A model generated the notes under the pieces. That model was given only the letters and a program-made list of their open reading frames with translations. It did no database searches and was not told where the DNA came from. Source: Hyphomicrobiaceae bacterium (lineage in GTDB: Bacteria; Pseudomonadota; Alphaproteobacteria; Rhizobiales; Hyphomicrobiaceae). From it: a stretch of 64,000 nucleotides of DNA. The DNA is taken from the NCBI GenBank assembly GCA_021775735.1, contig JAJFHG010000047.1, positions 1-64,000 of the forward strand, read 5' to 3'. The position numbers and the translations under genes are program-made. Positions 1 to 64,000 of the stretch are shown one piece after another. The stretch's first letter is position 1, and each line of letters starts with the position of its first letter.

Positions 1-1
1 G

Positions 2-736
2 GGCGATAGGATAGTCGTTTTTCACGGAGGGCCTGGGTTTAGTCATGATTATCTGGTGCCGCATCTTTCATTTCTGTCTGACGACCACCAGGTCATTTTT
101 TTTGATCAGTATGGTTGCGGTAGAACGGCTTGTTCCTCCGGTGATTTGACATTCAATTCGCTTTCATCTCATGCCGCTGGCATTCTTTCTCACTTTCAAA
201 GCGACAACGAGATCCGAATTATTGCTCACTCATTTGGTGTTGCTGTGCTTCTTGGAGCATTGTCGCAGCTTCCCGAATTGCAAGTGACTGGATTGCTCTT
301 AAATGCTGTCCCCACCAACAAGTATCGTTTCGATCTAATGAGAAACGATTTATTCACCCGTATGGGCCCCGACGTTGCAGCAGCTCTGCCAGCTGCGGCT
401 GAGACAGGACTTGATCAAGAACAGCTATTAAACCTCCTACAGTTTTACATTTCACCTGACAGTACACCCAATCTTGCTCGTCTCACTTTTGATTTCCAGG
501 TCTACAATCGCGTCTATGAAACGCTAAATCATTTTGATGTGTCTGACTGTGCGTCTCGTTTGAAAAACTGCAACCTCGTGCTTGGAGCAGATGATTTCAT
601 TGCACCTAATTTGATAGCGGACATTGTTAGATCATGCAGATCCACAACAACCCTGACGTCAGCAGGCCACTTTTCATTTGCCGAACAACCAGAGGCATTT
701 CGCGCGGTTGCATGCAATGTTTTCAATCGTGATTAG
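2..736 (+). CDS. Alpha/beta hydrolase (proline iminopeptidase-like), 5'-truncated by window edge
   Basis: The reading frame is open from base 2, so the true start lies outside the window; the first in-window start (GTG at 56) would remove the oxyanion-hole motif. Visible are HGGPG (oxyanion hole), DQYGCGRT (the family's DQRGxGxS), the nucleophile elbow AHSFG with its Ser, a late acidic residue in LGADDFIAP, and the C-terminal catalytic His in SAGHFSF. This order is that of alpha/beta hydrolases related to prolyl iminopeptidases. The usual cap is present but poorly conserved, so the substrate is unknown; these enzymes hydrolyse amides, esters or lactones. It converges on the minus-strand operon, its last 4 bases overlapping the 71-residue gene. 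Confidence 0.85.
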   Translation, partial: GDRIVVFHGGPGFSHDYLVPHLSFLSDDHQVIFFDQYGCGRTACSSGDLTFNSLSSHAAGILSHFQSDNEIRIIAHSFGVAVLLGALSQLPELQVTGLLLNAVPTNKYRFDLMRNDLFTRMGPDVAAALPAAAETGLDQEQLLNLLQFYISPDSTPNLARLTFDFQVYNRVYETLNHFDVSDCASRLKNCNLVLGADDFIAPNLIADIVRSCRSTTTLTSAGHFSFAEQPEAFRAVACNVFNRD

Positions 737-948
737 GCATCGTCTGCGCCCTGTCTGGATCTGGCCATTTTCTCCACAATGTCGAAGATTTTGTCGTTAA
801 GAACAGTGCGTCGATCTTCGTTCAGTGACGACGCAATGATTTGTGTCGCTCTCGCAAGATGTTCTGAAGCATCCGCATAGCCAAGGCGGGCAGCTTCGGT
901 TTGAACGTAGAGGAGTGCGCGCAGCAAGTTTCCGCTATCTGACAACAT
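733..948 (-). CDS. Small conserved-looking helical protein, last gene of the GNAT operon
   Basis: This encodes 71 residues with no recognised family. The composition (Ala, Leu, charged residues, no Cys or Trp) suggests an all-helical soluble protein without signal peptide. The ATG at 948 overlaps the end of the isochorismatase-like gene by 14 bases and a purine-rich AAGGAAAG lies upstream, so translational coupling is likely. The position as third cistron of an overlapping operon is the main support that it is real. It may be an accessory or regulatory subunit of the two enzymes upstream, but that is inference from position only. Confidence 0.6.
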   Translation of the reverse strand: MLSDSGNLLRALLYVQTEAARLGYADASEHLARATQIIASSLNEDRRTVLNDKIFDIVEKMARSRQGADDA

Positions 949-1555
949 GATAACTTTCTTTCCTTGAGAGGTGCACCTGGGGAGCCGAGGAAAATTCGGC
1001 CAAAACTTCGCTGGTTGTCATCGTCTTTGCGAATATGGAAATGAAGAACGAAGTTAGTTTTTGAACTTCAACTTCCGACTTGCCATTATGACCATGGCTA
1101 GCAGAAGCATCATCGACGAAAACAAAAGAATGTTGATTTGGCACGCCGTCCAGGATCGTTGATAGGCAGGCAACTGCCCCGGTAAATCCTGCAATGATAA
1201 CGCTACCTGACCGCGCGCTTTGCATCATCGTTGAAAACTCTGATGAGGCGTAACAGGATGGCCACTGCCTTTCAAAGACCATGTCAGAAGCGGTAGGCTT
1301 CAAGCCATCAATCCAATCAGAAAAATCACCGGACCGATTGAAAATATTTGTGCCTTGTTGCCAGCGCATGAATGCAACAGGAATCTTTTCTCTACGGGCG
1401 CAGTTCAAAAGGCGTTTACAGTTTCTCACAGCCTCTGGCGCGGTCTCAAGTCCGAGTGGACGATGCTCACAAACGTACTCGCGCTGCAGATCCACCAACA
1501 CAAGTGTAGGAATGTCTTTTCGGCCCGTAAATGCATGAATATTTGTGTGTGTCAT
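935..1555 (-). CDS. Isochorismatase-like cysteine hydrolase
   Basis: This 206-residue protein belongs to the isochorismatase-like fold, whose members hydrolyse amides (nicotinamidase, N-carbamoyl amidases) or the isochorismate vinyl ether. The first catalytic residue is the Asp of LVLVDLQREY near residue 22. The nucleophile is the Cys of GFTGAVACLST near residue 130, preceded by the usual Gly-rich cis-peptide segment. The catalytic Lys normally found in between (EK-R-SAF region) is not obvious: the corresponding stretch reads VFERQWPSCYASSEF, with Arg or Gln in its place. Its ATG overlaps the stop of the upstream acyltransferase by 4 bases, so the two products are probably made together. Substrate unknown. 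Confidence 0.82.
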   Translation of the reverse strand: MTHTNIHAFTGRKDIPTLVLVDLQREYVCEHRPLGLETAPEAVRNCKRLLNCARREKIPVAFMRWQQGTNIFNRSGDFSDWIDGLKPTASDMVFERQWPSCYASSEFSTMMQSARSGSVIIAGFTGAVACLSTILDGVPNQHSFVFVDDASASHGHNGKSEVEVQKLTSFFISIFAKTMTTSEVLAEFSSAPQVHLSRKESYHVVR

Positions 1556-2829
1556 GCTCGTGCTGCCTGCTGAATAAGGGGTGAAATATTATTGTCGACA
1601 CATGGACGGAACCGAGACGCTTCCAAAACACCCGGATTATCCCAATCACCTTCACGTCTGAGTAGAACGTAAGGATCTATTCCGATCGTTATTGGCGCCT
1701 TATGAGAATCGAGCGTTGCATGCATCTCGGCATATCGGTGGTCAGAGAAAACAAACGACCGGTATTTTTCTGCTAGTCCAAAACCAAATTTTTTCCAGAA
1801 ATCGACTTTGTCGATACGTGCGTGAGCGCAGAGCTTTGTATATCCTTTGGCATTGCATAGATCTGATGCATAGCGAACAAGATCACGCGCCAAGCCAAGG
1901 TTTCGAAACTCTGAGCGGACGGCTAAGCGCTCAAACTTTGCAAATTCGGCGAAGTAACGAATGCGGAGGCAGCCCGCTGGCTCCGTTCCTATGCGACCCA
2001 AAATATGCGTGCATGAAAAATCATTATCGTCGAACTCTTCGTTGAACGGACATTTCTCATCTCCCATATAGACGACCGAACGAATTGACATGGCCTGCAT
2101 GAACTCCTGCATGTCATGCACGACGTTTACGATCGGTTGGGATTGAGTTGGCCCATCAGATTGGTCAAGAAAACTCAATTCTCTTTTGTTTGATCCACTG
2201 CGATCCCGTAGCTGAGCTGGGCGTTCTGTCCTACGAAAATGGTGAAATGTCAGCTCATTCGCTTCGGTCTCTTTGGTAAAGCCGAGAGCGGTGAGAAATT
2301 TTTCACCTTCTGGAGTTGCAGCGCGGGCTATAAAATCAGTGGACTGATAATTTGGCGACTTCAACTTGTCCATAACCAGAGCCAACGCAGGTGTTATGGC
2401 GCCACGTGCATGCAAGGCCCAAACATAGATGGCAGCTGGCGGCTCATGCTGCCCTGCAATAAACCGGAAATCAGGGCTGCCAGGGTCTAGGGCTCCAGAC
2501 AGCAATGCAGCGCGGCCTTGTTGATTAAGCATAAGAAAGGCCACAAATCCGAGCGGGTCGTCCGCCGCCATGCTGTTTGTCTGCGCGCGACGCCCTATGC
2601 CCCAAAAACAGTCAGGATTATTGGCCACAACCGATAAAATCGTTTCGGTGGCAGCCTTTAGTGGGATATCGGCCTGTGCTCGCTCGATGAGATGGCGGAT
2701 CTGGGTGGGTGCCGGGGTGAAGACTTTTAGCCGGGCACAGACACGCTCCATCTGCAGGTGATCCAGATTTCGAACACCTCTCACCGGCTTTTTGACCCGA
2801 AACCCCTGCTGTTGACTATGAATTGACAT
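1552..2829 (-). CDS. Tandem GNAT-like acyltransferase, first gene of operon
   Basis: The 425-residue protein appears to contain two GNAT-like halves. The N-terminal half (about residues 20-190) ends in ATPEGEKFLTALGF, a typical GNAT C-terminal strand, but has no clear acetyl-CoA loop. The C-terminal half (about 235-365) is a more regular GNAT domain with FERLAVRSEFRNLGLA (motif A, R-x-x-G-x-A) and VDFWKKFGFGLA. The remaining 60 residues are unassigned. No signal peptide or membrane segment. It starts the operon with the isochorismatase and the 71-residue protein and is divergent, across 74 bases, from a LysR gene that probably controls it. Acyl donor and acceptor are unknown. N-acyl-homoserine-lactone synthases share the fold, but I do not see their conserved residues. 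Confidence 0.75.
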   Translation of the reverse strand: MSIHSQQQGFRVKKPVRGVRNLDHLQMERVCARLKVFTPAPTQIRHLIERAQADIPLKAATETILSVVANNPDCFWGIGRRAQTNSMAADDPLGFVAFLMLNQQGRAALLSGALDPGSPDFRFIAGQHEPPAAIYVWALHARGAITPALALVMDKLKSPNYQSTDFIARAATPEGEKFLTALGFTKETEANELTFHHFRRTERPAQLRDRSGSNKRELSFLDQSDGPTQSQPIVNVVHDMQEFMQAMSIRSVVYMGDEKCPFNEEFDDNDFSCTHILGRIGTEPAGCLRIRYFAEFAKFERLAVRSEFRNLGLARDLVRYASDLCNAKGYTKLCAHARIDKVDFWKKFGFGLAEKYRSFVFSDHRYAEMHATLDSHKAPITIGIDPYVLLRREGDWDNPGVLEASRFRPCVDNNISPLIQQAARA

Positions 2830-2903
2830 CCGAAAGAAACCTTCGCATCACTGAAAAAGTCATGTATTTGTGAACAAAGCCTATCTGAAAGAACGCCAAA
2901 GCG

Positions 2904-3944
2904 ATGCCCAAGTTTCGTAGTCAGTCCGTTCCTTATTCGGAACACCCAGAGATCGACATTTTGCCAGATCTCAACTGGGAAGATCTTCGAATCTTTTTGG
3001 TTGTCGCTCGCCATCGTAGCTTCCGCTCTGCCGCAGAAGAGCTCGGACTGGCGCTCAACACGGTACGACGCCATATCGACAACCTTGAACACAGCGCCAA
3101 TTGCGTCGTTCTTGCCCGCAACCCGAAGGGTGTGACTTTGACGCAAGCGGGAAGCGAGTTGTTTGACAAGGCGTTGCCGATGCTTGACATAGCAAGAGGG
3201 GCTGCCAATATTGGGCGCCAACCACAACATGAGATTAGTGGAACGGTTAGAATATCTATAACTGAAGGGCTTGGGACGTTTTGGCTTATTCCGCAACTGG
3301 TCCGTTTCCAGCGCGCCAATCCTAAACTTCTTCTTGAAACCAATTCGACGTTTCGCGAACCAGACCTCACGACCATGGAGGCAGACGTCGCAGTTCATTT
3401 GAAAAAGCCGCGACAGGCTGACGTCAAAACGGTTAAACTTGGAACGATGCATGTGATGCCGTACGCATCACCGGATTATATTAAAACATTTGGAGTCCCA
3501 AAAACGATTAAAGACATTGAAAACCATAAAATTGTCGAGCAACTCTCTCCGCAACTGGATGTCTCAGCTGTGGGTCGACTATTTCCAGAGAAGGATCGCG
3601 CTGGTTTTGTAGCATTCTCCACAAACACGAGCACCAGCCATTTTTGGTGCGTCGTGCGCGGCGGCGGACTAGGCATGTTGCCGACCTATCTTTCTCCGCT
3701 TGGGGCGAGAATTGTACCAATTGACATTCCGGAGATGAGAATTGCACACGAAATTTGGCTATCATACCACCCAGACAGTAAGCGCGCGCGCGCAGTGGCA
3801 CGCGTGATTGAATCTATCAGGAAGTCTTTCAAATCTGATCTCTACCCGTGGTTTAAAGATCAGTTTGTGCATCCCAATGAGCTCCTTCAAATGGAAAGAA
3901 AAATTTCCGATGAATTGAGCTTTGCAAGTCTCGTAGCTCAGTAG
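2904..3944 (+). CDS. LysR-family transcriptional regulator
   Basis: The 346-residue protein has a winged helix-turn-helix at about residues 25-85 (RIFLVVARHRSFRSAAEELG, then NTVRRHIDNLE and the wing ending TLTQAG), followed by a periplasmic-binding-protein-like effector domain (from about 110, GTVRISITEG onward). It carries roughly 20 extra residues before the HTH and a long C-terminal tail, so it is longer than the usual 290-320. It is transcribed away from the tandem-GNAT operon with only 74 bases between the start codons, the classic arrangement for a LysR protein regulating its neighbour. Effector unknown; a product or substrate of the acyltransferase/hydrolase pair is a reasonable guess. 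Confidence 0.9.
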   Translation: MPKFRSQSVPYSEHPEIDILPDLNWEDLRIFLVVARHRSFRSAAEELGLALNTVRRHIDNLEHSANCVVLARNPKGVTLTQAGSELFDKALPMLDIARGAANIGRQPQHEISGTVRISITEGLGTFWLIPQLVRFQRANPKLLLETNSTFREPDLTTMEADVAVHLKKPRQADVKTVKLGTMHVMPYASPDYIKTFGVPKTIKDIENHKIVEQLSPQLDVSAVGRLFPEKDRAGFVAFSTNTSTSHFWCVVRGGGLGMLPTYLSPLGARIVPIDIPEMRIAHEIWLSYHPDSKRARAVARVIESIRKSFKSDLYPWFKDQFVHPNELLQMERKISDELSFASLVAQ

Positions 3945-4098
3945 AATGTACAGTTGCCTTTTTAAAAGATACTGTTACTCAATAATGTACCGTGGGTGCT
4001 ATAAATACGGGTGAATTGTCGATGAAAGCGTCAATAAATTATACGCTGTTTAACAATCGCTTGGGCCGGGAATGAAAAGGCTTTGAAGGAGGTCTCAA

Positions 4099-4635
4099 TT
4101 GTTGTTTGAACCACAAGAGCGCGTCGTCCTTTTTGTCGACGGAGCTAATTTGGCGGCAACGTCTCGGGCACTTCAATTCAATATTGATTTTCGACAACTA
4201 CTTGCGCTCTTTCAACGTAAATCACTTCTTGTTCGTGCCCTCTATTACACAGCAATTTCGGAAGACTCATCGATACAACCTTTGGTCGACTGGCTTGATT
4301 ATAATGGTTACTCGGTCGTAACCAAGGCGGCCAAAGAGTATGTTGACGCATCAGGCCAAAACAGAATCAAGGGCAATATGAATGTCGAACTCGCCGTCGA
4401 CGCCATGCAAATTGCCCCCTGCATTGATCACATTGTATTGTTTAGTGGGAATGGGGAATTCAGCTCTCTTGTGACGGCACTCCAACGTATTGGAAAGCGC
4501 GTATCAGTCGTTTCAACATTACAAACAGAATTTGCCATGGTGTCTGATGACTTGCGCCGTGTGGCAGACCAATTTATTGATCTCGCTGACCTTGAATCGG
4601 AGCTGACTCGCGACCGAGAAGAGACAAAGGCATAG
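4099..4635 (+). CDS. NYN-domain (LabA/DUF88-like) protein with substituted acidic residues
   Basis: The 178-residue protein is a stand-alone NYN domain, the PIN-like RNase fold typified by LabA. FVDGAN (Asp14) is the first metal-binding motif, and KGNMNVELAVDAM (91-103) and LFSGNGEFSSL (114-124) are the second and third. From what I know of alphaproteobacterial relatives these normally read NMDIELAVDAM and SGDGDF. Here Asp95 is Asn, Asp118 is Asn and Asp120 is Glu, leaving Asp14 and Asp101. The start is TTG at 4099, chosen because a perfect AAGGAGG lies 6-12 bases upstream and no ATG fits. It may be an inactive, RNA-binding relative of the nuclease. Confidence 0.85.
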   Translation: MLFEPQERVVLFVDGANLAATSRALQFNIDFRQLLALFQRKSLLVRALYYTAISEDSSIQPLVDWLDYNGYSVVTKAAKEYVDASGQNRIKGNMNVELAVDAMQIAPCIDHIVLFSGNGEFSSLVTALQRIGKRVSVVSTLQTEFAMVSDDLRRVADQFIDLADLESELTRDREETKA

Positions 4636-4948
4636 ACTGATTTTACACAACTACAAAGCGGTCTCGTTGTGGCCTTGAGCGGGCGCGAACTCAACACAAT
4701 GTGAAATTGGTGCGGGTGCCACAAGGGCGCGGTCAACAGCCGTTGGTAATCCTGCTCAGTCCACTGGAATTGAAGCAACCTCTGTTGGTCAAGCTGTAAA
4801 CGCTGCCAACATGGTTGCAACCGGTAGAAAATGAGCCACCGGACAAACGACCGAAACCTGCGCAAATCAAGCGTAAGAAAATGTAGGGCTGTACCCGGGT
4901 GCTTCGCTTAATTCTCAGAGATGTCAGCTCTGAATGAGCGAGGCATAA
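4636..4948. other. Intergenic stretch without recognised gene
   Basis: Between the NYN gene and the convergent lipoprotein gene I see no start codon with a ribosome-binding site leading to a plausible protein. A 145-residue frame on the minus strand runs into the NYN gene and has a composition typical of antisense frames. No U-rich terminator hairpin was recognised. Confidence 0.4.
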
Positions 4949-5446
4949 TTAATATCCATTGCTGTGAGTTGTGGATTGGATAGTGAGTGTAAAGCTACGT
5001 GTCACGGGAGGGTCACCCGTCGTGGTCGCGGTGATTGAAAACTGATCGCTACCCGTTTGGTCTTTACGCGCTGTGTAATAAATGCCGGTCCCGTATAAAT
5101 TCTGGCCAATGCACTTTCCCGAACTGCTTTGCATAATTTTTGTCATTTGATTGGGGCGGAACGTCACTGTTCCTTTGCTGGGTGGCTTGGCAATGGTGAA
5201 TGTTGGTGTGATGGGTGTGCAATCATCGGGATTAAATCCAACCCAGATGTACATTCGCGCTGGTCGTTCCGCGATAACGGGCGTGCGCCGTGTCAATGGC
5301 GCGTTGGCACCATCCAATTGTGCGCTTGTTTCAGTTTTAGATGTCGGGGTTGATGAGCATCCGGCAATGAAACACGCGCAAACGAGTGCCGTTCGCAAAC
5401 TAAGGCGTTTGTTTGTCCGTACGATGTCGAGGTGCAAGGGTGCCAA
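4949..5446 (-). CDS. Predicted lipoprotein with a beta-sandwich-like domain
   Basis: The 165-residue protein begins with a basic N-region, a hydrophobic core and the lipobox FIAGC near residue 29, followed by SSTPTS, so it is probably a lipid-anchored envelope protein. The mature part contains IAKPPSKGTVTFRP and GTGIYYTARKDQTGSDQFS, the pattern of bacterial Ig-like/cadherin-like repeats (GTV.....YTP..G..GSD.F). Two cysteines (DDCTP and GKCIG) could form a disulfide. The start is TTG at 5446 with GGAAAGA just upstream. No partner gene adjoins it. Function unknown; a surface or periplasmic binding role is only a guess. Confidence 0.75.
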   Translation of the reverse strand: MAPLHLDIVRTNKRLSLRTALVCACFIAGCSSTPTSKTETSAQLDGANAPLTRRTPVIAERPARMYIWVGFNPDDCTPITPTFTIAKPPSKGTVTFRPNQMTKIMQSSSGKCIGQNLYGTGIYYTARKDQTGSDQFSITATTTGDPPVTRSFTLTIQSTTHSNGY

Positions 5447-5548
5447 TCTTTCCAGTTATCCTGCTGGATGTTTCACTTATGCCCTGAGAGGCGTACCAAT
5501 TCTTCATGGCAAAACATAGATTGGGTCAGGGTCGTTGGTCGTCCGCCC

Positions 5549-5842
5549 TTAGAAATCAGGGTTGCAGAACGGTGAGGCAAGTGAAAACGGGTCGCGTTCT
5601 GTGTGTTGGGCATCACAGTCGTTGTCTGCCGTGCGCGTGGAAATTTGAGCTGGGCGATCATAGTCGCTGCGGCGTATAGCAAGTGGGTCGACGGAAATCA
5701 TTTGGTTGAGCGGCACAGCAGCACGCATAACGGTCATGTGGTTGAGCATAACGGTCTCCATCCAGAGGCGTTGGTCGTTCAGAGCAATTTCTGAAACGCG
5801 GGTATGGACGGTATATGCTGCTTTCTGCTTGATTGCTGTCAC
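5549..5842 (-). CDS. Possible small protein, weakly supported
   Basis: An open frame of 97 residues from GTG at 5842 fills the gap between the lipoprotein and the DUF1801 gene on the same strand. Its composition is not extreme and it contains a hydrophilic, Asp/Arg-rich C-terminal half ending SPFCNPDF. There is no clear ribosome-binding site before the GTG, no recognised domain, and other frames overlap it. It could be a real lineage-specific protein or chance. If it is not coding, the stretch 5447-5890 is intergenic. Confidence 0.3.
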   Translation of the reverse strand: MTAIKQKAAYTVHTRVSEIALNDQRLWMETVMLNHMTVMRAAVPLNQMISVDPLAIRRSDYDRPAQISTRTADNDCDAQHTERDPFSLASPFCNPDF

Positions 5843-5890
5843 GCAGGAAACAGGCCTTCAAAATTGTCTGATTGTTCTCAAAGCTGAAGC

Positions 5891-6325
5891 TCAGCTGTCC
5901 CACGTCTGGTAGTTCGCGCGCATATAAGTTAGCCCTTCCAAGACAATTTCCTCCAGAACGTCGAGATCTATATCGTCGAGCTTATTGATATAGAGGCAAC
6001 TTTTTCCGATTTTGTGTTTGCCGAGGCGCGCAAGATTTTCTGACATATCCCGGTATCCGGGCATTACGTAAATCGTCAGGGCTGTTTTGCGTGGGCTAAA
6101 TCCTGTCAGGAAAAACTCACCTTCGCGGCCGCTGTCATATTTGTAATGATAACGGCCGTAACCAATCATGCTGGAACCCCACATTTTAGGTTTTAGGCTG
6201 GTGACTTGATTGAAAAATGGCAGCAAAGCGAGGCCGTCTGCGCGCCGTTTCGGATGGTCTACCGACCTGAGGAACGCACGCGGTGACAGCTTTGTTGGTT
6301 TCGTCTTGTTGGTCGACTTTGCCAT
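5891..6325 (-). CDS. DUF1801 (YdhG-like) protein
   Basis: The 144-residue protein matches the DUF1801 fold: after a Lys-rich N-terminus come RRADGLALLPFFNQVT, MWGSSMIGYGRYHYKYDSG, a short strand ALTIYVMPGY and the C-terminal KSCLYINKLDDIDLDVLEE. The family (PF08818) has a YdhG-like fold and no assigned biochemical function. The length is normal for the stand-alone family. It is monocistronic as far as the sequence shows. Confidence 0.85.
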   Translation of the reverse strand: MAKSTNKTKPTKLSPRAFLRSVDHPKRRADGLALLPFFNQVTSLKPKMWGSSMIGYGRYHYKYDSGREGEFFLTGFSPRKTALTIYVMPGYRDMSENLARLGKHKIGKSCLYINKLDDIDLDVLEEIVLEGLTYMRANYQTWDS

Positions 6326-6456
6326 GCCAGATCATCATCACTAACGTCGATGACTTCAATATAGCAAATAGACCGGGCGAGGTGTAGGGGCGCAGGTGTG
6401 TTTGTCATATGCTCGCGGTCAACCTTTGCTGCGCGCGACACGAGCTCTGGGGACGG

Positions 6457-7335
6457 TTAGGCGCTGTATCCGAAGGCACTGAGATCGGATTGATGGCGTT
6501 CAGCAAGACTGCGCAAAACGTTATTGCCGCGATAACTATAGGCGCGTGAGGCTACAAGTTTTGTAACGGCCCGCTCGACCGCAGCGCGGTCGGCCTCGAC
6601 ACCGATGAAATTTAAAACCTGCTCAATATGTGGGACCGGCTGCTCTAAAAAGGCTTCGTATTGCAAGACAAGTGCGCGCTCACCGAGCTGGTTGGCATAG
6701 CGGTCGGCTGTTTCAGTGTAGCTTTTCCAAAGTGCGACGCCTTCGTTGGTATCGCGACACCGTGAAAAGGAATTATTTGAGAGTGGCAAACGCCACAACC
6801 AGCGACTTTGATTTTTTACTGTGCTACCGAGCGATTTTGAAATCTTGTCCGCGCGTGTTGCCAGGCTATTGGCAACATCAACGCCATGGCGATGGATGAC
6901 GAGTAGTTTGGCATTAGGAAAGATCTTCAGCCATAGAGGAAGCGTGAATGTATTGCGTGGATCCTTCCAACCCCAGGGTTCTGACATATATTTGATGTCA
7001 CCGAGCGTGAGGTAGTTTCTAAGTCCCAGGAACTCGATCGCGCGGGGTGTTTTAAGTAAATGCTCGAGCTGGCGAACGCGCGCCTCAACGAGGTCTCCAT
7101 ACTCAAGAAAGTCTTCAAAAGCCTCTGGGCGGTCCCATGTCGCTCCAGCTTGACGCAGAAGCCAATTGTTCAAGTGTACAAAGAACGTCGCTTCGTGGTT
7201 GGAATCAAGTTTCCTGCCAACGAACAATCCCAGTTCGTCCAAAATTGTGGTTAGCACGCTGGTGCCGGAGCGGTGCATGCCGGCGATGATAATTGGAGCG
7301 CTGGGTATGGACGCATTTGAAGGTAGTGGAGACAT
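6457..7335 (-). CDS. Sulfotransferase-family protein
   Basis: A protein of about 292 residues with the P-loop-like PAPS-binding motif IIIAGMHRSGTSVLTTI near the N-terminus, the acceptor/dimer region WGWKDPRNTFTLPLW, and the 3'-phosphate-binding segment LLVIHRHGVDVANSLATR (R and S conserved). These are hallmarks of bacterial sulfotransferases that move a sulfo group from PAPS to carbohydrate, lipid or peptide. No signal peptide or membrane span, so it is probably cytoplasmic. I chose the ATG at 7335, 14 residues inside a longer TTG-started frame, because similarity begins just after it. Acceptor unknown; no sugar or lipid genes adjoin it. Confidence 0.82.
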   Translation of the reverse strand: MSPLPSNASIPSAPIIIAGMHRSGTSVLTTILDELGLFVGRKLDSNHEATFFVHLNNWLLRQAGATWDRPEAFEDFLEYGDLVEARVRQLEHLLKTPRAIEFLGLRNYLTLGDIKYMSEPWGWKDPRNTFTLPLWLKIFPNAKLLVIHRHGVDVANSLATRADKISKSLGSTVKNQSRWLWRLPLSNNSFSRCRDTNEGVALWKSYTETADRYANQLGERALVLQYEAFLEQPVPHIEQVLNFIGVEADRAAVERAVTKLVASRAYSYRGNNVLRSLAERHQSDLSAFGYSA

Positions 7336-7478
7336 GACAAGAGGCTCGGACTGTTGGGCAAAGATACGAGCCAAGATGTTAGTTGGTGAACGTTACTCCC
7401 GCCTTAACCATCGGCGGACTTGTGTGGATCAAAGGGCCAAAAAACCACTGAAAAACTAAGCAGAATGATTATTTTTGA

Positions 7479-7925
7479 TTAAGCGCGGAGGCTGGCTTGC
7501 ACAGCATGCTCAAGGGCTTCCAAAAAGCGTGACCGGTCGCGGCGGCCAAAGGCAGCGTTGTAGCCTTTGCTTTCTCCCGTCTCTCTGAGATGTGCCGACA
7601 AATCACGCATTGCGAGCGCCATGCCGATACTCTGTTCTGTGAACGGTTTTCCAGTGGGGCCGAGCACCTGAGCGTTTTGCTTAAGACACCGCGCTGCAAG
7701 TGGAATATCTGCAGTGACCGCAATGTCGTGTGGACCTATGTGATCGGCAATCCAATCATCAGCAGCATCCGGGCCATCGCTTACAACAACACGGTGAACA
7801 CGCTCGCTTGTCTCCAGGCGCATCCAACTGTTGGAGACAAAATAGATCTCAAGTTTGTGGCGATGAGCGACCTTCAGCGCCTCATCTTTCACCGGGCAGG
7901 CATCAGCATCAATGTATATCGTCAA
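7479..7925 (-). CDS. yaiI: UPF0178 (YaiI/YqxD, DUF188) protein
   Basis: The protein is about 148 residues with the family signature TIYIDADACPVKDEALKVA at its start, SDGPDAADDWIADHI in the middle and DIAVTADIPLAARCL, followed by NAAFGRRDRSRFLEALE. UPF0178 has a PIN-like fold with clustered acidic residues, which suggests a nuclease, but its role is not established. The family usually begins directly at this DADACPVK strand, so I place the start at the in-frame TTG at 7925; a TTG at 7943 would add six residues. It lies alone between the sulfotransferase and a divergent secreted protein gene. Confidence 0.88.
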   Translation of the reverse strand: MTIYIDADACPVKDEALKVAHRHKLEIYFVSNSWMRLETSERVHRVVVSDGPDAADDWIADHIGPHDIAVTADIPLAARCLKQNAQVLGPTGKPFTEQSIGMALAMRDLSAHLRETGESKGYNAAFGRRDRSRFLEALEHAVQASLRA

Positions 7926-8202
7926 CGGGATCTCTTGTTCCAAAGGGTGCAGACAAATGGAGTTTTAATGCGGGTCAGCGTCATCCAAAAACGCGCCACA
8001 ATTCTGTTTGCCACGTTTTTCAGTGAGTTGCCAACAGGTTGCTATGGTGTAACGAGCTGCGTTGTGTCGTGTGGAAAAATCAGAACCCTCACCAATTGAG
8101 AATTCAGCTAACATTCATATCAACATCTGTCTTATAATGGGAGGTGAGGATCAATCGCTTATGGTATCGGGGCTGGATGCCAGACTTGGAAGAGGAAAGA
8201 CG

Positions 8203-8931
8203 ATGTCGTTATTTAGGTGGGCCGCGCAAGGCCTCGTTGTTTTGGTTCCTGTGTCTGGACTGAGTGTCGGTACAGCGTTCGCGTTTAATGACGAATTCAC
8301 GGCATGGCACAATGGTTCGAAAATGCGGGTGACTTTGGAAGAAGACACATTCGTTATTGTCTATGTGCGCCCGAAGCGTTCCATTCGTAAACATGGTGTG
8401 CGCAATGGCACAGTTCTGTTTTCAGGGCGCATTTCTGGAAGTGGAAAAGTGGAAGGCGAATCACACGTATTTCGTCAAGGGTGTGATCCCGAGCCGTATT
8501 GGGTCTCGGGTCGATACAAAAGATCACGTCGCTCATTCACTTTACGCGGTGAAGCCCCAAAACGTATATCTGGCGGCTGTGAGGTTGTTGACTACACGTC
8601 ATCTGGCTCTAATGCGCGCTTGAGTTTCTCCAGGGCGGGCGGTGGTGGCGGCGACGATGACGGTGATGATGCTGATCACGATGATGGGTCAGGCGATGGT
8701 GCGTATTGTGGCTGGTGGGCAATCTATTCGTGTCATAAATCACGTAACCGTGCGATCCGAGATATGAATAACAATGGTTATGGTGGCGTTGTGGACACCA
8801 ATGATGTGCCGAACTTCCGCAACGGCTATTACTGCGTTGCCGACGGTCCAACCACAAAGTCTAATGCGAGGCGTAAGAAAAACCGTGCCAGCCGCGATTA
8901 TGATAGCGCCTATATCAAAAACGGCTGTTAG
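8203..8931 (+). CDS. Secreted protein with Asp/Gly-rich linker and Cys-containing C-terminal domain
   Basis: The 242-residue product starts at ATG 8203, preceded by AGAGGAAAG, and begins with a signal peptide ending near GTAFAFN. Three parts follow: an N-terminal domain (about 25-145) with paired cysteines (RQGCDPE, SGGCEVV); a linker from GGGGGDDD to DDGSGDG made almost only of Gly and Asp, with His; and a C-terminal domain of about 80 residues with four Cys, beginning YCGWWAIYSC and ending KNGC. The linker could be flexible or bind divalent cations. I recognise no family. A strong terminator follows at 8959. Confidence 0.8.
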   Translation: MSLFRWAAQGLVVLVPVSGLSVGTAFAFNDEFTAWHNGSKMRVTLEEDTFVIVYVRPKRSIRKHGVRNGTVLFSGRISGSGKVEGESHVFRQGCDPEPYWVSGRYKRSRRSFTLRGEAPKRISGGCEVVDYTSSGSNARLSFSRAGGGGGDDDGDDADHDDGSGDGAYCGWWAIYSCHKSRNRAIRDMNNNGYGGVVDTNDVPNFRNGYYCVADGPTTKSNARRKKNRASRDYDSAYIKNGC

Positions 8932-8958
8932 CGTTTAGCAGACAAGATGTGATGAGAT

Positions 8959-9008
8959 GCCGCCCCGCCGCTGGTTTAAAGCCACGGTGTCCGGGCGGCT
9001 TCTTTTTT
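8959..9008 (+). terminator. Rho-independent terminator after the secreted-protein gene
   Basis: GCCGCCC (8959-8965) pairs with GGGCGGC (8993-8999), with an inner partial stem, and is followed by a T-rich run to 9008. It ends the transcript of the gene stopping at 8931. Confidence 0.85.
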
Positions 9009-9028
9009 GTGACAACACGATCGCAAAT

Positions 9029-9400
9029 TTAAACGGTCTCATTCATGTGGCGCAGGCGGGCAGCCATCTGGCGCATGACGTAGATTGAGAACACGGGGCT
9101 TTTGCGCACCAGTTCAATAAATCCGTCTTCAGTAATCACGGCTAATTCCGTGGCAGACGATGCTTTGGCTGTTGCGCTGCGCGGCGCATGATCAATCAGT
9201 GCCATTTCGCCAAAGATGCCATGTAAGCCGACGGTTTCGACAACGGTCTCTCCAACGGCAATATCAACTTTGCCTTCCAGTACGACGAACATCAGTTCAC
9301 CTGGGTCTCGTTGGGCGAAAATAACGTCGCCGGCAGCAAACCGTTTCAAGGGAATATTATAGCGTTCAAAGAACGAGAAATCGAAAGGTCCAAGAGCCAT
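9029..9400 (-). CDS. Cyclic-nucleotide-binding-domain protein
   Basis: The 123-residue protein is essentially one cNMP-binding (CAP_ED) domain: the FAAGDVIFAQRDPGELMFVVL strand region, the phosphate-binding cassette GIFGEMALIDHAPRSATA (the family's FGE.AL....RSA), and C-terminal helices. There is no HTH, kinase or membrane segment, so it is a lone sensor or adaptor. I chose ATG at 9400 over an upstream frame to 9508, whose extra 36 residues look non-homologous. Ligand (cAMP or cGMP) not determinable here; the conserved Arg and Glu of the cassette are present. Confidence 0.85.
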   Translation of the reverse strand: MALGPFDFSFFERYNIPLKRFAAGDVIFAQRDPGELMFVVLEGKVDIAVGETVVETVGLHGIFGEMALIDHAPRSATAKASSATELAVITEDGFIELVRKSPVFSIYVMRQMAARLRHMNETV

Positions 9401-9531
9401 TTGATGATCCCAGGTTGAGAAGATCTTGCAGTGATATTTGCTACCTAATTCCAAGCGAAGCGCTGGTCTCGTGCGTTCACATGTTCGCGGTCGTGGCGAA
9501 CGTTGCACCAGCCTACCAGGCGATTAATAGC

Positions 9532-9560
9532 ATTGTGGTCTAAGGGCCACAATTTTTATT
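9532..9560 (+). terminator. Hairpin with T-run in the TonB-receptor leader
   Basis: ATTGTGGTC (9532-9540) pairs with GGCCACAAT (9545-9553; one G-T pair) around a 4-base loop and is followed by TTTTATTT. No plus-strand gene ends just upstream, so it may be a leader attenuator for the receptor gene or simply a boundary element. Confidence 0.5.
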
Positions 9561-9575
9561 TGGAATAATTCCAGA
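9559..9575. promoter_or_regulatory. Palindrome resembling an Irr iron-control element (ICE)
   Basis: TTTGGAATAATTCCAGA is a near-perfect palindrome (core TGGAATAATTCCA) 133 bases before the TonB-receptor start. It resembles the alphaproteobacterial ICE recognised by Irr, recalled as TTTAGAATTATTCTAAA; two of the differences are compensatory and keep the symmetry. The position upstream of an iron-siderophore receptor fits. This is a by-eye match. Confidence 0.4.
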
Positions 9576-9707
9576 CAGTTAGACTTTTCTTGGATTGAGC
9601 AGTGCGTGTCGTTATGAAGGCTGCTAGGCGGCCTGCGTGCCGATAAGTCTTCCGACAACGAAGACGCCTGATTTTGAGACCTTGACTCTCTTTCATTGGG
9701 GACAACC

Positions 9708-12263
9708 ATGATTTATCACCACTGGGTCCAGCGCATGCTGGGTCTGAACTGCCGCGCTGCTGCAGCGGGAGCTGATAACGCTCCATTCTCACAGGCTCGT
9801 CCAAACGGGTCAGCTTTTCGCTCTCAACTAACATTTCGACGTGACCATTCGATTGGCGCAGGCGCTGTTTCTGGCCTGGCTGTGGCACTGCTCTTGTTCA
9901 GCGGCTCGGTCGCTTACGCGCAGCAAAATGATGGCGCGACACCGTCAACGCCTGAGAACGTGGGAGCAGGTGGAACTGCATCTCAACCCTCCGGTGACAC
10001 GTTGCCAACAGTTGAGGTCAAAACGGCTGATCCAGATGCTGCAGAACCAGACGCGGCTCCCAAAAAGGCACAGTCTCAGCAAGCTGAATACACACCGACC
10101 CCTCAAAAGAAACGCAAAAAGAAAAAGGCAGCGCAACAATCAACGTCAAGCTCAGCGAGTACTGCTGCTGTTGAGGCCGACGATTTTGACGATCAAGATG
10201 ACGTCGCTACCGGCCCTGCGCGCGGCGGTGAAGCAATACGCGGAAACCTTGGCACCGGCACAACTGATGTCGATGGCTATATTGCAGGCGCGACCTCTTC
10301 ATTCACAAAAACCAACACCAAGATTCAAAACATTCCACAAACGATTTCGGTTGTTACCAAGGATCAGTTCCAAGATCAGGGGCATGAAAGTTTAGGCGAA
10401 GCGCTGCAATATGTGCCAGGCGTGACTGTGCAACAGGGCGAAGGCCACCGTGACCAAATCTCTATTCGCGGTCAGGAAACCAATGCCGACTTTTTCACTG
10501 ATGGTGTGCGCGATGACATTGAATATTTCCGTGATCTCTACAACATCGAAACCGTTGAAGTTCTGAAGGGGCCAGCCGCATTGGTGTTTGGTCGTGGCGG
10601 CGGTGGCGGTGTCGTTAATCGCGTCACCAAGAAAGCTGAGTGGCGCGACATCAAAGAAGCGTCGATCAATTTTGGTATGTATGACCGCAAGCGCACCACG
10701 ATTGATGTTGGCGGTGCTGTAACCGAGACGTTTGCCTTTCGCTTAAATGCTATGTACGAGGATTCTGAAAACTTCCGGGATTTCTTTGAGTTGGAGCGCT
10801 ACGGGTTTAACCCAACTGTTGCGCTTAAACTCAGTCCTAAAACACTGTTTCGCGCAAGCTATCAGTATCATTATGATGATCGCACCGTAGATCGTGGTGT
10901 GCCGTCGCTAGCAGCGACCAATCGCCCGATTAAAGGCTTCCAAGATACCTACTTTGGCGATCCCAACGCGAGTTTTTCAAAATTTGAAGGACATGTCGCA
11001 ACTGCAACACTTGAGCACGCGTTTGCCTCCGGACTCCAGTTCCGCCAACACGTATCCTACAATCACTACGACAAATTTTACCAAAACATCTTTGCTGCTA
11101 CGTCAGTTGATGGTGCGGGAAACTTTGAAGTTGGCGAAATTGGCGGTGGTGATGACGGCGGCTATAACAGCGGCACGGATCGCGAAAGCTTTTTTAGCCA
11201 GACCGATTTTTCGTATAAATTTAGTTCTGGTGATCTGATGCGCCACACAGTGGCTTTTGGGGCTGACTTCAGTTGGCAGGACCAAAGAAATACCCGCTTC
11301 ATTCCAACGTTTGCTGGCGGTGTTGGAGGTTTGATCCTCAATATTGCCAACCCAACAAGTTTTGTTCCGGTCTCGTTTAATACTCAAACGCGGGATCGGA
11401 ATGTCGACCTGAAAACGCAAGGGTTTTACGTCCAGGATCAGATTGAAATTACAAAGTACTTTGAGGTGATCGCGGGCATTCGCTATGACCGCTTTGATTT
11501 GGACTTTTTCAATGCTCTGAATGGTGACCGTGTGGGTCGCGTAGATAGTGTGTGGTCGCCTCGTATTGGTGCCGTCGTTAAGCCGACGAGCAATTTATCC
11601 CTCTATGCCAGTTGGTCTAAATCCTTCTTGCCGTCGGCTGGAGATCAGTTCGATAATCTTGGTGGTGGTCGAGATGATTTTGAACCGCAGGAGTTTGAGA
11701 ACCGGGAAATCGGCTTTAAGTGGGCATTGATGCCGCGCCTTCACCTGACGGGTGCCTTGTTCCAACTTGACCGTACCAACCAACCTGTCACGGTTGCCGG
11801 TATTGATGTGACATCTGGAGAAACCGAAACGCGTGGTGGTGAGCTTGGTCTCACAGGTTACGTCACCGATGACTGGCAGATCAGTCTGGGTTACGCCAAC
11901 ATTCGCTCTGAAATCACCGACAATGGTGACAACGGCAATGGCAGACTTGGTAATTCTGTTGAGTCTGTACCGCGCCACCAGTTTTCAATCTGGAACCGCT
12001 ATCAGTTCACCAAGATGTTCGGGGCAGGATTTGGCCTTGTGCACCAATCTGACTTCTTTGCGGCTGCAAACAACAACGTGACAGTGCCAAGTTTCACCCG
12101 CGTTGATGCGGCTCTTTATCTAGATTTCAATGAGAATTGGAGTGCGCAGGTGAACGTTGAGAACCTGTTTGATACCGACTACTTTGCCGCCGCGCATAAC
12201 AACAATAATATTTCGCCTGGTGCACCGTTGTCAGCGTACGCCACGATCCGTGCGAGGTTTTAA
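9708..12263 (+). CDS. TonB-dependent siderophore receptor (outer membrane)
   Basis: The 851-residue protein starts at ATG 9708 with GGGGA just upstream and a long signal region ending at SVAYAQQ. A linker of about 110 residues, rich in Pro/Thr/Lys (KKRKKKK) and then Asp, precedes the plug. The plug contains NIPQTISVVTKDQF, ALQYVPGVTVQQGEGHRDQI, FFTDGVRDD and VEVLKGPAALVFGRGGGGGV, the ferric-siderophore receptor signature. The beta-barrel ends with the typical YATIRARF. It imports a ferric siderophore using TonB-ExbBD energy. It is closest in style to catecholate receptors such as Fiu, but the ligand cannot be assigned. Iron regulation is suggested by the palindrome at 9559. Confidence 0.93.
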   Translation: MIYHHWVQRMLGLNCRAAAAGADNAPFSQARPNGSAFRSQLTFRRDHSIGAGAVSGLAVALLLFSGSVAYAQQNDGATPSTPENVGAGGTASQPSGDTLPTVEVKTADPDAAEPDAAPKKAQSQQAEYTPTPQKKRKKKKAAQQSTSSSASTAAVEADDFDDQDDVATGPARGGEAIRGNLGTGTTDVDGYIAGATSSFTKTNTKIQNIPQTISVVTKDQFQDQGHESLGEALQYVPGVTVQQGEGHRDQISIRGQETNADFFTDGVRDDIEYFRDLYNIETVEVLKGPAALVFGRGGGGGVVNRVTKKAEWRDIKEASINFGMYDRKRTTIDVGGAVTETFAFRLNAMYEDSENFRDFFELERYGFNPTVALKLSPKTLFRASYQYHYDDRTVDRGVPSLAATNRPIKGFQDTYFGDPNASFSKFEGHVATATLEHAFASGLQFRQHVSYNHYDKFYQNIFAATSVDGAGNFEVGEIGGGDDGGYNSGTDRESFFSQTDFSYKFSSGDLMRHTVAFGADFSWQDQRNTRFIPTFAGGVGGLILNIANPTSFVPVSFNTQTRDRNVDLKTQGFYVQDQIEITKYFEVIAGIRYDRFDLDFFNALNGDRVGRVDSVWSPRIGAVVKPTSNLSLYASWSKSFLPSAGDQFDNLGGGRDDFEPQEFENREIGFKWALMPRLHLTGALFQLDRTNQPVTVAGIDVTSGETETRGGELGLTGYVTDDWQISLGYANIRSEITDNGDNGNGRLGNSVESVPRHQFSIWNRYQFTKMFGAGFGLVHQSDFFAAANNNVTVPSFTRVDAALYLDFNENWSAQVNVENLFDTDYFAAAHNNNNISPGAPLSAYATIRARF

Positions 12264-12287
12264 TTAAACAGATGGCGGGCATATGCG

Positions 12288-13040
12288 TTAAATGCAGCGT
12301 CCGCCATCCACCTCAATGGCAACACCTGTGATGAACTCCGACGCAGGGTCCGCTAGAAAAACAGCGGTGTTGGCAATGTCTGTTGGGCGTGACATGCGCC
12401 CGAGTGGAATGCCGCCAGTAAATTGCGCACGATTTTCAGGTGTGTCCGGGCATCCCATAAAATCTTCCAACAGACCCGTTTCGCCGATGACGGGATTGAT
12501 GGCGTTGACGCGAATATTTTTCGACGCCAGTTCCGCGGCCAAAGATTTCGTTAAAATGACGGCTGCACCTTTAGAGCCATTATACCAAGTCAGGCCAGGG
12601 CGCGGGCGCACACCCGCTGTCGAGGCGGTGTTGATGATCACGCCGCCGCCGCGTTTTTCAAGTTCTGGTACGGTTGCGAGCGTCATTAAGTAGATCGATT
12701 TCACATTGACAGCAAAGATGCGATCGAATTCATCCTCACTGACGTCGAGTGCGGATTGGTTCTTGTGAGTAATGCCAGCATTGTTGACTACAATATCAAG
12801 GCCGCCAAAGTGGCCCGTGGTTGTGTTGATAAGTCCAGTCACGTCTTGTTTTCGAGCCACGTCGCAAGAAACTGCGATGGCTGGTTTACCTATGAGGCGA
12901 GCTGTTTCTTCAGCGCTTGCTTGGTTAATGTCGGCGACGACAACGTGCGCGCCTTCCCGCGCGTAAGCCTCACAAATGCCGCGACCAAAACCGGATCCAC
13001 CGCCAGTGACAATGGCGATTTTTTCTTTAAGGCGCATCAT
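12288..13040 (-). CDS. Short-chain dehydrogenase/reductase (SDR)
   Basis: The 250-residue classical SDR has the cofactor loop VTGGGSGFGRG, the NNAG motif (IVVNNAGI), the catalytic Ser in INTASTAG and the catalytic Tyr/Lys in WYNGSKGA. An Asp at the end of beta2 (VVVADIN) suggests NAD(H) preference. The C-terminus VDGGRCI fits the glucose-1-dehydrogenase/FabG-like branch. Start ATG at 13040 is preceded by GGAG; a longer frame to 13088 would add unrelated residues. It is convergent with the receptor gene, 24 bases apart. Substrate unknown. Confidence 0.9.
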   Translation of the reverse strand: MMRLKEKIAIVTGGGSGFGRGICEAYAREGAHVVVADINQASAEETARLIGKPAIAVSCDVARKQDVTGLINTTTGHFGGLDIVVNNAGITHKNQSALDVSEDEFDRIFAVNVKSIYLMTLATVPELEKRGGGVIINTASTAGVRPRPGLTWYNGSKGAAVILTKSLAAELASKNIRVNAINPVIGETGLLEDFMGCPDTPENRAQFTGGIPLGRMSRPTDIANTAVFLADPASEFITGVAIEVDGGRCI

Positions 13041-13111
13041 AAACTCCACATGAAATTGCAACCTGCGCACGCTAAGCTGGCAGAACACGACCCAGCCAAA
13101 GCCGCAGTCGC

Positions 13112-13981
13112 CTAAGAGTTCTGGTTTCCCTTGGCGCGTTGAGCCGCTTCAGCGCGGTACGGGCTTGCCGGATAGGTGCCGAGAATATTTATCTCGCTTG
13201 AAAAGAACGCCAACTCCTCCAAGGCAAGTTGTACCGGACGCTGGCTGGGGTGTCCCTCAACATCAGCATAAAACATGGTTGCATTGAAGGTGCCTTCGGT
13301 CTGATAGCTTTCCAGCTTTGTCATATTGACGTCGTTTGTGGCAAATCCACCAAGCGCTTTGTAAAGCGCGGCAGGTACGTTGCGCACCCGAAAGATGAAA
13401 CTTGTTATCACTTTACCGGTGTCTTGGTCTGCATCGTCTGGTTCGTCAGCCAGAACAACAAAGCGCGTTGTGTTGTGGGTTTCGTCCTCGATGTTTTCGA
13501 GTAAGATCTCAAGGCCGTATGTGTTGGCGGCAAGGGTTGAAGCAATCGCGGCAAGCGAGGGGTCATTTGAGTCACTGACAAGGCGCGCTGAACCTGCAGT
13601 ATCAGCTTCTGGATGTGGCTTCAGGCCATGCTGGCGCAACACATTGCGGCACTGACCAAGAGCTTGCGTATGCGAAAGGACACGTTTGATGTCGATCAAT
13701 TTTGTACCGGGTTTCGCCATGAGCTGATGGCGTACGCGCTGAAAATGCTCACCAACAATGTAGAGATCAGCACCAGGTAATAGATGGTGAATGTCGGCAA
13801 CGCGTCCGGCAACGGAATTCTCAATTGGGATCATTGCATAACGTGCAGTCCCTTTTTTGACTGCGGCCAGTGCATCTTCGAATGTCGGACATGCAACCGG
13901 TTCCATATCTGGATAGGCTTCGATGCATGCGAGATGCGAATTGGCGCCAACTTCGCCCTGGTAGGTCAATTTGTTATGCAT
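13112..13981 (-). CDS. pheA: Prephenate dehydratase
   Basis: This stand-alone prephenate dehydratase (about 289 residues) converts prephenate to phenylpyruvate in phenylalanine synthesis. The catalytic domain starts LTYQGEVGANSHLAC and contains MIPIENSVAGRV and the substrate-binding NTTRFVVL. A C-terminal ACT domain (ITSFIFRVRNVPAALYKALG onward) would bind phenylalanine for feedback inhibition; its ESRP region reads LESYQTEG. I favour ATG at 13981, where family similarity begins, over a TTG at 14026 that overlaps the kdsB stop. It follows kdsB on the same strand, an arrangement conserved in rhizobia-like genomes. Confidence 0.93.
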   Translation of the reverse strand: MHNKLTYQGEVGANSHLACIEAYPDMEPVACPTFEDALAAVKKGTARYAMIPIENSVAGRVADIHHLLPGADLYIVGEHFQRVRHQLMAKPGTKLIDIKRVLSHTQALGQCRNVLRQHGLKPHPEADTAGSARLVSDSNDPSLAAIASTLAANTYGLEILLENIEDETHNTTRFVVLADEPDDADQDTGKVITSFIFRVRNVPAALYKALGGFATNDVNMTKLESYQTEGTFNATMFYADVEGHPSQRPVQLALEELAFFSSEINILGTYPASPYRAEAAQRAKGNQNS

Positions 13982-14022
13982 GGATGGGCCCAGAGTCCTA
14001 ACAGGTGTCGTAATCGGTTTGC

Positions 14023-14769
14023 TCAACTGGTCTTGGCTTGTAATAGGGCGCGGGCCCGTTCGAGATCTTCCGGAGTATCGACACCCAGTGGAACGGTGTC
14101 AACGATCGCAACATCAATGCGCATGCCTGCTTCAAGAGCTCTCAGTTGCTCCAAGCGCTCGCGCTTTTCAAGAGTTGATGGTGGCAACTCAACGAAGCGG
14201 TCGAGTGCAGCCCGACGATAGGCATAGATCCCAATGTGATGATAGAGCGGACCAACACCGGACGGGGCTGTTGCGCGCGTGAAATAGAGCGCGCGCAAAT
14301 GGCCGGGTGATTGCAAGGGTGTGCCAACAACTTTCACTACATTTGGGTTGTCAATTTCACTTTGCTCAGTGATTTCGGCACACAGCGTTGCAATGTCGGT
14401 TTCATTTGATGCTGTCAATGGTGCGATACAGCGGTTGATCAGATCAGGTTCCAAGGTTGGCAAGTCGCCTTGCAAATTAACGATGATGTCGGCAGAGGCT
14501 GCTGCAGGATGTGCGTATATAGCTTCGCGTACCCGGTCTGAACCTGATGGGTGATCGTTTCGGGTCATAACCGCCTGACCTCCCGCTGCCACAACGGTTT
14601 CAAGAATCTGCTGTGAATCCGTGGCGACTAAAACAGGGCCCGCATGGGCAGCCTTTGCCAAACGTATAATATGAACCACCATCGCTTCGCCTGCGATGTC
14701 AGCCAGCGGTTTGCCAGGCAGGCGGGTTGCATGCATGCGGCATGGAATAACAATGAGGCTGGAAGTCAT
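14023..14769 (-). CDS. kdsB: 3-deoxy-manno-octulosonate cytidylyltransferase
   Basis: The 248-residue enzyme activates Kdo as CMP-Kdo for lipid A/LPS core synthesis in the cytoplasm. Signatures are [16 protein letters not shown] (nucleotide-binding R-x3-TR-x-PGKPL), [31 protein letters not shown] and the C-terminal [14 protein letters not shown]. Length is that of the family. It heads the kdsB-pheA operon and is divergent from cycM across 258 bases. Confidence 0.96.
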
Positions 14770-15027
14770 GATGTTGTGGTCTGGGGCTTGGCGTTAGGTC
14801 TAGGTGAGGCGTTGAAAAAGTGAGATGGATTGACGCTGTTTACCTGGAATTGGGATGATACGACAGGCTTTTTTGTCCACTTGGCTTGGCGGTGGCGGGC
14901 CGCGCCTGCTATGAGAGCTTCGATTGTTGACCTTGCTGCACTGCGGCCATGGCTTATGGTGATTGTGTTCTATGCCAACGCGACGGGTGAACACCTAACC
15001 ACAGGCGATTTCTAGGATAAGCTTAAA

Positions 15028-15609
15028 ATGGAACACTCCGATAAACCACTCGTTGTTGTTGGATCCGTGCTCGTAGCCTTGATACTGATTGTGGGCTTCA
15101 ACTCTTTTATTGACATAAAGGACAAGCAGCACAAAGGTCAGCCTGAGGCAGGCTACACATTGGAAAAGAAAGAGGCAGCAGCCGCGAGTGCACCGGCTAC
15201 AGGTGACGCACCCGCAACAGGCGACGCAGCAGCTGGCCCTGCAGCTGAGCCCGCTCCCGGTGGTTCGGTTGATGTCGCTGCGCTTGTCGCGGCGGGTGAT
15301 GTGGCTAAGGGCAAGAAGCGGTTTGCACGTTGTGTGAGCTGCCATTCCTACAAGAAAGGCGACCCGTCAAAGAGCGGGCCAAACCTCTACGGTCTTGTTG
15401 GGCGCGATGTGGCGTCACTGCCTGACTATGCAGAAAAATACTCCGCTGCCATGAAGGCCAAGGGTGGACAATGGACCCTTGAGGAACTCTCTGCGTTTAT
15501 CACCAGCCCAAAAAAGGCCGTGCCCGGTACGGGGATGATCTTCCCAGGTCTCAAGAAAGAGCCGCAGCGGGCAAATTTGTTGGCTTATATCAAAACCTTG
15601 TCTGACTAA
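15028..15609 (+). CDS. cycM: Membrane-anchored c-type cytochrome (CycM/c552 type)
   Basis: The 193-residue protein has an uncleaved N-terminal membrane anchor (VVVGSVLVALILIVGF), an Ala/Pro-rich flexible spacer (about 45-85), and a class I cytochrome c domain. The domain shows haem-binding CVSCH, GPNLYGLVG and the axial Met region GTGMIFPGLKKEPQRANLL. Such cytochromes carry electrons from the bc1 complex to the aa3 oxidase in rhizobia-like bacteria. The position divergent from kdsB-pheA matches known cycM loci. Confidence 0.93.
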   Translation: MEHSDKPLVVVGSVLVALILIVGFNSFIDIKDKQHKGQPEAGYTLEKKEAAAASAPATGDAPATGDAAAGPAAEPAPGGSVDVAALVAAGDVAKGKKRFARCVSCHSYKKGDPSKSGPNLYGLVGRDVASLPDYAEKYSAAMKAKGGQWTLEELSAFITSPKKAVPGTGMIFPGLKKEPQRANLLAYIKTLSD

Positions 15610-15757
15610 TCGTGGAAAAGCCAACCATGACAGCATGTTAACTCGCCATAGCTGCGAAGTTTTGCGACCCTGCCCCTAAACCGGCGGGGTCGTCCCGTAT
15701 CTGGCACCTCGGTTCTGTGGCATGGCTCGGGGCACAACTTGGCGTATCGCCGGATAA

Positions 15758-15794
15758 TTCAGGGCCAAATATTTCAGGGCCAAATATTTCAGGG
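15758..15794. repeat. 15-bp tandem repeat, 2.5 copies, before yejA
   Basis: TTCAGGGCCAAATAT occurs at 15758-15772 and again at 15773-15787, followed by the partial copy TTCAGGG at 15788-15794. The last partial copy supplies the AGGG that serves as ribosome-binding site 6 bases before the yejA ATG at 15801, so the repeat multiplies an SD-like element. Confidence 0.9.
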
Positions 15795-15800
15795 TAAGAG

Positions 15801-17774
15801 ATGACAAAGATGGTGAGCAGCAGATCAGTTTGGCCACGGAGTCTTTGGCGCAGCTTAGCGTGTTTGATCGTTGGTTCTGCGGTGGTGATACCACTGTTGC
15901 CTCACAGTGTGCAGGCACAAGGTGCCGAAACCAGACATCATGCGGTATCTCTCATTGGCAAGCCGAAGTACGGTCCCGATTTCACACATTTTGATTGGGT
16001 CAACCCCGATGCGCCCAAAGGCGGAAAGGTGATCCGCAATACGGTTGGGGATTTTAACAATCTCAATCCATTTACAATCAAAGGCATTTCGGCATCTGGA
16101 ATTACGCTGACCTATGACACATTGATGGCGACCAGTCCGGATGATTCATCAACAGAGTATGGTTTGGTTGCTGAATGGGTGTCGTTTCCAGATGATTATT
16201 CAAGCGCAACATTTGGCCTGCGCCCTGAAGCTAAATTCCACGATGGGACGCCGGTGACACCTGAAGATATGATCTTCAGCCTTGAGGCGTTAAAACAAGC
16301 GCATCCCCATTTTGGTAAATACTACAAGAATGTCGTCAAGGCTGAAAAGACGGGCGATCATCAAGTTACATTTACATTCGACAGCAGAGGCAACCGCGAA
16401 TTGCCTCAGATACTTGGTCAGCTCTATGTTTTGCCAAAGCATTACTGGCAGGCAACAGGAAAGAACGGTACACCGCGCGACCTCAGCAAGACGACAACCG
16501 AGCCGCCACTCACATCGGGCCCTTATCGCATCAAGAGTTTCGATATTAGCAAGACCGTCATCTATGAGCGTGTTGCTGACTACTGGGCGAAAGATTTGCC
16601 GATCTCGCGCGGGCAATGGAACTTTGGCGAAATCAAATACATTTACTTCAAGGATCGCACTGGTGCGTTTGAAGAATTCAAGAGCGGCAAATCGGATTAT
16701 TGGGTTGAAAATACGTCTCAGGCCTGGGCTACGCAGTTCAACTTTCCTGGCTTAAAGTCTGGAAAAGTCAAAAAGGAAGAAATACCCATTAGTCGGGTCG
16801 CGCCGATGCAGGCGTTTGTGTTCAATACCCGTCGCGACAAGTTCAAAGATCCACGCGTGCGCAGCGCGTTCAACTATGCCTTTGATTTTGAATCTCTGAA
16901 CAAGAACGTGCTCTACGATCAGTATGTACGCGTTGATAGCTTCTTCGGAAACTCTGAAATGCAGGCGACAGGACTTCCAACTGGGCGCGAGTTGGAGATC
17001 TTAAATGAACTTAAGTCAGATGTGCCTGCTGCGGTGTTTACAACTGAGTTTAAGAACCCTGTTGGTGGCCCCCAAAACATGCGTAAAAATTTGCGCAATG
17101 CGACGGAACTCCTCAAGGCTGCAGGATGGCTGGTAACAGACAAAGTGGTAGAAAACCCCGACTGCGGTTTTTTCTGTGGCCTCTTGAAAATGATCGGTAT
17201 TGGCTCTGACAAAAAAGAACGTGTCTTGCGTAATAAATCCGGCGAGGCTCTAACGGCGGAATTCCTTATAGCATCCCCAGCATTTGAGCGGATCATTTTA
17301 CCATATGTGGCAGACCTCAAAAAACTGGGTATCGAAACAACGTTGCGGGTCGTCGATCCTACGCAGTACGAGCAGCGCCAGCGTAGCCATGATTTCGATA
17401 TTATTGTCGATACGTTTTCCCAGTCCATGTCGCCTGGCAATGAGCAGCGTGATTTTTGGGGGAGTACGACGGCTGATATTCCTGGCAGCCGCAACACCAT
17501 TGGCATCAAAAACAAAGCCGTCGACAAGCTGATCGAGAAAATCGTGTTTGCCAAGGATCGTGCAGAATTGGTCGCCGTCACCAAGGCGCTAGATCGTATT
17601 CTACTTTGGAATCACTACGTTGTGCCACAGTGGCACTATCCGTTTGAGCGTGTTGCCTATTGGGATAAGTTTGGCCGCCCTGAAAAGCTGCCCAAGCTTA
17701 CACCGGCTTTCCTGCAGGTCTGGTGGGTGGACCCAGCGAAAGAAGCGGCGCTTAACAAGGGCGGCACACCATGA
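15801..17774 (+). CDS. yejA: Peptide ABC transporter substrate-binding protein YejA (first copy)
   Basis: This 657-residue SBP family 5 protein has a signal peptide (hydrophobic core to SVQAQG). Its N-terminus [20 protein letters not shown] is typical of YejA, the receptor of the YejABEF importer for microcin C-like and other oligopeptides. EYGLVAEWVSFPDDYSSATF, FHDGTPVTPEDMIFS and the C-terminal WHYPFERVAYWDKF are family features. A loop at about residues 455-459 contains CGFFC. The start is ATG 15801 after AGGGTAAG. Its stop overlaps the next start by 4 bases. In rhizobia a yej system with two YejA proteins is involved in tolerance of host antimicrobial peptides. Confidence 0.93.
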   Translation: MTKMVSSRSVWPRSLWRSLACLIVGSAVVIPLLPHSVQAQGAETRHHAVSLIGKPKYGPDFTHFDWVNPDAPKGGKVIRNTVGDFNNLNPFTIKGISASGITLTYDTLMATSPDDSSTEYGLVAEWVSFPDDYSSATFGLRPEAKFHDGTPVTPEDMIFSLEALKQAHPHFGKYYKNVVKAEKTGDHQVTFTFDSRGNRELPQILGQLYVLPKHYWQATGKNGTPRDLSKTTTEPPLTSGPYRIKSFDISKTVIYERVADYWAKDLPISRGQWNFGEIKYIYFKDRTGAFEEFKSGKSDYWVENTSQAWATQFNFPGLKSGKVKKEEIPISRVAPMQAFVFNTRRDKFKDPRVRSAFNYAFDFESLNKNVLYDQYVRVDSFFGNSEMQATGLPTGRELEILNELKSDVPAAVFTTEFKNPVGGPQNMRKNLRNATELLKAAGWLVTDKVVENPDCGFFCGLLKMIGIGSDKKERVLRNKSGEALTAEFLIASPAFERIILPYVADLKKLGIETTLRVVDPTQYEQRQRSHDFDIIVDTFSQSMSPGNEQRDFWGSTTADIPGSRNTIGIKNKAVDKLIEKIVFAKDRAELVAVTKALDRILLWNHYVVPQWHYPFERVAYWDKFGRPEKLPKLTPAFLQVWWVDPAKEAALNKGGTP

Positions 17775-19696
17775 TGAAAAGCTTTGTGGTGGGCTGTTGG
17801 CGCCTGGGACTGCCGTTGTTTGCAGTCATCATACTCGCAGCACTGCCAGACCCCGCATTCGCTGCGCGCCAACATGGGCTCTCAGCGTTTGGTGACTTAA
17901 AATATCCAGCCGGCTTCACGCACTTTGACTATGTCAATCCAGATGCTCCAAAAGGTGGGCGTCTTTCACAAATTGGTACCGCCGGCCGGACTACCTTTGA
18001 TAGTTTTAACGCCTTTTTGTTGAAGGGCGATGCTGCACAAGGCCTTGAGCTTTTGTTCGATTCCCTGATGGTACGCGCCTATGATGAACCCGATGCCGTC
18101 TACGGTTTGATTGCCAAAGAGGCTGAAGTTTCTGACGATAAGTTATCCGTGACGTTTTATTTGCGTCCGGAAGCCAAATTTTCTGATGGCACATCAGTGA
18201 CCGCGCAGGACGTGGTGTTTTCCTTTGAAACGTTGAAGGAGAAAGGTCATCCGCAATTTGGTTTTGCGCTTAAAGATGTCGTCAACGCTGAGGCGGTCAA
18301 TGCCACGACAGTCCGTTATACCTTCAAAGGCGACTTAACCCGCGACTTGGCGATGGAGGTTGCGGTGCTCCCCGTCCTTTCCAAGGCGTATTACGACAAA
18401 GTCGATTTCACCAAGACAACACTCGAGGCCCCGCTTGGCTCTGGGCCGTATGAAATTGACAAATATAAAGCGGGTACACATGTCACCTATAAGCGTCGAC
18501 CGGACTATTGGGCACGAGACCTCGCCGTCAATCGTGGGCGCTATAACTTCGACACGATACGTTATGAGTATTTTCGTGACCGAACCTCTGAACTTGAGAA
18601 CTTGAAATCTGGCAACTATGATTTGCGCGAAGAGTTCACCTCAAAAGATTGGGCAACGGCCTACGATATTCCCGCCGTTAAAGAGGGCCGTCTCAAGAAA
18701 CGCATTTTGAAAGACGCTAGTCCATCAGGTGCGCAAGGCTTTTTTCTGAATATGCGGCGTGAAAAGTTCAAGGATGCACGCGTACGCAAAGCTCTGGACT
18801 TAGCTTTTGACTTTGAGTGGTCGAACAAGAACTTGTTCTATGGCCTCTATACGCGCACCGCGAGTTTCTTTGAGAATTCAGATATGAAGGCGCGGGGCCT
18901 GCCGACTGAGGCGGAGTTAGCTTTGCTGGAACCATTTCGCGACAAGTTACCCAAGGCTGTGTTTGAAGCGCCCTACGTGCCGCCTGCAAACGATGGTTCC
19001 GGCCGCGTTCGTAAAAATCTGCAGCAGGCCCTCAACCTGTTCCAGCAAGCTGGATGGTCGTTAGTGCAGGAAAAGAAAAAAGTTGCAAACGACAGTTGTG
19101 GATTTTTCTGTCGCCTCTTTGGTGGTGGCGAAACACAAGTTACAACAAAAACACTGCGTAATTCCAAAGATGAAACGTTTGATGTTGAATTCCTCATTTA
19201 TGATTCAAGTTTTGAACGCGTTATCGCCCCATACATTAAGAATCTTGAAGCAATTGGCGTGCAAGCCACCATTCGTCGCGTAGATCCAGCGCAATATGAG
19301 CGTCGCGTTAAATCATTTGATTTCGACGTTGTGACACAGCGCTACGTTATGCGTTTAACGCCGGGTGTTGAATTGAAGAACTACTGGAGTTCAAGTGCTG
19401 CCAACGCTGATGGCAGCTTTAACCTTGCTGGCATTTCAGACCCCGTTATCGATGCGCTGATTAGCAAGGTGATGGCTGCAAAATCACGCGGTGAATTGGT
19501 CACAGCAGCGCGGGCAATTGATCGCGTGCTGCGCGCTGGCCATTATTGGGTGCCACATTGGTACAAGGCATCGCATAATGTGGCCCATTGGGATCGTTTT
19601 TCGTGGCCGCCTCAAAAGCCGGACTATGCCCGTGGAATTATCGATACGTGGTGGTTCGATTCAGCTAAAGCTCAGGCGCTGGACAAAAAGAACTAA
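17771..19696 (+). CDS. yejA: Peptide ABC transporter substrate-binding protein YejA (second copy)
   Basis: The 641-residue paralogue of the gene just upstream has a signal peptide ending PAFAARQ, then [37 protein letters not shown] and the C-terminal [20 protein letters not shown]. It has the same CGFFC loop, at about residues 443-447. The start ATG sits inside the stop of the first copy (4-base overlap), so the two are translationally coupled and made in similar amounts. The two proteins probably feed one permease with different peptides. Divergence over the whole length suggests an old duplication. Confidence 0.93.
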
Positions 19697-19716
19697 GGAC
19701 GGGCCGACAGGGACCA

Positions 19717-20835
19717 ATGGCTGCATATCTTATCAAGCGACTACTGCTGATTTTCCCAACGATGCTTGGCATCATGTTGATCAGCTTCACCGTGGTGCAG
19801 TTTGCCCCTGGTGGGCCGGTTGAACGGGTGATTGCACAACTGACGGGCACAGATGTCTCCGCAACCGCGCGTGTTGGAGGAGGTGGTGGTGATGGCCTCG
19901 GCCAGGCCGGGCAAAGTCAATTGGGCCAAGGTACCGCGGATGCCGTCTCGTCGAAGTATCGCGGCGCGCAGGGCCTTGATCCAGAATTTATCAAAAGCCT
20001 TGAAAAGCAATTTGGTTTTGACAAGCCCGCGCATGAGCGTTTTTTCTTGATGCTCAAGAATTATCTGGTGTTCGATTTTGGTTCGAGCTACTTCCGCGAC
20101 ATCTCTGTTTTGCAACTGATCAAAGAGAAGCTGCCGGTTTCGATTTCACTCGGGCTGTGGATGACGTTGCTCACTTATCTCATTGCGATCCCACTTGGCA
20201 TTCGCAAAGCGGTTCATGACGGTGAAGCCTTTGATAGTTGGACCAGTGGATTTCTGGTGATCGGTTATGCGGTCCCAGGCTTCCTGGTCGCGGTATTGTT
20301 GCTGATTGTGTTTGCTGGATCATCCTTTTTCCAATGGTTCCCTTCGCGCGGTCTGACCTCAGATAACTTTGATGAACTCTCAATGTTTGGTCAGATTGTC
20401 GACTACTTCTGGCATTTGACATTGCCTCTGATTGCTCTTGGTCTTGGTGCCTTCACAACCATGGCATTTTTGACGAAGAATTCATTCCTGGACGAAATTC
20501 GCAAACAATACGTTTTGACCGCACGCGCCAAGGGGCTCACTGAGAATCAGGTTCTCTATGGTCACGTGTTTCGCAACGCCATGTTGCTGATCATTGCGGG
20601 CTTTCCAGCAACGTTCATTTCTGCGTTTTTTACGGGTTCTTTGTTGATTGAAACCATTTTCTCTCTGGATGGCATTGGGCTTTTGTCCTTTGAATCGATC
20701 ATCAATCGCGACTATCCAGTGGTTTTTGCAACGCTCTATATTTTCTCGTTGCTGGGTCTGGTGGTGAATTTAGTCTCTGACTTTGTCTACACCCTCGTCG
20801 ATCCCAGGATCGATTTCGAGAGTCGGGAGGTGTAG
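19717..20835 (+). CDS. yejB: Peptide ABC transporter permease YejB
   Basis: A 372-residue inner-membrane permease of the BPD_transp_1 family, with an N-terminal segment [19 protein letters not shown], a long Gly-rich periplasmic loop (about 45-95) normal for YejB, and five further spans. The EAA-loop region [20 protein letters not shown] contacts the ATPase. The C-terminus [15 protein letters not shown] is typical. It pairs with YejE to form the channel. The start lies 20 bases after the second yejA. Confidence 0.95.
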
Positions 20836-20837
20836 CG

Positions 20838-22031
20838 ATGGCAGAGGCTCTCAAGCAAACTGACATTTCTGCACCGGGTTGGTTTGGCCGCTTGCGCCAA
20901 AGCCTGCGTGAAAAAATGACATTATCTCCGATCAACAATCGGCGTTGGAATAACTTCAGAGCAAACCGACGTGGCTATTGGAGTTTGATAATCTTTCTCA
21001 TTTTGTTTGTGCTGTCCTTGTTTGCAGAGTTCATCGCTAATGATCGACCCATCATGGTGCGCTACAAAGGTGAGACGCTGTTTCCTGTTCTGGTTGACTA
21101 TCCAGAATCTAAGTTTGGCGGTTTTCTCGCAGTGACGGACTATCGAGACCCGCACAACTTAAAAGAAATCGAAGACAACGGTTGGATGCTATGGCCGCCG
21201 ATCCGCTATTCTTACTCAACGATCAATAAAGACTATCCGCGTCGCAAAGGTGAGGGTGGTCTTTGTCTGGGTTATCCCGCGCCACCGCCTTGGGCGTCGA
21301 GCGCAAAGCTGTGCGAGACATCGCCGGAACAATTGAATCGCTATCAGGCGCTGGGCAATAAAAACTGGTTGGGGCTTGATGATCAAGGGCGCGATGTTGT
21401 CGCCCGCGTTATATATGGATTCCGCATTTCAGTTTTGTTTGGCTTGATTTTGACTGCGCTTGCGTCCGTGGTCGGCATCGCGGCGGGCGCAGTGCAAGGT
21501 TATTTCGGTGGACGTGTCGACCTATTCTTCCAGCGCTTTTTGGAGATCTGGTCGTCTATTCCCTACCTCTATGTCCTGTTAATTATCTCATCCGTTCTTG
21601 TTCCAGGCTTCTGGACTTTGTTGTTTGTGCTGTTGCTGTTTCAATGGACGGGCCTTGTCGGGGTGGTGCGCGCAGAATTTCTGCGGGCACGTAATTTTGA
21701 ATACATTACGGCGGCGAAAGCGCTTGGCCTGACGGATGCAAAGATCATGTGGAAGCATGTATTGCCCAACGCGATGGTTGCAACGTTGACGTTTCTTCCG
21801 TTCCAGCTTTCTGGCTCAATCGCTTCGCTGACAGCACTGGATTTCCTAGGTCTTGGTTTGCCGCCTGGTTCTCCGTCTCTCGGAGAGCTGCTGTTGCAGG
21901 GTAAAAAACATATGGAAGCACCATGGCTTGGGTTGTCTGGCTTCTTCACGTTGGCGATCATGCTGTCGCTTCTGATTTTTATTGGCGAAGCGGTTCGTGA
22001 CGCGCTTGACCCGCGCAAAACATTTCGATGA
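20838..22031 (+). CDS. yejE: Peptide ABC transporter permease YejE
   Basis: The 397-residue permease begins with a long cytoplasmic segment (about 45 residues, LSPINNRRWNNFRANRRGYW) before the first membrane span. A periplasmic insert follows with paired Cys (GGLCLGYP and AKLCETSP), then five spans. The EAA loop is AAKALGLTDAKIMWKHVLPN, and the C-terminus EAVRDALDPRKTFR is typical. It begins 2 bases after yejB ends, so the two are coupled. Confidence 0.95.
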   Translation: MAEALKQTDISAPGWFGRLRQSLREKMTLSPINNRRWNNFRANRRGYWSLIIFLILFVLSLFAEFIANDRPIMVRYKGETLFPVLVDYPESKFGGFLAVTDYRDPHNLKEIEDNGWMLWPPIRYSYSTINKDYPRRKGEGGLCLGYPAPPPWASSAKLCETSPEQLNRYQALGNKNWLGLDDQGRDVVARVIYGFRISVLFGLILTALASVVGIAAGAVQGYFGGRVDLFFQRFLEIWSSIPYLYVLLIISSVLVPGFWTLLFVLLLFQWTGLVGVVRAEFLRARNFEYITAAKALGLTDAKIMWKHVLPNAMVATLTFLPFQLSGSIASLTALDFLGLGLPPGSPSLGELLLQGKKHMEAPWLGLSGFFTLAIMLSLLIFIGEAVRDALDPRKTFR

Positions 22032-22047
22032 GTGAGACAAAGAACCA

Positions 22048-23676
22048 ATGACAAAGCCGCTCGTTGATGTCCAAAACTTATCTGTACTGTTCCGTGCTGG
22101 TGATGAAGAGACGCATGCTGTTAAAGGTGTATCGTTTCACATCAACAAAGGTGAGAGCGTGGCGCTCGTTGGTGAGTCTGGTTCTGGGAAGACTGTATCC
22201 GCGTTGTCGATCATGCGCCTGCTTCCCTATCCCGCAGCATCTCACCCCACAGGCAAAATCTATTTTGACGGCCAGGACCTATTAAATCTTGAAGCGGACT
22301 CCATAAATAAAATTCGTGGCAATGGAATTTCCATTATCTTTCAAGAACCGATGACGTCGCTGAACCCGCTACACAATATTGAAAAGCAGGTTGGTGAGGT
22401 TCTGAAAGTGCACCGCGGGTTGGGTGATGAGGAGGTTCGGGAACGCGTTTTAGATTTGTTACACAAGGTTGGCATCCGTGATCCTGAAAAGCGCCTTGGT
22501 GCATTCCCTCATCAGCTGTCTGGTGGTCAGCGCCAGCGTGTGATGATTGCGATGGCTTTGGCGAACGAGCCGGACCTGCTGATTGCTGACGAGCCCACAA
22601 CAGCGCTCGATGTCACGATACAAGCGCAAATCCTGCAACTTCTGAAAGACCTTCAGAAGGAAATGGGAATGGCTCTTTTGCTGATTACCCATGATCTTGG
22701 CATTGTTCGGCGGATGGCAGAGCGTACCTATGTGATGCAATCCGGAGAGATTGTCGAAGAGGGTGCGACCTCTGAAATCTTTTCTAACCCGCGCCACCCC
22801 TACACCCAACACCTGCTTGCAGCCGAACCCAAAGGTCAGCCACCAAAGCAGGATGAAAGTGCGTCTGTGGTGATGGAAACCAGCGACCTTAAGGTCTGGT
22901 TTCCAATTAAAAAAGGTCTGCTGCGTAAGACCGTTGATCACGTCAAGGCGGTTGATGGCCTGTCGCTTAAATTACGTGCAGGGCAGACGCTGGGGGTGGT
23001 GGGCGAATCTGGGTCAGGCAAAACAACGCTTGGGATGGCCTTGCTGCGTTTGATTTCGTCAGACGGGCCAATTTCCTATGTTGGCCGACGCATTGACGAT
23101 TTGGGCACCAAAGACATGCGCCCGTTGCGCAAAGGTTTGCAAGCGGTCTTTCAGGATCCGTATGGCTCGCTGTCACCGCGCCTTTCGGTGTCAGATATCA
23201 TAGAAGAAGGTTTGATTATTCAGAAGCCTGAGTTGAGTTATGAAGAACGCCGGGCGCGTGCGGCCCAAGCGCTTGTTGAAGTTGGATTGGACGCAACGTC
23301 GCTTGATCGGTATCCGCATGAGTTTTCTGGCGGCCAACGCCAGCGCATTGCCATTGCACGTGCCATGGTACTTGAGCCCAAGTTTGTGATGCTGGACGAG
23401 CCAACCAGCGCGCTGGATATGAGTGTGCAGGCGCAGATTGTCGACCTTCTTCGTGACTTACAAAAAAAACACGACCTTGCGTATCTGTTTATCAGTCATG
23501 ACCTCAAGGTCGTGCGTGCTCTTTGTAACTACGTGATTGTTTTGCGCGCAGGAAAGGTCGTTGAAGAGGGCCCAGCTGTGGAGGTCTTTGAACGTCCCAA
23601 GCACGCATACACGAAAGCACTGCTCGCTGCGGCCTTTGATCTTGAAGCCATCGATGACAGTGTTGTGGCGCAATAA
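22048..23676 (+). CDS. yejF: Peptide ABC transporter ATPase YejF (two fused ABC domains)
   Basis: The 542-residue protein contains two full ATP-binding cassettes. Domain 1 has [13 protein letters not shown], the signature [15 protein letters not shown] and [13 protein letters not shown]. Domain 2 has [28 protein letters not shown] and [13 protein letters not shown]. Each has the Q-loop ([20 protein letters not shown]) and H-switch (THDLG, SHDLK). It powers uptake through YejB-YejE. It is the last gene of the yejA-yejA-yejB-yejE-yejF operon. Confidence 0.96.
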
Positions 23677-23710
23677 TCAATATCTATGCGTGATCTGCTT
23701 TGGTCTTAGC

Positions 23711-24634
23711 CTATGTCTGAGCCGTTTGTGCTGAAAGCGCTGGTAGCCGCTTGATAGCCGTGATTGGGCCTGAATCACGCGTAATGCGTGCGGCTGCTTC
23801 CGGTAGAGGCTCGACTGTGGTGAGCATATGATGAGCGTTAGCATGCAGGAGCATTACGCCATCGACCATAATGCCGACGTGGCCTTTCCAGAAAACCAGG
23901 TCGCCTCGTTGTAAGCGGTCAAGCGACGGGTTTACAGTTACGGGTTCGCCAAGGTGGATTTTCTGTAAATCTGAATCACGTGGCGCATCAATGCCCGCCG
24001 CTTTGAGGGCAATCTGCACCAAACCCGAACAATCGATACCAACGCGCGTGCGCCCACCCCAAAGGTATGGCGTTTCAATAAACCGTTCTGCGACTTCGAC
24101 GAAGTCACGCTGATGCGTGTTGATGTCTGCCAGCTGGCGCGTTAGCACAAAGCCGCCACTGGTCAGCTCTGAGAATATGTCTTGCACGTTTTTAACTGAA
24201 ACTTCGGAGGTTAAGCTGAGGTGTAAGATAGGTGGTGATTTGATGTCAGGTGTGGGAAAGACAAACGTTCCATTGCTCCGCACCCAATGCGTTGCATCCT
24301 GAATATTGGACGTGAGTGCATCGGCTGGCAGATAGCCCACGTAGTGGTCCCGTTCCAGTTGAACCCAGGCCCAGCCATTAGATTCATCAAAAACTGTGAG
24401 GTGTTCTCCAAAAAGAGCCTCACTGACGAGACCAGCGGCGGGGTCAGGCGTCTTGCGCATTGCGATCGCAGAGCGTTGCACCTGTCGCTTTTCGCCAGCG
24501 GTATAACGCGGCGCGCTTACCCGTCCATAGAGACTTTGTGCGGCAAGGTCGGAGCGGTACGCAAATATGCGTGGATCCAGCGATACCGTTTTCGCGGCGT
24601 CTGTCTCGTTTTTTTTGATCTTATCGTCGCTCAT
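23711..24634 (-). CDS. NlpC/P60-family peptidase with SH3-like domains
   Basis: The 307-residue hydrolase of the C40 family has an N-terminal SH3-like part (about 50-130, containing AGLVSEALFGEHLTVFDESN) and a catalytic NlpC/P60 domain. This domain has the catalytic Cys in RVGIDCSGLVQIAL, the His in FWKGHVGIMVDG and the third polar residue, a His, in LLHANAHHM. No signal peptide is seen, so it probably cleaves imported murein peptides such as gamma-D-Glu-diamino-acid bonds in the cytoplasm. Its start overlaps the aminopeptidase stop by 4 bases, which supports a joint role in peptide recycling. Confidence 0.9.
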   Translation of the reverse strand: MSDDKIKKNETDAAKTVSLDPRIFAYRSDLAAQSLYGRVSAPRYTAGEKRQVQRSAIAMRKTPDPAAGLVSEALFGEHLTVFDESNGWAWVQLERDHYVGYLPADALTSNIQDATHWVRSNGTFVFPTPDIKSPPILHLSLTSEVSVKNVQDIFSELTSGGFVLTRQLADINTHQRDFVEVAERFIETPYLWGGRTRVGIDCSGLVQIALKAAGIDAPRDSDLQKIHLGEPVTVNPSLDRLQRGDLVFWKGHVGIMVDGVMLLHANAHHMLTTVEPLPEAAARITRDSGPITAIKRLPALSAQTAQT

Positions 24635-26091
24635 GCCAACATCTCCCCCTTAAGGGCTTCAAACAGCGCGCGCGCTGTATGTGGTTCGCCGCCCATCGGG
24701 CATAGAGGTTTATCAGATGGGCGCCAGCCGTACAGATCAACATGGACATAGTGATCTGCATTTTTAACAAAGGACTTCAAAAACAGCGCCGCTGTTATCG
24801 CTCCACCCATTGGCAAGGAGCCTGTGTTGCTGAGATCAGCAACTTTGCTTTTAAGGAACGGTTGATAGCCCGGCCAAAATGGCATTTGCCACGTTGGATC
24901 GCCAATTTTCGATCCGGCGTCGCCAATTGCTGTTGCAAGTTCATCGTCGGTTGCAAACAGTGCTGGCAGATCAGGACCGAGCGCGACACGCGCGGCTCCC
25001 GTTAACGTGGCGCAGGTGATGATGGCGTCTGGCTTATCTTCATCCGCATAGCTCAACGCATCGGCAAGGACCAATCGCCCCTCGGCGTCAGTGTTGCCGA
25101 TTTCAACCGTTGTCCCAGAGCGAGACGTAATGATGTCGCTTGGACGAAATGCATTACCAGCGACGCTGTTTTCAGCCGCTGGTATGAGTACGCGCAATGC
25201 TACATTGAGGTTTTGCCCCATAATCATATGAGCTAAGGCAAGAACAGTTGCCGAACCGCCCATGTCCTTCTTCATCAGCAACATGCCGGCCGCTGGTTTG
25301 AGATCAAGCCCACCAGTATCAAAACTAATGCCCTTGCCGATCAAGGTGAGATTTTTTAGCTTGTCCTTCGTCTTTTTCTTGGGCGTCCAGTTGAGTTCAA
25401 TCAAGCGCGGTGCTCGGTCACTGGCACGGCCAACGGCATGGATGAGTGGAAAGTTTTCTTCCAACAAGGCATCACCGGTGATGACCTGAATTTTTGCGCC
25501 ATGCTGTTTTGCAAGCAGGTGCCCGGCAGCTTCCAACTCGGCTGGACCAAGATCTGAGGCCGGTGTGTTGATGAGATCGCGACCAAACCAAACTGCCTCA
25601 ACGGTGTTTCGAATAGCCTCATGATTGACGGACTCAGGTAATTTGAGACGCGCATTTGTGGTGCTTGTATCCGAAGAATTGCGATAGGCGTCAAAGCGGT
25701 AGCCACCAAGGCCCCACGCGGTGGCGGCAAGTGCGCTGTGTTTCGTATTGCTTGCTATCGTATAGAGGCCGGCCGGGAGGCTGCGCGCCAACTTGCCGAG
25801 TAATAGCTCCGATGGGCCACAGGGATCCCCACTTTCGCCATCACCAACACCCATCACAACCGCAGCGAGATGACCATCCTCGTGCGGGATAAGCCCATGT
25901 GACCCAGCTTTAGGCGTGAAGGCTGTCGCCTCCAGCCAGCGGTGCGTCGTATCAGGCAGATGCTTTTGCCAGCTTGCAGCGTCTTGTGATTCGCCAGCAA
26001 AATAGATGGGGACGCTCGGTTCATCGCTATCCAGCCCACCAAAGACGGTGTCAGTGGCTCTCATTTTGACGTTGCCTGTCATCTTTGTCAT
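24631..26091 (-). CDS. Leucyl aminopeptidase family protein (M17)
   Basis: The 486-residue cytosolic dizinc aminopeptidase has its metal ligands in GKGISFDTGG, LLMKKDMGGSA and the family signature GNTDAEGRLVLADAL; PAAENSVAGNAFRPSD is also typical. It removes N-terminal amino acids from peptides. The N-terminal domain is shorter and more divergent than in PepA, as is usual for the rhizobial M17 proteins. It is divergent from the GST gene and co-transcribed with the NlpC/P60 gene. It lies next to the yej importer, so imported peptides are plausible substrates. Confidence 0.93.
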   Translation of the reverse strand: MTKMTGNVKMRATDTVFGGLDSDEPSVPIYFAGESQDAASWQKHLPDTTHRWLEATAFTPKAGSHGLIPHEDGHLAAVVMGVGDGESGDPCGPSELLLGKLARSLPAGLYTIASNTKHSALAATAWGLGGYRFDAYRNSSDTSTTNARLKLPESVNHEAIRNTVEAVWFGRDLINTPASDLGPAELEAAGHLLAKQHGAKIQVITGDALLEENFPLIHAVGRASDRAPRLIELNWTPKKKTKDKLKNLTLIGKGISFDTGGLDLKPAAGMLLMKKDMGGSATVLALAHMIMGQNLNVALRVLIPAAENSVAGNAFRPSDIITSRSGTTVEIGNTDAEGRLVLADALSYADEDKPDAIITCATLTGAARVALGPDLPALFATDDELATAIGDAGSKIGDPTWQMPFWPGYQPFLKSKVADLSNTGSLPMGGAITAALFLKSFVKNADHYVHVDLYGWRPSDKPLCPMGGEPHTARALFEALKGEMLA

Positions 26092-26199
26092 GTAGCGGTC
26101 CTGATCCCTGGTGTGTCGCGTGGGTGGCGAATGGCTGGGTTATGGGTTGCGTCTGTTTGGGGACGCTTGGCTGAGAAATCACGAAGAGGGTGACACGTT

Positions 26200-26874
26200 A
26201 TGCCTGGGGCAGACTATCGTCTGGTAATCGGAAATCTGAATACCTCAAGCTGGTCTTTGAGGCCATGGCTGGCCATGAAGCGGTTTGCTATACCGTTTGA
26301 AGAGATCAGGGTAAATCTCAGAGATACAGACCGTAAAGCCAAGATTTTTGCGCACTCGCCATCAGGGAAAGTACCTGCACTTTACGCAGGTGACTTAATG
26401 ATCTGGGACAGTCTGGCCATTCTTGAGTATCTGGCCGATCATCATCCAGATCACGCATTTTGGCCTGAATCACCCCATGCGCGGGCCATCGCTCGTAGTG
26501 CGTCAGCGGAAATGCATGCTGGTTTTGCTGCGTTGAGGCAACACTGCCCCATGGATTTTCTCAACCTCAACCCTTTGGATACCGTTGATGACACCGTAGC
26601 GCTGAATATCAAACGCATTGTGGCGTTGTGGTGTGATTGCAGACAGCGTTTTGGCGCAGACGGTGATTTTCTATTTTCTGAATTTTCGATTGCAGATGCA
26701 ATGTATGCCCCCGTTGCTTCGAGGCTGAAAACATATTTCCCAGATCTGACCAGGTTTGGCGATGACGGGACTGCATCTGCGTACATTTCTACGCTGTTTG
26801 ATATGCCTGAAATGCAGGTTTGGGGCGCTGCGGCTGCCGCCGAACAAGCCGAACTCTCCTCGGTGGCGCCATAA
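26200..26874 (+). CDS. Glutathione S-transferase family protein
   Basis: The 224-residue protein has the N-terminal thioredoxin-like domain LVIGNLNTSSWSLRPWLAMK, with Ser residues near the glutathione thiol position, PSGKVPALYAGDLMIWDSLA (cis-Pro and the SNAIL/TRATL-like DSLA), and an all-helical C-terminal domain with FSIADAMYAPVASRL. The N-terminus resembles the YfcF/zeta-like group. Its substrate is unknown. It is monocistronic and divergent from the aminopeptidase gene. Confidence 0.9.
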   Translation: MPGADYRLVIGNLNTSSWSLRPWLAMKRFAIPFEEIRVNLRDTDRKAKIFAHSPSGKVPALYAGDLMIWDSLAILEYLADHHPDHAFWPESPHARAIARSASAEMHAGFAALRQHCPMDFLNLNPLDTVDDTVALNIKRIVALWCDCRQRFGADGDFLFSEFSIADAMYAPVASRLKTYFPDLTRFGDDGTASAYISTLFDMPEMQVWGAAAAAEQAELSSVAP

Positions 26875-27023
26875 GCCTAATGGAAGCAGCTACAACTTTG
26901 AGATTTTATCACTTCTAAAAGCGGTTGCAGAGCAAACCTTAAACCTTTGTTGACGGCTGTCCCAGAATATAACGCGAGAAACACATGTCTCGCGCCGGGC
27001 ACCGGTGCGCAAAGGAGCCGACG

Positions 27024-28094
27024 ATGTCGTACAACGCTTCCCATTCACCGCGTATTTTCCGTGCGAGGGCCAAAGGTCTCTTCACTGCCATTTGTGCAGC
27101 GTTGATGACAACGGCATGTGCTGGAAGCAATGGTATCGGCGAACAATCGTTGGCAATGCTGTCTTCAGATACAAAGCCGCCTGCACAACAAGCAACGCCA
27201 ACAGGTGGTCCGGAGCTTATGAAGGCCACAGAATACTGGCGCAAAGAATATATGAAGAACCCAAAGAAAAAAGATCCAGCGTTGAACTACGCGCGCAATT
27301 TGAAAGCTTTGGGTCAAAAGCAGCAGGCCTTAAAAGTATTGCAGCTTGCATCAAGTTTTCACGCTACGGACACCGCGGTGGCGTCTGAATACGGACGCCT
27401 CGCTTTGGATCTAGACCAAGTTAGCGTTGCCAAGCGTTTGCTGTCTGTTGCTGATGATCCAACAAAACCAGATTGGCGTGTTATCTCGGCGCGCGGAACG
27501 GTATTGGCAAAAGAAGGTCAATATGGTGCCGCACAGCAGTTATATCAGCGCGCACTTCAAATATCGCCCGGTCAATCATCTGTCATGAACAACCTGGCAT
27601 TGGCAAAGATGATGAACGGTGATTCCAAATCAGCCGAAGCAATGTTGCGCCAAGCCATTAGCAAAGGTGGCCCTTATGCCTCAAAAGCGCGTCAAAACCT
27701 TGCGTTAGCGCTGGGAGTGCAAGGCAAGTACAATGAATCAACGTCAGTTGGATCGAGTGTTTTGCCAAAAGCACACGCATCTTCTAATTCTGAATACCTC
27801 AAGAGGCTGGTTAAATTGGCACCTGCCGACATCCCAGCTGCTATACCAGCGCCAGTAGCACCGCCCGCGCGGTCCTATGCGAAGGGGCCATTAACACCGG
27901 ACCAAATTATTGCGCAGGCTAAAGCAGCGTCAGGTCAAGTGACACCCACACCGACGGCCAAGCCGCAGGTTGCCAAGGTGAGCCAGAAGCTCAATCGCGG
28001 CAAAGCGAAAGCCAAGTCAGCTGTGGTTCGCACGGTTGCCAAAGCGTCTGAAGCGCAGGCTAGCGCGATGCAGTTCAAGCCATCGTCCTTTTAA
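27024..28094 (+). CDS. tadD: TPR lipoprotein, probable pilotin TadD of the Flp pilus system
   Basis: The 356-residue protein starts at ATG 27024 after AAAGGAG. Its signal peptide ends in a lipobox (ALMTTACAGS), so it is lipid-anchored. Residues about 70-250 form tetratricopeptide repeats (ALNYARNLKALGQKQQALKV, YGAAQQLYQRALQISPGQSS, NNLALAKMMNGDSKSAEAML). The last 90 residues are Pro/Ala/Lys-rich and disordered. In tad loci TadD is the outer-membrane lipoprotein that helps secretin assembly. The gene lies convergent to tadC at the end of the pilus cluster, which supports the assignment. Confidence 0.8.
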   Translation: MSYNASHSPRIFRARAKGLFTAICAALMTTACAGSNGIGEQSLAMLSSDTKPPAQQATPTGGPELMKATEYWRKEYMKNPKKKDPALNYARNLKALGQKQQALKVLQLASSFHATDTAVASEYGRLALDLDQVSVAKRLLSVADDPTKPDWRVISARGTVLAKEGQYGAAQQLYQRALQISPGQSSVMNNLALAKMMNGDSKSAEAMLRQAISKGGPYASKARQNLALALGVQGKYNESTSVGSSVLPKAHASSNSEYLKRLVKLAPADIPAAIPAPVAPPARSYAKGPLTPDQIIAQAKAASGQVTPTPTAKPQVAKVSQKLNRGKAKAKSAVVRTVAKASEAQASAMQFKPSSF

Positions 28095-28107
28095 GAGATA
28101 CGACCGG

Positions 28108-28126
28108 TCACATTCTCCCAATGTGA
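28108..28126 (+). other. Small hairpin between tadD and its terminator
   Basis: TCACATT (28108-28114) and AATGTGA (28120-28126) form a perfect 7-bp stem with a 5-base loop, 5 bases upstream of the main terminator. It may protect the 3' end of the mRNA. Confidence 0.5.
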
Positions 28127-28130
28127 TTTA

Positions 28131-28166
28131 AGGGGCTACCGTTAGACAGCGGTAGCCCCTTTTTCT
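28131..28166 (+). terminator. Rho-independent terminator after tadD
   Basis: GGGGCTACCG (28132-28141) pairs perfectly with CGGTAGCCCC (28150-28159), followed by TTTTTC. A strong stem-loop plus T-run directly downstream of the tadD stop. Confidence 0.92.
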
Positions 28167-28306
28167 TGTGCGACGCATAACGTTTTTACGTTTGTTACGG
28201 CCTGCCAAGGCAACCGTTGTGAATGTTGAGGCAAGGTTGGTTGTCTGAGTGATGAAAGTGCGGCAATCTTTCGGCTGTCACCACATGCAACGTTTGAGGA
28301 TCAAGG

Positions 28307-28657
28307 ATGGCCTATCTCGCAGCAAAAGCTTTACTCTCCGGACTTATCATTGCCATCGTGTCTGAAGTTGCCAAGCGCAGCCCTGGACTTGGCGCACTGA
28401 TCGCGTCTCTGCCGTTGATTTCTATCCTGGCCATGATTTGGCTTTGGCGTGACACATCTGATATTGCGCGGATAGCAACTCATTCTGAGGCGACGTTTTG
28501 GCTTGTTTTGCCGACATTGCCGATGTTTCTGGTTCTACCCTGGCTGTTGCGCCAAGGTACGACATTCTGGAGTGCGCTCGGTGTGTCCTGCCTGCTGACG
28601 TTTGCACTTTATCTCATTACTTTGTGGTTGTTGCCCCGGTTTGGAATTGAAATTTGA
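28307..28657 (+). CDS. DUF3147-like small membrane protein
   Basis: The 116-residue protein consists of four predicted membrane segments: an Ala/Leu/Ile-rich first span (LLSGLIIAIVSEVAK), a second with LIASLPLISILAMIWLW, a third FWLVLPTLPMFLVLPWLL and a fourth SCLLTFALYLITLWLL. The motif SEVAKRSPGLGALIASLPL is the conserved start of the DUF3147/YtjA-like family. Function unknown. It stands alone between tadD and the tad operon. Confidence 0.75.
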   Translation: MAYLAAKALLSGLIIAIVSEVAKRSPGLGALIASLPLISILAMIWLWRDTSDIARIATHSEATFWLVLPTLPMFLVLPWLLRQGTTFWSALGVSCLLTFALYLITLWLLPRFGIEI

Positions 28658-29070
28658 TTGATGGTTTAAGACGCACGATTTCGTGTAGGAAGTGACTTCT
28701 TTCATTACATGCTGTCAGCGGGCAACCAAAATTTTACATTGCTTGTCCAAAAGATCAGCAATGCGAGATCGCTCTCTTTAAGTCCGTGATGGAATGAGAC
28801 GATCTAGGTAGTGCGATTGCGCTAAACGATGATCGCAACAGGGAGATGTTTGATACTACCTAGTCCATGTCGCTAATTGGCAGCGATGTCTCCGTTCGAC
28901 GTGAAACTATCAGGTGGCGCAAGGGTGAGCACCTTGTTCAGGATCTGGTCATTCGTCTTGAATCATTTTGTCTCCAGACTATGTCTTTGCATTAATTGTA
29001 GTTTAGCTGCGTGGCACGAGCTCAGCTTGCCGTTGGCACCAAAACGATACAGGCTGGCACATTAGGGAAG

Positions 29071-29100
29071 TCCTCTTCCAAAGTTTTGGTTGGAAGAGGA
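29071..29100. repeat. Perfect 11-bp inverted repeat
   Basis: TCCTCTTCCAA (29071-29081) and TTGGAAGAGGA (29090-29100) are exact complements around an 8-base spacer. There is no T-run on either side, so it is not a standard terminator. It could be an RNA hairpin or a protein-binding site. Confidence 0.8.
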
Positions 29101-29202
29101 GAATTTCACGGCCTGTTCTAAAGACATAAGAAACATGGAAACGGTACACACGATCTGACTTACGCTTGGGTGTAATATCCATAGGCAAAAAGCTCGGCAA
29201 AC

Positions 29203-29240
29203 GAATAAAGGCCCCGGTTCCCGTTGGAAAGAACCGAGGC
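29203..29240 (-). terminator. Terminator of the tad operon (minus strand)
   Basis: Read on the minus strand, GCCTCGGTTC (29240-29231) pairs with GAACCGGGGC (29220-29211; one G-T pair), followed by CTTTATTCG. It lies about 100 bases past the tadC stop. Confidence 0.75.
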
Positions 29241-29338
29241 CTAACGCAGTACATGAACTCAAGATGCCGCAAGTGTGATGCCTAAGGGCTAGTAGACATT
29301 TAATCCAACCTGGTTTGCCACCAGTCGTTGCTTACGCC

Positions 29339-30316
29339 TTAAGTTGAACCCATGAACCGGATTGCAACAGGCCCCAAAATCACGAAAAATAGTACGGGTA
29401 GGAAAAAGATAATCATTGGAACAGTGAGTTTTGGTGGCAGCGACGCAGCTTTCTTTTCAGCTTCCGACATTCGGATGTCACGATTTTCTTTAGCCATAAC
29501 GCGTAGTGCTTGGCTCACCGGCGTACCATAGCGTTCAGACTGAATGAGTGAGGTCGCAACAGCTTTCACGCCAGCAAGGCCTGATCTCTTGCCCAGGTTT
29601 TCATATGCTTTTCTTCGATCTGAAAGATACGACAGCTCAGCTGTTGTCAGCGAAAACTCTTCTGCCATTTCCAGCGATTGGGTGGAGATCTCTTTGGCGA
29701 CTTTGCCAAATGCGGCTTCCACCGACATGCCGGATTGGACACAAATCAACAGCATGTCGAGAGCGTCAGGAAATGCGCTCTTGATTGCCGTTTGACGCTT
29801 CTGAGCCAAGTTCTCAACAAAAACGTTCGGCAAGTAGAAGCCAGCAAACGCTGCACCGATCGCCATCATGACTTTGATCATCGGTGGTGAATCGATTTTA
29901 CCAATGACAAAGAGGTAGAACAGGGCACCAGCAAACGCGATCGGCGGTACGGCAACGCGGAAAAACATGTACGCAACCAGCGGCGCCTGGCCACGCAAGC
30001 CAGCCGTTTTTAGTTTGTTGCGGACTTCTTCGTTGTCGAATTGAGATCTGAGATCCAGTCGATCAACAATTTGCTGCATAAAGCCTTTTGGCGCTTGGCG
30101 TAATTTCTTTGATTCACGTTCCGCTGCTGCCATTTCTGCAAGGCGTGCCGCACGCATTTGATCACGCTCAACAGCCATCACTTTCATGCGTTGACCCATG
30201 CGATCTTTGCTGAGAAGCGGCATGATCAGTGTCAGCACGGTTGCAAATGCGGCAACGGACGCAAGAACGGTAGCTAGAAATACTGGATTTGTAAGTGTTT
30301 CAACAATTTCGTTCAT
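29339..30316 (-). CDS. tadC: Type II secretion F-domain protein TadC
   Basis: The 325-residue inner-membrane protein of the T2SSF/GspF family is one of two platform proteins of the Flp pilus machine. It has an N-terminal span (VFLATVLASVAAFATVLTLI), two central spans, the conserved cytoplasmic PDALDMLLICVQSGMSVEAA and SERYGTPVSQALRVMA, and a C-terminal span (MIIFFLPVLFFVILGPVAI). It follows tadB by 53 bases and ends the operon. Confidence 0.93.
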   Translation of the reverse strand: MNEIVETLTNPVFLATVLASVAAFATVLTLIMPLLSKDRMGQRMKVMAVERDQMRAARLAEMAAAERESKKLRQAPKGFMQQIVDRLDLRSQFDNEEVRNKLKTAGLRGQAPLVAYMFFRVAVPPIAFAGALFYLFVIGKIDSPPMIKVMMAIGAAFAGFYLPNVFVENLAQKRQTAIKSAFPDALDMLLICVQSGMSVEAAFGKVAKEISTQSLEMAEEFSLTTAELSYLSDRRKAYENLGKRSGLAGVKAVATSLIQSERYGTPVSQALRVMAKENRDIRMSEAEKKAASLPPKLTVPMIIFFLPVLFFVILGPVAIRFMGST

Positions 30317-30369
30317 GGCGTTATCTTGATTAGCTCACGGTTGACAGACTTAACGATCAAACACTGTTT

Positions 30370-31374
30370 TTAGAACTTGAAGTTGATCATCTTGCGCATG
30401 ATAAGACAGCCAATGCCCATCCATGTCAGACCGGCACCAAGTATGAGGTTGCCGGTGAGAGTGGTGAACATCGGTGAAATGTATTCGGGCGTTGATACGT
30501 GGAGCATGAACAATACTCCGGGTGGAAGCGACGCGAGCACGGCTGCTGATGATTTAGCTTCTGCGGCCAATGCTTGAACCTTCATTTTAATTTTGAAACG
30601 TTCCCGCAAAACGGACGATAGATTACTCAGCGCTTCCGACAGGTTGCCGCCAGCTTGCTGCTGAATCGCAATCACGATTGCCAAAAATTTAACCTCTGCA
30701 AGCGGCATGCGTTGAATAAGGCGGTCAAGTGCTTCTGCAAGGGAAACACCAATGCGCTGTTGTTCAACAACTTCTTTGAATTCACCAGCAATAGGATCGG
30801 GGCTTTCACGAGAAATGATCTGCAGACATTCATTGAGTGGAAGGCCACTTTTGATGCCGCGAACAATCACGTCGATTGAGTTGGCCATTTCAGTTTGAAA
30901 TTTGAGCTGACGACGCTTGATCATTTTGTTCAAGAACCAGCGTGGCAAGCCTAAAGCACCGATGAAGCCTATGCTTCCAACCGCGATCAATTGAACAGAT
31001 GAGCTTGGAATTGCAAAGAAGCCAAGTGCTGCGCAGATCAGTCCGCAAATCACGCTGGCAATCCAAAATGATCTGGGCTCTGCCTCAAGACCTGCGCGTT
31101 GAAGACGCAATCTTAGTGTCAGCTTTGCTTTTGCTTTCTGCTGATCTTCAAGACCCTTTAGCGTTTCTGAAACGGCTTGGCGGCGGGTGGCAGCAACGTC
31201 ATCTGCAGATTTTGTTGCAATGCGCGCAGCACGGTTTTCAGTGACGCCGGATATGCGTTTTTCCGCTTTCTTCTCACCTGAGAGGTAAGGGTAAGCAAAA
31301 ACATATATCACTGTGCCGAGCGCAAGTGCGGCCAACAACGGCACGATCACGGGCACGAGTTCAGGACTAACCAT
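30370..31374 (-). CDS. tadB: Type II secretion F-domain protein TadB
   Basis: The protein of about 334 residues is the partner of TadC in the pilus inner-membrane platform. It has an N-terminal span (VIVPLLAALALGTVIYVFAY), central spans (SVICGLICAALGFFAI), the F-domain core NSIDVIVRGIKSGLPLNECL and QQQAGGNLSEALSNL, and a C-terminal span. I place the start at ATG 31374 (MVSPELVP), which has GGAG upstream and overlaps the cpaF stop by 8 bases; a longer frame to 31536 runs into cpaF and is not expected. Confidence 0.93.
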   Translation of the reverse strand: MVSPELVPVIVPLLAALALGTVIYVFAYPYLSGEKKAEKRISGVTENRAARIATKSADDVAATRRQAVSETLKGLEDQQKAKAKLTLRLRLQRAGLEAEPRSFWIASVICGLICAALGFFAIPSSSVQLIAVGSIGFIGALGLPRWFLNKMIKRRQLKFQTEMANSIDVIVRGIKSGLPLNECLQIISRESPDPIAGEFKEVVEQQRIGVSLAEALDRLIQRMPLAEVKFLAIVIAIQQQAGGNLSEALSNLSSVLRERFKIKMKVQALAAEAKSSAAVLASLPPGVLFMLHVSTPEYISPMFTTLTGNLILGAGLTWMGIGCLIMRKMINFKF

Positions 31375-32890
31375 TACTTTCTCCGAGTGGGTTGCCGTGT
31401 TCATCAAGAACTTCGGAAGCAGATAATGCTTCGGCGAGGCGACCTTCTTCATTGTAATACAATGCACGATCCCAGAATCGAGGACGTGCGATTCCCGTCG
31501 AGCGGTGGCGGCCAAGGACCCGGCCACTGTCATCATCGCCAGTTATTTCAAAAACAACGAGATTTTGCAGGGTCACAGTGTCTTCTTCCATGCCCAATAC
31601 TTCAGTGATGTGCGTAATCTTACGAGAGCCATCTCTCAAGCGCGAGGCTTGAACGATGATATCGATAGAGCCGCAAATCATTTCGCGAATGGTTTTGATT
31701 GGAAGCGAATAACCACCCATCATGATCATCGATTCCAGACGACTGAGAGCTTCGCGCGGCGTGTTTGCGTGGAGCGTACCCATTGAACCGTCGTGGCCGG
31801 TATTCATTGCCTGCAAAAGATCGAAAGCCTCAGGGCCACGAACCTCACCCACAATAATTCTTTCAGGTCTCATACGCAGACAGTTTTTGACCAAGTCGCG
31901 CATGGTAATCTCGCCTTCGCCTTCAAGGTTTGGCGGACGTGTCTCAAGGCGCACAACGTGTGGCTGCTGCAGCTGAAGTTCAGCCGAGTCTTCGCAGGTG
32001 ATGATGCGTTCTTCGTGGTCAACGCAGCCGGTTAAACAGTTGAGAAGCGTCGTTTTTCCCGAGCCAGTACCGCCAGAAATAAGAACATTACAGCGGACCC
32101 GACCAATGATTTGTAGGATGTCCTCAGCCTGCGCAGTGATCGAACCAAATTTGACAAGTTGATCAAGTGTAAGCCGGTCCTTCTTAAACTTACGAATGGT
32201 CAGCGCTGGACCATCGATTGCAAGCGGCGGGGCAATAACGTTGACACGAGAACCATCTGGAAGACGGGCGTCACAGATGGGGCTCGATTCATCAACGCGA
32301 CGACCAACCTGGCTCACAATGCGTTGGCAAATGTTCATCAACTGCTGGTTGTCAGAAAACCGGACGCCGGTTGTCTGCATTTTACCGGCAACTTCGATGT
32401 ACGTCGTGTCCGCACCATTGACCATGATGTCAGCGATGTCATCACGTGCCAACAATGGTTCCAGAGGGCCATACCCTAAAACATCATTACAAATATCTTC
32501 GAGCAATTCTTCTTGCTCTGCGATAGACATAACAACATTTTTAATCTGAATAATTTCGCTAACAATATCGCGAATTTCATCACGAGCTGCTGCTGCATCC
32601 AGTTTAGCAAGTTGAGTGAGATCGATCGTGTCGATCAGGGCGTTAAATACGGAAGTTTTAACGTCATAGTATTCTTCAGACCGCTGGCGAGCGTTGCCAG
32701 AAGATGGTGGCTGTGATGGCGGCGGTGGCGGTGGTGGCTCTGGCGGTGCTTTTGGAGCAGGCGCAGCAGATGCGCTCGCAGCAGCAGCAGGTGCAGCAGG
32801 TGCAGCCTCAGGCGCTTCAGCGGCCGGCTGTGCCGGCGCTGAAGGTTTTGGCTTTGGTGCTGATGGATCTGAGGTTCGCCGACCGAACAT
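31367..32890 (-). CDS. cpaF: Flp pilus assembly ATPase CpaF/TadA
   Basis: The 507-residue secretion ATPase powers Flp pilus extension. The first 70 residues are an Ala/Pro-rich disordered stretch including seven consecutive Pro. Then come the N-terminal domain and the ATPase core with Walker [15 protein letters not shown], an Asp box ([11 protein letters not shown]), Walker B region [17 protein letters not shown] and the His box [13 protein letters not shown]. It is translationally coupled to tadB and preceded by cpaE. Confidence 0.96.
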
Positions 32891-32903
32891 TTTAAAGGCT
32901 CCC

Positions 32904-34202
32904 TTAGCGCGTTAATTTTAGTTTTTGTAGGATTGGCGCCAATCCGGATGTTTTCTCTGGTTTGGCTTCTTTGCGATGAGCCAGCAACATGGCGAGTTCA
33001 CGAAACGTTTGTGATGCTTTTGCCTTTGCATTCAATTCCTCAATCATCTGACCATTGTTTGATGCTTGGCCAAACAATTCACTGTCGAAATCAATGACGG
33101 CTGAAGCCTCGATGCCAAGGGCTGCCTCAAAGTCTGCTTGAGGAATTTCCGGACGTTTTGCCATCGCGGACATGTTTAAAATTAGATGCGGTGTAGCATC
33201 GTTTTTTCGTGACTGCTTCAGCAGTTCAAGAATGTTCTTGGCGTTGCGTAGATTGGCAAGGTCAGGTGCAGCAGTGATAACAACTTCATCAGACTGAAGT
33301 AGTACTTGCTTAACCCATGGAGACCATGTGTGCGGCAAATCAATAGCAACGTACGGCACGCTTTGACGGACGACATCGATAACCATATCGCAGGAGTCCG
33401 GTGAAATTTCGTAATCGCGATCAAGCATGACGGGGGCTGCAAAAATCGACAAATGATCGGAGCATTTGGTTAGCAGACGGTCGAGCAAGACTTCGTCGAG
33501 TCGCTCTGGTGTTGATAACGCTTCGGCGATGCCTTGTATCGGGTCTTGGTTGAAGTCGAGACCCGTTGTGCCAAAGGCAAGATCGAGATCAGCGATCACA
33601 ACATCAGTCTTGAGAAGTTCCGACAAGATCCATGACGTGTTGTGGCAAATGGTTGAAGAACCGACGCCACCTTTAGAACCAATAAAAGAGTACACATGAC
33701 CGACCGGGGCTGCATCGGGGTCGTTATAGAGATTTGATAGGCCCTCCATGAATTGCATTGGTGCAATTGGCGCAACAAGATATTCGCTCACGCCACGTTT
33801 GAGCAATTCGCGATAGAGCAAAACATCATTGGTATGACCGATGACAACAACCTTGGTGCCAGGATCACAATATTCGGCCAGTTGATCAAGTTGGGCCAGC
33901 ATCGCGTCGCCACTTTGCATTGACTCAATGATGATGAGGTTTGGCGTCGGGCTTTCCTGGTAGTGCGTTACCGCTGCCGTTGGTCCACCCATGTGAACAC
34001 TGACATGCGCCTTGGTTAGACGACGGTCTTCGGATGCGACCTGAAGAACCTCAGCCGTTTGTTGACCCTCGCAGAACGCTTGGATCGAAATCCGCGGTAT
34101 GGGCCGGGCATTGGCTGTGCTTGCCTCATCAGCACCAGTATCAACTTGTGCATCAGGCATCGTATCTTGGTGAGCGGTCATATTCTCAGCTGCATTGCTC
34201 AT
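32904..34202 (-). CDS. cpaE: Pilus assembly/localisation ATPase CpaE (TadZ)
   Basis: The 432-residue protein has an atypical receiver-like N-terminal domain (about 70-165) and a ParA/MinD-type ATPase domain. The latter starts VYSFIGSKGGVGSSTICHN (deviant Walker A with the signature Lys) and has VVIADLDLAFGTTGLDFNQD as the Walker A' region. In Caulobacter CpaE places the pilus machine at the cell pole. The gene sits between cpaD and cpaF in the conserved order. Confidence 0.95.
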   Translation of the reverse strand: MSNAAENMTAHQDTMPDAQVDTGADEASTANARPIPRISIQAFCEGQQTAEVLQVASEDRRLTKAHVSVHMGGPTAAVTHYQESPTPNLIIIESMQSGDAMLAQLDQLAEYCDPGTKVVVIGHTNDVLLYRELLKRGVSEYLVAPIAPMQFMEGLSNLYNDPDAAPVGHVYSFIGSKGGVGSSTICHNTSWILSELLKTDVVIADLDLAFGTTGLDFNQDPIQGIAEALSTPERLDEVLLDRLLTKCSDHLSIFAAPVMLDRDYEISPDSCDMVIDVVRQSVPYVAIDLPHTWSPWVKQVLLQSDEVVITAAPDLANLRNAKNILELLKQSRKNDATPHLILNMSAMAKRPEIPQADFEAALGIEASAVIDFDSELFGQASNNGQMIEELNAKAKASQTFRELAMLLAHRKEAKPEKTSGLAPILQKLKLTR

Positions 34203-34230
34203 GGTTACGGGTCCTCAACTATCCTTCAGC

Positions 34231-34965
34231 TTATTCTTGCTCTTGTGTGTTTATGCGTTCATCAGCGCTCTTGTCAGCGCCGGTGACTTCACCCCCGATA
34301 TATTTGTTGAATGTCGTTTCACGACGATCGGAGTAACGTTCTGTTTGTGTGCGTGGGCCAAGCAGATCAGCTGGATTTGCAACCATTGCTGCAAAGTTGT
34401 GTTGACCTGCGCAGCCAAAGTTGGTGTGCGGGACATTCTGCGGGTCACGCGCAAGATTTTGTGACCAATTTCCACATTCAGGTCCTTCTGCAACATACCG
34501 CAGATACGACAGCTGGATTGGGCCGTGTTGATCATAAGAGGCTTCAACAGAAATGGATGATTGTTGGAATCCAATACCCGTTAGCAGTCTGCGGATGTCT
34601 TGGACCGCATACATGGAAGAAATTTCATTCTTGCCGCCGGTTGGTACCGAGATCACCATCTTAGAGTTTCCAGCATCGCTGGCACGTGCGCGCTGTGCAA
34701 AATTGATCACTTTCGCGCGTTGGCGTGAACCAAGACCACGCGCACCTGCAGATACAGCGACGTCTAGTGTTTGCGGTTCTTGAGATACCAAAATGGGATG
34801 ACGTTGGCTTGAATCGATCAGTGTCCAGCCTGCCACTTCGCCTTTGTAGTCATTGTGCTTACACGCGCCAAGAGTGACAGCGAGTGCTGAAACGATGAGC
34901 ACAGAGTTAAGACTGCGCCAAGCACGAAAGCGGCGGGAAGTCTTTGTGTTTGAATTAAACTTCAT
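34231..34965 (-). CDS. cpaD: Pilus assembly lipoprotein CpaD
   Basis: The protein of about 244 residues starts at ATG 34965, preceded by GGAGAG. Its signal peptide ends in a lipobox (ALAVTLGAC), then KHNDYKG. CpaD-family motifs are ISVPTGG, QHGPIQLSYLRYVAEGPECG and NFGCAGQHNFAAMVANPADL. It is an outer-membrane lipoprotein that works with the CpaC secretin. Neighbours cpaC and cpaE confirm the identity. Confidence 0.93.
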   Translation of the reverse strand: MKFNSNTKTSRRFRAWRSLNSVLIVSALAVTLGACKHNDYKGEVAGWTLIDSSQRHPILVSQEPQTLDVAVSAGARGLGSRQRAKVINFAQRARASDAGNSKMVISVPTGGKNEISSMYAVQDIRRLLTGIGFQQSSISVEASYDQHGPIQLSYLRYVAEGPECGNWSQNLARDPQNVPHTNFGCAGQHNFAAMVANPADLLGPRTQTERYSDRRETTFNKYIGGEVTGADKSADERINTQEQE

Positions 34966-34988
34966 GGTTGCTCTCCAGTGCACGCGTT

Positions 34989-36545
34989 CTATTCAACAAT
35001 GAAACCGTAGTCGCCCTTGAGGCCACCTGATGGAACATGTGTATTTTTGCCGTAGATGCGATTGAGGTGACCAAGGAACATGCCCTTGAGGTCAGAAGCG
35101 GCCGCTAGTCCGTCAAGTGGACGTGCGAGATCCTTACGTGCCGTAGGTTTGACGACATAAGGAGTGACGATGACGACCAGTTCAGTTTCACGTTTTACGA
35201 AGTCTTTGCTTCGGAACAGGGTTCCAAGAATGGGAAGATCTTTAAGTCCAGGGAAGCCATCAATATTCTGACGTACGTCATCTGAAATAAGACCTGCCAT
35301 CGCCATGGAACCGCCTGATGGTAATTCAACTGTTGAATTTGCCTGACGTTTCTTTAGCGCGGGAATAGCGATATTCGACAACTGAACTGAACCGTTGGTT
35401 GTTAACTCGCTAACTTCTGTTTCAATCTTCAAGCTGATGCGGCCTTCAGACAAAACTGTTGGTGTAAACGAGACGCCAACGCCGAATTCCTTAAAGGTCA
35501 CACTGAGGGCACCATTGGAATCGACAACCGGGATTGGATATTCACCACCAGCGAGGAACTTGGCGGATTCACCAGAGATCGCAGTCAGATTTGGTTCGGC
35601 CAGCGTGCGCAATAATCCGGCGCGTTCGAGTGCTCGGACGGAATTTGCAAGGCTGCCTTTGCTGTGCTGCAGGGCACTATCAATGCCACTGTTGCCGAAC
35701 GTTCCAGCTACAGGACCTTGGTTCCAAGAACACAAGGCACCACCCGCCAAACACCCAACACCGGCACCTGCGCCAATTGCTGTAAGTGGTAGCGTACCAA
35801 GGCCAAGAGCGGAGGTCAGCGGCAAGGCATTTTCGGTCAGCAAGCTGGTTGAGAAGTTTCCGGTGTTAATCGTAGCACCGATGTTCATGCCAAACTGTTT
35901 CATGAGGGAGCGTTCGACTTCGGCGACGACGACCCTCAGCATGACTTGCTCTTCACCCTCAACTGCAAGCATGTTGATAACTTGAGTCTCAGAGCGCTTA
36001 TCGCTGTCCGGGTCTTTCACGATGAAGCGTGATGCGAGTTCGGTGGCTCTCTTTGAAGCCGCAGGACTACGTACTGACCCAGTGAGAATGACTGTTCTAT
36101 TCAAAATCTCAGAAGCAATGTTTGAACCGGGGATCAACCGCTTGAACAGACTGTCAAGAACCGCTGTATCGGGGTCAATCGAAACTTCAAGGGTCAGTAT
36201 CTGATCTCCGTTGGTGTCGAAGAAGAAGACATTTGACTGGCCAATTTTCTTGCCAATCAAGTGTACCCGATTGTTAGATTGGACGACCGCATCCATGAAT
36301 TCTGGCGCCGACACCATGATGTCACGTAGCTCACGTGGCAATTCAACGACCATTGCCTTGTTTAGAGCCAGCTTGACTTCACGTGATTGCGGCAAGGCCT
36401 CGTGGGCTCCAATGCGCAACTTTGAAATATGAGCACTTTTCGCGTGTGCTTCATAAGATGCTGCACTGAATGCAGAGGTAATAAGCAAGCAGGCCGTCCC
36501 GAATAGGGTACTAGCCCAAAAGGACTTGCGGATTGAGATAAGCAT
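34989..36545 (-). CDS. cpaC: Flp pilus secretin CpaC (RcpA)
   Basis: The protein of about 518 residues has a signal peptide and a pilus N-domain (about 50-130, with VVELPRELRDIMVSAPEF). A BON-like domain follows (LDSLFKRLIPGSNI), then the secretin core with VMLRVVVAEVERSLMKQFG, AGGEYPIPVV and GSMAMAGLISDDVRQN. It forms the outer-membrane channel for the Flp pilus. An in-frame TTG at 36563 would add six residues; I prefer the ATG at 36545, which has GGAAGG about 12 bases upstream. It follows cpaB by 22 bases. Confidence 0.95.
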   Translation of the reverse strand: MLISIRKSFWASTLFGTACLLITSAFSAASYEAHAKSAHISKLRIGAHEALPQSREVKLALNKAMVVELPRELRDIMVSAPEFMDAVVQSNNRVHLIGKKIGQSNVFFFDTNGDQILTLEVSIDPDTAVLDSLFKRLIPGSNIASEILNRTVILTGSVRSPAASKRATELASRFIVKDPDSDKRSETQVINMLAVEGEEQVMLRVVVAEVERSLMKQFGMNIGATINTGNFSTSLLTENALPLTSALGLGTLPLTAIGAGAGVGCLAGGALCSWNQGPVAGTFGNSGIDSALQHSKGSLANSVRALERAGLLRTLAEPNLTAISGESAKFLAGGEYPIPVVDSNGALSVTFKEFGVGVSFTPTVLSEGRISLKIETEVSELTTNGSVQLSNIAIPALKKRQANSTVELPSGGSMAMAGLISDDVRQNIDGFPGLKDLPILGTLFRSKDFVKRETELVVIVTPYVVKPTARKDLARPLDGLAAASDLKGMFLGHLNRIYGKNTHVPSGGLKGDYGFIVE

Positions 36546-36585
36546 GGATCTATAGCCTTCCAACGAGCTACGTTTGTTAACGAAC

Positions 36586-37395
36586 TTAGTTCACACCGTA
36601 CGCACGTGAACTCACTCCATAACGCAACACTCGAACGCCACTACCACTACGCTTTTTATTCAATGAAAGGCCGTCAGTTGGACCCTTGCCATCACGATTG
36701 AGATCGGAAACAGATCTCAGGGCCAAGGTGATATCACCCATAGAGTTTGCCAGAGCCAAGTGTTCGGACTGACGGGGTGTTAACTCCAGCGTGGCTGTTT
36801 TAGCAGCACCGCCTGACGACTTTTTTGTATCTTTATTCTGAAGTTGTTGACCGATTGCCAGAACGCGAACGTTTTCAAACAATGTGTCGCTGATAAACTC
36901 ATCTTTGCCTTGAGGGGTTCTCTGGCGCCGGATCAGAATGACATCGACGTGGTCATTGGGAAGAATGAGACGACCTGCAGAAGTCTCTTCTTGAATTTTT
37001 GTTGATATGGCGCGCATGCCTTTAGGCAAAATAGCCGCGAGTACACCACCCTGTCCGGCAGCGACAAGCTTTTGCTTTGTAATTGGCTCGCCAGCAAGAA
37101 TTGGAGCACGGGCAATCGAACCTGAAAGCTTTGCGATTACTCTTGTGCCTGATTTGCGCGTGATGAAGCTTTTGGTTACCGCGTCGCTTGGCCAGGTTTG
37201 CCAACGAAACAGTCCATCATTGGTGATTTCACCCAGTGAAATATCACGCCGAGCAACCAGCACTTCCGTGGAGTTGACTTCGACTTCGACCCGCTTTTCG
37301 ACGGCGGGCTTACCAACCATACCTTTGATCATCACGAAAGCCATTATGCCGGCTGTCGCTGCAACACCAAGTCCGATTAATTGTGCCCGCTTCAT
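36586..37395 (-). CDS. cpaB: Pilus assembly periplasmic protein CpaB (RcpC)
   Basis: The 269-residue protein has one N-terminal membrane segment (IGLGVAATAGIMAFVMI) and a SAF domain (about 45-110, with VLVARRDISLGEI and ILAGEPITKQKL). The following RcpC region contains GMRAISTKIQEETSAGRLI and NDHVDVILIRR. CpaB works in the periplasm with the CpaC secretin. It starts the cpaB-F-tadBC transcript unit; 151 bases separate it from cpaA. Confidence 0.94.
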   Translation of the reverse strand: MKRAQLIGLGVAATAGIMAFVMIKGMVGKPAVEKRVEVEVNSTEVLVARRDISLGEITNDGLFRWQTWPSDAVTKSFITRKSGTRVIAKLSGSIARAPILAGEPITKQKLVAAGQGGVLAAILPKGMRAISTKIQEETSAGRLILPNDHVDVILIRRQRTPQGKDEFISDTLFENVRVLAIGQQLQNKDTKKSSGGAAKTATLELTPRQSEHLALANSMGDITLALRSVSDLNRDGKGPTDGLSLNKKRSGSGVRVLRYGVSSRAYGVN

Positions 37396-37546
37396 CGCGC
37401 GTTTTGTCCTTTTGCAGACAGGGGAAACCCCTCGTTATCCAGGAGTGTGCGCGAAAAACGTCAATGGGAAGTTAACTGGTGTCATAATTTGGAGCAGATC
37501 TAGTTAAGACAGCTCTCAAAATGATGTTCACATTCAACTGAGACGC

Positions 37547-38050
37547 TTAGCTTCCGAGTGAGCCAAACCAAATGGTATGTGGGTATACCAAAAGTGCAGC
37601 GCCCGCGATTGCCAAGCCGTAAGGAATGCCGCCGCCGGATTGGTGTAGGCGGTGTGCCCAGTTTGGCAATGGTAATCCAGTTATGGGGATCGCTCTAAAG
37701 CCCAGTATGAAAACTGCGAGTAGACCACCAAATACGGCAATGTTTGTGAGAAACAGTGGTAGAGTCTCAAACCCTACCCATAAAGCGCCAACTGCAATTA
37801 GTTTGGCGTCACCGCCGCCCATCCAACCAAGCGCAAACATTGCGATTGTGCATGATAGTATCAAGCCAAAGCTCGCGAGATGCCAACCAAATTGCTCCAT
37901 CGTCATGCCAGTCACCGGCGCAGCGATAAGAAAAGCTGCGATGAGAATCAGCGAAACTCGGTTGGGAATAGTCATGGTCAACATATCCATTGACCCTGCA
38001 AACGCCATCATGGCTGGAAAAACCAGCAACAGTGGGGACTCAAGTAACAA
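37547..38050 (-). CDS. cpaA: Prepilin peptidase CpaA (TadV)
   Basis: This A24 aspartyl prepilin peptidase of about 167 residues processes the Flp pilin and pseudopilins at the inner membrane. The first catalytic Asp is in AGSMDMLTMTIPNR and the second in GWMGGGDAKLIAVGALW (GxGD motif as GGGD). Six membrane segments are visible. I place the start at the TTG at 38050 because GGGAGG lies 7 bases upstream; a TTG at 38089 gives a longer hydrophilic N-terminus without such a site. A pilin-gene terminator lies upstream. Confidence 0.9.
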   Translation of the reverse strand: MLLESPLLLVFPAMMAFAGSMDMLTMTIPNRVSLILIAAFLIAAPVTGMTMEQFGWHLASFGLILSCTIAMFALGWMGGGDAKLIAVGALWVGFETLPLFLTNIAVFGGLLAVFILGFRAIPITGLPLPNWAHRLHQSGGGIPYGLAIAGAALLVYPHTIWFGSLGS

Positions 38051-38203
38051 GATGTATCCTCCCAGGTCGCACGAGCAACGCGCACTCAAAATAGCCTTGG
38101 TCTTTGGGGCCAGTGTCGGTGATGAGCTTTAATCTTTGGTTTCTTTGGTGCTGAATTTGTAGGAATTTTACATGACGCGTATGTGCAACCAACGCGCTTG
38201 ACA

Positions 38204-38248
38204 TAGCAAAAAAAGAAGAAGGCCACCCGGAGGATTTCCGGATGACCC
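38204..38248 (-). terminator. Strong terminator between the pilin gene and cpaA
   Basis: On the minus strand GGTCATCCGGA (38247-38237) pairs along all 11 bases, with G-T pairs, with TCCGGGTGGCC (38231-38221), followed by TTCTTCTTTTTTTGC. It lies 50 bases past the pilin stop and probably lets pilin be made in large excess over cpaA. Confidence 0.92.
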
Positions 38249-38297
38249 ACTTTCTATTCTTTGAGTGGTGTCGCCTAGGGCGACGCCGCTTATAAGA

Positions 38298-38459
38298 CTA
38301 GAGTTTGCCAGCGATGTCGGTTTCGAACAACGTTGTCAGGTTGGTACCGACAGTTTCGAATGCTGTTGCAGCAGCAACGGCGATCAGAGCAGCGATCAGG
38401 CCGTATTCGATTGCAGTAGCACCAGACTCATCTTTAGCGAAACGAGATACAAAGTTCAT
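38298..38459 (-). CDS. pilA: Flp-family type IVb pilin
   Basis: This short gene of 53 residues encodes the major pilin. The N-terminus MNFVSRFAKDESGATAIEYG contains the Flp processing site: prepilin peptidase would cut after the Gly of ESG, leaving ATAIEYG with the essential Glu and Tyr. A hydrophobic helix follows (LIAALIAVAAATAF), then a short tail ending GKL. GGGAGA precedes the ATG. It lies upstream of cpaA and the other cpa genes as in Caulobacter, separated from them by a terminator. Two CtrA-like boxes are upstream. Confidence 0.95.
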   Translation of the reverse strand: MNFVSRFAKDESGATAIEYGLIAALIAVAAATAFETVGTNLTTLFETDIAGKL

Positions 38460-38556
38460 TTTCTATTCTCCCAATTTTGAATGTAAGCTTACAAATGCTC
38501 CAGTTCCAAACGGGTAGCTCCCCGTCTCTGAACTAACGCCAATCTAATCTCCAGAA

Positions 38557-38572
38557 GTTAAGGACAAGTAAA
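38557..38572 (-). promoter_or_regulatory. Candidate CtrA box (pilA-proximal)
   Basis: On the minus strand this reads TTTA-N7-TTAAC, one mismatch from the CtrA consensus TTAA-N7-TTAAC, about 98 bases upstream of the pilA ATG. By-eye match in an AT-rich region. Confidence 0.4.
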
Positions 38573-38610
38573 AATGATGATATACCTCGTAAACGCACTG
38601 TAGCATCATA

Positions 38611-38626
38611 GTTAACATAAGCATAA
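38611..38626 (-). promoter_or_regulatory. Candidate CtrA box (pilA-distal)
   Basis: On the minus strand this reads TTAT-N7-TTAAC, one mismatch from TTAA-N7-TTAAC, with the same half complete as in the proximal box 54 bases closer to pilA. By-eye match. Confidence 0.4.
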
Positions 38627-39000
38627 TATCTATAAATACATAGTATTTACTCAAATAAGACAAGTAGAAATATGTTTTAGCATCAGAGATCAATAGAAAT
38701 ACTTGGTAAAATAGCGAGAATGATCGTTAATATATGGTTTTTTGCAGGAATGATCACACGTCTAAGTCTTTTGTACTTATGTTCAGTTGGCCATATATGA
38801 CAGATGTCCCCGGCTTGTGCTCGCGTTGACTTGTTGAGTCTTGGGCCATGAACCCAAGACAATAAAAAAGAGCTGGTTCTCAAATGGTGTTGCTTCGGCA
38901 ATTGAGATTTTTTGCGCGATTTTGGAACTGAGGTTTGTAATTCGTTCATCTTTTGATGGGCAAATGTATGAAATCATTTGTTCCGGAAGGATATCGCGCG

Positions 39001-39519
39001 ATGTCGGCACAGGTTCGTCACCCAAATTCAATTGCTCGTTTTCTCAAAACGACAATTATTTCAGCTGTCGCTGTTCTGGCGGCGGCCTCAAACGCAACGA
39101 CGTCGGCACAGGCGAGCGACTTGATTGTCTACTATGACCAATCGCAGTTGCTGCGATTGCCGCGCCCTGTTGCAGAAGTGATCATTGGCAATCCATCAAT
39201 CGCAGATGTTTCGATCCAAGGCGGGAACCTTCTCGTGGTGACCGGCAAGACTTTCGGTATGACCAATATTATCGCGCTCGATGCAGAACGTAATATCATC
39301 CAAGATCAGCGTGTTCTCGTTGAGCGTGATGAAAAGCGCATTATCAATGTTCATAGGGGTAGTCTTCGTCAGTCATATAGTTGCACGCCCAACTGCTCAT
39401 CGACTTTGACGATCGGTGATGACGTCGCTTATTTTGAAACCATCAATAAGCAATCTTCGATCAAGACAAAGTTCGCCGCGGGTGCAAATACTGGATCAGG
39501 CGCCGGCGGTGGCCAGTAG
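39001..39519 (+). CDS. Pilus assembly N-domain protein (CpaC N-domain paralogue)
   Basis: The 172-residue protein has a signal peptide (core ISAVAVLAAASNATTS) and one pilus-assembly N-domain (PF13629 type) at about 40-120: LLRLPRPVAEVIIGNPSIAD, LVVTGKTFGMTNIIALD. This is the same domain that begins the CpaC secretin, but here it stands without the secretin core. The C-terminal 50 residues have two Cys in SCTPNCSSTL and a Gly-rich tail. The start ATG 39001 follows GGAAGG; a longer frame from 38956 is possible. It is divergent from pilA and probably acts in the periplasm with the secretin. Confidence 0.82.
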   Translation: MSAQVRHPNSIARFLKTTIISAVAVLAAASNATTSAQASDLIVYYDQSQLLRLPRPVAEVIIGNPSIADVSIQGGNLLVVTGKTFGMTNIIALDAERNIIQDQRVLVERDEKRIINVHRGSLRQSYSCTPNCSSTLTIGDDVAYFETINKQSSIKTKFAAGANTGSGAGGGQ

Positions 39520-40003
39520 ATCAGCGGGTTACGTAACCGATCCTGAGCCCGCTTCTCCAGTAAGCCCTATATTGAGAGATTAGATTTGTAATCGTGCCCC
39601 CAAGGCAGATATTGCAAATGACGCGAAGCTAAGAGGGGCATGATGGCTTGACGTCATTTGCTTATAAAGGACTCGTGCCCTCCATTTATCTGCCAGCGCA
39701 GTTAGATCTGAGTTTCTACTGGCATGGTGTATCTGCCTCGTGCACAATTCGCAGATGAAGCAGAATATGTAGACAATAGTCATCGAATTGTTTGGAATGT
39801 CATAACAATCTCTTTATTGCGATGAATGAATTGTTAATTTCAAACTTCCAAGCTGCTTTTAATTTAATCATATTTTTCGCGGGTGGAGATGGCTGGTATT
39901 TTACCATAAGTGTTGGTTTAGTGATTTATTAGCATTTCATTCACTCGTCACCGCATACAGTTACACTCAAGCACGTGTTGTATTTTGGGTGAGGCCGTGA
40001 GTT
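39520..40003. other. 484-bp intergenic region before the pseudopilin genes
   Basis: No convincing gene. An AGCGGG/CCCGCT inverted repeat (39523-39553) just after the stop could be a weak terminator. The second half (39780-39950) is AT-rich and probably contains the promoter of the TadE-like genes. Confidence 0.5.
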
Positions 40004-40600
40004 ATGCGTAAAGTGAATCGGATTAGCAGATCCGCAATCCTCCGTTTTGGCGCCAGTAAACTGCGCCTGTTTTCCAGAGATCGAGACGGCACCACAGCCA
40101 TCGAGTTTGGACTTGTTGCGCTTCCCTTCTTTTTGTTTGCATTCGGCATCATGCTCGTTGGCATGAAGTATTTTACTGAAAATGCAGTGGAGCACGCGGT
40201 TGAAAAGGCTGCTCGAGAAATTCGGACAGGACAAGCGCAAAAGGCTGGCAAAACGTTAGCCGATTTTAGAACCATGGTTTGCGATGCTGCCACGAGCTAT
40301 ATCACGTGTGATTCCAAGCTTGTCATTCACGTCCAATCAGCAGGTCAGTGGGCAGATATTGTCCCAACACCTTGTTTGACCGGCGGCGCTTTAACGCCAT
40401 CTTCGGGACTTGGCACAGATCCATTGGCTGATTCATCTGGGGCAGCGGAAGCGGTTGTGCTTGTGACAGCTTGCTATGAGTGGGACATGACACAGCTGTT
40501 CCAGCTCGGTGGTTTAGGTGACTCGATCGCCGATATGAGCAATGGCTCAGCCCTTGTTCAGGCGGTATCGACGTTTAGAACAGAGCCGTACAACAACTAG
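40004..40600 (+). CDS. TadE-like pseudopilin (first)
   Basis: The 198-residue protein has a basic N-terminus, then FSRDRDGTTAIEFGLVALPF. This is the TadE signature, a Flp-like prepilin motif (G/TTAIEFG) followed by a hydrophobic helix. The periplasmic part contains Cys pairs (MVCDAA, YITCDSK; TPCLTG, TACYEW). TadE-family pseudopilins are processed by CpaA and help pilus biogenesis. It is followed by a second such gene 54 bases downstream. Confidence 0.88.
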   Translation: MRKVNRISRSAILRFGASKLRLFSRDRDGTTAIEFGLVALPFFLFAFGIMLVGMKYFTENAVEHAVEKAAREIRTGQAQKAGKTLADFRTMVCDAATSYITCDSKLVIHVQSAGQWADIVPTPCLTGGALTPSSGLGTDPLADSSGAAEAVVLVTACYEWDMTQLFQLGGLGDSIADMSNGSALVQAVSTFRTEPYNN

Positions 40601-40654
40601 CTAGCAAACTGATCGTTACATCTCGGTAGAATGGAAATTTAGGGAATTCTCGTC

Positions 40655-41263
40655 ATGTCATCCAAGTTTATCCGTCGTAAGGCAGTCGGCATTCGCTATT
40701 TTGCCCGTGACCTTAAGAACAACGTCGCCGGCCTGGCCGCGGTTGAGTTTGGGTTGATTGCTCCTATCATGCTGATCATGCTGATCGGTACGATCGAAGT
40801 CAGCCGGGCGATCTCGATGGATCGACGTTTTGGATTAGCTACGGCTATGGTCGGCGATCTTGTTGCACGAGAAGAAGATATGACGGCCGACAACCTCAAC
40901 GCAATTTATGGAATTGTGGAACACGTGATGGAGCCATATGAATCTTCAGCGCTAAAAATTTCTGTTGTGCCGGTTAAAGCCGCAAGTGACGACAAGACAA
41001 ACACAAAAGTTTATGCAGGTACGGCCAATCGGCCTTCGTATAACGGTATGTCGGCCCCAGGAACATGCTCTGGCTATGGTTTAACTGCCGGGCTCGTAGA
41101 CCAAGGTGAAAGTGTAATCGTTGTCGAGTCGAGCTATGATTACACACCGCTGATTGTGAACGATTTCATTGCGGCCAAGACGTGGACAGATAAATCGGTT
41201 CTCAGTCCACGTAATTCCTGCGTCGACTTTGACGATGACAACTGCGTGTCATCCTGTTTCTAG
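40655..41263 (+). CDS. TadE/TadG-like pseudopilin (second)
   Basis: The 202-residue protein has an N-terminal cytoplasmic stretch, then NVAGLAAVEFGLIAPIML, the TadE-type prepilin motif followed by the membrane helix. The middle part (DRRFGLATAMVGDLVAREED) is typical of alphaproteobacterial TadE/G proteins. The C-terminus holds Cys residues in SCVDFDDDNCVSSCF. There is no von Willebrand domain, so it is not a full-length TadG. AGGG precedes the ATG. The operon ends at the terminator at 41298. Confidence 0.86.
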   Translation: MSSKFIRRKAVGIRYFARDLKNNVAGLAAVEFGLIAPIMLIMLIGTIEVSRAISMDRRFGLATAMVGDLVAREEDMTADNLNAIYGIVEHVMEPYESSALKISVVPVKAASDDKTNTKVYAGTANRPSYNGMSAPGTCSGYGLTAGLVDQGESVIVVESSYDYTPLIVNDFIAAKTWTDKSVLSPRNSCVDFDDDNCVSSCF

Positions 41264-41297
41264 CGCCAAACGGCATAAGGCTACATCTCGTCTTTGA

Positions 41298-41335
41298 GGG
41301 ACTGCTTACACAGTGTGAGCAGTCCCTTTCTCATT
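41298..41335 (+). terminator. Rho-independent terminator after the pseudopilin genes
   Basis: GGGACTGCT (41298-41306) pairs with AGCAGTCCC (41318-41326), with an inner CAC/GTG pairing, and is followed by TTTCTCATTTC. Confidence 0.85.
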
Positions 41336-41494
41336 TCTGAGTATTGCGCAGCATTTATTTTATCTAACGAGCCACATTCCCCATGATCTGGAATGACAGT
41401 TATTCTTAAAAGAGGAGGTATCCAGGCTATCGGGATCTATAGATTCAACCTAATCTCGCGAGGAAAACTTTGCATCTAGAGGGGCTTACAGTTC

Positions 41495-42100
41495 ATGGGC
41501 CGTCGCTCGATCCACACTGCAGAAGAGCTGAGAGAACTCATACTCACATCAACAACTGAATTGATTGAGGACGAGGGGCTTGCAGGATTGTCTGCTCGGG
41601 AGATAGCGCGTCGTATCGGTTATTCTCCGGGTACGCTCTATAACGTATTTGAAAACATTGATGACCTGGTGCTGACCATTGAGGGCCGATTGTTAGACCA
41701 GTTGGCACTATCGCTTCACGCGGTTCCAGAGGATGAATGCCCGCATCAAAGGCTAAAAAATATTGCGAAGGCTTATCTGCGATTCACGCATGATAATCCA
41801 AGGCTTTGGAATTTGCTCTTCGAGCATCACATGCAAACTGGGGCAGAAATTCCGCCCTGGTATCAGGAAAAGCTCGAAAATCTATTGGCTGAAGTTGAGC
41901 GTGAATTGACCCGTCTGATCCCGGGCGCAAGTGATGCGCGGGTAAAACGGGCCGCGCGCGTACTGTGGGCTGGCGTTCATGGCATTACATCACTATCGAC
42001 GACAGATAAATTGGCAACCGTCACGACAGATGATGCAGCACCACTCGTCGAAGATCTGATTGATCATTACCTCGGTGGCTTAACCAACAAAAAATCCTAA
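41495..42100 (+). CDS. TetR-family transcriptional regulator
   Basis: The 201-residue protein has an N-terminal TetR DNA-binding domain: ELILTSTTELIEDEGLAGLSAREIARRIGYSPGTLYNVFE, with the recognition helix at GYSPGTLYNVF. A WHG-like C-terminal ligand domain follows (AKAYLRFTHDNPRLWNLLFEHH, RVLWAGVHGITSL). TetR proteins of this type respond to lipophilic ligands. The target is unclear because the gene stands alone, convergent with the YdjM-like gene. Confidence 0.92.
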   Translation: MGRRSIHTAEELRELILTSTTELIEDEGLAGLSAREIARRIGYSPGTLYNVFENIDDLVLTIEGRLLDQLALSLHAVPEDECPHQRLKNIAKAYLRFTHDNPRLWNLLFEHHMQTGAEIPPWYQEKLENLLAEVERELTRLIPGASDARVKRAARVLWAGVHGITSLSTTDKLATVTTDDAAPLVEDLIDHYLGGLTNKKS

Positions 42101-42150
42101 AAAGCAGAGTGATCTTGCTTGGGCGGGAGCCGTCATGCCTGACGGCACTC

Positions 42151-42951
42151 TTATTCGCTTTGGATGGAGCCTGTTTCAAGTCCCGATGACGGGGAATCGG
42201 TGTCATCTGGGCGTGCAACCATGTGGCGGTTTGTTGAGACAATGCCAAACCAACTTTCCTGCGGCCACATTCGTTCGTTTAGTCCTGCCCACATTTCTTT
42301 GGATGACATACCGTCAACAAAGGTCTTTGGCGATGGCGTCACGACAAGGGCGAGCGCCGTCGCCGCAGCCATCGCAATGGCTGCTGTTGGATAGCGGTTA
42401 TCAAAGAACTTCAGCGCTGTCCCAAAGGACGCTTTGAGGCGGCGCCCGGTGATATCAACTGAGTACATTTCATCAAGAATGAGGTGTACCAGATAGCCGA
42501 CAAACATAAAGCCTGCGCCCAGCCAGGCAACACCTTCATGGCGTCCAAAAACGTACTTGAAGGCTATGGCAGTTAAGGCAGCAACAAGCAGGCCTGCCAT
42601 CAGCGAGTGCCAGTTGCCGCGATGCACTGAAAGGCGGTGGAATAAAGAATAGAGCCCATAGCGCACACCAAGAAGGGCTCCAAGCCATAGGATCCAAAGC
42701 TCGGCAATGGAGTACTTGGTTGCAAAGGTAAATAAGACCGCAAAAGAAAAGAAGACGGCGAGGCCAGCAAACATACCGCGACCAGCGCGTGATTTTTGCA
42801 AATCAATATCGGGCAAAACAGATCCAACAACCCCGGCAAGTGTTACCGCGATAACATTTTCAGGTGCCACGACGTCTGCTGCGAGTGTTAGAGTGCCAAG
42901 AGCACCGGCAACGAGTGTGCCAGCAGCAATGTGGGTGGTAAAATTGGCCAT
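42151..42951 (-). CDS. YdjM-like membrane-bound metal-dependent hydrolase
   Basis: The 266-residue membrane protein of the YdjM/LexA-binding family (PF04307) has conserved polar residues at its start (NFTTHIAAGTLVAG), DIDLQKSRAGRG, the His cluster HRLSVHRGNWHSL and HLILDEMYSVDITGRRL. Four or more membrane spans alternate with these. The family is predicted to be a metal-dependent phospholipase-like hydrolase, but no activity is proven. Single gene. Confidence 0.86.
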   Translation of the reverse strand: MANFTTHIAAGTLVAGALGTLTLAADVVAPENVIAVTLAGVVGSVLPDIDLQKSRAGRGMFAGLAVFFSFAVLFTFATKYSIAELWILWLGALLGVRYGLYSLFHRLSVHRGNWHSLMAGLLVAALTAIAFKYVFGRHEGVAWLGAGFMFVGYLVHLILDEMYSVDITGRRLKASFGTALKFFDNRYPTAAIAMAAATALALVVTPSPKTFVDGMSSKEMWAGLNERMWPQESWFGIVSTNRHMVARPDDTDSPSSGLETGSIQSE

Positions 42952-43227
42952 CGTACCGTCTCCAAATGCGCGCGTATGTTAGGTATCGTCTCGCGGTTGA
43001 TTACCGGTTGTTTCAACAAAAGATCTTCTGTTAGGCATCAGATTCGCCCCAATGAGGGGAGGGATGAGCATGGGCTTTGTGTGGATAAGCTGGGAATGCG
43101 TGCTTTAACGTGCGTTTTGCGCGTTGAATGAAGCAACCCTCAATACTCTGAAATTTGACAGGGGAGCTGTCGTCCCAACGGCGTTGAGAGCTTTAGGTGC
43201 ACCCCCCAATTTGGGCTTGTAAGAAGA

Positions 43228-44076
43228 ATGAATTATCGCCACGCTTTCCATGCCGGAAATTTTGCTGATGTGTTGAAGCACATCATCCTGGTGCGCGTTG
43301 TTGAGTATTTCAAGCGCAAGCCGGCCCCATTTCGAGTCATTGATACGCATGCTGGCATTGGTGTTTATGACTTGGATGGTGAAGCCGCACGCAAAACAGA
43401 CGAATGGCGCGCCGGCATCGAAAAAATTTATAGACGAACCTTCTCGCCCGCTGTGGCTGAGCTTTTCCAGCCCTATCTGGATGGCGTTGGTGCCGAAAAT
43501 CAGGATGGTAATCTACAGTTTTATCCAGGCAGTCCAAAACTGGTGTCGCGTTTATTGCGTCCTGATGACCGTCTGATTGTGAATGAGCTGCACAGTGAAG
43601 ATGCAGCGCTTCTCAGACGCACTTTTTCATCTTCACGCCAAGTCAAAGTCATGTCGCTTGATGGTTGGACGGCGCTAAAGGCACTTCTTCCGCCGAAGGA
43701 AAGGCGTGGGATTACACTTATTGATCCACCGTTCGAGCAACCTGGAGAGTTTGATCGGCTCGTGAAAAGCGTCATCGAGCAGCAACGCCGCTTTGCAACA
43801 GGTGCAATGATCCTTTGGTATCCGATCAAAGATCGCCAGCGTGTCGCCGCATTTTATCGTCAGATCAGTGCTCTGAAAGTTGCCAGTTGTTTGGTCTGTG
43901 AATTGGCAATTGATCAGATCAATGGAGATGGCCCGGTTCGGGCGACGGGTATGATTTTGATCAATCCGCCTTATCCGCTGCATGATGAATTGAAAGTCAT
44001 TCTACCCGTGTTGTGTACAAGTCTTGGGCAAACCAGTGCAGCAACACATGACGTAAGATGGTTGGCACGCGCATAA
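43228..44076 (+). CDS. rlmJ: 23S rRNA (adenine(2030)-N(6))-methyltransferase
   Basis: The 282-residue protein matches RlmJ over its length: MNYRHAFHAGNFADVLKHII at the N-terminus, VIDTHAGIGVYDL as the SAM-binding motif I, the catalytic TLIDPPFEQPGEFDRL (DPPF) and the C-terminal GMILINPPYPLHDEL. RlmJ adds a methyl group to A2030 of 23S rRNA before 50S assembly. Single gene. Confidence 0.95.
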   Translation: MNYRHAFHAGNFADVLKHIILVRVVEYFKRKPAPFRVIDTHAGIGVYDLDGEAARKTDEWRAGIEKIYRRTFSPAVAELFQPYLDGVGAENQDGNLQFYPGSPKLVSRLLRPDDRLIVNELHSEDAALLRRTFSSSRQVKVMSLDGWTALKALLPPKERRGITLIDPPFEQPGEFDRLVKSVIEQQRRFATGAMILWYPIKDRQRVAAFYRQISALKVASCLVCELAIDQINGDGPVRATGMILINPPYPLHDELKVILPVLCTSLGQTSAATHDVRWLARA

Positions 44077-44112
44077 GCGTAGTGTCATGGAAATTGTGCG
44101 ATTGAAACGACG

Positions 44113-44142
44113 CAAAATACAAATTTTGTGTTGCGTATTTTG
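44113..44142. repeat. 8-bp inverted repeat downstream of rlmJ
   Basis: CAAAATAC (44113-44120) and GTATTTTG (44135-44142) are exact complements in an AT-rich stretch that also contains a short internal palindrome ACAAATTTTGT. No T-run suitable for a terminator; it lies about 225 bases before the cold-shock gene. Confidence 0.55.
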
Positions 44143-44366
44143 TATAATTTCAAGATACTGTTACGATGCGATTGCAATAAGTTTGCATCGTTGTTTGACG
44201 ATTGATTTTGGTTATCTCAGCGTATGCGGCCCGCTGATGTTCAACATCTTGAAGTGTACAGACAGAGTTGAGTGCGCGGTGGTTCACCATCGCGTATTTG
44301 CGCTTGCCTGGTCATGTTCGTGCCAAAGACGTTTGAGGCATGGCGTATGGTAAGGATCTTTGAAAA

Positions 44367-44594
44367 ATGCGGCAAACTGGAACTGTAAAATTCTATAATC
44401 AAGAAAAGGGGTACGGATTTATCGTACCCGATGAGGGCGGTAGTGATGTGTTTGTGCATGTGACTGCAGTGCAAAGCTCAGGTATGGAGTCGCTTTCAGA
44501 AGGCTCAAAAATCTCGTTTGAAACAGAGCCTGATAAACACGGTAAGGGCCCTAAAGCCATCAATCTGGAAGTTGCTGTCGCGGTGGCCGAATAG
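44367..44594 (+). CDS. Cold-shock domain protein (CspA family)
   Basis: The 75-residue protein is a single cold-shock domain with RNP-1 (KGYGFIVPD) and RNP-2 (DVFVHVTAV). It binds single-stranded RNA/DNA and acts as an RNA chaperone. The length is a little above the usual 66-70. A leader of nearly 290 bases separates it from rlmJ, as often seen for csp mRNAs whose long 5' UTR responds to temperature. Confidence 0.95.
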   Translation: MRQTGTVKFYNQEKGYGFIVPDEGGSDVFVHVTAVQSSGMESLSEGSKISFETEPDKHGKGPKAINLEVAVAVAE

Positions 44595-44782
44595 CGTTTG
44601 GCTGCTCGGGCCATACGTCTTCAGGTTGAAAACGCGGTGCAATCGCGCAACGATCCCAACCAAAGATCCCTTTTTGGGTGGGCATCGACGAAGGTTGCTG
44701 TGCATTGCTCCGATCTCTGTATGGATTTAGCGCTCGGGCTGCCTTCTACTGTGCTCCGATTGAGCAACGACGGAGGACACCC

Positions 44783-45091
44783 ATGACAATATTGACAAAA
44801 ACGGCATCAGCCCTGGCGTTAGCAGCTGTTCTTTCAGTTGGTGGAGTTGCGACGGCTTCTGCGAAAACCTGCTTTAAAAAAGCTGGTGTCGGTGAAGCAA
44901 CAACGAAAAAAGGTGCGCAATTCCAGGTTGATGAAGTGCTGTTGCAGGCAACAGACTGGGGTGCATGGGCTGCATGGATGGCGAGCGGTAAAACACCGGG
45001 CTACACCTTTGGTAAGCGCTACTATAAGTGCAACAAGGGCGGTAACTGGGGTTGGAAGTGCTACGGCCAGGCACGCATTTGCAAGCTGTAA
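44783..45091 (+). CDS. Small secreted four-cysteine protein
   Basis: The 102-residue protein starts at ATG 44783, preceded by CGGAGGA. Its signal peptide ends at TASAK. The mature part (about 75 residues) is rich in Trp, Gly and Lys and has four Cys, in KTCFKKAG, YYKCNKG, WKCYG and RICKL, probably two disulfides. The same spacing pattern, C-(K)KxG ... D..LL ... WA ... GK...KC ... C...A..C, recurs in the gene at 46462. No known family recognised; these look like exported proteins of rhizobia-like bacteria. A strong bidirectional terminator follows. Confidence 0.8.
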   Translation: MTILTKTASALALAAVLSVGGVATASAKTCFKKAGVGEATTKKGAQFQVDEVLLQATDWGAWAAWMASGKTPGYTFGKRYYKCNKGGNWGWKCYGQARICKL

Positions 45092-45170
45092 GAGCAGCAC
45101 GCGCAAGCCAAATCTATGCGCGTTATCTCATGATGTGAACGTCTTTGACGTGCTTGTTAGAGAAACAAAA

Positions 45171-45207
45171 AAACCGCGCTTAGGGGATATCCCCTAAGCG
45201 CGGTTTT
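45171..45207. terminator. Bidirectional terminator
   Basis: AAACCGCGCTTAGGGG (45171-45186) is fully complementary to CCCCTAAGCGCGGTTT (45191-45206) around a 4-base ATAT loop, with A-run before and T-run after. It serves the convergent genes ending at 45091 and 45222. Confidence 0.95.
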
Positions 45208-45221
45208 ACTGTTGGGATTGC

Positions 45222-45500
45222 TTATTTGGCAAACATGCTTTTCAGGATGCCAATAATCACCATAAGGACACCGCCGCCAACGCCGCCACTTGCGACTTGG
45301 GTCAGAATGCCAGCTAAATCCATGCCGCCACCTGCAGCACCAAGCAGTGGCCCGAGCAGCTGGCCACCAAGACCGCCACCAACAATGCCGGCAAGTGAAT
45401 TGCCAACCGTGCCAAGGCTCAAATTCTTCAATAGGCCACCAGCGACATTGCCGCCTAGAGCTCCACTAATAAGTTGAATGATTAGGGGTAGTAATTCCAT
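45222..45500 (-). CDS. Small Gly-rich hydrophobic protein
   Basis: The 92-residue protein has an excellent ribosome-binding site (CGGAGG before ATG at 45500). It is made of hydrophobic and Gly-rich stretches (LIIQLISGALGGNVAGGLL, GIVGGGLGGQLLGPLLGAAG, GGVGGGVLMVIIGILKSMF) with almost no charges apart from the final Lys residues. The GxxxG spacing suggests glycine-zipper packing in a membrane. Function unknown. Confidence 0.8.
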   Translation of the reverse strand: MELLPLIIQLISGALGGNVAGGLLKNLSLGTVGNSLAGIVGGGLGGQLLGPLLGAAGGGMDLAGILTQVASGGVGGGVLMVIIGILKSMFAK

Positions 45501-45810
45501 TGCGTCCTCCGAAGTTTTTTCCTGATTGCTGAAGCGAGAGTCTCAGAAACCCTTAGTAATTCTGGCCACGGTCTGTTGCGGTCCCAGTGACCAGTGCGCA
45601 CCCTGACACACCCTGAACAAGGATGCCATCTGATCAAAGAAGCCATCTGATGCTGTGCGCTGAAAAAAGGATGCGTCTGCAACGTGATGCGACAGACACA
45701 GGTGGGTCTAAAACGCCGATTGCTTCATCATATCGGGTGATCGGCCTCGCCTTTTTAACCAATAGAGGGCATACTCTAGGCAAGTGGCTAGAGATGCGAG
45801 GCAAAAATAA
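45501..45810. other. 310-bp divergent intergenic region
   Basis: No gene seen. It contains two copies of GCCATCTGAT about 23 bases apart near 45623 and 45646. It must hold the promoters of both flanking genes. Confidence 0.45.
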
Positions 45811-46179
45811 ATGATGCGTAATCAATTACTTATGGCGATCTTGGGTGCAATGTCATTGGTCTTAGCGGCGCCAATCGCCGAAGCTGGTGATCGACGTGCC
45901 AAATCAGGGGTTTCCTCGTCTGGTGGCGCTCATCCAACATCACGACATTATCGTTCTGGAGCTAGGGTAAAGGGCTATCGGGCCCGTCGTGGTGGGTATT
46001 CCTACTCCTACCAGGACTCAATCAACACGTATGGCGATTCGCGCAGCAATTTTGGTGCTGCCTCCAGCCTCAGAGATCCAATGTTGGATCGACAATCAAC
46101 CGCAGGACCGTTTGATCACGGCTTTTTCTTTGATTCCGGTAATATGCCTCATGGCGGTGACTCACCGTACATGAACTAG
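45811..46179 (+). CDS. Small secreted Gly/Ser/Tyr-rich protein
   Basis: The 122-residue protein has a signal peptide (AMSLVLAAPIAEAG) and a mature part rich in Gly, Ser, Arg and Tyr (GYRARRGGYSYSYQDSINTY), ending GFFFDSGNMPHGGDSPYMN. No Cys. Such low-complexity basic exported proteins are common in rhizobia-like bacteria and are unassigned. A terminator follows at 46208. Confidence 0.7.
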   Translation: MMRNQLLMAILGAMSLVLAAPIAEAGDRRAKSGVSSSGGAHPTSRHYRSGARVKGYRARRGGYSYSYQDSINTYGDSRSNFGAASSLRDPMLDRQSTAGPFDHGFFFDSGNMPHGGDSPYMN

Positions 46180-46207
46180 TTTCAACGCTGTTTGCGCACG
46201 ATTTCAA

Positions 46208-46246
46208 ACTGCCCGATAGTCTGCCAAGTATAGGGCAGTTTTTTCG
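46208..46246 (+). terminator. Rho-independent terminator
   Basis: ACTGCCC (46208-46214) pairs with GGGCAGT (46233-46239) and a T-run follows. It ends the transcript of the small secreted protein upstream. Confidence 0.85.
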
Positions 46247-46461
46247 CGTTTTAGCTCTGTTTTATCGCGTTTATGCGTGCTGGCGCAGCACTCTGTCCGG
46301 TCAAATTTGGTGACAGGAAGCTGATCGACGCGTTGGATTGCGCTCAAATTGACCACAGTTTGTTCTGAAACTTGTTTTATTGGCCCTTTGCATGGACTAT
46401 TTGTGCCGTTATAGCAGGGTCACTTAAGACGTCTTGCAGATTGTTGAGTGGGGAGACCTCG

Positions 46462-47283
46462 ATGAGCCGACTGGCCAATTATGTAACGGCAGCTGCCGTA
46501 GCCCTTTGTGTCTTTGGAAGCGGTTTTGCGCCTGCTTCGGCAGCGTGCAAAAAGATGGGCTTCCTGGTCAATGACTATGGCAAAGATGGTCCAACCAGCG
46601 ACGCACAATTGCTGCTTGATAAGCACATTGCTGCGTGGGCCGATAAGGAAGGCATTGATGAATATTCTGTCGGCAAAAAATCAGTGAAGTGCGAACTGTT
46701 CCTCGACTTCATTGTGTTTGACGAACATACCTGCACAGCATCAGCCACAGTATGTTGGGGTGGCAGTCGGCAGCCTAAAGTCCGAGACGCCAAAGCCAAA
46801 AAGAAATCAAAATCAAAAACCGCGAAGACCAAAGCAAAGAGCACAACGAAGAAAGCTGTTGCAAAAGCCCCTGCAAAAAAATCGTCGGTTGTGAAAACGG
46901 TTGCCACGAAAACTGAAAAAGTAAAACCGTCAAAAACAGGTAAAGTCGAGACCAGCGCACTTCCAAAGCCTGCGGTTGCGGAAGAAGCTCCATTATCTTG
47001 GCCTGTCGTCCCGTATGCCACGAATGCGGTGATCAGAAATTCTGAGGATACTTCGCAAAGTACTACAGCGCCAAAGGCACCGGTCACGAAAACAACGGCT
47101 GTTTCCTCAGAGCGCGCAGCGGCTGATCGTGCGGCTGCTGCTGCAGAACGTGCTGCCGCTGCTGCAGAACGTGCGGCGGCTGCAGCGCAACTTGCTGCTG
47201 AAGCTGCCAAGCAAGCGGCGGCTGCGGGGCAAGCAAGTCGTTCTGCTGTGGTGGCTCCGGTGAAGCCAACCAACGCGCAATAG
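46462..47283 (+). CDS. Secreted four-cysteine domain protein with Lys/Ala-rich histone-H1-like tail
   Basis: The 273-residue protein starts at ATG 46462 (GGGGAG upstream) with a signal peptide ending PASAA. Residues about 27-100 form a domain with Cys in ACKKMG, VKCELF, HTCTAS and VCWGG, matching the spacing of the 102-residue protein at 44783. Then comes a Lys/Ala/Thr-rich stretch (about 105-165; AKKKSKSKTAKTKAKSTTKK), like histone H1 or AlgP tails, and a near-repetitive AERAAAA helix (about 220-255). The tail could bind polyanions such as LPS, peptidoglycan or DNA. Family not recognised. Confidence 0.78.
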   Translation: MSRLANYVTAAAVALCVFGSGFAPASAACKKMGFLVNDYGKDGPTSDAQLLLDKHIAAWADKEGIDEYSVGKKSVKCELFLDFIVFDEHTCTASATVCWGGSRQPKVRDAKAKKKSKSKTAKTKAKSTTKKAVAKAPAKKSSVVKTVATKTEKVKPSKTGKVETSALPKPAVAEEAPLSWPVVPYATNAVIRNSEDTSQSTTAPKAPVTKTTAVSSERAAADRAAAAAERAAAAAERAAAAAQLAAEAAKQAAAAGQASRSAVVAPVKPTNAQ

Positions 47284-47311
47284 TAAACGCGGCACTGTTT
47301 AGAATTTGAGA

Positions 47312-47344
47312 AGCGCGCTGGGGGACACCCGGTGCGCTTTTTTT
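47312..47344 (+). terminator. Rho-independent terminator
   Basis: AGCGCGCTGGG (47312-47322) pairs with CCCGGTGCGCT with small mismatches, followed by eight T residues to 47344. Confidence 0.88.
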
Positions 47345-47395
47345 CAGGCTAATTTTTATGACTATCCTGCTGGATTGTTATTGTGGGTGGCAGAT

Positions 47396-48199
47396 CTAAC
47401 GATCGATCCCCTGCAACCGCTCAAGGCGCAAACGGTGGCGGTCGTCTGTTAAGAGGTAAACGGCTCCAATCCCACCAGCAAAAACACTGAGTGCGGTTGC
47501 ACCAGCGACAAGAAACATAATCATGATTTGATATTTAGCGGCATCCATTGGATCGATGCCCGCCAAAATCTGACCCGTCATCATGCCGGGAAGCGTTACA
47601 AGTCCGGAAGCTGCCATTGCCGTTAGGATTGGCATAAGGCCAGTTTTCATCGCATGTCTCAGGACTTCATGAAGCGCTTGAAACCGTGTTGCGCCAAGCG
47701 CGAGTTGCCCTTCGATGGAGATGCGGTCTTGTTTGACGCCGTTCGTTATTGTGTTGAGCACGAGTGCGACACCCGCCAGCGCATTGCCAATCATCATCCC
47801 CAAAATGGGAAGGAAGAAACGTGGCGCATACCATGGGTTGGGTTCAATAATCACGGTCATGGCAAAGATAGTGATGGCAAGTCCTGCGATGAAGGGTACG
47901 CTGGCCCCCAGTGCAAAGGCCCGCCAACCGGCAATAGGTGTGTCCTGGCGCGACCAAACTTCATAACCGCCAGCAACAAACATGACGAGCGCAAAGGCCG
48001 CTGTCCAAAGTGGCGATGTTGCTTCAAATATAAATTTAAGCACCAAGCCAATCAGGGCCAATTGCACCACCATGCGCAATGTTGAAATTGCGATCGAACG
48101 TTCAAGCCCAAGGCGAAAAGCAACAGAAATGGCCCCATTTAGCAGCAGTACGATGCCAGCCAAAACAAGATCAAGCGGGGTCAGTGAGATGTAGCTCAT
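47396..48199 (-). CDS. fetB: FetB-like (UPF0014) ABC transporter permease, probable iron exporter
   Basis: The 267-residue inner-membrane protein of the UPF0014/FetB family has about seven spans. Conserved features are RLGLERSIAISTLRMVVQL, PILGMMIGNALAGVALVLN, ALGATRFQALHEVLRHAM, LVTLPGMMTGQILAGIDPMDA and YQIMIMFLVAGA. In E. coli FetAB exports iron and protects against peroxide. The gene overlaps its ATPase by 4 bases. Confidence 0.9.
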   Translation of the reverse strand: MSYISLTPLDLVLAGIVLLLNGAISVAFRLGLERSIAISTLRMVVQLALIGLVLKFIFEATSPLWTAAFALVMFVAGGYEVWSRQDTPIAGWRAFALGASVPFIAGLAITIFAMTVIIEPNPWYAPRFFLPILGMMIGNALAGVALVLNTITNGVKQDRISIEGQLALGATRFQALHEVLRHAMKTGLMPILTAMAASGLVTLPGMMTGQILAGIDPMDAAKYQIMIMFLVAGATALSVFAGGIGAVYLLTDDRHRLRLERLQGIDR

Positions 48200-48858
48200 G
48201 GCGACACCTGTGATGACGGCGTTTGGATGGGTGGGATTGTGTGGTGCGCAGGGTTTCGTAACGCAGAAACGTCCAGTGTATCTGTCGCCAATCGTGCGCG
48301 CAGTTTTGCATCATGTGAGATCAGCAGCACAATTCGTCCTGCCAGCATATGAAAGCGGATCAACTCTTCAACGAGCGCTGCTGCCGTTGGATCAAGTGCT
48401 GCGGTTGGTTCATCAAGCAGCAGTACACGTGGATCATCTGCTAACGCGCGCAACAGAGCAAGGCGTTGGCGTTGTCCGGTTGATAAAGTTGTCAGCGGTT
48501 CGTCAAGGATTTTTTCCGATAAGCCAACCGTATTTAGTGTTCGGATCAAGCGTTCGTCGTCACCGTCTCCGAGTTGCGGGCTTTGTGTCAGCAGTGCTTG
48601 TCGGGGTGTTGTAGTCCACCAGCCTGGTTCTGCCGTTACATAACGGACCAAACGTCGCCATTCAGGTGCAGGTGTTTCATTGCGTCCGGCTCCATCAAGA
48701 AAAACATCACCCTTTGCCGGATCAAGATCAGCGATCGCGCGCAACAACCGTGTTTTTCCAGAGCCTGATGGACCTTCTATCGCCAGACAGGTGCCGTCTT
48801 TCACCTGGAAGGACACAGGTGGTAGCGGTGCAGTTCTCAAATAATCAATGCGCAGCAC
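48196..48858 (-). CDS. fetA: FetA-like ABC transporter ATP-binding protein
   Basis: The 220-residue ATPase has Walker A GPSGSGKTRLLRAI, the Q-loop region, the signature LSTGQRQRLALLRAL, Walker B VLLLDEPTAALD and the H-switch LISHDAKL. It pairs with the UPF0014 permease just downstream (ATGA overlap). The first codon is GTG; the true N-terminus is likely as given since the family begins close to the first strand. Confidence 0.9.
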   Translation of the reverse strand: MLRIDYLRTAPLPPVSFQVKDGTCLAIEGPSGSGKTRLLRAIADLDPAKGDVFLDGAGRNETPAPEWRRLVRYVTAEPGWWTTTPRQALLTQSPQLGDGDDERLIRTLNTVGLSEKILDEPLTTLSTGQRQRLALLRALADDPRVLLLDEPTAALDPTAAALVEELIRFHMLAGRIVLLISHDAKLRARLATDTLDVSALRNPAHHTIPPIQTPSSQVSP

Positions 48859-49130
48859 GCGAAAAAACTCTCAACCCCGAGGTGTGGACGGACGCACCGG
48901 GTGCAAGGCCTGTGGATGCAACAAACGCCATAGGTCAAGCTCAACCCACGTGTTCAGATGTGAGGATGTAGCAACTCGCGCAACCTGCGACCAGCGCAGC
49001 ACAGACACAAACAGTGCTCATACACTGGTTTATGGCATTTCTAGCATGTCTAATAGGGTCGCATGGGCCAAGTTGAAGAAACGGCAAGGTAATCAACGTG
49101 ACATTTCAGATTTGCACTTGGATCGATGTC

Positions 49131-49499
49131 TTAAGCGGCACGTTTGATCTCAGTGAATTTGTTCACCAAGGTTACACGATCAAAAGGCTTTAGAAGGATG
49201 TCATCGGCACCCGCTTCAACAGCCTTTGAGATGATGTCAGGATCTTTTTCTGTGGTGCAATAAATGACAAATGGACGACGGCCGGTAAATGTGGAGCGCA
49301 GCATCTCGATAAATTCAAGTGAATCACAGTTTGGGATATGCCAATCAATGATGATGACGTTTGGTAGTTCAGTTTGGCAGAGCTTGAGCGCGTCTTGCGT
49401 GTTTTCGGCTTCCAATACGGAATAGTTCATATCCGAAAGGATGGCCTGAGCGACTTTCCGGATCACGCTGGCGTCATCAATAATCAGACATTTTTGCAT
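49131..49499 (-). CDS. Single-domain response regulator (CheY-like)
   Basis: The 122-residue protein is one receiver domain: acidic pair LIIDDASVIR, phospho-acceptor Asp in VIIIDWHIPN, Thr in VIYCTTEKD and Lys in DDILLKPFD. No output domain. I chose ATG at 49499, since the 21 extra residues of a longer frame to 49562 do not belong to the fold. It lies directly downstream of chpT on the same strand, so it may be phosphorylated by ChpT. Confidence 0.93.
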   Translation of the reverse strand: MQKCLIIDDASVIRKVAQAILSDMNYSVLEAENTQDALKLCQTELPNVIIIDWHIPNCDSLEFIEMLRSTFTGRRPFVIYCTTEKDPDIISKAVEAGADDILLKPFDRVTLVNKFTEIKRAA

Positions 49500-49633
49500 T
49501 GCTTGGCCACAGCTCACTGTTTCGTAGACAAGGGATTGCGCGTCAGGCGCAGCGGAAATCAACTTTCGCCACTGTGCGATGGAACAGTTAATACTCTGTT
49601 AGGGACATGCACGTTTTGGACCATGACCGTGAC

Positions 49634-50272
49634 TTATTTGCGTGCGGTTAGGACGATATCATCACCGTTCTTGAGTATCTCAAGACGCATGCCTGCGGTG
49701 TTTGCCAGGCGCCACGTGTAGTAGGCCTGGATCGACAGTGCATCAAGAGGGGGGAGGTTTTGGCCCGAAACGAATTCGGTCAGGTGCTGTGGTGCACGCG
49801 CACCTTTTCCTCGACAAATAATTTCAAATTCTGGGCTCGCAAGATCGCCAACGATTGTTGATTTGATTTCACCACCGCGTGGCAGCGCTGATATTGAGCT
49901 GGCGATAAGATTGAGCAGCAACTTGACCTGGTTTTTCTCCATATGGCCGGATTGGCCAACCCAGATCAGCTTATGTTTTCCGTCGCCCACAAATCCTTCT
50001 GAGATTTGTTGCGCCATTGAGAGGTCAATCTGGGCACCGGCAGAGCCGGAGGCACCAAATGCAAAGCGCGCAAACTGCAAACGCGCTGAGGCCTGTTGTG
50101 TGACGTTGCGGATGACGTCGAGGGCATATGAATTTGATTCGGCATCATCATCCTCGTCGAGTATTTCAATACCGTTGTAGATGGCACCTACCGGGCCAAT
50201 CACGTCATGACAGATCTTACTAGCGATGAGAGCGGAAAGGTCTAAGTCTGTGGGTTTAGGTATGTCGTTCAT
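49634..50272 (-). CDS. chpT: Histidine phosphotransferase ChpT
   Basis: The 212-residue protein has the ChpT signature: LIASKICHDVIGPVGAIYNG, with the phospho-His in CHDVIGP, followed by a degenerate ATPase-like domain (QVKLLLNLIASSISALPRGG). In alphaproteobacteria ChpT passes phosphate from CckA to CtrA and CpdR, controlling the cell cycle. It lacks nucleotide-binding motifs, as expected. Neighbour: the lone receiver protein. Confidence 0.9.
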   Translation of the reverse strand: MNDIPKPTDLDLSALIASKICHDVIGPVGAIYNGIEILDEDDDAESNSYALDVIRNVTQQASARLQFARFAFGASGSAGAQIDLSMAQQISEGFVGDGKHKLIWVGQSGHMEKNQVKLLLNLIASSISALPRGGEIKSTIVGDLASPEFEIICRGKGARAPQHLTEFVSGQNLPPLDALSIQAYYTWRLANTAGMRLEILKNGDDIVLTARK

Positions 50273-50576
50273 GGAGATGCCCCTCTTGCGCGCCTAGATA
50301 CAACTCAAGTTGATCCAGGAGTGACGTAAGCGGCGGCTCGTAACGCTGGAAAGGTGGATTTTACCAAGCCAGTGCGTGACGCAAGCCAACAGGGGCCGCT
50401 TGCAAATCTTTTGTGCTCTGATACACGCGGGTTTGCTTTGATGCAAAGGCTAGACGGCCTTAACCATCATATTTGTCCGTTTTGTTCCCGTGCTGGGGCG
50501 AGCGCGCAACGACTAGTCGACGATTTTGACAAAATCTCGTGTACATTCGCGGTCAAAAAAGGAGCCAACGCGCGTT

Positions 50577-51416
50577 ATGCCGGACATTGATCAGTTGGTC
50601 CTCGCAAATGGTTTGCTGCCCGCCGTGCTTGAGGCTGGCCGCATTGAGATGCGCTATTATGAGTCCGATATCGAGGTTGAGAGCAAAGCCGATAAGACAC
50701 CCGTAACTGAGGCGGATCGCGCTGCCGAAGCCGTTCTGCTCAAGGCACTCTCAGATCTGATGCCTGACGTGCCGGTCATTGCTGAAGAGCAGGTTGCTGC
50801 CGGTAAAGTTCCTGAAATAAAAAATACTTTTTTTCTGGTCGACCCGCTTGATGGAACGCGCGAGTTCATAAACAAGCGTGGAGAATTTACCGTCAACATT
50901 GGACTTGTTGTTGCTGGAAAGCCTGTGTTTGGTTTGATTTATGCGCCTGTCCTGAAACGCTTGTTTGTGACTTCAGATCCGCAAACTGCCCTAGAATTTG
51001 AAATCCCACCCTCAAGCACGGTCTCATCTTTTTCTTCCCTGTGCGCGCGCAAGCTTTCAGTGCGCACGCCAAAAGATGACACCATTGTCGCATTTGCCAG
51101 CCGGTCCCATCGTACTGACGACACCGATGCCTTCCTCGAACGCCAGGGTGTTACGCAAACCCGCAAAGTTGGTTCGTCTTTGAAATTCTGCTTGATTGCG
51201 AGTGGCGAAGCGGATCTTTATCCTCGTCTCGGCCCAACATCAGAATGGGATATTGCGGCGGGTCATGCCATTTTGGCAGTTGCAGGCGGACACGTTATGC
51301 GTTTGGACGGGACACCCCTGACCTATGGCAAGGTTGAGCAAAAGTTTCTCAACCCCGAGTTCGTTGCCTGGGGCGGCATGGCAACGCCCAAACTGGGTTC
51401 GGTCGCAAAGACTTGA
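50577..51416 (+). CDS. cysQ: 3'(2'),5'-bisphosphate nucleotidase CysQ
   Basis: This inositol-monophosphatase-family enzyme of about 279 residues removes the 3'-phosphate from PAP(S) in sulfur metabolism. The metal ligands are VTEADRAAE, VIAEEQ, LVDPLDGTREFINKRGEFTV (the DPLDGT motif with REF typical of CysQ) and SEWDIAAGHAIL. Start ATG 50577, with AAAGGAG about 12 bases upstream. Single gene. The sulfotransferase elsewhere in the window would make PAP, its substrate. Confidence 0.94.
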   Translation: MPDIDQLVLANGLLPAVLEAGRIEMRYYESDIEVESKADKTPVTEADRAAEAVLLKALSDLMPDVPVIAEEQVAAGKVPEIKNTFFLVDPLDGTREFINKRGEFTVNIGLVVAGKPVFGLIYAPVLKRLFVTSDPQTALEFEIPPSSTVSSFSSLCARKLSVRTPKDDTIVAFASRSHRTDDTDAFLERQGVTQTRKVGSSLKFCLIASGEADLYPRLGPTSEWDIAAGHAILAVAGGHVMRLDGTPLTYGKVEQKFLNPEFVAWGGMATPKLGSVAKT

Positions 51417-51626
51417 GCCGTGTTGCGACACTCGTCTTAGGCAACATTGCGGCAGCAACTTAAGGTGACCCAAAAAGTGTCGTAAAACAGGCGCTTAAAT
51501 CCAGTCTCATGGCCACACTTTGGCAACACTTTTTGGCGCAAAATCACCGCGAGTGAGTCTTTTTGGGCCGGCGGTCTTTTATTGACGCCACAGCGGGTGC
51601 TCGCCCGACAAAAAACGGTTTCAAAC

Positions 51627-52601
51627 ATGATCAAACCAATTGGTTTCAACTTTGTGCGCTCCGGCGTGTTGATCGGTGCGCTGTTCTCCCAGGTCTTTGT
51701 TGCACACGCTGAAGAACGCTTGCCATGGCAGACAGAGCCGGCGCCGCGCACGTATGCAAAACGCGGTGCAGATGACACCTATCGTCCCGGCGTTACGTAT
51801 GGCAACGAACAACGGTATTCTGTAGGTGCTGCAGATCGTTATGATCAGGGACGAGATGTTTACGTGCCGCCTGCAGATGATGGCGCATCCGGAGAGGTCT
51901 ATCGTCCAGGTGATGCATATCGTGGCGATCGTTATCGCGCGGATCCTCAACCGACCCCGCCAGCGTCAGATCATGGATATGGCGAACCCTATCAAACTTC
52001 TCCACCACCGCGGACGGCACCGCCACCGGCGAAAGCGTATCGCGAGCCTTATGAACGCGGCTATGGTGACGAAGACTATGGGACCGCACCAAGGCCGGTG
52101 CCGGAGTACGCTCAGCCTAACGGTTACGAGCAAAGTGAAATCGTTTCGACCGGTCATCGCTTTTTTGGTTCGGTCAGTCAGGGTCTGGCAAAAGCTATCG
52201 AGTACGTCTTCTCTAGTCAGGGTCGGCCCAATGGCTACATCCTTGGTGAAGATGCCGGCGGCGCTTTTGTTCTTGGGTTGCGCTACGGAGAAGGCCGATT
52301 ACACACCAAGGATGCGGGTACCCATCGCATTTACTGGCAGGGTCCGTCACTGGGCTATGATGCTGGTGCCGAAGGCTCTAAAACCATGGTGCTGGTCTAT
52401 AATATGCGTGACGTATCAGACGTCTATCGCCGGTTTGGTGGTGTTCAGGGGTCATTCTATGTCGTTGGCGGCGCCAGTGTTCAACTCCAGAAATATGGCG
52501 AGGTCACATTGGCTGTCATTCGCTCTGGCGTCGGATTGAGAGTTGGCGCAAATGTTGGCTACTTGAAGTATACCCGCGCGCCCACCTGGAACCCGTTGTA
52601 G
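51627..52601 (+). CDS. eipA: DUF1134 envelope-integrity protein (EipA-like)
   Basis: The 324-residue protein has a signal peptide (SGVLIGALFSQVFVAHAE), a Pro/Tyr/Arg-rich repetitive linker (about 30-165, with repeated YRPG, YGEPY and PPP elements) and a C-terminal DUF1134 domain. The domain contains FGSVSQGLAKAIEYVFSSQG, GYILGEDAGGAFVLGLRYGE, HRIYWQGPSLGYDAG and GANVGYLKYTRAPTWNPL. In Brucella, EipA (DUF1134) is a periplasmic protein needed for envelope integrity. The long linker is unusual and the domain is otherwise complete. Confidence 0.88.
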   Translation: MIKPIGFNFVRSGVLIGALFSQVFVAHAEERLPWQTEPAPRTYAKRGADDTYRPGVTYGNEQRYSVGAADRYDQGRDVYVPPADDGASGEVYRPGDAYRGDRYRADPQPTPPASDHGYGEPYQTSPPPRTAPPPAKAYREPYERGYGDEDYGTAPRPVPEYAQPNGYEQSEIVSTGHRFFGSVSQGLAKAIEYVFSSQGRPNGYILGEDAGGAFVLGLRYGEGRLHTKDAGTHRIYWQGPSLGYDAGAEGSKTMVLVYNMRDVSDVYRRFGGVQGSFYVVGGASVQLQKYGEVTLAVIRSGVGLRVGANVGYLKYTRAPTWNPL

Positions 52602-52819
52602 GGTGAAGTGATGGTGTGTGGCTTCACGTAGAACCATCTCAAAGCGGTTTTAGGCCGAGGATGGTCCCCGGGGTTTGTCTCTGGGGCACGGTCGTGGCAC
52701 ATAAGGGGTTCGCGCGAGGCAGCGGCGACACGGGCTTGATGTCGATTACACGCTGGCATGAGCTGTGAGGAAGATTTGAAACTCCGCATGTCTGTAATAG
52801 GGATTTTGAGGACGCACCA

Positions 52820-54394
52820 GTGATTACACTTCAATCGGTAATGCTGGTTGCGCTCGGGGTTTTTGCCGCTGGGTTCTTTGGTTTGTTCCTTGCCCCGCTT
52901 TATCGCCAACGCGCTGCCAAGCTCGCGATTCAAGACCTGAAAAGCTCAATGCCGCTGTCAGAGGCGGAAATCAGGGCGGATAAAGATCGTCTCCGTGCCG
53001 AAAACGCGATTGCCATCCATCGTCTTGAAACGCGTCTTGAAGAGAGTGGGTTGGTCGCAGCACGTCAGCGTGTTGAGATAAACCGCCGCGATGCCGCGAT
53101 CAGTGGACTTGAAAGCGAAGTTTCCCGACTTGGGACCATTCTCGATGAACACGAAAATGCACGCCGTGTGCTCGAGCAAACGATCACCGAACGACTGCCA
53201 ATGGTGGAGCGGCGTCTCACAGAAGCAAAAGAACTTCTGTCAAAGCGCGATAAGGAAATTGGTATCCTTTCCCAAACAGCGAGCAAGAACGCGCGTGCCC
53301 TTGAAGAGGCAACGCAGATCAACACACGTCAACGTGAAGAACTGCACCGCTTGAACGCAACGCTTGCAACACGCCAAGCACACAATCGTTCGAGCTTTGC
53401 TGATGCGGGTGTGGAAACCGAGATTGCTCTGCGTGGCGAGATCGAAGCGTTGCGTGCAAAGGGACGCGATCAAGCTGAATTACTTGATCACCTTAAGGCT
53501 GGACGAAAGACGACGACAGCTTCCCTGGTTCAGCATGGCGCTGAGAGCAATCAGAATTCAGCGGATGCAGATGTTGAAAAGCTACGCATCGATTTAGCTG
53601 AAGCCCAGCAGGCGCTGCGGATGGCTCAAGGGGAAACAAAAAAGGGCAAGGAATCGCGGTCCGGTCTTGAAACAGAGCTTGACGCTATGACTGCGGAAGC
53701 AGAGCGACTGCGCAGCGAGCTATCCCGTCTCAAAGCCGCACTCAATGTTTATGAGTCGACGGATAAAGAACAGCAAGCGACCAAGGAAACAAAGGTATCC
53801 TTAAAAGCGCGCGTAGGATCATTGGAAATTGAACTGTCGGAACAAGCAGAAACCACCCGTCGTCTTCGGGCGGAAATTGCTGCGAGCAATGAAAAGATGG
53901 CCCGTCAGGCTGCGCACTATGTTGACGTTATTCGCCGTCTTGGCGGCGGCACCCAGCCGGTGACAGGTCCTGCTCTCAAGCGTGCGGGCGGTGAAACGGC
54001 TACTAAAACCAAAACACCTCATCAGCGATCTGGTGCGTTATTGGACCGTCTCAAAGCACCGCGCAAAGACGGTCGTGCGATGCCAGGACGCAAGCAGTCC
54101 GCGCAGGCTGCCAGGAGCTCGAAGCCGTCCGTTCGCGAAGAAGCTAAGGTCAGTGATTTTATTAAAGCACTGGGCGGAAACTCAGCGACACGGTCTCAAC
54201 CCGCAAAATCAACCCAAGCCCGTTCAGATACTGTGACTAAAGATGAGGATGCGGTGACAACGTCTACGGGTGCGAAGACTGATCAAAGCGTCCCCGAACC
54301 GCCTGCCCCGTCGTCAACAAAAAACGGCAAAAGTGATGGAGCGGGACAACAGCGTCGCCCAGGTCTTCTGGACCGTTTGGCCAGTGGCGACTAA
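52820..54394 (+). CDS. Membrane-anchored coiled-coil protein of unknown function
   Basis: The 524-residue protein begins GTG with GAGGA upstream. One N-terminal span (MLVALGVFAAGFFGLFLAPL) is followed by RQRAAKLAIQDLKSSMPLSE. Then comes a long coiled coil (about 55-385; repeats of charged heptads such as RLEESGLVAARQRVEINRRD). The C-terminal 140 residues are basic/Ser-rich and disordered, with two LLDRL motifs (ALLDRLKAP, GLLDRLASG). It resembles envelope spanning or scaffold proteins. Family not recognised beyond this architecture. Confidence 0.75.
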   Translation: MITLQSVMLVALGVFAAGFFGLFLAPLYRQRAAKLAIQDLKSSMPLSEAEIRADKDRLRAENAIAIHRLETRLEESGLVAARQRVEINRRDAAISGLESEVSRLGTILDEHENARRVLEQTITERLPMVERRLTEAKELLSKRDKEIGILSQTASKNARALEEATQINTRQREELHRLNATLATRQAHNRSSFADAGVETEIALRGEIEALRAKGRDQAELLDHLKAGRKTTTASLVQHGAESNQNSADADVEKLRIDLAEAQQALRMAQGETKKGKESRSGLETELDAMTAEAERLRSELSRLKAALNVYESTDKEQQATKETKVSLKARVGSLEIELSEQAETTRRLRAEIAASNEKMARQAAHYVDVIRRLGGGTQPVTGPALKRAGGETATKTKTPHQRSGALLDRLKAPRKDGRAMPGRKQSAQAARSSKPSVREEAKVSDFIKALGGNSATRSQPAKSTQARSDTVTKDEDAVTTSTGAKTDQSVPEPPAPSSTKNGKSDGAGQQRRPGLLDRLASGD

Positions 54395-54599
54395 CGTGGG
54401 TTCTGCCCCCGTTCTCAAGCCCCTTCAATAGTCCTGCCGCATGATCGGTCGGTCCCCACGCGTCATCTCATCGCTCACCAACGTCAAGCATTTGCTTTCC
54501 AAGCCGGGTGCTGTAGAGCTTCGCAATCACAAGCGGGTTTTCACACCGAAACCGCGATCCGCTTGACACGCCATTGGCCCAAATTGGACCCCACTCTTG

Positions 54600-56177
54600 A
54601 TGCCCACGCCTTTTGATCGCCGCCGGACGTTTGCCATCATCTCGCATCCCGACGCTGGTAAGACCACGCTGACCGAAAAATTGCTCCACACCGGTGGCGC
54701 GATCCATCTTGCTGGCACCGTTAAAGCGCGTGGTGAAGCACGTCGTGCGCGTTCAGATTGGATGAAGATTGAGCAAGAACGTGGAATTTCGGTGACGAGT
54801 TCTGTAATGACGTTTGAACATCGAGGTCTGCAATTCAACCTCTTAGACACTCCAGGTCACGAAGATTTTTCCGAAGATACGTACCGCACGCTTACAGCTG
54901 TTGACTCGGCAATCATGGTGATTGATGCGGCGAAAGGTATTGAAAGCCAGACACGCAAACTGTTTGAGGTTTGTCGCCTGCGCGATATCCCGATTATCAC
55001 CTTCATCAATAAAGTGGATCGCGAGGGGCGCGAACCATTTGAACTGATGGATCAAATTCAAGATGAGTTGCAGCTTGATATCACGCCGGTGGTCTGGCCC
55101 GTTGGTATGGGCGGCCGATTTTATGGCTGCTATGATATTCCAAACCAACATTTTCTGACATCTACAAAAGGCAAGGGCGGCGCATTTGACGAAGTGGTCG
55201 CCTGTACCGGTCTGGATGATCCCAAAATTTCTGAACGCGTTGATGAAGATGTGTTGGCCAACGCTCGCGAGAATATGGAGCTGGCCGTTGGCGGTTATGC
55301 TCCGTTTGATAGCGAAAGCTATCGCGAAGGACATTTAACGCCGGTGGTTTTTGGTAGTGCGTTGCGCGACTTTGGCATTTTGAGTCTGCTGGATTTGGTT
55401 GCAGAGCATGCACCAGAGCCACGTCCCAGTCCAACCGATGGCCGTGTTGTTGAGCCGAAAGAAAAATCTGTGTCAGGCTTTATCTTTAAAGTGCAAGCCA
55501 ACATGGACAAAAACCACCGAGATCGCATTGCTTTTATGCGACTGTGTTCGGGTGATTTTCGTCGCGGCATGAAATTGCGCCAAGTGCGCACCGGCAAAGA
55601 TGTGATGATTCACTCACCGATTATGTTTATGGCCAATGATCGTGAGATTGCCGAGGAAGCCGGTGCGGGAGACGTTATCGGTATTCCGAACCACGGCACA
55701 ATTCGTGTCGGTGATACGTTCACAGAAGGTGAGGAGTTACGTTTTACGGGGTTGCCTGTATTTGCCCCTGAAATTTTAAAACGCGTGATGTTGCACGACA
55801 CGACGCGCGTGAAGCAGATGCGCCAGGCTCTACAAGATTTGTCAGAAGAGGGCGTTATCCAAATCTTCAAGCCTGATATTGGTTCGCAATGGGTCGTTGG
55901 CGTGATCGGTGTTTTGCAGCTTGAGGTGGTCAAGGACCGGGCAAAGAACGAATATAAAGTTGATCTCGATTTTGAAGAAACGCCTTATGCCACCGCGCGG
56001 TGGATGAAATCGGATGACGAAGCGGCGTTAAAGGCGTTTACATCAGCTAATCCATCCGCGGTGATGACAGACCGTGATGGCGATCCCGTATTCATGGCAA
56101 AAAGTGCCTGGGACCTCGATTTCAAGATTGAAAAAAACGAAGCCATTCAGTTCTTGAGGACGAAGGAACTGGAGTAA
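54600..56177 (+). CDS. prfC: Peptide chain release factor 3
   Basis: The 525-residue translational GTPase RF3 recycles RF1/RF2 from the ribosome after termination. Its GTPase domain has IISHPDAGKTTLTEKLL (G1), FNLLDTPGHEDFSEDTYRTL (G3) and FINKVDREG (G4); later VIGVLQLEVVKDR and the C-terminal MAKSAWDLDFKIEKN are RF3-specific. The ATG at 54600 is preceded by an in-frame TTG; no strong ribosome-binding site. A tRNA-Glu gene lies immediately downstream on the other strand. Confidence 0.95.
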   Translation: MPTPFDRRRTFAIISHPDAGKTTLTEKLLHTGGAIHLAGTVKARGEARRARSDWMKIEQERGISVTSSVMTFEHRGLQFNLLDTPGHEDFSEDTYRTLTAVDSAIMVIDAAKGIESQTRKLFEVCRLRDIPIITFINKVDREGREPFELMDQIQDELQLDITPVVWPVGMGGRFYGCYDIPNQHFLTSTKGKGGAFDEVVACTGLDDPKISERVDEDVLANARENMELAVGGYAPFDSESYREGHLTPVVFGSALRDFGILSLLDLVAEHAPEPRPSPTDGRVVEPKEKSVSGFIFKVQANMDKNHRDRIAFMRLCSGDFRRGMKLRQVRTGKDVMIHSPIMFMANDREIAEEAGAGDVIGIPNHGTIRVGDTFTEGEELRFTGLPVFAPEILKRVMLHDTTRVKQMRQALQDLSEEGVIQIFKPDIGSQWVVGVIGVLQLEVVKDRAKNEYKVDLDFEETPYATARWMKSDDEAALKAFTSANPSAVMTDRDGDPVFMAKSAWDLDFKIEKNEAIQFLRTKELE

Positions 56178-56183
56178 AGAGCA

Positions 56184-56259
56184 TGGCGCCCCGTACGGGA
56201 CTCGAACCCGTGTTACCGGCGTGAGAGGCCGGCGTCCTAGGCCACTAGACGAACGGGGC
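56184..56259 (-). tRNA. tRNA-Glu (anticodon CTC)
   Basis: The 76-base gene, read on the minus strand, has acceptor stem GCCCCGT/ACGGGGC, D-arm with GTCTAGTGGCCTAGGAC, an anticodon stem CCGGC/GCCGG with loop CTCTCAC (anticodon CTC, glutamate), T-arm with GGTTCGAGTCC and an encoded CCA end. All arms pair. Confidence 0.96.
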
Positions 56260-56405
56260 GCTGAGCGCACTGAGCAGCGCGTGTTTTGCTACATGCGCTC
56301 ATGATATGGGGTACGCCTCAGTCATCTGCAAGCTTTACCAGATCGCGTCGTTTCTTATCTTCTAGTATAGCGGTAAGCGTTTTGCAGTGCTAAAGCAGCT
56401 GCGCA

Positions 56406-57440
56406 ATGATCCAAGATCCCATAATTGACCCTGTTGAGATTGTCGTGTCCGATGCTGATGTTGGTCGCCGCCTTGACCATGTTCTGACCGAAACCGTTGC
56501 TGACATGAGCCGATCACGCTTGCAAGCCCTTGTGCGCCAGGGCGCAGTTCTTGTTTCTGATCAGGTTGTGTTGGACCCTGGCGCCAAAGTCAGGGCTGGT
56601 GATCTCATCGTACTGACCATTCCCGAGCCAACACCTGCTAAGCCTAAGCCCGAGCAGATTGCGCTTCACGTTGTCTACGAAGATGATGCGCTGGTCGTTA
56701 TCGATAAACCCGCGGGCCTCGTTGTTCACCCCGCTCCTGGTAATCGTACCGGTACACTAGTCAATGCGCTGATTGCTCATTGTGGGGATAGCCTTTCTGG
56801 CATTGGTGGGGAACGTCGACCTGGTATTGTGCACCGCTTGGATAAAGATACGTCGGGTTTGCTGGTTGTCGCGAAAACAGATCGCGCCCATCGCGGGCTT
56901 GCCGATCAGTTCGCAGCCCACGGTCGCGATGGGAAACTAGAACGGACCTATCAAGCTTTGGTTTGGGGTGCATTTGATCGCCCGACCGGGACAATTACGG
57001 CTAATCTTGCACGCTCGCAGTCCAATCGTACAAAGATGGCGGTTGTCTCAGATGAGAAAGGTCAGGCTGCGGTGACACACTACGAAGTCCGAAAAGTTTT
57101 TGAGGACACCGGGGGGCAACCTGTCGCCAGCTTGATCACAGCGCGACTAGAGACCGGGCGGACGCACCAAATCAGAGTGCACATGACCCATACCGGGCAT
57201 CCGGTTATTGGTGACTCGGTTTATGGCGCTGGATTCAAGGCCAAAGTGAATCGATTACCTCAGAGTGCCCAACACGCGATAGCTGCGCTTGGACGTCAAG
57301 CGTTACACGCTGTTAGTTTGGGTTTTGAGCATCCCATCTCACACAAAGCGATGCAATTTGAGTCGCCCTTACCCGTTGATCTGTTAACCGTAAAAGAGAG
57401 ACTTGAAGCGGGTGCAGAAAATCCTCGGAAAAAAAAGTGA
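56406..57440 (+). CDS. rluD: 23S rRNA pseudouridine synthase, RluA family (RluD-like)
   Basis: The 344-residue enzyme has an N-terminal S4 RNA-binding domain (RLDHVLTETVADMSRSRLQA) and the catalytic pseudouridine synthase domain with VVIDKPAGLVVHPAPG and GIVHRLDKDTSGLLVVAKT, in which the Asp of HRLDKDTSG is catalytic. It follows with LETGRTHQIRVHM. It probably modifies helix 69 of 23S rRNA. The gene is upstream of rpoH, as in rhizobia. Confidence 0.94.
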   Translation: MIQDPIIDPVEIVVSDADVGRRLDHVLTETVADMSRSRLQALVRQGAVLVSDQVVLDPGAKVRAGDLIVLTIPEPTPAKPKPEQIALHVVYEDDALVVIDKPAGLVVHPAPGNRTGTLVNALIAHCGDSLSGIGGERRPGIVHRLDKDTSGLLVVAKTDRAHRGLADQFAAHGRDGKLERTYQALVWGAFDRPTGTITANLARSQSNRTKMAVVSDEKGQAAVTHYEVRKVFEDTGGQPVASLITARLETGRTHQIRVHMTHTGHPVIGDSVYGAGFKAKVNRLPQSAQHAIAALGRQALHAVSLGFEHPISHKAMQFESPLPVDLLTVKERLEAGAENPRKKK

Positions 57441-57566
57441 AAATCGAATGTTTTTGCCCCCTGAAATGTTTACCAAAACCTTGCGTAGAACAATTACGTT
57501 AGGGTTGCTTAACCAATCGCGGGCTATACTCGTCTGTACAATGCGAATAAAAGTCAGGTGGCCGGT

Positions 57567-57830
57567 ATGGATGTCAGGTTTAAAGTTACAGCCGTCAGTT
57601 TTATCGTGGTCATGCTGCTGCTCAGCAAGGCTGATGCTGGCATGATGCAGGGCATCACGGGCGTTTATGCAGCGCTTGGCGGATTGTTGATTTTTGCGGC
57701 CATTGCTTTGTTCCCAAGTCTCACCCGGGGCGATAACGTTGACCGGTCCAAAGCCGGTGGTGGTTGGAGTGATCGCATCGAGTTTGATGAACCACCAGTC
57801 AAAGAGGATAGCGAAAGCTCCTGGCGCTAG
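57567..57830 (+). CDS. Small membrane protein between rluD and rpoH
   Basis: The protein of about 87 residues has two hydrophobic segments (VTAVSFIVVMLLLS and GVYAALGGLLIFAAIALFP) and a polar C-terminus (SDRIEFDEPPVKEDSESSWR). I place the start at ATG 57567, preceded by an AGGTG; a GTG at 57558 or an ATG at 57570 are alternatives. No known family recognised. It lies 127 bases after rluD. Confidence 0.6.
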   Translation: MDVRFKVTAVSFIVVMLLLSKADAGMMQGITGVYAALGGLLIFAAIALFPSLTRGDNVDRSKAGGGWSDRIEFDEPPVKEDSESSWR

Positions 57831-58148
57831 AGAAATCTGTGTTTCGTCAACCGCAGATAATTTGATTGAGTTGGCGCGCCCTGCCTGGGCCCCCAGGAGT
57901 CCGCTTGAAAGCACCGGTTGGCGGGCCTAAGACCCCTTGAAATTGGGCCAATCTACCCCCATCTACACAACAAGTTGTGCTGCGACATGATCCATCTCAG
58001 CATATCTATGCCTTGAGCTTGACATGAGCCATGGTGTATGACGGTTGACCGCCATTCGAGGCACCATAATTGGCCCTCGGTGCGGTCCTGTTCGTGCGCA
58101 ACATGCAAGGTGTAGCGTGTACTTGTCTGAAATTGAGAGAAGAGGGAT
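57831..58148. other. 318-bp leader/promoter region of rpoH
   Basis: No gene seen. It contains a small GC-rich hairpin (CCTGG/CCAGG near 57884-57897). A long upstream region before rpoH is common and may regulate its expression. Confidence 0.4.
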
Positions 58149-59051
58149 ATGGCCACTAATCGGGTTCCAACAGTTCCAAGTTCGACAACGGGTCTGTCAC
58201 GGTATCTTGCGGATGTCCGTAAGTTTCCAATGCTTGAGCCGGATGAAGAATTTATGCTGGCTAAACGTTGGAAAGAGCATGGTGATACTGATGCCGCCCA
58301 TCAGCTTGTTACCTCGCACTTGCGCTTGGTGGCCAAGATTGCGATGGGCTATCGCGGTTATGGTCTGCCCGTTGGTGAAGTCATTTCCGAAGGCAATGTG
58401 GGTCTGATGCAAGCGGTGAAAAAGTTTGAGCCGGATAAAGGCTTCAGACTTGCCACCTATGCGATGTGGTGGATCCGCGCTTCGATCCAGGAATACGTGC
58501 TGCGCTCATGGAGCCTTGTAAAAATGGGCACCACGGCAGCGCAAAAGAAATTATTCTTCAATCTGCGTCGCGCTAAGAGCAAATTGCAGGCGCTGGACGA
58601 TGGCGACCTGAAGCCTGATCAAGTCAAAAAGATTGCTGAGCAACTTGGTGTATCTGAGACCGATGTTGTGTCGATGAACCGCCGTCTTGGTGGAGATTCC
58701 TCACTCAACGCGCCGTTGAAGGCGGATGATGCAACTGGTGAATGGCAAGATTGGCTGACAGATGACGGGCCAACTCAGGAAGAGATGTTGGCGGATTCTG
58801 AGGAGCTTGAGCATCGCCGCAACTATCTCGCCAATGCACTTGAAATCTTGAATGATCGCGAGCGCGCTATTTTTGAGGCACGACGCCTGAAAGAGTCGCC
58901 AAAAACGCTGGAACAACTCAGCCAAGTGTTTGGTGTGTCGCGCGAGCGCATTCGCCAGATTGAGGTGCGCGCTTTCGAGAAGGTGCAGGACGCGGTTCAG
59001 GAGGCCGCGCAAGCTGCTGAAGCAGGTGGTGCTTCCGCTGGCGAAGCGTAG
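58149..59051 (+). CDS. rpoH: RNA polymerase sigma factor RpoH (sigma-32)
   Basis: The 300-residue heat-shock sigma factor has region 2 (SHLRLVAKIAMGYRGYGLP, YAMWWIRASIQEYVLRSWS), the RpoH box QKKLFFNLRRAKSKLQ in region 2.4/3, and region 4 (LEQLSQVFGVSRERIRQIEV). The Ala-rich C-terminus is typical of alphaproteobacterial RpoH. A ribosome-binding site (AGAGGGAT) precedes the ATG. It controls chaperone and protease genes after heat stress. Confidence 0.96.
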   Translation: MATNRVPTVPSSTTGLSRYLADVRKFPMLEPDEEFMLAKRWKEHGDTDAAHQLVTSHLRLVAKIAMGYRGYGLPVGEVISEGNVGLMQAVKKFEPDKGFRLATYAMWWIRASIQEYVLRSWSLVKMGTTAAQKKLFFNLRRAKSKLQALDDGDLKPDQVKKIAEQLGVSETDVVSMNRRLGGDSSLNAPLKADDATGEWQDWLTDDGPTQEEMLADSEELEHRRNYLANALEILNDRERAIFEARRLKESPKTLEQLSQVFGVSRERIRQIEVRAFEKVQDAVQEAAQAAEAGGASAGEA

Positions 59052-59219
59052 GCGAGTGGCGTTTAAGCCTGCGCGCTCCAATCACTTAGCCGCCTCACAA
59101 CGTGTTTTGCAGCAACAGTTGTAGGGCCTATAGGGCTCAATCCTCGGTTGGATATCGCGCTGTCATACGAATCAGGATAGATCTGGGAGGCCGGTTGTGG
59201 ATAACTCTGCAACCGCCTG

Positions 59220-59248
59220 CATCTGAAGCGCTTTTTGCTCTTCAGATG
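59220..59248. repeat. 9-bp inverted repeat
   Basis: CATCTGAAG (59220-59228) and CTTCAGATG (59240-59248) are exact complements around an 11-base spacer with an internal AGC/GCT pairing. Confidence 0.7.
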
Positions 59249-59730
59249 GCCTGAGTGCGTGCGTTAGGACAGCAGGAGATGAAGACCTCTTGATTTTCCT
59301 AAGCCAGGTTTTGAAACCACTTGGCAGACCAGCTCGCTTAGATGGGTGTCGGCGCCGGACGGAGCCGCGCGAGGGAACATCTGGCAGCAACGCATGGGCT
59401 CAACATTATGAGGCCGTCCAACCATCCCGTGTCTTCACTCGCCAATTTGTAGTTTCAGGTTGTGAACCGCTGGCCTTCCCAGGTCTGAGGTTTTGCGCGT
59501 TGACTCAATTGGCCAGTTTGAGCGTCAAGACACGGAGCACACGCGACGATGGAGTTCGCAATGCTAAGGCATCTCCGCATATTTCTTACGCCAGCTTCCA
59601 ACACGAAAGAGTCTCAGAGGAGTATCCACTTTGACCCCTATTGGTATCTTGTTTTGCTCTGGCGCTTAAGACCTTTGCATCCTCCAAGTAGCATCTAGTT
59701 GACCTTTGCCGGCACCGCTGGCCACACACA

Positions 59731-59762
59731 AAAAAAGGCCAGTCACGCGACTGGCCTTTTTA
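59731..59762. terminator. Bidirectional terminator downstream of the amidase gene
   Basis: GGCCAGTC (59737-59744) pairs with GACTGGCC (59749-59756) around ACGC, flanked by an A-run and a T-run. It serves the minus-strand amidase gene and transcripts from the left. Confidence 0.92.
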
Positions 59763-59800
59763 TTATGATGGGATTTGTGCGCGCGGTGCGTTCCCGAGCC

Positions 59801-61126
59801 CTACATTGGGAAGGCTGCGATCTGTTGGCCGAAATAATCATCGACAGCCTGCGTAAGTGAGTCTGCAACTTTTTTGCGCCATTGATCAGAGTTCAGCCGT
59901 GCTGCATCACTTTTGTTGGTCACGTAGGCAAGCTCGATCAACACGGATGGAAACTTTTGTGTCTTGAGAACGCGAAAGCCTGCGCTTTTATGTGGTTTGC
60001 GACGCATGGTTGTGGAGCGCCCCATGTAATTGATGATAGATTTCGAGAATAGCTCGGTGCGATCTCTTGTGGCGTCAACTTCGCGCTTGGCAAGGTCTGA
60101 TAAAAAGCCTTTAACGACAGAAACATCGCCTCGTGCCCGTTTTACTCCGGCCATTTCTTTGCGGGTCAACAAGTTGGACCCTGCTTTGCGCCGTGTACTG
60201 CGACTGAGGCCTTTAGCGAGCGAATCCCGTAGCGAGTACACTGTGGCACCGCTTGCTGCCGAACGCGCATAATCAGCGTGAATAGCCATAAATAGGTTAG
60301 CTTTATGGCGTTCTGCGTAGCTTACGCGTTCAGATAGCTTGATGAACTTGTCGGTGTCGCGGGTCATGAGAACTTTGTAGCGACCCGTTGCTTCGAGCTC
60401 GTCACGCAACATTTTTCCAAAAGCGAGAACAACCTCTTTTTCAATAATACCATTTTTCTTCGCCCCTGAATCATGACCGCCATGGCCGGGATCAATGACG
60501 ATAACGGGCTTGTAGGAATTTGCGCGAATTTCTGACGGACGTTGGGCTTTGGTCGGCAACGGCGGCTGCAAGCGTCCAGCGCCAAGGCTATATGTTGGTG
60601 GTGGAATATTGCGCGGTGGCTGCTTGACTATTGCTGATCTAACGACAGGCACGGTCGACACTGGGATCATATCGAGGGCCAGTTCTTTTCCAGGTCCATC
60701 TTCCGCAGCTTGGATAATTGCCTTTTCAACGATCACCGGTTCGGTGACTTCAATGACGATGCGTGAGCTGCCAGGTGCTGACTTGCCTCCGCGAAACGCC
60801 TTCACAAGACCAACAGCGTGACCTTGCAGTGGGGGGGGTAATCTGAGTTTAACGTTGGGGAGTTCGACGACCACGCGGTTTGGGCTCGCGAGCGAAAAGA
60901 CCTGAAATTCGACGTGCTGTTCCAGTCCGATACGAAACCGCGTGCGTTTTTTCTGTGCCTCGCGCTCGGCTTCTTTCTCGGCAGCGCTTGATGGTGTGGA
61001 TGGCGACAGTATGCGCGACCACATTTCCATGAAGCCTTCTGCATGAGATGCAGTGGCGCCAAGCACAGTCAGTGCGGCAAATATCATTAAATGCGACAGA
61101 ACCTGCCGCATCGGCCCAAAACCCAT
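59801..61126 (-). CDS. N-acetylmuramoyl-L-alanine amidase (AmiC-like)
   Basis: This cell-wall amidase of about 441 residues has a signal peptide (SHLMIFAALTVLGATASHA), an AMIN domain (about 50-165, with GLEQHVEFQVFSLASPNRVV) and a C-terminal Amidase_3 zinc domain. The Zn ligands lie in VIVIDPGHGGHDSGAKK, NGIIEKEVVLAFG and ANLFMAIHADY, with the catalytic Glu in SVLIELAYVTNKSD. It splits daughter-cell peptidoglycan in the periplasm. Several in-frame starts exist (61150 TTG, 61126, 61111); I chose 61126 because GGGGG lies upstream. Confidence 0.92.
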   Translation of the reverse strand: MGFGPMRQVLSHLMIFAALTVLGATASHAEGFMEMWSRILSPSTPSSAAEKEAEREAQKKRTRFRIGLEQHVEFQVFSLASPNRVVVELPNVKLRLPPPLQGHAVGLVKAFRGGKSAPGSSRIVIEVTEPVIVEKAIIQAAEDGPGKELALDMIPVSTVPVVRSAIVKQPPRNIPPPTYSLGAGRLQPPLPTKAQRPSEIRANSYKPVIVIDPGHGGHDSGAKKNGIIEKEVVLAFGKMLRDELEATGRYKVLMTRDTDKFIKLSERVSYAERHKANLFMAIHADYARSAASGATVYSLRDSLAKGLSRSTRRKAGSNLLTRKEMAGVKRARGDVSVVKGFLSDLAKREVDATRDRTELFSKSIINYMGRSTTMRRKPHKSAGFRVLKTQKFPSVLIELAYVTNKSDAARLNSDQWRKKVADSLTQAVDDYFGQQIAAFPM

Positions 61127-61436
61127 TTCAATCGACCCCCGTCTATGCAACCTGGTCCCAACTTTGTGGAGTTATTGAACGATCACCCGGAAAGATGGCC
61201 TTTTCCAGGACAGTGTCAGGCAATGTTAAGGTTATGAGGCTGGCAGGGTTAACGGATGCTTAAGAACTTGATTCGAAATAGATATATCGGGGTTTTTTGT
61301 GCCGCCGTTAGGGCTGGATGTGGCGCCAGTTCCAAACCTGGGTCGGAGCTGTCGCTGATACCCTCCAGCGCAATCTTATCTCAGGCGGTCGTAATGACGG
61401 GCGGCTGGGACTAAGTCTCTGAAAATGCCCACGTTA

Positions 61437-61895
61437 CTATGATTTTTGCCAGCGGTTCTTGGCGGTAGCATCGCCTTCACGGCATGACACCCACTCTGCT
61501 TCACCAGAGGCTAGGGTTTCCTTCTTCCAAAACGGCGCATCCGATTTGAGAAAATCCATGATGAATTGGGCTGCTTCGAAGGCGGCCTGGCGATGCGGTG
61601 ATGCGGTGATGACCAGCACAATCTGTGCACCTGGCTCTAGTTTGCCAATACGGTGGATAATCCGGCTGGCGTTTAAGGGCCAGCGTTCATTGGCTTCGGC
61701 TTCGATGCGCTGAAGTTCAGCTTCCGTCATGCCGGGATAGTGTTCCAGTGACATATCTAACAGCGCCTTGCCGTCTGCTTCACCACGCACGAGGCCAGTG
61801 AACGACACGCAAGCCCCAATGTCGGACCGCCGGTCTGTGATCGCTTTCATTTCGGCGGCGATATCAAAGTCTTCGTTTTGAACCCGAACACTCAC
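61437..61895 (-). CDS. moaE: Molybdopterin synthase catalytic subunit MoaE
   Basis: The 152-residue large subunit of MPT synthase has the family motifs CVSFTGLVRGEADGKALLDM, LEHYPGMTEAEL, IIHRIGKLEPGAQIVLV and DAPFWKKETLASGEAEWVSC, with catalytic Lys in FWKKE. With thiocarboxylated MoaD it adds dithiolene sulfur to cPMP. Start GTG. It follows moaD in the moco gene order of rhizobia-like genomes. Confidence 0.95.
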   Translation of the reverse strand: MSVRVQNEDFDIAAEMKAITDRRSDIGACVSFTGLVRGEADGKALLDMSLEHYPGMTEAELQRIEAEANERWPLNASRIIHRIGKLEPGAQIVLVITASPHRQAAFEAAQFIMDFLKSDAPFWKKETLASGEAEWVSCREGDATAKNRWQKS

Positions 61896-61979
61896 GGTGG
61901 TTTGAACCTCCCTACGTCACTCGCATTGGGTCGCTAGATGGAGTGTAAAGCGCTGCAACTATTTTTTGCCAACGCCGTG

Positions 61980-62255
61980 TTAGCCGCCAGTGACTGGAGG
62001 AAAAAAGGCAACTTCTTTGCCGTCACCCAGGGCAACATCATTCGTGACGTGCTTCTGGTCAATGGCGGTTCGGATGATACCTGGATTGGCAAACGCGGCT
62101 TGATATTCTGCACCCTGGGTTTTCAGCCAGTCTATCAGATCAGCAACGGTGATGATGCTATCTGGCACGGAGCGGATTTCGTCTGCTACGCCGATTTTTT
62201 CACGGACCCACGCGAAGTACCTGAGCTGGACTGTGCTAGTGCTGGCGTTTGACAT
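61980..62255 (-). CDS. moaD: Molybdopterin synthase sulfur-carrier subunit MoaD
   Basis: The 91-residue ubiquitin-like protein ends with VAFFPPVTGG, whose terminal GG is thiocarboxylated and donates sulfur to cPMP in MoaE. The core LRYFAWVREKIGVADEIRSV is typical. It starts 2 bases after pgsA, with GGAGCG before the ATG. Confidence 0.95.
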   Translation of the reverse strand: MSNASTSTVQLRYFAWVREKIGVADEIRSVPDSIITVADLIDWLKTQGAEYQAAFANPGIIRTAIDQKHVTNDVALGDGKEVAFFPPVTGG

Positions 62256-62257
62256 CT

Positions 62258-62845
62258 TTAGCGCTCCATGGCGTGGCGAACTGCAGCTTTGAGATAGTCA
62301 TAGCCTGTCCACAATGTAAGTAGGGCGGCTAGCCACAAGAACGTTAAACCGATGGTCGACGTACCGGGAAAAATCTTATCAATCGCGGCACCGGCCAATA
62401 AGACGCCAAGCGCAACCATTTGCACGGTTGTCTTCCATTTGGCGAGTTCGGTGACATGAATTTTGACATTGAGTTCAGCCAGAAATTCTCTCAGTCCCGA
62501 CACCAGAATTTCGCGGCATAGAATAATAACCGCGGCCCAGATTGAGAATCCGGAAATGGTTTGGTCGTAGACCAATAACATCAACGTGGCGCCGACGAGG
62601 AGCTTGTCGGCAATCGGGTCCAGCATGCGACCAAGTTCGGATTGCTGTTGCCACGCCCGCGCCAAATAGCCATCAAGCCAGTCCGTAATACCCGCAGCAA
62701 TAAAAATCGCGAGCGCCGACCAACGGGCTGTATCACCGGTCAGAAAGTATAGGCAGGCAACGAGTGCGGGCACGGCGAGGATCCGCGCATAGGTCAGCAC
62801 GTTGGGTAATTTGAGATGGTGCGACTTGGAGGCCGTTTGATCCAT
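62258..62845 (-). CDS. pgsA: CDP-diacylglycerol--glycerol-3-phosphate 3-phosphatidyltransferase
   Basis: The protein of about 195 residues makes phosphatidylglycerol phosphate in the inner membrane. The CDP-alcohol phosphotransferase motif is complete in DWLDGYLARAWQ and LGRMLDPIADKLLV (D-x2-DG-x2-AR-x8-G-x3-D-x3-D). About five membrane spans. I place the start at ATG 62845; an upstream frame to 62929 begins with residues unlike the family. It is followed by moaD-moaE. Confidence 0.95.
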   Translation of the reverse strand: MDQTASKSHHLKLPNVLTYARILAVPALVACLYFLTGDTARWSALAIFIAAGITDWLDGYLARAWQQQSELGRMLDPIADKLLVGATLMLLVYDQTISGFSIWAAVIILCREILVSGLREFLAELNVKIHVTELAKWKTTVQMVALGVLLAGAAIDKIFPGTSTIGLTFLWLAALLTLWTGYDYLKAAVRHAMER

Positions 62846-62935
62846 AGTGCTCTTGGTACACCACCGGTTGGATGACACGTCAATGGGGCGCGGCAAAGCT
62901 CCTGGTAAACGGACCACATATGCGGTCAAAAGACC

Positions 62936-63568
62936 TCATTTTTTGAGCACAACGAATGAGATGAGACCACCCGGCCCCCCAGATTTTGGCTTGTAATGAT
63001 ACATTAGGGCCGCCAGTTGGTCCGTGATCCCACTCCAGAAATGAACTTTGAAGAGATCCACCTCGTAGTGCGCGTCCGCCGGTCGCCCAACCAGATTTTG
63101 AAGTGCATCGTCCATGACGGGTTGGGCGACATGACCTGGTAAAATGAGGCTGCAGGCAAATGCACGGGACTTGGCAAATGCGGGCATGGCCTCCTGCAGG
63201 GCTTTGTCAGCCGGGCCTGATGAGATTGAGACATGGAATTTGACGCCATCGACCAGGAACGACCAAGCCTTCAATTGGTCTGGCGGTACTTCTGGTGCAT
63301 ACGCTTTGAGCGCAGTCCCTGTGATTGCCTTCCACTTTTGTTTTTTGGCACGCGCCATAATGGGCGAGAAATCAGGAAGGTTGGAATAGCAGATGTCGTC
63401 ATACAGTTTGGCATATTGCGTTGCTTGTTCTATTTCCCCCGCACTTTCCGCTTGATCCTGTTTAGCCGCTGCAGTGAACGGTTCAGTCAACGCACAAACA
63501 ACTGTCCACGTCACAACGGATAGGACGTGACGGCGTCGTTGGGCGCGCCTTGATGTAGATTGACTCAC
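62936..63568 (-). CDS. Exported protein of unknown function upstream of pgsA
   Basis: The protein of about 210 residues starts at GTG 63568 with AAAGGTG upstream. A twin-Arg-containing basic start (SRRAQRRRH) and hydrophobic core (VLSVVTWTVVCAL) form a signal peptide. The mature part has two Cys (DDICYSN and AFACSLI), which could form a disulfide. The C-terminal half (QNLVGRPADAHYEVDLFKVH, ending SFVVLKK) looks like a mixed alpha/beta domain. I recognise no family. A longer frame to 63634 exists. Confidence 0.7.
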   Translation of the reverse strand: MSQSTSRRAQRRRHVLSVVTWTVVCALTEPFTAAAKQDQAESAGEIEQATQYAKLYDDICYSNLPDFSPIMARAKKQKWKAITGTALKAYAPEVPPDQLKAWSFLVDGVKFHVSISSGPADKALQEAMPAFAKSRAFACSLILPGHVAQPVMDDALQNLVGRPADAHYEVDLFKVHFWSGITDQLAALMYHYKPKSGGPGGLISFVVLKK

Positions 63569-63769
63569 CAAACACCTTTTTGTTGCGGACAAGTAATCAC
63601 ATGAGTTGTTTTGGCAGAATAAGTGCCCGGCCACTAATTCGCTAGATCAAACAGAGACAAATTGGAACCGATTTGTCGCTGACTATTTGGTCTAATTCTC
63701 ACAAGTCGAGCAACCACCGGTCACGTCGCCTCTTTTTTTGATACCAAAAACTGCGTCGCAGGCGGATCG

Positions 63770-64000
63770 CTATTCCGCAGCAACAGCAAGTGTGTTTGGC
63801 ACGAGGCCCAATTGGAATTTTGCCTTTTGGCGCAAATCATCAATCGGCCGGAGTTTGCCGCGCTGCTCAAAATGCCAGAATGTCCAGCCGTTGCATGCAG
63901 ACTTGCCCTGCACGTCTGCGCCGACACGGTGGATAGACCCTTGAAAGCCGGGAAGGGCTACCGTGCCATCAGCTTTTACTTCAGCGCGATAACGCTTGCG
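63770..64000 (-). CDS. ccrM: Cell-cycle DNA adenine methyltransferase CcrM, C-terminal part (cut by window edge)
   Basis: A minus-strand frame enters from the right edge and ends with TAG at 63770-63772; 76 codons are inside. They contain the C-terminal CcrM module: RKRYRAEVKADGTVAL, GSIHRVGADVQG, SACNGWTFWHFEQRGKL and RPIDDLRQKAK. CcrM methylates the adenine in GANTC after replication and is regulated by CtrA in the alphaproteobacterial cell cycle. The catalytic motifs lie outside the window, so integrity cannot be checked. Confidence 0.93.
   Translation of the reverse strand, partial: RKRYRAEVKADGTVALPGFQGSIHRVGADVQGKSACNGWTFWHFEQRGKLRPIDDLRQKAKFQLGLVPNTLAVAAE

Follow-up and report, generated by a model that had tools for sequence, protein, structure and literature searches.

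The window analyzed here, a stretch of 64,000 nucleotides, begins with a gene cassette linked to a LysR-type regulator, which is a real unit recurrent across Hyphomicrobiales and, in this search, confined to Alphaproteobacteria. The cassette was apparently gained horizontally, and we tentatively propose, as one possibility among several, that it makes and turns over an acylated small molecule.

The initial annotation had described three overlapping genes, a divergent LysR gene and a converging alpha/beta hydrolase gene, and the ORF coordinates confirmed each of these elements. The three-gene operon occupies 733-2829 on the minus strand, with overlaps of 14 bases (935-948) and 4 bases (1552-1555). 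The lysR gene (2904-3944, plus strand) is divergent from the operon across a gap of 74 bases, and the alpha/beta hydrolase gene, also on the plus strand, starts upstream of base 1, ends at 736 and converges on the operon with a 4-base overlap. The features of the locus are the following:

1-736, plus strand: alpha/beta hydrolase, S33/proline-iminopeptidase-like, with its 5' end on contig C17.
733-948, minus strand: small protein of 71 residues (ORF), in the same position as a small helical family of the relatives.
935-1555, minus strand: isochorismatase-fold protein, 206 aa (Pfam, active-site alignment).
1552-2829, minus strand: fused double-GNAT protein, 425 residues (ORF, Pfam, AlphaFold and structure search).
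2215-2751, minus strand: GNAT-N domain, residues 27-205, with a degenerate P-loop (ARGAITPAL); predicted GNAT fold, without a Pfam family.
2149-2214, minus strand: interdomain linker, residues 206-227, predicted as disordered (AlphaFold), which corresponds to the gene boundary in most relatives.
1597-2148, minus strand: GNAT-C domain, residues 228-411, YjcF/SACOL1063/ElaA-like with a C-terminal extension; P-loop RNLGLA at 1888-1905.
2830-2903, no strand: intergenic region of 74 bases separating the operon from the divergent lysR, without a convincing palindrome.
2904-3944, plus strand: LysR-type regulator, 346 aa, with full-length kinship to the cassette LysR of relatives.

The C-half of the 425-aa protein matched Acetyltransf_1 in Pfam (8e-10, 39.4 bits against a gathering threshold of 20.7), the 206-aa protein matched Isochorismatase (PF00857; 4e-18, 66.5 bits against a cut-off of 27), and the alpha/beta hydrolase matched Abhydrolase_6 (4e-11). 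The regulator carries HTH_1 at its N-terminus (2e-15) and LysR_substrate at its C-terminus (8e-21), and is thus of the LysR type. No Pfam family reached the gathering level for the N-half of the 425-aa protein or for the 71-aa protein, and no match was obtained with Rfam on positions 1-8000 of the window or with PADLOC for the four proteins.

A scan with the window protein alone as a single sequence returned no matches, and a family profile was required. With the C-half profile at E ≤ 1e-15, relatives, some of them distant, turned up in 71 of 397 genomes from the order and 33 of 385 from the class, while all 15 matched genomes of a phylum-wide sample belonged to the same class, the Alphaproteobacteria. 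The carriers include Bradyrhizobium, Methylobacterium, Bauldia, Tepidamorphus, Microvirga, Alsobacter and many uncultured Hyphomicrobiales, and very many Bradyrhizobium genomes have one copy. In 98 of 125 loci, a sample rich in Bradyrhizobium and in which some loci are one genome counted twice, LysR is divergent from GNAT-N, GNAT-C and isochorismatase-like sequences in this order, encoded as separate genes in 87 loci and with a fused double GNAT in 11. The isochorismatase-like gene is missing from 11 loci (6 with fused and 5 with separate GNATs), another 11 present LysR and GNAT-C without a recognised GNAT-N, and 5 have no recognised LysR nearby; LysR is adjacent in 120/125. A set of 45 more varied loci contained all four parts in 20 cases and LysR in 40.

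Searched against these 397 genomes, the GNAT-N profile returned 58 matches, of which 55 directly adjoin a GNAT-C match. The remaining three, all from one family (f33), are divergent beside the same kind of LysR, followed by an alpha/beta hydrolase gene. The initial suggestion that the trio and LysR would be conserved together is borne out by these counts, and GNAT-N was never found loose, contrary to the possibility that the first gene would be unlinked from the others in related genomes. A chance neighbourhood of ordinary genes could be imagined, each fold being very common by itself, but the order and orientation conserved in many genera and the genome-wide linkage counts contradict it and leave it a practically nil probability. 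The initial annotation also knew of no named pathway with this composition; likewise, the one collection of literature that we searched contained no description of the cassette and no named system like it. Together with the conservation of order and orientation across genera, this suggests that the cassette serves a metabolite or signal not recognised so far.

The 425-residue chain is predicted to form two GNAT folds, as initially proposed. AlphaFold, with an input of 48 rows comprising full-length relatives and separate halves, yielded a model (pLDDT 85) with two confident domains (27-205 and 228-411) separated by a disordered linker (206-227); the pTM of the whole model, 0.52 with this linker, is too low to judge domain packing or a shared interdomain sheet with an active site at the interface. 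GNAT-C matched both 1q2y (YjcF) and 5jph (SACOL1063) in sequence (E 3e-18 for each) and in structure (5jph, Z 22.6, rmsd 1.4 Å over 141 residues; 1q2y, Z 21.6). The GNAT-N half modelled alone (pLDDT 85) matched 7uci (Z 12.6, 2.8 Å over 157 residues), 4pv6 (Z 12.4) and 1ib1 (Z 12.3), and its Z values with GNAT-like decarboxylases (CurA, SxtA, GphF) were tied with those of other GNATs, so that they do not set a decarboxylase reading apart. By prediction, both halves therefore adopt the GNAT fold, and not one of them only. At the level of Pfam, no GNAT family matched the window GNAT-N half at E ≤ 1, and FR47 was the only GNAT family found among 28 GNAT-N members (2/28, best E 0.034). We rejected the idea that GNAT-N is a recent duplicate of GNAT-C, as the halves have no profile similarity (hhalign probability 0.9%).

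From the comparison of loci, the window protein is best read as a fusion of halves that most relatives carry as separate neighbouring genes, and this natural GNAT-N/GNAT-C fusion suggests which two proteins act together. The GNAT-C tree contains four fusion/split changes, at least two of them forced by well-supported branches; because of its long branches and otherwise weak support, it does not fix the number of fusions or splits.

The active sites of the two halves differ. The window GNAT-C has the P-loop Q/R-x-x-G-x-G/A (RNLGLA, residues 309-314), which is the canonical consensus of GNATs (PMC4964394). In GNAT-N this P-loop is absent from the window protein (ARGAITPAL) and unconserved across 110 members, of which 109 keep Tyr135 and Trp137. 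The chain was initially described as a two-GNAT acyltransferase; the two folds hold by prediction. The broken CoA loop of GNAT-N favours a partner role for it, and one catalytic domain (GNAT-C) with one partner domain appears more likely than two acyltransferases. Also, the P-loop Gly position of GNAT-C is Arg in 95/125 loci, which leaves room for a donor other than CoA, or for a family that is no classical acyltransferase. Other positions of GNAT-C are invariant or almost so: an Arg in helix 1 (125/125), an E-R pair (123/125 and 125/125), one His (122/125) and, within EEFDxND, the E, D, N and D residues (120-124 of 125 at each position). The C-terminal extension carries the motif DPYxLxRxEGxWDxPG.

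Two GNAT folds per chain are also found in MshD, Eis, N-myristoyltransferase, HisAT/NAT16 and the tandem GNAT of the clavulanic pathway. In such enzymes one fold is typically active, the C-terminal one in MshD (PMC4964394, PMC12219266). However, the halves of the cassette protein are separate genes in most species, without detectable mutual profile similarity, and the cassette operon holds an isochorismatase-fold protein and adjoins a LysR gene. The predicted likeness consists of two GNAT domains in one chain, and does not extend to an assignment to a known double-GNAT family; the structure search with the whole model, which had no MshD, Eis or NMT among the 50 matches listed, was uninformative. 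The nearest matches of GNAT-C in both sequence and structure are single GNATs of the YjcF/SACOL1063/ElaA type (1q2y, 5jph, 5z6n), from which it differs by its C-terminal extension, its GNAT-N partner and, in most members, an Arg where the P-loop normally has Gly. The MSMEG_0567/Sll0786 nitrogen-starvation GNAT (TIGR04045) was considered and rejected (19.9 bits against a cut-off of 68.45).

FeeM, an N-acyl amino acid synthase, and the acyl-homoserine lactone synthase LuxI are GNAT-related acyltransferases which make small signals or lipids, and relatives of the cassette protein match them weakly. This raises the possibility of a signalling circuit in which GNAT-C is a LuxI/FeeM-like signal synthase and LysR the receptor, with the alpha/beta hydrolase and the isochorismatase-like protein ensuring turnover. 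Weak FeeM matches in 23/27 GNAT-C members and Autoind_synth matches in 3/27, the presence of FeeM (2g0b) among the structural matches of GNAT-C (Z 16.0, rmsd 3.0) and the fact that most GNAT-C members no longer have the Gly of the CoA P-loop are consistent with it. Yet many unrelated GNATs also score about Z 16, and YjcF-type acetyltransferases match far better (Z 22.6). The window protein itself matched neither FeeM (PF21926; none at E ≤ 1, and one relative at 16.5 bits against a cut-off of 27) nor LuxI (PF00765; 3/27 relatives, best E 0.033). Also, LuxI systems pair with LuxR-type and not with LysR-type receptors. By these tests the cassette GNAT does not qualify as a LuxI, FeeM or TIGR04045 member, and we consider this circuit quite improbable.

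The isochorismatase-fold protein was initially viewed as a hydrolase that could act on the transferred product, a role which its active site does not support. The window protein keeps Asp22, has Arg96 at the Lys position and Ala129 at the nucleophile position, with Cys130 adjacent, and so lacks the Lys and the Cys of the Asp-Lys-Cys triad of isochorismatase-fold cysteine hydrolases. The nucleophile position was set by alignment to 3irv and by the motif of cysteine hydrolases. Across the family (n = 101), Asp is kept in 95 members, and the Lys position is His in 60, Arg in 33 and Lys in 4. Thr occupies the nucleophile position in 60 members, Ala in 18, Ser in 16 and Cys in 1. The fold is shared with 4h17, 8cib, 3irv and the EntB/PhzD isochorismatases. 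In the alignment, Ser likewise occupies the Cys position of 4h17 and 8cib, which are the closest sequences of known structure. The cassette family differs from the hydrolases of this fold in that, with Asp kept, Lys is replaced by His/Arg and the nucleophile by Thr/Ala/Ser in nearly all members. As the catalytic Cys and Lys are missing, the label of hydrolase for the 206-aa protein seems doubtful, and the alpha/beta hydrolase is the likelier candidate for cleaving the transferred product.

The motifs of the latter look intact: HGGPG at 23, the Ser elbow AHSFG at 224, the Asp in GADDF at 584 and the His in AGHFSF at 662. With these motifs and its NCBIfam matches to proline iminopeptidase models, it resembles the S33 proline-iminopeptidase-like hydrolases. 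In contrast to them, it is linked to the cassette and not tied to peptide use, and it remains far below the equivalog cut-offs (19.2 bits against 167.65 for TIGR01250, proline iminopeptidase, for a protein which is cut N-terminally). Base 1 of the window coincides with base 1 of contig C42, so that the hydrolase is cut here, which the initial annotation had no means of seeing; its N-terminus lies on contig C17. The end of C17 has the same 141 bases as the start of the window, a sequence unique in the genome, and the frame runs upstream to possible start codons. The next genes on C17 encode a SAM methyltransferase (11189-12097, minus strand) and then a Phenol_MetA_deg outer-membrane barrel (10051-11118, minus strand), both joined to the window through this 141-base overlap alone. 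The genome-wide best match of the methyltransferase falls inside the cassette locus in six other genomes (G108, G188, G198, G222, G384 and G234), and three of these (G198, G108 and G222) also have the barrel protein linked to the cassette. Homologues of the alpha/beta hydrolase are rare, at 0-2 per genome, and one of them belongs to the cassette locus in G198, G234 and G108. These extras beside the window operon are the same as those of loci L079 and L080. The alpha/beta hydrolase is part of the unit in some lineages, in keeping with the initial reading of the layout. Since accessory genes are missing from most cassettes (Bradyrhizobium, Methylobacterium), they are not essential to the core function.

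Many loci also encode, after the last core gene, a protein of 55-100 residues with the helical pattern L..L..Y...EA...LG...LS.LL..A..E. A companion profile built from five hand-picked members, the 71-residue protein of the window included, matched non-seed proteins at the same position (L113, 2e-7; L081, 8e-7; L107, 3e-5; L085, 0.003), with no match better than E 1 away from that cassette position. Left out of the profile, the 71-residue protein scored E 0.43, and from its position and pattern it is probably a diverged member of this small helical family. A GNAT toxin-antitoxin pair (TacT/AtaT type) was rejected, as the GNAT is double and the small protein, separated from it by another gene, has no match to a DNA-binding family.

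The presence of this small helical partner and the degenerate active sites of GNAT-N and of the isochorismatase-like protein might also suggest that GNAT-N/GNAT-C acylate a protein, perhaps LysR, the others being binding partners or pseudoenzymes. Also, GNATs of the ElaA/YjcF type are not known to have an established small-molecule substrate. However, the recurrent methyltransferase, the S33-like hydrolase with intact triad motifs and the outer-membrane barrel argue for a small molecule, rather hydrophobic, over a protein target, and we give a protein target a low probability.

The larger cassette genes have a GC content of 0.448-0.505, compared with 0.516 ± 0.017 over 47 window ORFs. The genes of the alpha/beta hydrolase, the isochorismatase-like protein and the methyltransferase deviate clearly, and the GNAT gene slightly. 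Among 103 genomes of the family, the single other match is weak and partial (E 1e-23 against 1e-85). Horizontal gain is the simplest reading because of this low GC and because the window is the sole clear case in these 103 genomes. Such a horizontal, patchy distribution would also suit a detoxification or resistance cassette, in which LysR senses a toxic amine (a drug, or a compound of plant or microbial origin) that the GNAT acetylates and the hydrolases cleave, nothing being synthesised for its own sake. Antibiotic- and amine-modifying GNATs are common, GNAT-C weakly matches aminoglycoside and streptothricin acetyltransferases, and the outer-membrane barrel fits uptake or efflux. But the matches to resistance enzymes, at 18 bits against 140, fall well short of the curated cut-offs, the nearest relatives of GNAT-C are YjcF/SACOL1063/ElaA and not resistance enzymes, and one copy in very many Bradyrhizobium genomes is unlike a typical resistance cassette. 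Given this frequency in Bradyrhizobium and the absence of likeness to resistance enzymes, we lean to a product made for use and not to neutralisation, detoxification being somewhat unlikely.

In the synthesis and turnover of an acylated small molecule that we prefer, GNAT-C, with its canonical CoA loop in the window, would transfer an acyl group to an amine or a similar acceptor. The degenerate GNAT-N, mostly a separate subunit and fused here, would pair with GNAT-C and assist in binding the donor or the acceptor of the acyl group. The isochorismatase-fold protein, without its cysteine nucleophile, might modify or bind an intermediate via Asp chemistry and not as a cysteine hydrolase. The SAM methyltransferase would methylate the product, the outer-membrane barrel export or import it and the alpha/beta hydrolase cleave it. 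What the analysis established is the gene content, its conservation and linkage, the active-site residues and, by prediction, the folds; we infer every chemical step of this pathway, and the LysR control as well.

A very unlikely extension is that the cassette represents a new kind of chemical signalling through LysR-type regulators in the Alphaproteobacteria. GNAT-N/GNAT-C would make an acylated signal, methylated in some lineages, with LysR as its receptor, and the S33-like hydrolase and the Cys-less isochorismatase-fold protein would tune its level. Bradyrhizobium and Methylobacterium would then carry such a system; many of the cassette hosts are plant-associated bacteria.

As for regulation, LysR would control the operon and sense its product, a pathway metabolite switching the divergent operon. 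A palindrome search for a LysR operator in 33 intergenic regions revealed no shared motif, the best repeats being mostly within shuffled expectation, and an apparently shared motif proved to be sequence encoding the N-terminus of LysR. Also, an XRE-type regulator, a common kind of regulator, was observed near about a dozen cassettes.

Proteins sharing the helical pattern of the 71-residue companion constitute a family of small alphaproteobacterial proteins, so far without a name. The following were found at loci in related genomes (L-numbers):

L107 5220-5429, small protein with the companion's helical pattern
L107 5422-5730, small protein with the same pattern
L088 3674-3853, small protein with the same pattern
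L191 6601-6864, small protein with the same pattern
L095 4638-4886, small protein with the same pattern

Across these four loci, two of the proteins were arranged in tandem, one was located after LysR, and one followed GNAT-C on an Aureimonas plasmid.

The core genes also varied. Three genomes of one family of the order (f33; L217, L218, L219) presented a minimal version of the module, in which GNAT-C and the isochorismatase-like gene were both absent and a lone GNAT-N gene was divergent from LysR and the alpha/beta hydrolase. At L097 (5506-6713), two tandem GNAT-C genes adjoined LysR in the absence of GNAT-N, which is an alternative route to a GNAT pair. At L009, an ornithine cyclodeaminase/mu-crystallin family gene (6166-7122) came after GNAT-C, the isochorismatase-like gene being missing there. 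Also, about a dozen lineages had an XRE-type helix-turn-helix regulator near the cassette (L079, L080, L083, L084, L086, L088, L090, L105, L120, L131, L141, L147).

Beyond LysR, the window contained:

4099-4635, NYN-domain protein (PF01936, 1.6e-33), adjoining LysR
4949-5446, predicted lipoprotein-like protein of 165 aa, with no Pfam match

At the window's start, bases 1-141 were identical to the end of another contig of the genome (C17, 12129-12269; L193/L194), and this 141-base sequence had no further copy elsewhere in the genome. The two contigs are probably neighbours, and the alpha/beta hydrolase gene would thus be divided between them.
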